A DNA stretch of 25,032 bases from positions 1 through 25,032 of IMG/VR virus record IMGVR_UViG_3300017951_000118; one strand, written 5' to 3'. The position numbers were made by a program, and so were the translations under genes. Under the pieces are notes generated by a model. It searched no databases and had not been told where the DNA came from. It was given only the letters and a program-made list of their open reading frames with translations. This document shows, in pieces, positions 1-25,032 of this stretch. Every line of letters begins with the position of its first letter. Position 1 is the first letter of the stretch. The stretch is from a virus.

Positions 1-1967
1 AGCTTCTGCTGCTCTAGCTGCAGTTTCGCCATATCCAGCTGGCCCTGCTGTTGTAGCTTAGCCATATCGGCCTGCACCTTGGCCTGAGCCCTAATCTGCT
101 CAGCTGTAACCAATGCCTGCGCCTGCGAAGCTGCCGGGTCGCCTTGCTGGCCTGCCTGAGCCTGCTGTGCTTGTTGTGCTTGTTGCAGAAGCATCGCCTC
201 TGTCTGAGGATCCATAGGCATAAAGTGCCGGTCTGCGTTGCGTATCCCGGCCAATGCGAGCATATCTGCGAGAGTGTTGCGGATCTGCGTGAGAGTAACC
301 AAGCCGTTCTGAGGCCCATATCCCTGCATGATCTGCATCTGAACCTGTAACGCCTGACCTAGAAGCGCCATCTTCTGGTCTTCTTTCCCTGTGCCAAGGC
401 CCACATTCACAGACAGATCCATGTCCGTATTCCATACCCGGGGGTCAACTGGCACGAACTGGCCTGATAGGCGCATCATTTCATGGTCTGGGGAGTTCTT
501 AATTACCTCCCGCAACATGAGCATATACATACGCTTGAGACCGCCTTCGGCTAGGTTTCTAGCAATTACTTCAACCTGACCGGCCGCTGCCTGCATCGTC
601 GCAGCAACAGCCGTTGCGGTAGTGTTCTGAAGGGCGTCAGGGTTAAGCCCCATAGAGGCCCTAGAAACGCCCGTCTTGGCATCTACCTGCTCATCTAGGT
701 ACTGGAGTGCCGGGAGCGTTGTTCCCGCTATAAACGGCACTGAGAGGTCTTGTATCGAGCCTGCCTGCTTAACCCTGACAATCGCCCCAATCTCGTTGTT
801 TAGGACGTCATCCATATTGACCAGGTCTTCAATGATCTGCTGGCGTGGGTTGTTGGTTAAGGCCACATTATCAAGGATGCCCCGGATCATGCTTGTGCAG
901 ACGTCTTGATCGTTTATGATCAGGTCAGCCTGAGATCGACCAAAGAATGCGTGAGGCTCTGGGTCTACCTCAAATACAGCAAACGGCACCTCATCGCATG
1001 GCATGAAGTCCAGCATCTTGTAGTTGCCGCCAATGCAAATAACCCGGTGAAGCAGCGGATAACCGTTCCCGTAGGTGTCCATGTGCATATAGCACTCAGT
1101 CACCAGAATCGGCCGCATAGAGGGGTCATTTACATTGTCGTCAGTGTAGTCGTTGTAATATCCACGGCGAGCGAACTCTTCCTCTTCTACAAGGGTGTCC
1201 TGCTCATCTACGCCCGCGTAATCAATTACCTCATCAAAGTCATACCCCATAGCCATGAGGTCTTTAATTCGCATCTCTCTTCGATGTGCAACACAGTAGG
1301 CGTCATCAATCGCCCGGGCGTTTCGGTCTACAAAGAACTCCTCTGGGGGTACAGACTCAACGCAGAGTTTCCCCTTTTTGCTGATCTTTGCGACTTTAAT
1401 AGAATGGATTAGGGACTGCATTTCCATCCCCATCTCATCCATCGTGATCACCATCTCTTCGGAGTGCTCCAGAACCTGGAGGTCTTCCTCTTGAGCGATC
1501 ATGGCGAACTCGTCATCGCTCAGATCGCTATAGGTGAAGATCTTGGTGTCCTCATAGTCTTCCCAATACACCTTGACTATGCCGGTCTTCTTAACCAGCG
1601 CATCCTGGAAGACGTCAGACAGGATCTTAAACCCGTTTGATTCGTTGAACTTCCAGTGCATATATTGGGTGGCCTGCTCAGCCAGACCTATGTCTTCTGG
1701 CCCGGTAGGAACGAATTCCACCGGCTTATCGGTAGACATGAATACCCGCATAAGGGATGGCTTAATCGCCCTGATATTGTCTCTCACCTTGGTCGCAACG
1801 ACCTTCGATCGGCCTTCTTCATAACCGAGGTCGGTCTTGCCATCAAAGTATTCCTGAGCCTTTACGCGCTCTGGGCTAATCTCTGACTCAACAAAATCTA
1901 CGGCATCCTCAATCGCGGTTGCGGCGATGCTTTCAATCTCGTCCTGTGTGAGCGGCTTCAGTTCCAT
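1..1967 (-). CDS. Portal protein (P22/SU10-like), C-terminus cut by window edge
   Basis: Forms the dodecameric vertex ring through which DNA is packaged and ejected. The minus-strand frame starts at ATG 1967 (MELKPLTQDEIES) and stays open to base 1, giving 655 visible codons. The N-terminal third has the pattern of P22/SU10-type podovirus portals, with GYEEGRSKVVATKV near residue 40 followed by KPSLMRVFMSTDKPVEF. The middle has YWEDYED and PPEEFFVDRNARAI, and a later part has VGLGTGKEDQKMALL. The visible C-terminal part is a Gln/Ala-rich helix (QQAQQAQQAQAGQQG), as expected for a portal barrel. ATG directly follows the TAA of the upstream gene, and AGGA lies 9 bases upstream of it. It is the last virion gene in the window; a scaffold and major capsid gene would be expected to the left. 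Function is family recognition. Confidence 0.88.
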   Translation of the reverse strand, partial: MELKPLTQDEIESIAATAIEDAVDFVESEISPERVKAQEYFDGKTDLGYEEGRSKVVATKVRDNIRAIKPSLMRVFMSTDKPVEFVPTGPEDIGLAEQATQYMHWKFNESNGFKILSDVFQDALVKKTGIVKVYWEDYEDTKIFTYSDLSDDEFAMIAQEEDLQVLEHSEEMVITMDEMGMEMQSLIHSIKVAKISKKGKLCVESVPPEEFFVDRNARAIDDAYCVAHRREMRIKDLMAMGYDFDEVIDYAGVDEQDTLVEEEEFARRGYYNDYTDDNVNDPSMRPILVTECYMHMDTYGNGYPLLHRVICIGGNYKMLDFMPCDEVPFAVFEVDPEPHAFFGRSQADLIINDQDVCTSMIRGILDNVALTNNPRQQIIEDLVNMDDVLNNEIGAIVRVKQAGSIQDLSVPFIAGTTLPALQYLDEQVDAKTGVSRASMGLNPDALQNTTATAVAATMQAAAGQVEVIARNLAEGGLKRMYMLMLREVIKNSPDHEMMRLSGQFVPVDPRVWNTDMDLSVNVGLGTGKEDQKMALLGQALQVQMQIMQGYGPQNGLVTLTQIRNTLADMLALAGIRNADRHFMPMDPQTEAMLLQQAQQAQQAQAGQQGDPAASQAQALVTAEQIRAQAKVQADMAKLQQQGQLDMAKLQLEQQK

Positions 1968-3902
1968 TTATTGCATTCCTAAAAGGCCAGTTGCTGGAGA
2001 CTGCTCTCCTTGCGTCACCTGCCCAGCCTCCACTGCCACAGTCCTGCGAGCAGTAGCGCCAAGCATACTGAGCACCCCTTGTATCTTTCTTAGCACCTCG
2101 TCAATTGGTGCCTCGTTAGTCATCATTCTTCTAACGAACTGCGGGTCTTCGCTGAATAAAACTTCAGCAACTTGATTTCTTTGGGCGTCAGTCAGTCCTG
2201 GGGCTATACCGCTGAGCATCTTTCTTGTCGCGCCTAGTATGGCGATGGGGTCGCCGCTTGCTACGCCGGATATGTCCGTCATTGTTAGATTGGTGCCTTC
2301 ACGGGCAGCAGCCTGCTGTTGTGGGGCCGTCATGCTTCCGCGAGTAACAGTCTGCCGCAGGTCACGCGCCCCCTCCGCAATGTCCAGCCTCTGCTGTATG
2401 CTTTCCAAGCCTTCATTTGGGAAGATAATTGCTAGAATCTGGCCGTCTGCCCTTTCTGGGTCTGCTAAACGACCAATCATCCCCGGCTGTCTTGATAGCT
2501 TGTTCCGCAATTGAGCCATAGCCCCCGCCTGAAATGCCTTAACTGCCTCTGGCCCTTTTGCCACTGCCTTGTCGTAAAGAATTTCTGCGTCATCAGGCGA
2601 GCCTGTAAACGCCCGCTTACCTTCTTGGTATGACTCTCTTGCCCCGCGCAAGGATGCCGCGCTTGCCCTGACATCGGCTAGGCCGGGATACTCAGCATCT
2701 AGTATTCTTTTAAAGGTTCGCTCTGCTTCTGCAGCTTCAACCGCAAGACCTTCTTTGCCGGGTGTTTTGAACTCCATACCGGCCTGAATACCAATTTCCC
2801 TTCGCAGTATTTCGGCGTCTTCTAAATCTGGCAATCTGGCTAGTTCTAGGGCCCCGTCATCAGCCTGCTTGAATATAGGGACGATGTTTCTCCGCCTATA
2901 CTTTTCAGTCAGCCTAGCTGCCGCCTGCGGGTAGAGCCTCGCGTACTCAAGCATTACCTCAGCAATCTCACTGCTGATATTTGGCACTTCTCCGAATGCT
3001 TTCTTGTACATCGCGCTTTCCATCTTGGATAGCTCAGCATCAGAAGCGTCAATTGCCTTTTGGACATTACCCGGCATTCCTGGGGCTAAACCTTCCTGAA
3101 GCTCCTCTGTGGCGGCCTGCCTTGTTTCCGTAGCTCGCCTCCCTAGCGCCTCGTCAATTGTCGTGGACGCTGGGCCTTGCTGGCTTCTTAGCGATCTGAC
3201 GGCAGCGGCTAACGTGGCGTTTTCTGCCATAACTCGGCCGTTCATGATGTCGTTCACAATATCGTCTACTGTGCGACCTGACGTTTCTGCCAACCGCAAA
3301 AGCTCCGCCTGAACGGCATCAGCAGCCCTCGTGCCCATCTTTTCTCTGGCAAAGTTAATAACCCGAGATCCTAAAGCGCCAGCGCCGGATATGGCTGTTT
3401 CTGCCGCCTTTCCGCCTACAATTGACGTTGCTGCAGACACCAAGGCGGGGGCTATGTCATCGGTTGTTAATTCGCCCTCTGCCGAGCCACCATAGCTAAG
3501 AAGGCCCTCTCCGCCAGCGACAGTTGCGCCTTTAGCGCCGCGCATCATCCGGCCTGACCGGGTAGCAAGCTCTGCCGTTCTAAGCGCAGCGGCCCCCTGG
3601 CCACCCGGCAATACGGCTGCCGCCACGGTAGGTAAAAATGCTCCGGCAATTTCCGCCGTTAAGGCTTCCCCAGGGTATTGCCTTTGGTAGTCCGAAAGCC
3701 TAGCTCGCAGCTCATCTCGTATGGCCTCGTATTCGCCGCCACCTAAAGCCTCGGGCAAAACGCTACGGACAGCGGCTTCAATTTCCTCGCCCCAATTGTA
3801 TGTCGCACCCTGAAACGCCTGCCTAAACGGCATTCTTTCAATTGACGTCTGCTGAGCTCTCGCTTCATCCAGCATCTTACGCTGCGCTTCTGTAATAGCC
3901 AT
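1968..3902 (-). CDS. Putative internal virion / DNA-ejection protein (644 aa)
   Basis: A 644-residue protein, probably carried in the capsid and released with the DNA. The N-terminus (MAITEAQRKMLDEARAQQ, then YNWGEEIEAAVRSVLP near residue 36) resembles proteins common in marine podovirus genomes. Two Ala/Gly/Val-rich hydrophobic stretches near residues 85-105 (EIAGAFLPTVAAAVLPG) and 150-175 could insert in membrane, as in ejection proteins. The rest is charged and mostly helical, with many Ala/Glu/Arg runs. It starts directly after the TAG of the upstream gene (TAGATG) with only a weak GCGGG upstream, so it is probably translationally coupled. It sits between another putative internal protein and the portal. 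No enzymatic motif was seen. The ejection role is inferred from position, size and hydrophobic segments. Confidence 0.6.
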   Translation of the reverse strand: MAITEAQRKMLDEARAQQTSIERMPFRQAFQGATYNWGEEIEAAVRSVLPEALGGGEYEAIRDELRARLSDYQRQYPGEALTAEIAGAFLPTVAAAVLPGGQGAAALRTAELATRSGRMMRGAKGATVAGGEGLLSYGGSAEGELTTDDIAPALVSAATSIVGGKAAETAISGAGALGSRVINFAREKMGTRAADAVQAELLRLAETSGRTVDDIVNDIMNGRVMAENATLAAAVRSLRSQQGPASTTIDEALGRRATETRQAATEELQEGLAPGMPGNVQKAIDASDAELSKMESAMYKKAFGEVPNISSEIAEVMLEYARLYPQAAARLTEKYRRRNIVPIFKQADDGALELARLPDLEDAEILRREIGIQAGMEFKTPGKEGLAVEAAEAERTFKRILDAEYPGLADVRASAASLRGARESYQEGKRAFTGSPDDAEILYDKAVAKGPEAVKAFQAGAMAQLRNKLSRQPGMIGRLADPERADGQILAIIFPNEGLESIQQRLDIAEGARDLRQTVTRGSMTAPQQQAAAREGTNLTMTDISGVASGDPIAILGATRKMLSGIAPGLTDAQRNQVAEVLFSEDPQFVRRMMTNEAPIDEVLRKIQGVLSMLGATARRTVAVEAGQVTQGEQSPATGLLGMQ

Positions 3903-5075
3903 CTACTGATTACCCGCCGCAATAAATCTTGCTCGCTGGATATCATTCATTTGATTTACCAGATCTTTCTCTTCCTTACTAAGCCCGTCCCACATTGCTT
4001 TTGGAAAGCCAGCTGGAGGCGCATCGGCAAGCTGTAATACTTGATCAGGGGTATAGGTTTCACCTCTAAACCTTATAGGTTGCAAGTATTTTGCTGGATC
4101 GTCTTCTGGATTTAGCATTCCCTTGATATACCCTAGATACGGTTTTTCATAGTTTTCTTCGTAGCTTTTTAATGCGCCTTCGTAAAGTGTCAGCGCCCTT
4201 CCAGTGAAGTCCGCCCTTTGGTTTGGCGTTAGGCGCTGACCCTCTTTCAGTGAATTCCATAAACTTCTCACCCTATCATCGACGCCACCTGCATTTTGTG
4301 CGTTAGCAAACTCAGTTTCCCTTACCGTGGATCCTGGATCCAGCATTTTCATGTAGTTGAATATCAAGGCCAAATCACCTGCCGCTGACGGGTCTTGCGC
4401 TGACGACATCACCCTGCCAAGTGACGAGACTTGCGATTGGAAGTCTTTAACTTCTTTAATTCCTTGAAACTCTTTTCTGATCCCGCTTATCGCATCGTAT
4501 CTGTCTTTTGAGTATGCAAACGCGCCGCCGTAGGTGCCTTTGCGTCCCATGAATCTGTTGTACTCATCGGTGCCGGGCGTAAGTCCCGCAGCAACCGCGC
4601 TCATGTGCTTTGTTTGGAATCCTTCCGGCAACCCATGCATTGGATTCGCTAAATACTGCACCGCCAATTTAGGCGCTTCTGTATTGGCTGGATTCGCGTC
4701 AATGTAATCCGCTAGCTTAGTAAGCTGATCCTTACGCTGTGCATTTGTTTCGGTCTGAGCGGCAGCTCTTAGTGCGGCGGCAGTTTGGTTGCTTTGAGTT
4801 TTTAGCAATCGAGTAGCCTGAGCCGTCTCCATCTGACTCTGCATTGCCCTCGCCAGATTTGGATCTGGGTTGAGGCGCATAGAGTTCAGCGCGATAACAA
4901 GCCTTGCTCGCTTCTCATCATCATCAAGGAAATCCTGTATGCCACTTCCCAATCCGCTAAGGATGCCCATCATCCTGCCGCCAAAGCCTTGAGGCTGCGC
5001 TGCGGGTGCTGGAGCGGGTGCTGTTGCTGGTGCTGGGGTAGGAACTGGCTGTCCAAGTAGGCCAAAGTTTCTCAT
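3903..5075 (-). CDS. Putative internal virion protein with Pro/Ala-rich N-terminus (390 aa)
   Basis: A 390-residue protein. Residues 10-30 form a low-complexity Pro/Ala linker (PTPAPATAPAPAPAAQPQG). Next comes a short segment, GRMMGILSGLGSGIQDFLDDD, possibly amphipathic. A central helical region follows, and a conserved-looking block near residues 225-290 includes SSAQDPSAAGDLALIFNYMK, MLDPGSTVRETEFANAQN and LTPNQRADF. I recognise that block from putative internal virion or ejection proteins of marine and enteric podoviruses, without a firm name. The C-terminus (PKAMWDGLSKEEKDLVNQM) is also a common ending in this group. ATG 5075 follows the previous TAA by one base, with AGGT about 8 bases upstream. 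Its place between the S74 repeat protein and another ejection-type protein supports a virion-interior role. Function is inference. Confidence 0.6.
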   Translation of the reverse strand: MRNFGLLGQPVPTPAPATAPAPAPAAQPQGFGGRMMGILSGLGSGIQDFLDDDEKRARLVIALNSMRLNPDPNLARAMQSQMETAQATRLLKTQSNQTAAALRAAAQTETNAQRKDQLTKLADYIDANPANTEAPKLAVQYLANPMHGLPEGFQTKHMSAVAAGLTPGTDEYNRFMGRKGTYGGAFAYSKDRYDAISGIRKEFQGIKEVKDFQSQVSSLGRVMSSAQDPSAAGDLALIFNYMKMLDPGSTVRETEFANAQNAGGVDDRVRSLWNSLKEGQRLTPNQRADFTGRALTLYEGALKSYEENYEKPYLGYIKGMLNPEDDPAKYLQPIRFRGETYTPDQVLQLADAPPAGFPKAMWDGLSKEEKDLVNQMNDIQRARFIAAGNQ

Positions 5076-5076
5076 T

Positions 5077-5442
5077 TTAGCTACCTAAATTTTTCATCAT
5101 GTCAAAGATGCCCTGAATACTTTTACCGGCATCTTCAATCTTTTGTATTCCTCTCTCTGGGGCGGACTTAATCGCGTCCATAAACCCAAACTCTTTTTTG
5201 AGCCTTTCTAGCTCTGTCGCGTTCTTTGGGTCATCAGGATCCATGCCCTGCGTTCTCATGTAATCGCGGATAATTGCATTGCGATCAATTGTTGGAGTTG
5301 AAAAACTTACAGAGCCACCGCCAACGCCTGCCTGCATCTGAGGAGTAGGCAATTGCATCAACCCCTGTGGCTGACGCATTGGCATTCCGCCACTCTGCTG
5401 GGCGGCAACGATCATTTGTATTGGGGTCATCTGTCCGTTCAT
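5077..5442 (-). CDS. Hypothetical small virion-region protein, Met/Gln-rich N-terminus (121 aa)
   Basis: I do not recognise this gene. The N-terminal 50 residues are rich in Met, Gln, Pro and Gly (MNGQMTPIQMIVAAQQSGG, then MPMRQPQGLMQLPTPQMQ) and probably disordered. Residues 53-121 are charged and helical (RNAIIRDYMRTQGMDPDDPK, then LERLKKEFGFMDAIK). The start shares one base with the stop of the 810-residue repeat protein (TAATG) and has AAAGG about 7 bases upstream, so the two are probably made together. With virion genes on both sides, a minor virion component or an assembly partner is plausible, but nothing in the sequence shows it directly. Confidence 0.6.
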   Translation of the reverse strand: MNGQMTPIQMIVAAQQSGGMPMRQPQGLMQLPTPQMQAGVGGGSVSFSTPTIDRNAIIRDYMRTQGMDPDDPKNATELERLKKEFGFMDAIKSAPERGIQKIEDAGKSIQGIFDMMKNLGS

Positions 5443-7874
5443 TACAGTACCTTTAGGTAATTCACTCTCAGATAGCCATCAGAGCCTTCTGTAACGGCCT
5501 CTGGCATGACTTCACGCAGTTCTTGAGCCAGCACGCCAATCGTCGGCTGATTCCCTGCAATGCGCTTGCCTTCCTCATTCCAATCCCAGGTGTAGAGGCT
5601 GATACCCTTATCTGACTTGCCAATAGGCTGGATGTTCTCCTTGAGCCTAATATCAGACATTTGTGCCCCGAGCGTGAGGTAATCAAATAGCCCCGGCTGA
5701 CGGCTTGTTGTCTGCGTCTGTTGACCCGTCTGAGACCCTGCAAACGCCCCAAGAGCAGTTTGTAGGGCTTGCTGGGGCGCACCGGTGAATCCAGCATACT
5801 GCTGATTAGCCGCGTCAATGATTGCCTGCTGAGCCGCCCTTTCAAGCGCACCCTGCTGAGCGACTGCCTGATTAACAGTATTTGCCGCACCAAATCCAAG
5901 ATTAGCGAGACTGCCTAACTGGCCTGCTGCCGCGAGTTGTTGATTAACTCCCTGCAATCCTGCGCCTTGATTAGCGAGTGCCGCCTGTAATGCCGCCTGC
6001 TGATTCTGGATCGCGGCCGTATTTCCAGCCTGAGCCCCGAACTGCGCTGCTGCATTCGTTGCTGCGGCATTCTGCAAGTTGGCTTGTGTTCCCAATTGAG
6101 CGTTCTGTAGCGCGGCCACGTTTCCTGCCTGCGCTCCAAACTGAGCAGCTGCGTTCTGAGCCGCCGCGTTTTGTAGTGCCGCCACGTTTGCGGCTTGAGC
6201 ACCAAACTGTGCCGCCTGGCTTCCCAGCTGAGCGTTTTGCAATGAAGCCACGTTTTGGGCTTGTGCGCCAAACTGAGCCGCTTGATTGAGTGCAGCCTGG
6301 TTCGCCAATGCCTGCTGGTTCTGTGCCGCAGATGAGAACTGTGCCGCCTGATTCTGTGCGGCCGCATTTTGGAGTGCTGCAACATTCGCTGCCTGAGCTC
6401 CGAATTGAGCCGCCTGATTCGCCGCCGCTTGATTTGCAAGGTTTGCTTGAGTACCAAGCTGGGCGTTCTGTAGAGCGGCCTGAGTGCCGAGTTGGGCGTT
6501 CTGCAATGCCGCAACATTCTGCGCTTGGGCTCCAAACTGAGCGGCCTGATTCGCGGCGGCTTGGTTGGCAAGATTAGCCTGCGTACCAAGTTGTGCATTT
6601 TGCAGGGCGGAGACATTAGCAGCTTGAGCCCCAAACTGAGCGGCTTGGTTTTGTGCTGCCTGATTGGCAAGCTGAGCCTGCTGCCCTAATTGGGCGGTTG
6701 TTGTGCCCGCCTGTAGCGCCGCCTGCTGGTTGGCAAGGTTGGCCTGCATCCTTGTAGCGATATCCTGCTGTGCAGCTTGCTGGGCTTGCGTAAAGCCTGC
6801 CTGGCGCAAACCTGAAGCCGTCCTAGCCGCCTGCTCTGCAAAGGCCCTATTAGTTTCAGCCTGAGCAATAGCCTCACGCGAACCACCAAATGCACCCGCA
6901 GCTTGGGCCTGAGCCCCCTGCACGTTCTGCTGCATCTGACGCGCCCTCTCAATATCGGAGAGAGACTGCTGTACTACCTGAGACTCGTAAGGGTTAAAGT
7001 ATGGGTCTAGGCTAGTGCCTGCAAGTTGACCAGCTGCTACGCGCTCTTCTCGGACAGGGCCAACGCCTGCAATTCTTTCTGCGCCATATCCTTGCGACGC
7101 CGCCCTTTCAGCTGCAGCCCGCTCTGCGGTATATCCCTGAGCTGCAGCCCTCTCAGCTTTCGCTCTTTCTGCGGCCGCTCTCTCAGCTGTATAGCCTTGC
7201 GATTCCGCTAATGTAGCATCATAGCCCTGAGACTCACCCAATGCGGCCTCAAAACCAGCTGATCCTGCTCGCTCTGCGGTGTATCCCTGAGACCCAGCAT
7301 CAACTGCTTGATAACCCTGGGCTGCAGCCGATTGTGCCGCCGCACTCGTTGGGTTATACCCCTGAGCACTAATCTGTTGCGCTTGGATGTTCATGGGCTG
7401 GTATTGCATCGCCTGAGCGGTTCCAATCCCTGCCTGCCTAAATCCAGCTGCTACAGCTTCTGGCAGGCTTCCTGCGGATTGCATGGCATCTACGGCTGTC
7501 TGTGCGCCGCCTTTGCCTCCAGGCGCTGGTGCAGACGACCCAGTAGGAACGCCTTCCGTTGCTTTCTGCACAGAGCCCAACTGCTGATTAAATAGAGTTG
7601 TTGGCCCGCCAGAGCTTGGGCCAGTTGGAACGCCACCGAGTGTTGCCGATCCAGGAACTGGTGCTTGAGGCACTGGTGCCGCTTGGGCCCCACCTAATCC
7701 GAACGCCAAATTTGCCGCGTCAAAATCTGAAAGCCCTGCCAATCTCGGGTCATTTGCTACCACCTGCATGGTTTGTCCGGTTTGCGGGTTGGTTAGCGTT
7801 CTTTCGTTTGGCCTTGCTACCTGAGCGCCGCCTTTTGATCCACCCGCTGGTGTTGTAGCTCCGCCGCCAGCCAT
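5442..7874 (-). CDS. Repeat-rich virion protein with C-terminal S74 self-cleaving chaperone domain (810 aa)
   Basis: Domains in order: a Gly/Ala/Pro-rich, probably disordered start (1-165); irregular [SA]QGY repeats (about 170-270); a segment with LDPYFNPYESQVVQQSL (289-305) and AQAAGAFGGSREAIAQAE (323-340), a signature I associate with marine podovirus virion proteins; an uninterrupted run of 24 eleven-residue Ala/Gln/Asn repeats (381-644); a linker; and a C-terminal S74 domain (740-810). The S74 part opens with SDIRLKENI and continues through YTWDWNEEG, IGVLAQELREVMPEAV and LRVNYLKV. S74 domains trimerise the protein, then cut themselves off; Ser740 is the expected cleavage site. Strong ribosome site: AGGAG six bases before ATG. 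Neighbours are a MAGGKGG protein upstream and putative ejection proteins downstream. It may be a tail-fibre-like or an internal protein; the repeats do not decide. Confidence 0.72.
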   Translation of the reverse strand: MAGGGATTPAGGSKGGAQVARPNERTLTNPQTGQTMQVVANDPRLAGLSDFDAANLAFGLGGAQAAPVPQAPVPGSATLGGVPTGPSSGGPTTLFNQQLGSVQKATEGVPTGSSAPAPGGKGGAQTAVDAMQSAGSLPEAVAAGFRQAGIGTAQAMQYQPMNIQAQQISAQGYNPTSAAAQSAAAQGYQAVDAGSQGYTAERAGSAGFEAALGESQGYDATLAESQGYTAERAAAERAKAERAAAQGYTAERAAAERAASQGYGAERIAGVGPVREERVAAGQLAGTSLDPYFNPYESQVVQQSLSDIERARQMQQNVQGAQAQAAGAFGGSREAIAQAETNRAFAEQAARTASGLRQAGFTQAQQAAQQDIATRMQANLANQQAALQAGTTTAQLGQQAQLANQAAQNQAAQFGAQAANVSALQNAQLGTQANLANQAAANQAAQFGAQAQNVAALQNAQLGTQAALQNAQLGTQANLANQAAANQAAQFGAQAANVAALQNAAAQNQAAQFSSAAQNQQALANQAALNQAAQFGAQAQNVASLQNAQLGSQAAQFGAQAANVAALQNAAAQNAAAQFGAQAGNVAALQNAQLGTQANLQNAAATNAAAQFGAQAGNTAAIQNQQAALQAALANQGAGLQGVNQQLAAAGQLGSLANLGFGAANTVNQAVAQQGALERAAQQAIIDAANQQYAGFTGAPQQALQTALGAFAGSQTGQQTQTTSRQPGLFDYLTLGAQMSDIRLKENIQPIGKSDKGISLYTWDWNEEGKRIAGNQPTIGVLAQELREVMPEAVTEGSDGYLRVNYLKVL
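5943..6734 (-). repeat. Coding repeat: 24 consecutive 11-residue (33-bp) units
   Basis: Residues 381-644 of the S74 protein divide into 24 units of exactly 11 residues with no insertion or deletion. Three unit types recur: FGAQAxNVAAL, QNAQLGTQANL and ANQAAxNQAAQ. Position 11 is mostly Leu or Gln, and position 9 is mostly Ala. An 11-residue period is the hendecad of right-handed coiled coils. At DNA level units differ by many silent changes, so they are old or selected at protein level. One duplicated pair (QNAQLGTQA followed by QNAQLGTQA) looks recent. Confidence 0.85.
7065..7367 (-). repeat. Coding repeat: irregular [SA]QGY motif array
   Basis: Residues 170-270 of the S74 protein contain the motif [SA]QGY seven times (AQGYNPTS, AQGYQAVD, SQGYTAER, SQGYDATL, SQGYTAER, AQGYTAER, SQGYGAER), plus one degenerate AGFEAAL, spaced about 10-20 residues. 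Several are followed by TAERAAAER helical segments. This is a separate repeat family from the 11-residue units further on. Its role is unknown. Confidence 0.7.
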
Positions 7875-7883
7875 ATTTATCTC

Positions 7884-8342
7884 CTAGATTCTGATTCCGC
7901 CGGTATAGCGGTTGATAAACTGCGCTCGCTGCTCTGGAGTCATATTGGCCCAATCACCCAGACCAAGGTCGCCCTCGCCCATTGGGTCAATAAATTGGCT
8001 TGAAATAGCTGCAAATTGGCCGGGACGGCGGGTCTTGAGCTCTTCCAATGCCTGCTCAAACAAGGGCGCAGAGGAGTATCCACTAACACCGCCAGCCTCA
8101 ACCGTCTCTGGCATAGAAAATTCACCAGCACCAGCCATTCCGAATGCTTCCGCCATTGCGTTTACATTCGATCGAGCAGCCCGGTCAGCCTCGTTAAATG
8201 CCGCGATATCGGGGCCAAACTTCGGCACATATCCAATACGCGATATTGCCTCGCCTCTAGCTAGATTTCTTTTAGCTGCGTCTTCCATCCACGCTGGGAT
8301 TTCAACTTTTGTACTTTGGCTACCGCCTTTCCCGCCTGCCAT
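7884..8342 (-). CDS. Hypothetical virion-region protein (152 aa)
   Basis: I do not recognise this 152-residue protein. It begins MAGGKGGSQSTKVEIPAWME, and the next gene also begins MAGG and has SKGGAQ a few residues in. The body is helical and charged (DAAKRNLARGEAISRIGYV, near 21-39; FNEADRAARSNVNAMAEAFG, near 48-67), with a C-terminal LGDWANMTPEQRAQFINRY. The start lies 2 bases after the TAA of the GNAT-like gene, with a weak AAAGAG upstream. Its place between the gp13-like gene and the large repeat protein suggests a virion or assembly role. The shared N-terminal style could mean a common interaction or tag, which is inference. Confidence 0.6.
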   Translation of the reverse strand: MAGGKGGSQSTKVEIPAWMEDAAKRNLARGEAISRIGYVPKFGPDIAAFNEADRAARSNVNAMAEAFGMAGAGEFSMPETVEAGGVSGYSSAPLFEQALEELKTRRPGQFAAISSQFIDPMGEGDLGLGDWANMTPEQRAQFINRYTGGIRI

Positions 8343-8344
8343 AG

Positions 8345-8701
8345 TTAAATCTCTTTAGTTAAACAAACCATCGTGGGCTTCCAATCAAACGACTCTAGCG
8401 CCTTGACCCAGCCCTTCCTTCCAGATAGCGTTAATGCGGAGCATCCTTGTGCCTTAGCCCACCAGATAACGCTCTCATGCATATCAGTCAGTGTTTCTAG
8501 CTTTCCCCCAGCTAAAAAGATGTGCAGCACCTTCTTTTTTGGATACAAAAGCATCTCAGTAACGAGACAGCCATCATCCGCAGGCCATAGCTGCATTTGA
8601 CCTTGAAGTATAGCATAGGCGACATCGTCATACTCATGAGTGCCGCCCGAAAACCCAAGCGCCGCTTCAATCCACGGCCTGCATCGCTCAATCTCATTCA
8701 T
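8345..8701 (-). CDS. T7 gp13-like GNAT-fold protein (118 aa)
   Basis: A short protein with the core of a GNAT acetyltransferase fold. A beta strand (CLVTEMLLYPKKKVLHIFLA, 45-64) leads into GGKLETLTDMHESVIWWAKA (65-84), then QGCSALTLSGRKGWVKALES and DWKPTMVCLTKEI. The patterns WAkxxGC, GRxGW and a final xxLxKxI are those of T7 internal virion protein gp13 and related phage GNAT-like proteins, which are needed for virion assembly in T7. Normal GNAT enzymes are about 150 residues with an R/Q-x-x-G-x-G/A acetyl-CoA loop, which I do not see clearly, so catalysis is doubtful. It starts by ATGA overlap with the jelly-roll gene upstream. Family recognition is fairly firm; the role is inferred from T7. 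Confidence 0.68.
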   Translation of the reverse strand: MNEIERCRPWIEAALGFSGGTHEYDDVAYAILQGQMQLWPADDGCLVTEMLLYPKKKVLHIFLAGGKLETLTDMHESVIWWAKAQGCSALTLSGRKGWVKALESFDWKPTMVCLTKEI

Positions 8702-9357
8702 CCATGCATCCGCGTGATATTGAGAGTAGTTGCGGGTGCCGCCGGGGAAAAAGCTGTAGCCGCAGAGGCGTCTAGCGACCCGCTAGTGCTATCTACCGCC
8801 CACATAACCTGGAGGTAGTCATTTGCGCTCATGTCGAGCTTGGCCGATCGAGACACAACCAATGTCGCGTTGTTTTGATGCAGCGCGTTCTTCATGGTTG
8901 ATCCGCCTAGATCAGTCCCATTAACCCGAGGCCAAAAGTAAAAGTTTACGGTGCTTGATGAGCTCGACGCTATCTGCGCTGAGAACATCACTATGTACTC
9001 GCCAGCCTCTTCAAAGACAATCTTCGTAGGGTCTGTGCCATCTAATGTAATACCCACATTTCCTGTAGGGGTATCATATTGGATGGCATATGCCGTATTG
9101 ATTGCCGCAGCGGTGACGTCCGTTGACCTGATTAGTGTAGCGTGGCCGTCTTCCAAAATGATCTGCTTGAAGGCGCCATTTTTTGACACTACGGGGTACT
9201 GGTTCTGGGGGTCCCACATCAGGATCCCGTCTTCTGTGGCGGACTCCCCGGTGCCTTTGTGCTCCAGAATAGACCGTATTCGCCCTAGATACTGGACTAA
9301 GCGCCTAGCCCATGTCTGCCATGCATAGCCCTGGGGTTGAGGTATGTATTCACTCAC
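8698..9357 (-). CDS. Tail-associated protein with C1q/TNF-like jelly-roll domain (219 aa)
   Basis: The first 35 residues (SEYIPQPQGYAWQTWARRLV) look like a virion-anchoring helix. After a linker, residues about 105-219 have the layout of a C1q/TNF-like jelly roll: a strand with VGITLDGTDPTKIVF, then EEAGEYIVMFSAQIASSSSS, NFYFWPRVNGTDLGGSTM, and DMSANDYLQVMWAVDSTSG. Such domains commonly form trimeric receptor-binding or decoration knobs in phage tails. The start codon is GTG, overlapping the TGA of the nozzle-like gene as GTGA. Between the nozzle-like and gp13-like genes, a tail needle, spike or fibre role is likely. No enzymatic residues are evident. Confidence 0.62.
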   Translation of the reverse strand: MSEYIPQPQGYAWQTWARRLVQYLGRIRSILEHKGTGESATEDGILMWDPQNQYPVVSKNGAFKQIILEDGHATLIRSTDVTAAAINTAYAIQYDTPTGNVGITLDGTDPTKIVFEEAGEYIVMFSAQIASSSSSTVNFYFWPRVNGTDLGGSTMKNALHQNNATLVVSRSAKLDMSANDYLQVMWAVDSTSGSLDASAATAFSPAAPATTLNITRMHG

Positions 9358-10835
9358 CGCCGCCCGCCCGGGATGATATCAAGCCTATTAACACCTACCC
9401 GCCAGTTGGCAAGCCTTTCCCCTTCAACCCGAATACGCAGTTGTCTTCCGGTAAATCTCAAGGACGTAGGGTTAGACATAGAATAAGGCCCATATGACCG
9501 CTCGGTGTCATTGGGGTAAAAACGGGTCTTAAATACCGCCTGAACATCACCCTGGGTCTTCTCATCAGGGATCATCTCCACCACAGACGCTACCTCATCC
9601 CCAGACGCCAGCATGATTGGCCCGGACTCTGCGAATGGCGTTAATGAGCCATAGTCAAAGCCGACCTCATGCTCATAGATGTGGTTGTCAGCTGGGTCTG
9701 CCCACATGGGATGTCGGAATGCGCCGTGATCCACCGCAGCCGTCCTAGCAAGGTTGCCAGTTGACCAAGTGTTCTCTGCGTAGTTCCAGACTACATATCG
9801 ATCATTCTCATTAGACGCCCCGCTGGGGTAGAACCACCACACTTCTGAGTACCGGGCGTTTGTTGTGGCGTAAACCTTAGACTGTTGAGATTGGTTGATG
9901 TCGCTGAAAACGTAATCAGAGACTTCTGACGGCACCTTTGATACCGCGCCACCGGAGTAGGTGTAGAACGCCTTTCTGCCCATCCATACCGCACCCAGAT
10001 CGGTGACGGCCGCAGCCTTCCTTGAAATGATGCCGCAGGACGTCCCTACGCGCTCTCTGGAGTAGACATAGGGAGGGCCAAGGTAACCCATTACATGGGC
10101 GTCAATCGTCGTGAGAATGAGCGTTTGCCCCCTCACACGAACCGCACACATGATGTCGCCAGCCGTCTGGAGCTCAATATCACCCGCCTCGTTTGTGGCA
10201 GCTGGAGTCCAGACCGTATTGTTCTCCTTGTCGCACCACTGAACTTTGCGAGGATTCCCCCCAGCACCCAACGCAAACAGGAAGCGCTCCTCGGTAACAA
10301 TTAACCCAATGCAGTCAGTTGGCGCGTTAGTAATCTGCGCTGCAGGAACTGCGGTGTTTAGCTGCCACTCATAGAGCTTTCCGTCATCTGGGCTACACGC
10401 AACCAGATACTGGCCGAATGTATCCAGAGACCATGTTGTGGCTGGCAGGATCGTGAGGTTATCAAGGCGCTCGGTGCCATAGTAATCCTCGCCGTATGGC
10501 CCTGCACCATACCCAGTGAAGGCTGATGCGCTTTCTCGACCCGCAGTAAAACCTGCCGGGGTGATATCTGCCTGGGAGCCAGACTGCGTATAAGCGTACA
10601 ACTTGTCGTAAGTGCCAGCAGCAAATCGCCTAGTCGATGTATTGTCAGTCCAAGCTAACATTGCTCGGATCTTGTTTGCGGCAGCTGTCTGAGTCTTTTG
10701 ACGCCAACCGCCAACAGGCCCCATTGTGCCGTCAGTCCAGCGGATTAGATTGGCATCACGCCAACGGTTCTGACTTTGTAGGTCAGTTCCGTTCCGATAG
10801 ACGCCCGCCTGTATTTGAAGCGGAACAAGCGCCAT
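9354..10835 (-). CDS. Putative head-to-tail nozzle / DNA stabilization protein (P22 gp10-like propeller)
   Basis: A 493-residue, mostly beta protein. The start is MALVPLQIQAGVYRNGTDLQ, then WRDANLIRWTDGTMGPVGGW. Repeated blade-like segments follow: FGQYLVACSPDDGKLYEW near 140, PTDCIGLIVTEERFLFALG near 172, GQTLILTTIDAHVMGYLGP, YSEVWWFYPSG, and DRYVVWNYAENTWSTG. This layout matches the podovirus stabilization or nozzle proteins, which form a ring below the adaptor and keep packaged DNA inside. Similarity to P22 gp10 is by pattern only, and the exact family name is uncertain. It starts 3 bases after the tail-chaperone-like gene and overlaps the next by 4. High Trp/Tyr content and repeating sheets exclude a globular enzyme. 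Confidence 0.65.
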   Translation of the reverse strand: MALVPLQIQAGVYRNGTDLQSQNRWRDANLIRWTDGTMGPVGGWRQKTQTAAANKIRAMLAWTDNTSTRRFAAGTYDKLYAYTQSGSQADITPAGFTAGRESASAFTGYGAGPYGEDYYGTERLDNLTILPATTWSLDTFGQYLVACSPDDGKLYEWQLNTAVPAAQITNAPTDCIGLIVTEERFLFALGAGGNPRKVQWCDKENNTVWTPAATNEAGDIELQTAGDIMCAVRVRGQTLILTTIDAHVMGYLGPPYVYSRERVGTSCGIISRKAAAVTDLGAVWMGRKAFYTYSGGAVSKVPSEVSDYVFSDINQSQQSKVYATTNARYSEVWWFYPSGASNENDRYVVWNYAENTWSTGNLARTAAVDHGAFRHPMWADPADNHIYEHEVGFDYGSLTPFAESGPIMLASGDEVASVVEMIPDEKTQGDVQAVFKTRFYPNDTERSYGPYSMSNPTSLRFTGRQLRIRVEGERLANWRVGVNRLDIIPGGRR

Positions 10836-10838
10836 ATT

Positions 10839-11339
10839 TTACTCTGGCTTTGTCGGCCAAGTGATTGTGCTAGGAAATCCTGCCTGCTGCGGTACGTCTC
10901 GCAGAGCCTGCCTATAAGTCGTCATCTCCGCAGACATCGTGACATCGGAAAGGCCAAAGTGATCAGTCTCTTTCAGCAGATCGTCTCTTTTGGCCCTCTC
11001 TGACGCCGACAGGGTAGCCGTATTCTGAGCGTCATACGCCGCCTGCTGATCCGCCACCGAATGAGTGACGCCATCGTCGTCGGTGTATTCGGTAAACATT
11101 TCGCGCTCAATCCAGGCGTGAACCCAATTCCCATTTGCGTCCTGCTCAACACCGTCGCGAACAACGATTTTGTAATCGCCGGAAGGCGCTGGCTTAGGTG
11201 CTGGCAGCACCGGGTCAATGCCCAGCGCTTCATGCACATTTGCACCCCATACTTTCGGGAGTGAGGTGTTTGGGTTATCGCTTCGGATTTGGCCTTGAGA
11301 TTTGACCTCCCCCGTTGATCTGATGCGATATTCCGACAT
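10839..11339 (-). CDS. Tail protein with phage tail assembly chaperone (Phage_tail_APC-like) C-terminus (166 aa)
   Basis: The C-terminal 60 residues fit the Phage_tail_APC family: RAKRDDLLKETDHFGLSDV followed by TYRQALRDVPQQAGFPSTI and TWPTKPE. That YRQALRD-P-Q-GFP-WP ending is highly recognisable and occurs in phage tail assembly chaperones and at the ends of tail-fibre-associated proteins. The N-terminal half (residues 1-100) holds a GDYKIVVRDGVEQDANGNW segment of unknown role. AGGAG lies 8 bases before ATG, a strong site after an 11-base gap from the fibre gene. Position between the DUF7483-type gene and the nozzle-like gene suggests a fibre-assembly role, inferred. Confidence 0.68.
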   Translation of the reverse strand: MSEYRIRSTGEVKSQGQIRSDNPNTSLPKVWGANVHEALGIDPVLPAPKPAPSGDYKIVVRDGVEQDANGNWVHAWIEREMFTEYTDDDGVTHSVADQQAAYDAQNTATLSASERAKRDDLLKETDHFGLSDVTMSAEMTTYRQALRDVPQQAGFPSTITWPTKPE

Positions 11340-11350
11340 AGTTGATTCTC

Positions 11351-13321
11351 CTATGCGATTGCGTAAAAAATATATCTTGCGCCAGATGCGTTAAGCGCCC
11401 CCGGTGCTGATGATGTAATCGTAAATCCAGACGACAGCGGATCTATGTAGTCTGTTGTTGTGGTTTCTGCCGCCGCTGTTTCCAGCGTTACGTACGGGTC
11501 ATTGCCAGACACAATTCCTCGCTCAGAGTCCCACAAATACCAACTTCCTGTATAAGCGTCTACACGCTTAACTAACACGAACCTAGCGCCAGAGGTAAAG
11601 CCGCAGTCAACATTTACATCAGAACCCGTGCCTGCATAGCTACCAACCTTTGATATCCCGTCGGCTGATGCAAACAAGTAGGCGATATAGACATAGCTTG
11701 CGTGGCTTTGCCTTCTGCCGTAACCAACACTAAATTGTGTTGCTGTTGGTGCAGTATTATTAAATCCTTGCGCGTTAGAAGATTCTGAAGCAGTTGTATT
11801 AAGTCTAACCTGATAGTTCCACGGGCTACTGCCATTATTCAAATGGTGATGCCCCACAACCCAATCCTCTGGGCTTAAGTATGTTCTATTCTTAATCCAT
11901 ATCATTTCAGGCGCAACGCCTAAGTTATGATCAATCGTTTGCGCTGAACCAGCGCCGGGATAGGCCACAACATCAAAATACCCTGGCGCTCTACGCCACA
12001 TCCAAGAGATAGCGTTAGTGCTTGTACTAGTATCAGACGAAAAACCGTTCATGTAATCAAAGTCGCCTGTACCTAAATTTTGCTGATTGCTACCCGATGA
12101 CGTATCTAGGTATTTAGTCCCAGTCTTGCGAGATAGTATTCTGTATCCGGGACTGCCTGCTAGATTTTGATCATATAGGCTCATATCTACTGGGAACCCA
12201 GAACGAAATCCGGGCTCGTTGCCATCTCCAGTAGAGTTTCTTGTGTCTATTGCAAACAAGTCAGTAGCTGAAAACTCCGATACTGGCTTTTGTGGTCTGC
12301 GGATAGCCATGTAAATAAACGTCCCGGTGTCACCGTTACCGTAGCCATCAAAACCTGTTGAGGTAATATTGATCCCAGCCGCATTGTTTTCTGCGTTAGC
12401 AACTTCTGCCTTCAAAAGTCTGGCGTAAGCAGTTCCCGTCTTATCTTCTGCAAGCAACCCCCTCATTGTGTCGGTTAATTGCCACGACCCGGGGCCGTCT
12501 GATAATTTCGTGAATAGAAATTGTGGCTCAAAACCTAAATCAACCGACCATGCAGAACCACTGTTGGTATAACTTCCGCACTTAATAATTGCTTCGTCGG
12601 AATCTTCACCGAAGTCTTGGGCGTCGTGGGCAAACAGGTAGGCGACGTAGTTGACACCATTCATATTAGTGTCGTTGCCTGAGCCTAAGCTAAAGTGAGT
12701 GGATGTGGGATCGGTGTCATTCCAATAACTTGTTGAATTTCCATAACTGCTAGTATCGTTCGAAGAATTTAAACGCAATAGCGTTTGATTGGCATTGCCA
12801 CCGGAATGAGAAAGACCCCTATGATAAACCTGCCAATCTCCAACGCTGAGTGTTTTAATAATAATCATGCCCGGAACAGAACCGAGGTTATGTGAAATTG
12901 TCCTCGCAGTAGCATTACCCGTATACGTTACGATATCAAAGAACCCCGGTTGCTTGCGGAATGTCCAAGAGACAAAATCATTCCCCGAAGAAGTAACAGC
13001 ACCGTTTGTTCCTGTTGTAAAGCCATTGGAGTTAAATGCTGTAACCCCACCTCCACCAGATAACTCAGCGTTAGTGGTATTGGTTCGTAAATACCTATCG
13101 GCTCCTCTTTCAGTATCTTCCAAGATGTGATTAAACGCAGTTGCCCCCCTGCCTTTAATCCAAACCAAGCCGCCTTCGCCATCAAGGTCAATGCCGTTGG
13201 TTATGGTCTGTGCAGAACCAGTTCCACCGTACAAATACGTTGAAAACACATCTTCAACGTAAACAGTTTCGCCGCCAGTTCCGGCAGCGGCCTGCAATGT
13301 TTTAAGCGATAAACGACTCAT
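11351..13321 (-). CDS. Large fibre/virion surface protein, duplicated DUF7483-like domain (656 aa)
   Basis: A 656-residue beta-rich protein with an internal duplication. Copy 1 (about 110-330) has WTFRKQPGFFDIVTYTGNA, TISHNLGSVPGMIIIK, YVAYLFAHDAQDF and LGFEPQFLFTKLSD. Copy 2 (about 440-656) has WMWRRAPGYFDVVAYPGAGS, TIDHNLGVAPEMIWIK, YVYIAYLFASADG and CGFTSGARFVLVKRVD. This is the pattern of DUF7483-type proteins of marine phages, thought to be tail or fibre parts; the DUF number is recalled, not searched. The C-terminus ends GARYIFYAIA, and copy 1 ends similarly (GTFIYMAIRRP), marking domain ends. It overlaps the repeat fibre gene by ATGA and precedes the chaperone-like gene, so these three probably form the fibre module. 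Confidence 0.7.
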   Translation of the reverse strand: MSRLSLKTLQAAAGTGGETVYVEDVFSTYLYGGTGSAQTITNGIDLDGEGGLVWIKGRGATAFNHILEDTERGADRYLRTNTTNAELSGGGGVTAFNSNGFTTGTNGAVTSSGNDFVSWTFRKQPGFFDIVTYTGNATARTISHNLGSVPGMIIIKTLSVGDWQVYHRGLSHSGGNANQTLLRLNSSNDTSSYGNSTSYWNDTDPTSTHFSLGSGNDTNMNGVNYVAYLFAHDAQDFGEDSDEAIIKCGSYTNSGSAWSVDLGFEPQFLFTKLSDGPGSWQLTDTMRGLLAEDKTGTAYARLLKAEVANAENNAAGINITSTGFDGYGNGDTGTFIYMAIRRPQKPVSEFSATDLFAIDTRNSTGDGNEPGFRSGFPVDMSLYDQNLAGSPGYRILSRKTGTKYLDTSSGSNQQNLGTGDFDYMNGFSSDTSTSTNAISWMWRRAPGYFDVVAYPGAGSAQTIDHNLGVAPEMIWIKNRTYLSPEDWVVGHHHLNNGSSPWNYQVRLNTTASESSNAQGFNNTAPTATQFSVGYGRRQSHASYVYIAYLFASADGISKVGSYAGTGSDVNVDCGFTSGARFVLVKRVDAYTGSWYLWDSERGIVSGNDPYVTLETAAAETTTTDYIDPLSSGFTITSSAPGALNASGARYIFYAIA

Positions 13322-14100
13322 GCGAGAGCTTGTCCTGCTGTAAATCCATACCAGGTGGTGCCGCCGTCATGCGTAATGAATACAAAGTAATCCACCGCGC
13401 TGGCAGTAGCCGTTAGTGTTGGTGCTGTGGCCGCAGGCCAATCTACTGCCGCAGGCCAAGTAACCGTGAAGCCAGATGCACTAGCATCTTGTACTAGCTT
13501 TAAGCTAAACGCAGACACCTTGCCGCTTGATGCCGGGTTGCTGAAGGTGAACGTAGTGTTCTCTGTCAGCGTATGGCTGAAATTAGTGCCGTCCTGAAGG
13601 TTTACCGTTGTCGCATTGCTTGTTGATGTGACTGCCGTGTATTCCTCAGAAATGCCGTTGTCGAACGTCACGACACCATTTGCGTCAGCTGTAAGCGCCT
13701 TGCTCGCCTCACTGGTTCCCAGTGTAGTAACGTCAAGGTAGTTAATCTCTGTAGCTGTAGCAGTCACACCATCAAGGATGTTGAGTTCTGCGGCCGTTGA
13801 AGTCACGCCGTCTAAAATATTCAGCTCTGCAGCAGTAGCTGTAACGCCGTCCAGAATGTTGAGCTCCGCAGCGGTTGAGGTAACACCATCAAGAATATTT
13901 AGCTCAGCAGCGGTCGAAGTCACAGCAACGCCGCCCACTTGCCAAGACCCAGCTGTCAGGTTTGGCGCAATCGCCGTAGTGCCATCAAGCAGATCGTCAA
14001 GAGTGTCAAGGTTAGTGTTTAACTTGGTTCCCCAAGTATCGTCAGACGCGCCGACTTCGGGCTTCGTCAGTCCATATGTAGTGGTAGTTGTGTCGGCCAT
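13318..14100 (-). CDS. Tail fibre protein with AELNILDGVT repeats (260 aa)
   Basis: The N-terminus (TYGLTKPEVGASDDTWGTKL, 8-27) is a typical opening of phage fibre proteins that anchors to the virion. Residues 60-123 hold five 13-residue repeats of VT[SA]TAAELNILDG, the last degenerate (ATATEINYLD). The C-terminal part has LQDGTNFSHTLTENTTFTFS, VTWPAAVDWPAATAPTLTA, and DYFVFITHDGGTTWYGFTAG. Both the repeats and this ending are widespread in phage and marine viral fibres, usually forming trimeric triple-beta shafts. It starts 2 bases after the upstream TAG, with AGGGG about 10 bases before ATG, and its end overlaps the next gene by 4. It probably contributes to host-surface binding. Function is family-level inference. 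Confidence 0.75.
   Translation of the reverse strand: MADTTTTTYGLTKPEVGASDDTWGTKLNTNLDTLDDLLDGTTAIAPNLTAGSWQVGGVAVTSTAAELNILDGVTSTAAELNILDGVTATAAELNILDGVTSTAAELNILDGVTATATEINYLDVTTLGTSEASKALTADANGVVTFDNGISEEYTAVTSTSNATTVNLQDGTNFSHTLTENTTFTFSNPASSGKVSAFSLKLVQDASASGFTVTWPAAVDWPAATAPTLTATASAVDYFVFITHDGGTTWYGFTAGQALA
13732..13923 (-). repeat. Coding repeat: five 39-bp units (13-residue fibre repeat)
   Basis: Five consecutive 39-bp units encode VT[SA]TAAELNILDG; the fifth is divergent. The units carry many silent differences, so they are protein-level repeats rather than recent DNA duplications. They are coding and have no spacer structure of a CRISPR array. Confidence 0.85.
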
Positions 14101-14102
14101 GC

Positions 14103-14681
14103 CTAATCGCCCCTATACGATGCTTCTGTCCATGTATCCGTTGGTTTTGTGACCGGAATCCACTTGTACCGAGCGTCTCTCTGAGACACCTCACTGGTTA
14201 CAGATTCCGATGCTGCGAAAGGTCTAATTCTAACATATGAGTCAGTCATAGACGCTGTAATGGTTGTTGCTGCGGCACCTACGGCGCTGAAATAGCCGTT
14301 AGCGACAATTGATAATGTTGAGCTATCCGATACCGTTGGCTGTTGTATTCGTTGCGCTACGGCCGATGAGGTGGCTGCAGATGTATCTGCGGCATCGCCC
14401 AAGCGTATCCGCTGGCCGTCTGCCTGGGCGACTACGGACGTCACGCTTACGGCAACCGGGACTACCCATAAGGTAGGATCGCCATACTGGCTAGTGCCGT
14501 ATACACCAGTTCCGTAGCCGGTTCTTAACCTGTAATCAAACTCTACACCACCATAGACATACTTGCCTACAACCGTGGCAGATGCGCTTGGCGTGGCCGT
14601 TGCTTGGGCTTCCCATACCTCGGGGTAGCCGTATTTGCCAGCACTATACGCACCAGTGCCAAAGCCAGTACGCAGGGCCAT
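14103..14681 (-). CDS. Hypothetical virion/tail protein with duplicated GTGxY motif (192 aa)
   Basis: Residues 4-23 (RTGFGTGAYSAGKYGYPEVW) recur in altered form near 53-72 (RTGYGTGVYGTSQYGDPTLW). The two copies flank a YVYGGVEFDYRL strand. The remainder is Ser/Thr/Ala-rich and beta-like, with QRIRLGDAADTSA and SYVRIRPFAASESVTSEV. The C-terminus is YKWIPVTKPTDTWTEASYRG. Gly/Tyr repeats of this kind are common in small fibre or tail proteins of environmental phages, but I cannot name a family. It starts 3 bases after the previous gene with no good Shine-Dalgarno site, so it is probably coupled. Context between the adaptor-proximal tail gene and the fibre gene supports a virion role. Confidence 0.62.
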   Translation of the reverse strand: MALRTGFGTGAYSAGKYGYPEVWEAQATATPSASATVVGKYVYGGVEFDYRLRTGYGTGVYGTSQYGDPTLWVVPVAVSVTSVVAQADGQRIRLGDAADTSAATSSAVAQRIQQPTVSDSSTLSIVANGYFSAVGAAATTITASMTDSYVRIRPFAASESVTSEVSQRDARYKWIPVTKPTDTWTEASYRGD

Positions 14682-14684
14682 CTA

Positions 14685-15068
14685 TTAGTCCAGAGTGATG
14701 TCGAGGTCGCCAGTTGGGATGCGGAATACATCGCCGCTTGCAATGGTCTTTGCCGTACTCAATGCAGCATGAACCAGCATATTACCGCCGGTAGATGCGT
14801 CATGGACGCCTATATGCGTCACAGAGCCCCATGAGGCTGTAGCGGCAGCAAACTCCACCGCAGCGGTGTTGCTTGCCGTATCACCCGTTACAGAGAACGT
14901 GACGGCCGTTCTAGCGTAGGATCCGCCAGATACCTCAGTTCCTGCAGCGCCAGTATCAGTTGGGTCTGATGTAAACAGGCCAACGTACCAGGTTGTGGGT
15001 CGAGTAACTGAATCCGTAGTCAGCGACCATTGGAGTACAGTTGTCTCAAAAGCATTTACAAAGCTCAT
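14685..15068 (-). CDS. Phage tail/fibre protein, Gp80-like fold family (127 aa)
   Basis: A 127-residue protein with a strongly conserved phage pattern: TWYVGLFTSDPTDTGAAGTE (26-45), SGGSYARTAVTFSV, AAVEFAAATASWGSVTHIGV and ending in ASGDVFRIPTGDLDITLD. These segments recur in a family usually annotated phage tail fiber protein in many actinobacterial and marine phages. It shares one base with the adaptor stop (TAATG) and has AGGAG six bases before ATG, so it is well translated. Its place just after the adaptor supports a tail role. The precise function in the virion is unknown. Confidence 0.7.
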   Translation of the reverse strand: MSFVNAFETTVLQWSLTTDSVTRPTTWYVGLFTSDPTDTGAAGTEVSGGSYARTAVTFSVTGDTASNTAAVEFAAATASWGSVTHIGVHDASTGGNMLVHAALSTAKTIASGDVFRIPTGDLDITLD

Positions 15069-15685
15069 TAATAGCTCCTAATTTTGAGTTTTAGCCCAGA
15101 GCCACCACTGCGGATTCTACGGCTTTCTAGGTTGATGGATTGGACAGCATTGGAGTATAGCACAGACCAGACTTGCATCCTCTGATCGTCTTTTAGGTAC
15201 GGGGCTGATTGCATCAATGACCCGTAAAGATATGCGTCTGGATTGCTGGTCAGAAGCCAGTTGGTTGTATTGCTGTCTGACAGCGCCGGGATCGGCTTGT
15301 AGTACATCAGCTCAGTTGAGTACGTTGTGTCTGGCGTAGGGTAAACCTCAAAGCTCTCACCGACGATGGCGTAATACTTTGGCTTCCCGGTTGCGCTGCT
15401 CTCATTGCGGAACTTCAGCATCTCAGCGAGGCTGATCAGTTCGATCTCAGATGACTTGTCATCGTTAACATGGAAGCGGATAGACTCAAGCCAATCAGCT
15501 GGCACCTGAGAGAAACGGGTATCCACCTCTCCCTCTGCCCGCTCAATCATCTTGTGATGGCGGATCTCCCTGCCCATCTGCGCCTCTGCAAGCGCAATGA
15601 AGTCCCCGGTGACGCTCGTAAGGTCATCACGATTAAGAAAGTCAGCGATCGACGCCTTGAGCTCACTGTAATTTGAGATTGCCAT
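15068..15685 (-). CDS. Head-to-tail adaptor protein (SU10/P22 gp4-like, 205 aa)
   Basis: Adaptors form the ring between portal and nozzle. Evidence: 205 residues, opening with NYSELKASIADFLNRDDLTS (4-23), then FIALAEAQMGREIRHHKMIE (29-48), a pattern shared by adaptor proteins of short-tailed phages. The middle has VPADWLESIRFHV, ESFEVYPTPDTTYSTELMYY and NWLLTSNPDAYLYGSLMQSA, all characteristic of this family. The C-terminus is basic and probably forms the portal-docking tail (SRRIRSGGSGLKLKIRSY). It starts 3 bases downstream of the tiny basic gene at 15689-15847, and its stop shares a base with the next start. Assignment is by pattern recognition, fairly firm. Confidence 0.75.
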   Translation of the reverse strand: MAISNYSELKASIADFLNRDDLTSVTGDFIALAEAQMGREIRHHKMIERAEGEVDTRFSQVPADWLESIRFHVNDDKSSEIELISLAEMLKFRNESSATGKPKYYAIVGESFEVYPTPDTTYSTELMYYKPIPALSDSNTTNWLLTSNPDAYLYGSLMQSAPYLKDDQRMQVWSVLYSNAVQSINLESRRIRSGGSGLKLKIRSY

Positions 15686-15688
15686 AAA

Positions 15689-15847
15689 TTACTTCTTCTT
15701 CCGCTTCTTGGCAGTCTTCGCAGCCGCCTTGAATGCCTTTGCTGTTGGTGCGCCCTTACTGCCTGGCTTCCGCATCTTTTCCTTGGAGCCAGCCTTTATG
15801 CGCCTTCGCTTGGCGTGGATGTTGGCGTATAAGCCCTTACTTGCCAC
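15689..15847 (-). CDS. Small basic protein with GLYANIHAKRRRIKAGSK motif (52 aa, GTG start)
   Basis: Starting at GTG 15847 the frame reads MASKGLYANIHAKRRRIKAG, then SKEKMRKPGSKGAPTAKAF, then a Lys/Ala-rich tail ending KKRKKK. The KGLYxNIHAKRxRIKAGSxEKMRKPGxxGAPT signature is one I recognise from many marine phage and other viral genomes, always as a tiny basic protein of unknown role. ATG-only searching misses it because the start is GTG; the only internal ATG would remove the conserved part. GTG overlaps the last 11 bases of the 16-residue gene upstream (GTGGCAAGTAA), indicating coupled translation, with GAAGGG upstream. Strong positive charge suggests binding to DNA or RNA, unproven. Confidence 0.75.
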   Translation of the reverse strand: MASKGLYANIHAKRRRIKAGSKEKMRKPGSKGAPTAKAFKAAAKTAKKRKKK

Positions 15848-15887
15848 GCTTCTTGCCCTTCTTTTTGCCCTTGTGATATCCCGGCAT
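15837..15887 (-). CDS. Sixteen-residue basic mini-protein MPGYHKGKKKGKKRGK
   Basis: A 51-bp frame encodes MPGYHKGKKKGKKRGK and stop. AGGAGG lies about 9 bases before its ATG, one of the best ribosome sites in the window, and the ATG shares a base with the upstream stop (TAATG). Similar MPGYxxGKKK mini-proteins occur in marine phages near packaging and head genes, from memory. Ten of 16 residues are Lys, Arg or His. The gene is too short for standard gene finders. Its neighbours on both sides are also tiny basic genes. Function is unknown. Confidence 0.65.
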   Translation of the reverse strand: MPGYHKGKKKGKKRGK

Positions 15888-16066
15888 TACTTCCATCCTC
15901 CTCTGGCCTTGGCCTTGGCTGTCTTGGATAAATCCCCGTAATGAAAAAGCCGTTTGCTAGTGCGGCCGTGTGTTGCTCCTGAGTGCAGCGAGCCATCAGG
16001 CATCTTGTGGTACTTGCCCTTATGCTCTTTGCCATCCCTAAAGTAATGCTTAACTCCCATCCCCAT
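15887..16066 (-). CDS. Small basic protein, GMGVKHYFRDGKEHKG family (59 aa)
   Basis: This frame gives MGMGVKHYFRDGKEHKGKYH, then KMPDGSLHSGATHGRTSKRL, then FHYGDLSKTAKAKARGGWK. I recognise the pattern (GVKHYFRDGKxHKG, MPDGSLHSG, SKxLFHxxELSKTAKxKA) from small proteins of marine phages, without a known function. Its ATG overlaps the stop of the gene upstream (TAATG) and its own stop overlaps the 16-residue gene in the same way. GAGGA precedes the ATG by 7 bases; a second Met at residue 3 is a possible start. A longer overlapping frame (15796-16035) is a shadow: it breaks these overlaps and encodes nothing recognisable. Confidence 0.72.
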   Translation of the reverse strand: MGMGVKHYFRDGKEHKGKYHKMPDGSLHSGATHGRTSKRLFHYGDLSKTAKAKARGGWK

Positions 16067-16302
16067 TACTTCTTCCTCGATTTAGTTCCTGAGCACTTCC
16101 ACCGCTTCCGGGAGAGCCTCAGGGGTGAGTTAGGGTCTTTCGCAGCCTTCGGGTGGCTCTTCATCTGACCGGCCGATCGAGCGCAGTATGAGTCGCCCTT
16201 CTTGGTTCCCGGCTTTACCTTAGCGCCCTTCTGGCCGTAACTGACCTTCTTGCCAGATGACGTAATTTTAACACGCGCCTTACCTTTTCGTGGCTTATTC
16301 AT
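16066..16302 (-). CDS. Small Lys-rich protein with conserved CARSAGQM / LRLSRKRWKC motifs (78 aa)
   Basis: 78 residues, highly basic: MNKPRKGKARVKITSSGKKV, then SYGQKGAKVKPGTKKGDSYC, ARSAGQMKSHPKAAKDPNSP, and LRLSRKRWKCSGTKSRKK. The block KGDSYCARSAGQM...SPLRLSRKRWKC belongs to a family of small marine viral proteins that I recall as a DUF (possibly DUF6321), unverified. Two cysteines (C40, C70) could form a disulfide or bind metal as a pair. The start overlaps the ADP-ribosyltransferase-like gene by ATGA, and the stop overlaps the next tiny gene. DNA or RNA binding is a guess from charge. Confidence 0.72.
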   Translation of the reverse strand: MNKPRKGKARVKITSSGKKVSYGQKGAKVKPGTKKGDSYCARSAGQMKSHPKAAKDPNSPLRLSRKRWKCSGTKSRKK

Positions 16303-18446
16303 AGTGCAATATCCAATACTGCGTTAGGGTTGTAGACGCCTGTCTTTGGTGTGCTTCCTAGATCAATCAGAGCGCCTAATAGGCCGCGAACAATCTCAGG
16401 GTAAGCCAAAGAGCTTTCTCCCGTTACGATATCTTGCTTGATTGGCAAGATGTTTCCATATTCGTAACGCGGGTCTCGATCTAATCCAAGCGCCCTCATC
16501 TGGTTTTGGACTTCTATATCATGGGCATCTTCTGCGTATATCGCCATGAGAGCCGCGTCTACCGCAGCGGGCGAGTTTACGTTTACGCCCCTGTCCTCAA
16601 GCCTTCGTAGCGTAGCTTCGTCTATGCGGCCTGAGTAGGGCTTCATGGATACCGCCCTGATATCACTGGCAGATGGGTTTAGTGGGTCTACAGTGTCCCC
16701 TACGCGCCGCTGAGCCTCGCCCAGCCTTGCGTCAGGGATTAGGTCAAATATGCTCATGGGCTGATCATCAAGCCTTCCTAGCCCCTCACCAGGCACAGCA
16801 AATGGGTAGGATGGGTGCCCAGACTCCTTGATCACTGGCTGATCTCGGAATATCAGGCCCACGTTCTGTATCCCGGCGTCTCGGAGGCCAACCTGATATG
16901 GATCTGCAACCGCCAGCCTTGCCTCACCTATGCCGAGACCGCCTTTGTCTCGGAATTGCTTATCCATCATATCCATCAGTTCTTTTCTGACAGAATCGGG
17001 AGTGTTTCTCCACGCCTCAATTGACGCTGGACTATCTACGCCCTGCCAGCCCTCAATGGACAGCCCGTCACCCACGCGCTTAGATGGGCCATCCTTCTGT
17101 TTGACCATCTTGCCTTTTGTTACATAGCCCCTGATTGCCTTATCGAGCTCTTTCTTCTGGGCCTGAGTCATGTTTGCGGAGGCATACGAAATCATCGCCT
17201 CCCCGGTCATCTTGGAGAAATCGCCGCCAGTTGGAGCCATCCGATATGGCAGATAGATTGGGTTGTCTTTTGATCTATACGCTTCGCGCATAATCTGCCC
17301 AACAACGCCTGGGGCTGATGCCCATACAGCGCCCGGGTTCTCAAACATGAAGTCCTGACCGCCCTGGAGGTTTACAGGAAGGTCAAGCTCAACATCATTG
17401 ATCCCAGTTAGCAGCCCGCCCGCTCTAGTGCGATCTGACATTGTGGTGATGAACTGCCGACCTTCTAGGTCTGATAGCGCAATTCTAGGGATGTCATCTA
17501 AGGTTCCGCGCTCGCTGACTACAGGCGTTAAGGCTGCAAGGCGCTCTCTTTCTCTGACCCGTGGGTCAAACCGGGGGTCAATCATTCCCATGACGCCCTG
17601 AATGGCCTCCTGAGCAGCTTGCGACCTTGGCCCTGCCTCCGCCTCTTCTGGTGCCGCCAATAGTCCTAGAGCGCCAGCTGTGGCCGCTGAGGCCCCCAAT
17701 ATGTTTGGCCCAGTGTATTCAGGGTCAAATGCGGCGCTTAGCAGAGACCTAACGCGGCTTGGGTCTGATGCAACTATGGTATTGCCATAAAGGGTGTCGA
17801 GCGCCTGCTGGTATCCCTCATCGCCACGTTTGAGTCCTGTCTGCGCCTGCAGCGCCGCAGTCATTGCTCGATAGTTTGGGCCAATGTCCGCAACATCCTT
17901 GAATACGATCCCCGGCGATCCTAGCTGCCTAGATGTCCTAGCGAGCTCATCGGTGTCAAATTCCACGGCGTTATCAAGATCAAACAAAGGCGTGTCTGGG
18001 CTACGGGTGCTGTAGCTCATTGGTAGATCGCCTACCGTAGCAAGCCGTTCTCCTCCTATCAAAAAGTCAGGATTAATGATGCGATTCCAATCGCTTGACC
18101 CTGCATCTACCAAATCAAAGCCCTGCGTGTTTACCGCAAGCGGCAATACGTTGTCGCCAGTGCCAGACGGAAGACCGGCGTAGCTTGACGCTATGACTGG
18201 GTTTTCAGACATAAAGAATCCAGTGTCTCTAGTCTTGCCCGTAGACGCTCGGTTTACGTCAATATTTAGTATGTCATCGCCAGTGCCGTGATAAGCAATC
18301 GTGGGATAAAGGTCTTGTTGTCGCTCAAAGCGAGCCTCTGGTCTGATATCTAGCTCGCCAGTAGCTATGCGCCTAGCCGTCTCCTCTGGATAGCCAGCCC
18401 GGACAAGCTCTGCAATATCTCTAGCAATAGCGGCTAACAGGGCCAT
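16299..18446 (-). CDS. Large polyvalent-type protein with N-terminal ADP-ribosyltransferase-like domain (715 aa)
   Basis: Residues 1-45 are a helical leader. Residues about 50-245 look like an ADP-ribosyltransferase domain of the ART-PolyVal type: AYHGTGDDI (51-59), TGFFMSENPVIASSYAG (75-91), PGIVFKDVADIGPNY (178-192), and the closing VASDPSRVRSLLSAAFDPEY (225-244). The closing segment is typical of these phage ARTs. A short hydrophobic stretch (NILGASAATAGALGLLAAP, 248-266) follows. Residues about 305-700 form a second, unrecognised domain with ITTMSDRTRAGGLLTGI, PVNLQGGQDFMFENPGAVWA and YLPYRMAPTGGDFSKMTGEA. ARTs transfer ADP-ribose from NAD to targets; such proteins are often packaged and injected. 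AGGA lies 8 bases before ATG. It follows TerL by 34 bases. Catalytic activity and target are inferred. Confidence 0.65.
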   Translation of the reverse strand: MALLAAIARDIAELVRAGYPEETARRIATGELDIRPEARFERQQDLYPTIAYHGTGDDILNIDVNRASTGKTRDTGFFMSENPVIASSYAGLPSGTGDNVLPLAVNTQGFDLVDAGSSDWNRIINPDFLIGGERLATVGDLPMSYSTRSPDTPLFDLDNAVEFDTDELARTSRQLGSPGIVFKDVADIGPNYRAMTAALQAQTGLKRGDEGYQQALDTLYGNTIVASDPSRVRSLLSAAFDPEYTGPNILGASAATAGALGLLAAPEEAEAGPRSQAAQEAIQGVMGMIDPRFDPRVRERERLAALTPVVSERGTLDDIPRIALSDLEGRQFITTMSDRTRAGGLLTGINDVELDLPVNLQGGQDFMFENPGAVWASAPGVVGQIMREAYRSKDNPIYLPYRMAPTGGDFSKMTGEAMISYASANMTQAQKKELDKAIRGYVTKGKMVKQKDGPSKRVGDGLSIEGWQGVDSPASIEAWRNTPDSVRKELMDMMDKQFRDKGGLGIGEARLAVADPYQVGLRDAGIQNVGLIFRDQPVIKESGHPSYPFAVPGEGLGRLDDQPMSIFDLIPDARLGEAQRRVGDTVDPLNPSASDIRAVSMKPYSGRIDEATLRRLEDRGVNVNSPAAVDAALMAIYAEDAHDIEVQNQMRALGLDRDPRYEYGNILPIKQDIVTGESSLAYPEIVRGLLGALIDLGSTPKTGVYNPNAVLDIAL

Positions 18447-18472
18447 TTACTGATTCCTGACGGGGAAAGCGA

Positions 18473-18478
18473 ATTATA
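18473..18478 (-). promoter_or_regulatory. Candidate -10 element TATAAT between TerL and the ART gene
   Basis: Directly after the TerL TGA, the minus strand has GAGGTATAATTCGC, an exact TATAAT inside a 34-base gap, one of the larger gaps in the late genes. The hexamer 17 bases upstream (AACATA) is a poor -35 match. It could drive the ART and virion genes, but a chance match is possible. Confidence 0.28.
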
Positions 18479-18480
18479 CC

Positions 18481-19761
18481 TCATGCAAGTCCCTGTATGT
18501 TTCTTCGGATAGGGCCTGACGTCCATTGCTGGGCTGGTCTGTGGCCTACGCAGAGGTATCTGAATGCGTCTGCAGCGTGAGACGTCCAGTCGTGCTTTGG
18601 TCTGCCTCTCCACGCCTTCCCGGAGTCATCCCAATCCCTACGGTACTGCATCAGGGCGTCAATGCCCCGCTCGCACTTCTCTGCGTCAAACCATGACATG
18701 GGAATGTTCGATCGCACTTGCTGGATGCCATCCTCAACGCTGAGCATGGGGCAGATCTCTATATTAGAAAGGCCAAGGGACTGCAGCACCTCATAGCGAG
18801 ACTTGCCGGTGCCGAGCTCTTTTACCCTAACGTCATGAGGCAGGATGTGGTTGGTGTAGTGATAGCCCTTTTCGTTAAGAACCTTGGCGTAATGGTCTAG
18901 CGCGTATCCGCTAGCTTCATAGTAATCAATGATCCTGATCTCTTTCCCCACGAACTGGGCGAACCAGATCGCAGTTGAGTCATCCATACCCAAGTCCCAG
19001 GCAGTGACTACCCCGGTGCCCTTGTCATACGGAACTACACAGATGCGGCCGTCTTTCTTAGCATCAAGCATCTCATGGGCGTAGTAGGCTCCATCCGTGT
19101 AAACAATGAAGCCGCCATCCCAAACGTGATCATATATCTCTGGCCGCTTTTCCAAGTCCTCAAGCCTCTCCATTTCTAGGGCCTTAGTGAACCAAGGATT
19201 GTCATTCCAGTTGATCTCTACGATCTTGGAGTCTCTAGGCGGATTCTCTCTGAACCGCTGATGAGTAGCAGACTCCTTGCTCTCTGGATTCCATGTGACC
19301 CAGATCTCACTCTCATCTTCCCGGACGGTTGGCACCAGCTTCCGCCACGCCATCTCCGAGACATCTTCAGCCTCATCTATCCACGCCAGTAGTATCCGGC
19401 TCTTCGACTTGACCGAGTTGATGTTACTCCGCAGCCCTGAGAATGCAAAATGGATACGGCCGTCCCGGCTCTTAATGTATCGCTCGCCGCACTCGTAATA
19501 CTCCCGCAGGAATTCATGCTGCTCAATTACTGTCTTCAGCTCCTCCAGTGAGGAGTCTTCCAGAGAGTTAAGCCGTTCCCGGGCGCATAGTATTAGCCCG
19601 CTGTTCCCGCTCATCCCCTCCTGGTATCCCTTGATCGCAGTCATAAGCGCAAAGGTGCGGGTCTTCCCGCTACCCCTGCCGCCGTATGCCCCTCGGTATC
19701 GGGCTGGCCCCTCAAATACCGGGACTAGTGGATCCGGTATCTGTATCGTCGCCTGCTGCAT
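18481..19761 (-). CDS. terL: Terminase large subunit (Terminase_3/PBSX-type)
   Basis: The DNA-packaging motor ATPase and headful or end-cutting nuclease. The N-terminal ATPase shows Walker A GGRGSGKT (27-34), Walker B LLAWIDEAED with Asp129/Glu130, and a VTWNPES coupling motif (155-161). The C-terminal RNase H-like nuclease shows AWDLGMDDS (Asp256), ILPHD (Asp310) and HAADAFRYL (Asp398). At 426 residues it is full length for Terminase_3. The ATG lies within the last 50 bases of the small-subunit gene, with AAGGG just upstream, so the two are coupled. Downstream lies the ART gene rather than a portal gene, which is unusual for this family's gene order. Confidence 0.95.
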   Translation of the reverse strand: MQQATIQIPDPLVPVFEGPARYRGAYGGRGSGKTRTFALMTAIKGYQEGMSGNSGLILCARERLNSLEDSSLEELKTVIEQHEFLREYYECGERYIKSRDGRIHFAFSGLRSNINSVKSKSRILLAWIDEAEDVSEMAWRKLVPTVREDESEIWVTWNPESKESATHQRFRENPPRDSKIVEINWNDNPWFTKALEMERLEDLEKRPEIYDHVWDGGFIVYTDGAYYAHEMLDAKKDGRICVVPYDKGTGVVTAWDLGMDDSTAIWFAQFVGKEIRIIDYYEASGYALDHYAKVLNEKGYHYTNHILPHDVRVKELGTGKSRYEVLQSLGLSNIEICPMLSVEDGIQQVRSNIPMSWFDAEKCERGIDALMQYRRDWDDSGKAWRGRPKHDWTSHAADAFRYLCVGHRPAQQWTSGPIRRNIQGLA

Positions 19762-20167
19762 CTGCCCTTACGCCCTGCAGCGTAATCACCGTTGGCTTCA
19801 TAGACCCATCAGAACTGCTGTGATCAATCTCCTGGCGATCTGAGTAGCCATGCTTGGTAAGCAGTAGCTTGCTGATAGTCGGGTTGAGATCGCCTCTGAG
19901 AGCGCCTGAGAACACTTTCTTCGCCTGATTTACTAACAAAGTGTCTAAGATGTATAAAAAATCTTCGTCAGAATCACGCCAGTTGTAGAGAGTCCTGCGC
20001 GTTACAGACAAGTAGACAGCCAATCCCTCGATTGTAGGGACAGCTTCATCATTCTCGTATCCAACCTGGATGTACTCGATAGCCTTAGCCCTGACCTCAT
20101 CAGTGAGCTTGGTGGGCCTTCCACGGCCTTGAGGTTGTCCTTCTACTTCCACGGCTTTGTAATCCAT
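19712..20167 (-). CDS. terS: Terminase small subunit (P22 gp3 / HTH-type, 151 aa)
   Basis: Recognises the packaging site and stimulates the large subunit. The protein has GRGRPTKLTDEVRAKAIEYI (14-33), then a helix-turn-helix with IEGLAVYLSVTRRTLYNWRD (46-65), then FLYILDTLLVNQAKKVFSGA and NPTISKLLLTKHGYSDRQEI. This series is typical of DNA-packaging small subunits of the gp3 or Terminase_5/6-like families. Its C-terminus is a Asp/Gly/Ser-rich tail that overlaps the terL start by 50 bp. GGAAGGA lies immediately before ATG. It overlaps a small HTH-like gene by 25 bp. Identification is strong from the helix-turn-helix plus terL adjacency. Confidence 0.88.
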   Translation of the reverse strand: MDYKAVEVEGQPQGRGRPTKLTDEVRAKAIEYIQVGYENDEAVPTIEGLAVYLSVTRRTLYNWRDSDEDFLYILDTLLVNQAKKVFSGALRGDLNPTISKLLLTKHGYSDRQEIDHSSSDGSMKPTVITLQGVRADAAGDDTDTGSTSPGI

Positions 20168-20394
20168 TCCTTCCGCCAGCTGGCGAGCTCGTAGGTTACC
20201 GCGTTGCCATCCTCGCTGCGGAATGTCCTGCCCGGGCGTATCACCTCAGTGAAAAGGCCATAATCAATAGCTGCCCTAGCCTTCCTTCTTGGAATATCCA
20301 GCGCAGCTGCAATGTCATCGCAAGTAAAGAACCTCAAATCTCCACCCAAAATCATCCTTAAATGATCAGGTGCTGTCGCTTTTTTAGTCCTCAC
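20143..20394 (-). CDS. Small HTH-like protein upstream of terS (83 aa, GTG start)
   Basis: A basic N-terminus (RTKKATAPDHLRMILGGDLR) leads to a helix-turn-helix-like segment FFTCDDIAAALDIPRRKARA (22-41), followed by AIDYGLFTEVIRPGRTFRS, which resembles the wing of a winged helix. It could be a DNA-binding regulator of the packaging genes, or a packaging accessory. The start is GTG, four bases after the previous TGA; the internal Met14 has its AAGG directly touching and is less likely. The stop lies 25 bp inside terS. No family name is recognised. Confidence 0.6.
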   Translation of the reverse strand: MRTKKATAPDHLRMILGGDLRFFTCDDIAAALDIPRRKARAAIDYGLFTEVIRPGRTFRSEDGNAVTYELASWRKEWITKPWK

Positions 20395-20397
20395 CGC

Positions 20398-20667
20398 TCA
20401 ATCTATTATATCAAACTCAGGGTGTGGGATTGAGTATGCCCAGTATTGGCCTACCTCTCGGCCGCACCTGATAACCCCCAGGTCAATGTCCTCATCGCTA
20501 ATCGGATAGGACTCTACTGAGCCATCGCTGAATGCGACTAGCACCGTACCTGACTCTGGTGGCATTTCGCCCGGCGCCACAGGATGCCATCGCAAAAAGA
20601 CTTCCTGTTCAAATATGATGCTTGGGCTGGCTAAATTGGCGCTTTGACTACCCCCCACGCGACGCAC
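20398..20667 (-). CDS. Small protein, DUF551-like pattern (about 89 aa)
   Basis: The C-terminal two thirds has WHPVAPGEMPPESGTVLVAF followed by GQYWAYSIPHPEF, resembling the W-P-V-x(n)-P-x-x-VLV...HW-P pattern of DUF551 proteins common in phages. The match is loose. The start is uncertain: a TTG at 20691 overlaps the upstream gene by 23 bp, while GTG 20667 lies just after the upstream TGA and has AAAGG 9 bases before it, so I chose GTG. A TTG with AGGAAG five bases before it, just before the conserved Trp, is a third option. Role unknown. Confidence 0.55.
   Translation of the reverse strand: MRRVGGSQSANLASPSIIFEQEVFLRWHPVAPGEMPPESGTVLVAFSDGSVESYPISDEDIDLGVIRCGREVGQYWAYSIPHPEFDIID
20405..20413 (-). 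promoter_or_regulatory. Candidate extended -10 promoter TGATATAAT upstream of terS operon
   Basis: At the end of the DUF551-like gene the minus strand reads TGATATAAT, a perfect extended -10 (TGn plus TATAAT). The hexamer 17 bases upstream is not a -35 match, as allowed for extended -10 promoters. Transcription would start near 20398, close to the GTG start at 20394, just before the HTH-like and terminase genes. The site is coding, so chance is possible. Confidence 0.3.
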
Positions 20668-20668
20668 T

Positions 20669-20911
20669 TCATTTAGCCTTTCGACGCCCAAGCCCGCCGT
20701 TGGAGTGGCGCGGGTATGAATAATGCAGAGACAAGAATTTTCTGCTTTCGTCTCTTAAATGCTTAGGGCAGCGGATTATCTCAAGGATCTCGTCCTTCCT
20801 TGCCATCGATCGAGGCACGATCCTATAGCCCTGAATGATAGCCATATCTCGTCCTGATCTTTCCGCAGCTTGCATTGCCCCCTCTACCGCAAGCAGTGCC
20901 GGGTCATTCAT
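20669..20911 (-). CDS. Hypothetical small protein (80 aa)
   Basis: I do not recognise this protein. It is charged and soluble: MNDPALLAVEGAMQAAERSG, then RDMAIIQGYRIVPRSMARKD, then EILEIIRCPKHLRDESRKFL and a basic end (GGLGRRKAK). The start ATG overlaps the upstream gene's end by 8 bases (ATGAATGA), with GGGAG too far upstream to be ideal, so coupling is likely. It lies in a run of four small genes between the NinG-like gene and the terminase; such positions often hold small host-directed proteins. No function is claimed. Confidence 0.5.
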   Translation of the reverse strand: MNDPALLAVEGAMQAAERSGRDMAIIQGYRIVPRSMARKDEILEIIRCPKHLRDESRKFLSLHYSYPRHSNGGLGRRKAK

Positions 20912-21119
20912 TTTTCGTAACTAGCTCCCGATATTTTCTAAATGCGTCTTTATCAGTCATGATTTGATCAATAAACTCCATATAGTGCTTTTCAAGAAAG
21001 CGGTGCTTCTGGAGTTCTACTGCCATGCTCATCTGCTGCTCTGGCGTCAGAGTATGCCAGTGATACTTCTGGCTGATAAAAGTGTCTAAAACCTCTCTCT
21101 TTACAGGCTCAAAAGACAT
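20904..21119 (-). CDS. Hypothetical small protein (71 aa)
   Basis: Not recognised. The sequence opens SFEPVKREVLDTFISQKYHW, then HTLTPEQQMSMAVELQKHRF and EKHYMEFIDQIMTDKDAFRK, all helical and charged. The first ATG (21125) touches the GGGAG Shine-Dalgarno sequence, whereas the ATG at 21119 stands six bases from it, so I chose the latter. It is the first gene after the largest intergenic gap in this half of the window. Its stop overlaps the next gene by 8 bases. No catalytic or metal-binding motif is visible. Confidence 0.52.
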   Translation of the reverse strand: MSFEPVKREVLDTFISQKYHWHTLTPEQQMSMAVELQKHRFLEKHYMEFIDQIMTDKDAFRKYRELVTKNE

Positions 21120-21194
21120 AAGCATCTCCCATATGCTACGCTTTTGTTGATTTTACGCCTTATCTACCTATCTGGATATACCAATTAGTTATAT
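21120..21194. other. AT-rich intergenic gap before the small-gene run
   Basis: This 75-bp stretch is the longest gap in the window. It is AT-rich and holds several A/T hexamers but no convincing paired -35 and -10 boxes, and no terminator hairpin with a T-run. At its end the minus strand reads AGCATATGGGAGATGCT, where AGCAT and ATGCT can pair around the GGGAG ribosome site of the next gene. Confidence 0.5.
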
Positions 21195-21578
21195 TCAGTT
21201 GTAGCTTATAATCTCATATTCTGGATCAGCTTCCTTCTTTCTGACCTCTGCCCGGTAGTGGGCGCTGATTTCTTTCCTGAGCTCTTTAGTGGTCTTCAGG
21301 ATCTCCCGCGCCTTTTCTCGCAGCAGCTGAAGGTGTCCTTCACCCCACAAATTCTCAAGGAAGTCAGAGAACGCCAGCGGGTTCTCAGTAAAGTAGCGGT
21401 GGCAGGCGGCACACCCGGCGGCAGCATTATCCATAGACCATCTCACGGCCTTGTTGCGCCTTCCGACCACGTGCATAGTGTGAAGCAGCTCAGTCTTCCC
21501 GCAATTGACGCAGCAGCCGTCCCTCAGCCTTACAGCCTTGCTGAACCAGACGTCCGCCTGATCACGCTTAATTCCCAC
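21195..21578 (-). CDS. ninG: NinG/HNH-like zinc nuclease-type protein (127 aa, GTG start)
   Basis: Shows the NinG/HNH-type layout: IKRDQADVWFSKAVRLRDG (3-21), a CVNCG zinc pair (C23, C26), MHVVGRR with H36, RWSMDNAAAGC (46-56) and CAACH (56-60), then a helical C-terminus. NinG-like proteins act in phage recombination, processing branched DNA; an HNH endonuclease is the main alternative. An ATG at 21665 would give 156 residues but overlap the FDxHR gene by 98 bp. The GTG at 21578 starts just before the conserved IKRD, has GAGGAAG upstream, and cuts the overlap to 11 bp, so I chose it. A middle ATG at 21611 is possible. Confidence 0.75.
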   Translation of the reverse strand: MGIKRDQADVWFSKAVRLRDGCCVNCGKTELLHTMHVVGRRNKAVRWSMDNAAAGCAACHRYFTENPLAFSDFLENLWGEGHLQLLREKAREILKTTKELRKEISAHYRAEVRKKEADPEYEIISYN

Positions 21579-21786
21579 CAGATCGCTTCCTCTTCCAGCG
21601 GCCCTCATCATCCAAGCATAATCCAATGGCAGGAAGGTCTGTGGCGCACGATCTGTTGACCCCATACTCTCCTACTCTGTGCTTGTCGAAAGCCTCCACA
21701 CCCGTGAATACCCGGTCACACTCACGGCATCCGGTAAAGCTCTTCCGGGTGTTCTCAAAGTCACGAATTCTTGCTTCTAGTGGCAT
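21568..21786 (-). CDS. FDxHR-type putative zinc-binding protein (72 aa)
   Basis: Contains CRECDRVFTGVEAFDKHRVG (20-39), matching the FDxHR putative zinc-binding family of phage proteins. The probable ligands are C20, C23, H36 and C47, in a CxxC-12-H-10-C arrangement. The C-terminus IGLCLDDEGRWKRKR is also typical (GLxxDxxGxW). A role in nucleic-acid binding or nuclease function has been supposed for the family; none is shown here. The start lies inside the lipoprotein-like gene end, and the stop is 11 bp inside the NinG-like gene, so the three are likely co-translated. Confidence 0.72.
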   Translation of the reverse strand: MPLEARIRDFENTRKSFTGCRECDRVFTGVEAFDKHRVGEYGVNRSCATDLPAIGLCLDDEGRWKRKRSGGN

Positions 21787-22028
21787 GTACCAGATTCACC
21801 CATATCGTCTTCTATTTCTATTTCAATCTCACCCACTGATAAAGCAGTCTGCCACATCTCCGCAAATCGATCTATCTCCACATCCACCGTTACGCCCTCG
21901 GGGAAATTGTCAGTGTAAACGTCCGTTTCTGAGGGATTTGAGGAGTTGGTCATGCAACCGCCTATGGTTGACACCAAAAATACAACCATGCCCCTGTTTT
22001 TCGGTAGCTCCGCTGCGATCAGCATCAT
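21777..22028 (-). CDS. Small putative lipoprotein or membrane-anchored protein (83 aa)
   Basis: The N-terminus has a positive patch (LPKNR, 9-12), a hydrophobic run MVVFLVSTIGG (14-24) and C25, which resembles a lipoprotein signal with a weak IGGC lipobox. The mature part is acidic (EIEIEDDMGESG). The start overlaps the metallophosphoesterase stop as ATGATG. A lipoprotein among recombination genes is odd; possibilities are membrane-targeted exclusion or a misleading hydrophobic run. No family is recognised. Confidence 0.5.
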   Translation of the reverse strand: MMLIAAELPKNRGMVVFLVSTIGGCMTNSSNPSETDVYTDNFPEGVTVDVEIDRFAEMWQTALSVGEIEIEIEDDMGESGTCH

Positions 22029-23185
22029 TGCCTGGGCCTCACTGTGATTCTGGATACCTCGCCGTCAATTTTATCGTAAGTAATTACCTTCGCGCCTCTT
22101 CTAGATACCCAGCCCCCACTCGCGGCATGAGCGTCTCTCGCGGCCAATGTCGGATGTTGCTCCGCTATTGCCCCGCCATCCTCTACCACCCTCTCGTGAT
22201 GATAATGACCTGTATGGATATAGGTGTAATTCGCTTTACCCCACATCTCTCGGAATCGAGGCTCACTAGCAAACAGCTTGTGCAGCTGCGGTAACTTCAT
22301 CTTGTGGCCGTGATGGAAGCCCAGCATGGTCTGTCCGTGAAGGTAGGCGTAATATGGGTAGTCGTTATCAATAACCTCCACCCGGCGCTCCTTGCTGAAT
22401 AGGTGCGCTAGATGTTTACGCAGCCAGATAGAGCCCGAAATATCGTGATTCCCTTCCGCATTTACGATAACTACCTTGCCGAAATGGCTCAGCATGATGT
22501 TCACCGCTTCAGCCATTACTGACATTGTGAGGTCTACCAGCTTTGCGTACCGAGTATCTGCGTCCAGAATATGGCCCGACTGTGGGGTCACGTTAAGGAT
22601 GCCATCCCAATGAAGGAAGTCACCCAGCTGGCAAAGCATCCCAATCCCAGCCTTGGGTGAGGCTGCAACCATATCGTGGATAGAATTCAGGAAGACGTCC
22701 CGGGCGATCTTGATATCCCAATCATCGCCGGTCTCTGCCTCATAGGCGTACATACCGAGATGGAAGTCAGTGATCGTTAAAAGGCTCAGCAGCGAGTTTT
22801 CTACCGTGGCAGGCTTCTTGGTTGGCTTGAACCTCGGAACGTCCTGGTGAGCCTCCTCTAGTCGCTCAAGCAGGATCTCGAACTGGCGTTTTTCATCGGT
22901 CTGAGATTTGACCCACTGGCGAACCGGACGGCCGTCATCATCATAGAACGTAGATACGCCCTTGATCTTATGGCCGTCAGGTACAGGGTGGTTCCAATCA
23001 TGCTCTGGGCTGTAGCCCGCTTTCGCGGCCCGCTCCTTTACTCGGCGCATACTGCGGTACACGTTGCGGAGATCCATGCCCAGCCGGTCGGCAATTTGCC
23101 TATGGCTTAGTCCTTGATTTTTTAAGTTATAGATCTGCGTCTGCCGCTCTGTCTCACAGAACTGCATCATTGGATGTTCCGACAC
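22025..23185 (-). CDS. HTH-metallophosphoesterase fusion (386 aa)
   Basis: The N-terminal 15-50 region (NLKNQGLSHRQIADRLGMDL, RNVYRSMRRV) is a sigma-like helix-turn-helix. The C-terminal calcineurin-like phosphoesterase (about 130-345) shows the metal motifs DxH (D140, H142), GDF (G188, D189), GNHD (245-248), HHGH (291-294) and GHYHH (326-330). It would cleave phosphodiesters or phosphomonoesters with two metals; the substrate is unknown. Similar fusions occur in phages and are often annotated DNA-repair exonuclease or metallophosphoesterase. It lies between the NinB-like and lipoprotein-like genes, overlapping the latter by 4 bp. The HTH suggests DNA targeting. Confidence 0.85.
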   Translation of the reverse strand: MSEHPMMQFCETERQTQIYNLKNQGLSHRQIADRLGMDLRNVYRSMRRVKERAAKAGYSPEHDWNHPVPDGHKIKGVSTFYDDDGRPVRQWVKSQTDEKRQFEILLERLEEAHQDVPRFKPTKKPATVENSLLSLLTITDFHLGMYAYEAETGDDWDIKIARDVFLNSIHDMVAASPKAGIGMLCQLGDFLHWDGILNVTPQSGHILDADTRYAKLVDLTMSVMAEAVNIMLSHFGKVVIVNAEGNHDISGSIWLRKHLAHLFSKERRVEVIDNDYPYYAYLHGQTMLGFHHGHKMKLPQLHKLFASEPRFREMWGKANYTYIHTGHYHHERVVEDGGAIAEQHPTLAARDAHAASGGWVSRRGAKVITYDKIDGEVSRITVRPRQ

Positions 23186-23620
23186 TTAGCCCCCCTTGAG
23201 TGTCATAAACTCCGAGTCCGCTGGACAGGTCAATTGTACACCAAGATCGAGGCACCAGTTTTGAATTTTATCCATAAATTCAAGCATCTCCCCCGTATCC
23301 AGAGAACTGGTCTCACGAACCTGACCCTTAATTATTGTTTTTCCTACAACAAGGTCTTCGGTTCCGAGGAACTTGTACTTCACAAGGATTTTCATTTTCT
23401 TTTTAGTGAGGCCGGGCATCGTTTTTTTAAAATGAGCAGTCATCTCACTAACCCATAAATGGAATAGCGCGTTCTGGGCGAGGCTGCGCTTTGGCTTGTA
23501 AGGCGACACCTTCCACTGTACCGGGCTCTCCCAGTTCCAGTTCTTCCGCAGCCAGTCCTCGAAAAAGACCAGCCTCTGCGTGATGTCATCCGCGCTCTTT
23601 ACCATCCAGAATTCACCCAT
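23186..23620 (-). CDS. ninB: NinB-like recombination protein (144 aa)
   Basis: The pattern YKPKRSLAQNALFHLWVSEM (42-61), then KFLGTEDLVVGKTIIKGQVR and TGEMLEFMDKIQNWCLDLGV, is characteristic of lambda NinB (Orf)-family recombination proteins, which help load RecA-like annealing proteins at single-stranded DNA. The length fits the family. AGGAGGG stands 4 bases before ATG. The gene follows the helicase by nine bases and abuts the metallophosphoesterase start with no gap. Identification is strong by pattern. Confidence 0.82.
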   Translation of the reverse strand: MGEFWMVKSADDITQRLVFFEDWLRKNWNWESPVQWKVSPYKPKRSLAQNALFHLWVSEMTAHFKKTMPGLTKKKMKILVKYKFLGTEDLVVGKTIIKGQVRETSSLDTGEMLEFMDKIQNWCLDLGVQLTCPADSEFMTLKGG

Positions 23621-23629
23621 AACTCCCTC

Positions 23630-24580
23630 CTACAATAGCTCTTGGATCTTTGGCGGCGTGACGCGCTCACCTACGCTGAAAGTCTGACCGGCCGTGTCAT
23701 ACAGCTGAATGATGCCCTCAAATGGAGCCTTGCGTTGCTTTGCCACTATGGCCCGGAAGTCAGCCTGCTCCTGAAGAATCTTCCGCTCCTTGTCATCAAG
23801 CGATATGCCGTACTCCTGCTTAGTTTTAATTTTCGCTCGGAGCTTGTTGTGCCAGACAATTATCAGCAGGTGGCACTGGTCAACAATCGTGCTGCCGCCC
23901 CTAATATCAAATCGAGTCGGGACATATTCATCACCTCCCCGGTCGGGCTTTCTGACATGGTGGATGATGCAGATATGAACCTTCAGGGCTGACGCTAGGC
24001 CGATCACCTGGTTAAACCATAGGCGCTCCCGCTCTATGTCATCTGAGACCCCCGTAAATTGCAGGTTATCAATGACAATTAGCTTGCAGCCCCTCTCCGC
24101 CATAGCCGCGATAGCCCCTAAACTCTGCAGCGGCTTAACTCCACCCAAAACGCGATACCAGCAGAATCTGGGCTCAATCCACTCAGCAAACCGTTCGCCC
24201 ATCTGCCTGGATGGGTTGTTTACCGCAACAGCCTGCTTGCACATCAACTTAGCCGTGTCCTCGACGTCCATCTCAAATGACGCGAGGCCCACCATGCATT
24301 CCTGGGCGGCGTGAACCATGATCTGGCTAATGAAGGTGGACTTCTTGTGTCCGTTGATCCCGGCTATAACTGAGCATTCACCCATCCGTAGCCTTACCTT
24401 ATCGTGAGTGTTGCCCCACGGCATCTTAATCCCCGTCTCAGCTGGTGACTTCTCCAGCCGATCGAGGAACTCATCTTTGAATGCGTCAATGCTGACTACA
24501 TCAAGATCTTCGACCTTGGTATAGATTTTCTGCAAGTCAGCGTCAGTGAAATCTTCAACCTCAGAATGTGACAGCCTCAT
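23630..24580 (-). CDS. DnaB-like replicative helicase, C-terminal ATPase domain only (316 aa)
   Basis: Unwinds DNA at the replication fork. Motifs: a variant Walker A GINGHKKST (74-82), SFEM (101-104) matching the DnaB FSLEM motif, Walker B KLIVIDNL (166-173), IIHHVRKP (205-212) at the motif-3 position, and RFDIRGGSTIVDQCHLLIIV (223-242) at motif 4. The N-terminal helicase domain (about 150 residues) typical of DnaB is missing; only about 70 residues precede Walker A. It starts by ATGA overlap with the initiator gene. The pair resembles the lambdoid O plus P or DnaB-like arrangement. A RecA/AAA_25-type family name is an alternative. Confidence 0.85.
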   Translation of the reverse strand: MRLSHSEVEDFTDADLQKIYTKVEDLDVVSIDAFKDEFLDRLEKSPAETGIKMPWGNTHDKVRLRMGECSVIAGINGHKKSTFISQIMVHAAQECMVGLASFEMDVEDTAKLMCKQAVAVNNPSRQMGERFAEWIEPRFCWYRVLGGVKPLQSLGAIAAMAERGCKLIVIDNLQFTGVSDDIERERLWFNQVIGLASALKVHICIIHHVRKPDRGGDEYVPTRFDIRGGSTIVDQCHLLIIVWHNKLRAKIKTKQEYGISLDDKERKILQEQADFRAIVAKQRKAPFEGIIQLYDTAGQTFSVGERVTPPKIQELL

Positions 24581-25032
24581 ATGACCAGTTCTCCCGTAGT
24601 GCTATTAGTTGTTTTTGGGAATACGGACTTCCACCCGCATTCAATTGCGCGATCGACACACTCACGCTGCTCGTAAAATGACACCTCCCTTAGCTTATTG
24701 GCAACAATAGTTAATGACCGATCAGTACACGGTGCCTTGAACTTCTTCCGATACTGAACCCAATCCTTCCAGACGTCAGGATCCACTCCTTCGGGCACCT
24801 TACGGCTATGTTTTGCCTTTGGTGGTTCTTTTGATGGTTCTATGGTGGTTAGAGTATTCATTTGCGTACTGCTAGCAGTCTTCATTTGCGTACTGCTACT
24901 AGTATTCATTTGCATACTACTGGCACTAGTATTCATTTGCGTACTACTGAGTCTTAACGTGTAGATTGTTGACTTGTTAAACCTTGGCTCTTTAACGATA
25001 AGTCCTAGCTCCACTAATGACGCCAGCGCCCT
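24577..25032 (-). CDS. O-like replication initiator, N-terminus cut by right edge
   Basis: The frame is open to base 25032 and the true start lies beyond. The visible N-terminal part ALASLVELGLIVKEPRFNKS then TIYTL is the wing end of a winged-helix DNA-binding domain; a GTG at 25014 is an internal Val there, not a start. A low-complexity linker (MNTSASSMQMNTSSSTQMKT) follows, coded by the iterons. The C-terminus WKDWVQYRKKFKAPCTDRSL and ECVDRAIECGWKSVF is common at the end of phage initiators near their helicase-binding part. It overlaps the helicase by ATGA, supporting a replication role. The arrangement parallels lambda O, where the origin sits mid-gene. Likely, not proven. Confidence 0.7.
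   Translation of the reverse strand, partial: RALASLVELGLIVKEPRFNKSTIYTLRLSSTQMNTSASSMQMNTSSSTQMKTASSTQMNTLTTIEPSKEPPKAKHSRKVPEGVDPDVWKDWVQYRKKFKAPCTDRSLTIVANKLREVSFYEQRECVDRAIECGWKSVFPKTTNSTTGELVI
24820..24852. repeat. Three short TGRTGGTT repeats beside the iterons
   Basis: On the plus strand TGGTGGTTCT, TGATGGTTCT and TGGTGGTTAG occur with periods of 12 and 11 bases, directly next to the four iterons. They may be part of the same origin, for example unwinding or helper sites. A chance coding repeat is also possible. Confidence 0.5.
24853..24948. repeat. Four iteron-like 21-bp repeats inside the initiator gene (putative replication origin)
   Basis: The plus strand carries four copies of AGTATTCATTTGCGTACT plus GCT or ACT, starting at 24853, 24877, 24901 and 24928. 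The periods are 24, 24 and 27 bases, all multiples of 3, so the reading frame is kept. Copies differ at one to three bases. Each begins AGTA or AGTC and ends TACT plus three bases, a partial dyad. Lambda has four iterons in the middle of gene O, and this matches that layout. Confidence 0.68.

Follow-up and report, generated by a model that had tools for sequence, protein, structure and literature searches.

The four-copy repeat array in the middle of the replication initiator gene at the end of the window (by which we mean the whole stretch of 25,032 nucleotides that was analysed, a linear virus record whose main genes lie on the minus strand) is very probably a phage replication origin of the theta type, embedded in the initiator gene on the plan known from lambda and P22. 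We consider this the best reading of the sequence because it brings together iterons lying inside a gene, 18-bp dyads, a spacing of nearly two helical turns, a protein of an initiator family, and an adjacent helicase gene. An origin within an O-like initiator gene had been put forward in an earlier note on this DNA, and that proposal is well supported, on comparative evidence, by DNA-level selection on the repeats, by their dyad symmetry, by the coupling of their sequence to the recognition helix of the initiator, and by the lambda/P22 architecture. Directly 3' of the iterons lies a second element, an array of AACCAYCA boxes; it seems to be an equivalent, defined by its sequence and apparently not yet described, of the AT-rich unwinding tract of lambda. 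The features of the window are collected in Table 1.

Table 1. Origin elements and replication genes of the window, with the evidence for each
Feature	Coordinates	Strand	Basis
O-like replication initiator gene, 5' part missing at window end	24577..25032	-	PHROG 678 'replication initiation O-like', E=6e-20; 31 IMG/VR relatives
Winged-helix DNA-binding domain, C-terminal third	24946..25032	-	Alignment with full-length relatives; HTH_36 in L002; AlphaFold residues 3-82
Iteron 1, AGTACGCAAATGAATACT	24928..24945	-	Repeat search; dyad and codon-shuffle test
Iteron 2, AGTATGCAAATGAATACT	24901..24918	-	Repeat search; dyad and codon-shuffle test
Iteron 3, AGTACGCAAATGAAGACT	24877..24894	-	Repeat search; dyad and codon-shuffle test
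Iteron 4, AGTACGCAAATGAATACT	24853..24870	-	Repeat search; dyad and codon-shuffle test
Repeat element 3' of the iterons, CTAACCACCATAGAACCATCAAAAGAACCACCAAAGGCAA, with three AACCAYCA boxes at 11- and 12-bp spacing; proposed role in unwinding / single-strand recognition	24813..24852	-	Highest codon conservation of the gene; conserved beside iterons in diverse O-like genes
Box 1, AACCACCA	24843..24850	-	Repeat search; codon constraint
Box 2, AACCATCA	24832..24839	-	Repeat search; codon constraint
Box 3, AACCACCA	24820..24827	-	Repeat search; one-base frame shift in relatives
C-terminal helical domain, proposed helicase-contacting part	24577..24798	-	Exchanged between lineages independently of winged helix and iterons
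DnaB/RepA-like replicative helicase, 316 aa	23630..24580	-	Pfam AAA_25 4e-9, DnaB_C 3e-6; PHROG 239 primase/helicase 9e-30
NinB/Orf recombination mediator, after helicase in replication module	23186..23620	-	PHROG 72, E=1.9e-25

The initiator reading frame comprises 151 codons in the window, where the end of the record, a fragmentary contig, cuts it, and the helicase gene follows directly downstream with an overlap of 4 bp. The genes run from the O-like initiator through the DnaB-like helicase and NinB to an exonuclease, so that the order of a P22-type replication module (O-like initiator, DnaB-like helicase, nin genes) is present. The exonuclease (22025-23185, minus strand) is a predicted DNA repair enzyme (PHROG 704) with an N-terminal segment resembling sigma-70 region 4 or an HTH. 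The terminase (18481-19761, minus strand) is nearest, at 45-50% amino acid identity, to those of Paracoccus, Microcystis, Rhizobium and Sulfitobacter phages, while the helicase finds its matches mainly in Pseudomonas, Salmonella and Vibrio phages; the genome appears to be a mosaic, since the two genes point to different phage groups. Two ordinary-looking coding tandem repeats, at 13747-13924 (39/78 bp) and 6089-6281 (about 66 bp), lie within larger ORFs.

Scans of IMG/VR for relatives of the initiator gave 31 and then 36 loci, in overlapping sets; a profile of the window family scanned against bacterial genomes found no relatives there. Full-length relatives consist of an N-terminal winged helix, a variable linker and a C-terminal helical part, and Pfam HTH_36 is matched by 11 of 12 of them, with E=1.5e-14 in the full-length protein L002. 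The AlphaFold model of L002, with an overall pTM of only 0.41, places a winged helix at residues 3-82 (pLDDT mostly 72-92) and helices at 141-187, and predicts that residues 86-132, which are encoded by the iterons and the tail that follows them, are disordered between the two folded parts. Foldseek searches with this model gave weak winged-helix matches, as the domain is small, the best having E 0.013; among them is 4pt7, 'Structure of initiator'. The winged-helix part named in the earlier note can be read whole in the full-length relatives, the window itself containing only the last third of the domain.

Four repeats with start-to-start spacings of 24, 24 and 27 bp are present, as described previously, at 24853-24945 on the minus (sense) strand, and they do encode the linker that joins the DNA-binding domain to the C-terminal part of the protein. 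Their conserved unit is 18 bp, and each copy is also an imperfect inverted repeat at near two-turn spacing, a symmetry missing from the earlier description. A degenerate form of the 18-mer has four matches in the 25-kb window even when three mismatches are allowed, all of them in the linker, against 0.08 in shuffled sequence. When all viral contigs were scanned for the iteron of the window, multi-copy arrays appeared only in four near relatives, and the single copies in 11 other viral contigs are taken as chance. The suggestion that this is a new iteron family holds for the sequence, which is new, but the novelty is unremarkable, as iteron sequences are particular to each class of initiator.

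At the iterons and boxes, selection acts on DNA rather than on peptide. The opposite reading, in which a flexible low-complexity linker (STQMNT) was expanded by tandem duplication and the DNA has no role, would fit the four copies of the window, which share one frame and encode similar peptides, but we judge it extremely unlikely in view of the relatives: these carry three or four DNA repeats, while their linker peptides are wholly different (STQMNT, SGIEIKT, SVEINT and STDIGP/KYQYRA/RPDIGH). Repeat number and spacing are therefore kept while the peptide drifts, a comparison that the earlier note had suggested as a possible refutation and whose outcome favours the origin. In L048, L054 and L060, a spacing of 25/23/24 puts iteron 2 in another frame, where it encodes an unrelated peptide and the DNA is conserved; out-of-frame iterons and boxes, unless they are artefacts, refute a peptide repeat. 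It is also rejected by a codon-shuffle null, in which the peptide was fixed and the codons shuffled 20000 times: the iterons of the window are identical at 0.94 against 0.74 in the null, and their dyad arms pair at 4.0 of 6 positions against 1.7 (p<5e-5 for each), the dyad being weak in the class of L058 (p=0.31 in the same test). Synonymous sites are constrained accordingly: across 15 representatives, codons are identical where the amino acid is identical in 44% of cases in the winged helix, 73% in the iterons, 90% in the tail and 45% in the C-domain, and the core of the tail, at 98-100%, is the most constrained DNA of the gene.

The sequence of the iterons is coupled to that of the winged helix. 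Over 14 sequences, a sample of modest power, iteron distance correlates with recognition-helix distance at r=0.82 (0 of 5000 permutations reaching this value) and at r=0.85 once C-domain distance is removed, and its correlation with C-domain distance is r=0.10 and not significant. Each type of recognition helix has its own class of iteron: SRNAV goes with AGTAC/GGTAT half-sites, TRNAV with AGTACGGAATTC, TRHAV with AGTGT..ACACT, and NRKSV/NQKTV with ACCGATATTGGG, the arrays of classes C and D reading AGTGTCGAAATCAACACT and AGTACCGATATTGGGCCT, respectively. L048 (gene 1868-2482) carries a class-D winged helix and iterons on a C-domain 94% identical to that of the window, and in L058 (gene from 3006) a front of class D is joined to a C-domain that shares 89% identity with that of L047; to judge from these identities, both represent natural exchanges of domains, the winged helix and its iterons having moved as one. 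Such swaps are as expected if the winged helix must match the iterons and the C-domain, as we infer, must match the helicase.

Binding within the gene would explain this coupling even if the iterons were an operator through which the initiator regulates its own gene, with the true origin elsewhere, and iteron-binding initiators can repress their own genes in plasmids. We hold this to be very unlikely, given that the sites lie deep in coding sequence and not at a promoter, that most O-like genes have the same box array after their iterons, and that in lambda and P22 this layout has been mapped or annotated as the origin. The GC-skew check named in the earlier note lends the origin no support and does not discriminate, for in two larger related contigs (G001 and G002) the cumulative curve is monotonic over the whole length, a pattern that probably reflects co-oriented genes.

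The three TGRTGGTT copies noted previously alongside the iterons are found as described; on the sense strand they read as AACCAYCA boxes, common to all iteron classes. In the window, two or more AACC boxes follow the iterons directly on their 3' side, at 9-14 bp from one another and on the same strand, and in relatives box 3 is shifted in frame by one base, so that AAA GAA CCA CCA AAG (KEPPK) is matched by ATT AAC CAC CAA AGG (INHQR). The tail of the window is a T-poor repeated stretch of 42% GC, with 12% of window 40-mers less stable, so that it does not melt unusually easily; in the wider set, box-bearing tails have a GC content 17 points below that of their own gene and are its least stable part, the median share of less stable stretches being 1%.

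Because the tail is the most constrained DNA, IMG/VR was scanned with the box pattern GAACCRTCAAN{0,4}GAACCRTCAA, which found at least 120 stretches, and with a scrambled control of equal length and base content, which found 17. At least 104 of the 120 box-pattern matches listed lie in winged-helix open frames, against 0 of the 17 control matches, and several of the remaining listed viral matches sit truncated at contig ends. The matches listed contain 53 non-redundant genes, 50-51 of which match replication-initiation PHROGs and 50 HTH_36; iteron-like repeats lie directly upstream of the boxes in 52 (51 at p<=0.05), and the boxes occur in all three reading frames. L111, which fails the iteron threshold, looks like a chance match. 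In L130 (5949-6023, minus strand), whose initiator frame has only about 150 codons, the paired box motif is tandemly triplicated in 26-bp steps.

To avoid circularity, O-like genes were also chosen by a protein pattern (A-N-D-E-G-x-C-W-P), which gave 69 non-redundant genes. With a simple iteron finder and coarse p-values (40-100 shuffles, as opposed to the 20000 of the codon-shuffle test), iterons were found at p<=0.05 in 63 of the 69, in more than one frame in 55 of these 63, and the threshold was reached by 4 of 69 control segments taken from other genes of the same contigs. In 50 of the 63 iteron-bearing genes, AACC occurs two or more times between positions -10 and +75 relative to the last iteron. 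Counted in 20-bp bins over the 69 genes, AACC occurs 1.22 times per gene in the bin that follows the last iteron and 0.89 times in the next, compared with about 0.1 in other bins, and GGTT falls to zero directly after the last iteron; the commonest AACC spacings are 11, 12 and 10 bp, distributed over the frames as 80/51/32. AACC pairs occur in 52 of the 69 genes and in 1 of the 69 control segments, and an unbiased count of tandem k-mers found AGAACC in 22 genes where 1.35 were expected. The motif-found and protein-found sets share ancestry, though they differ greatly in their iterons and over most of the protein sequence (column identity averages 14% in the highly diverse alignment A2); order and polarity, with the boxes after the iterons on the sense strand, are conserved.

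The layout extends to bacterial genomes. Among species-representative genomes, 25 of 119 box-pattern matches lie in winged-helix initiator genes, all 25 with iterons at p<=0.05, and the other matches there showed no winged helix; the 25 genes include those of Pseudomonas, Bordetella, Achromobacter, Acidovorax, Snodgrassella, Roseovarius, Campylobacter and two Bifidobacterium species. The prophage-like initiator genes of Bifidobacterium (L220, L242) and Campylobacter concisus (L230) have iterons and boxes outside Pseudomonadota. The box varies as AACCAGTCA in phages RothD, PseuP_222, AsXd-1 and VD67 and as ATACATCAA and AATCTATCA in some O-like genes, and six loci (L338, L339, L378, L392, L420 and L426) have a sister type, ATACATCA/ACACATCAA, at the AACC position directly after the iterons. 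In the cultured phages SI8, C72C1 and Itty13 the simple finder detected no significant iterons, and VD67 was marginal. As annotated, the genes downstream of box-bearing initiators are both helicases and P-like loaders, so the boxes are not tied to one loading route. On inspection and general knowledge, the boxes are unlikely to be IHF sites, for the core WATCAA fails where G stands at the R position, as it often does, and TTR is missing after it; they are also unlikely to be DnaA boxes, which differ, or Chi (GCTGGTGG), to which the resemblance is partial.

Lambda ori, in gene O, shares with the window its iterons within the initiator gene, which encode a linker and are 18-bp imperfect inverted repeats, four in number at 20/24/23 as against 24/24/27, and a T-poor stretch directly 3' of them on the coding strand. 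It differs in iteron sequence, in its tract, which is AT-rich (25% GC, with ACAAAAGA repeats) in place of AACCAYCA boxes, and in its next gene; the match to lambda claimed earlier thus stands for repeat number and place in the gene, but the adjacent gene encodes a DnaB-like helicase, the arrangement of P22 with its gene 12, and not a loader like lambda P. The lambda tract, 38 bp long and adjacent to the iterons (PMC3349717), forms with two iterons the minimal unwinding unit, and O binds it as single strand (PMC7466680). P22 has iterons (20/24/23) in the O-like gene 18, with an annotated origin, followed by the DnaB-like gene 12 and NinB, but its iteron sequence and downstream repeats (ACAAAAGACAAT) are different, and gp12 has 458 aa where the window helicase has 316. 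Other HTH_36 O-like initiators (PHROG 678, 391, 270 and 1032; for example those of Stenotrophomonas phage CUB19, Pseudomonas phage PseuP_222 and Klebsiella phage RothD) share the winged helix, linker iterons maintained at the DNA level, and then AACC boxes mostly 10-13 bp apart; their iterons are unrelated in sequence, mostly spaced at 22 bp and out of frame, their C-domains are different, and a loader is sometimes found downstream. The origins of plasmids RK2 and F, which lie outside the rep gene, also have iterons beside a repeated element (13-mers or 8-mers in the unwinding element), although these repeats are AT-rich and of other sequence, and the initiator families differ. RK2 Rep binds one strand of the repeated 13-mers in a sequence-specific manner, and the principle of an unwinding element made of repeats is already known, because the AT-rich region of lambda also has repeated motifs (PMC4081077). 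A description of one box sequence shared across phages with unrelated iterons was not found in open PMC papers, searched mostly by title, abstract and exact terms.

By analogy with these systems, the boxes may act as single-stranded DNA. They could instead act in RNA, for instance as a transcription termination, antitermination or primer signal: the element is strand-specific and frame-independent, as such a signal would be, and transcription takes part in the activation of the lambda origin (PMC5043065). This we think unlikely, as the boxes abut the iterons at a fixed distance with helical-turn spacing (10-12 bp), occupy the position of the unwinding tract in lambda and P22, and form, across the wider set, the local minimum of DNA stability. 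In the unwinding reading that we prefer, replication would start here, with the initiator binding each of the four 18-bp dyads as a dimer through its winged helix, and the four dyads, about two helical turns apart, gathered into a complex like the O-some of lambda. Such a complex would strain the adjacent stretch, which would open; the boxes (AACCAYCA or AACCRTCAA), roughly one to each turn of the helix, would be recognised in single-stranded form, either by the initiator or by some partner, and so kept open, and the DnaB-like helicase encoded by the next gene would be loaded via the C-terminal domain of the initiator. The wider generalization, to which we give a little less than an even chance, is that the AACCRTCAA array serves O-like initiators of phages in general as an element for sequence-specific recognition of a single strand, of the same sort as the DnaA-trio or the RK2 13-mers, in which variable iterons would give self-specificity and one conserved array, present in phages of Pseudomonadota, Campylobacterota and Actinomycetota, would give strand opening and helicase loading.

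As a single case, the window adds a further origin of the lambda/P22 type, and it is the conserved box element that raises its interest. The gene-embedded origin of lambda is textbook knowledge, while origin-defining sequences elsewhere are largely unannotated, and a simple sequence rule, namely a winged helix, class-specific dyads at about 22-24 bp and AACC boxes at about 11 bp, would allow origins to be located straight from sequence in many phages and prophages. The pairs of iterons and recognition helices offer a natural specificity code and, with the fast-changing specificity part separable from the shared element, how phage initiators open DNA and choose a strand becomes testable.
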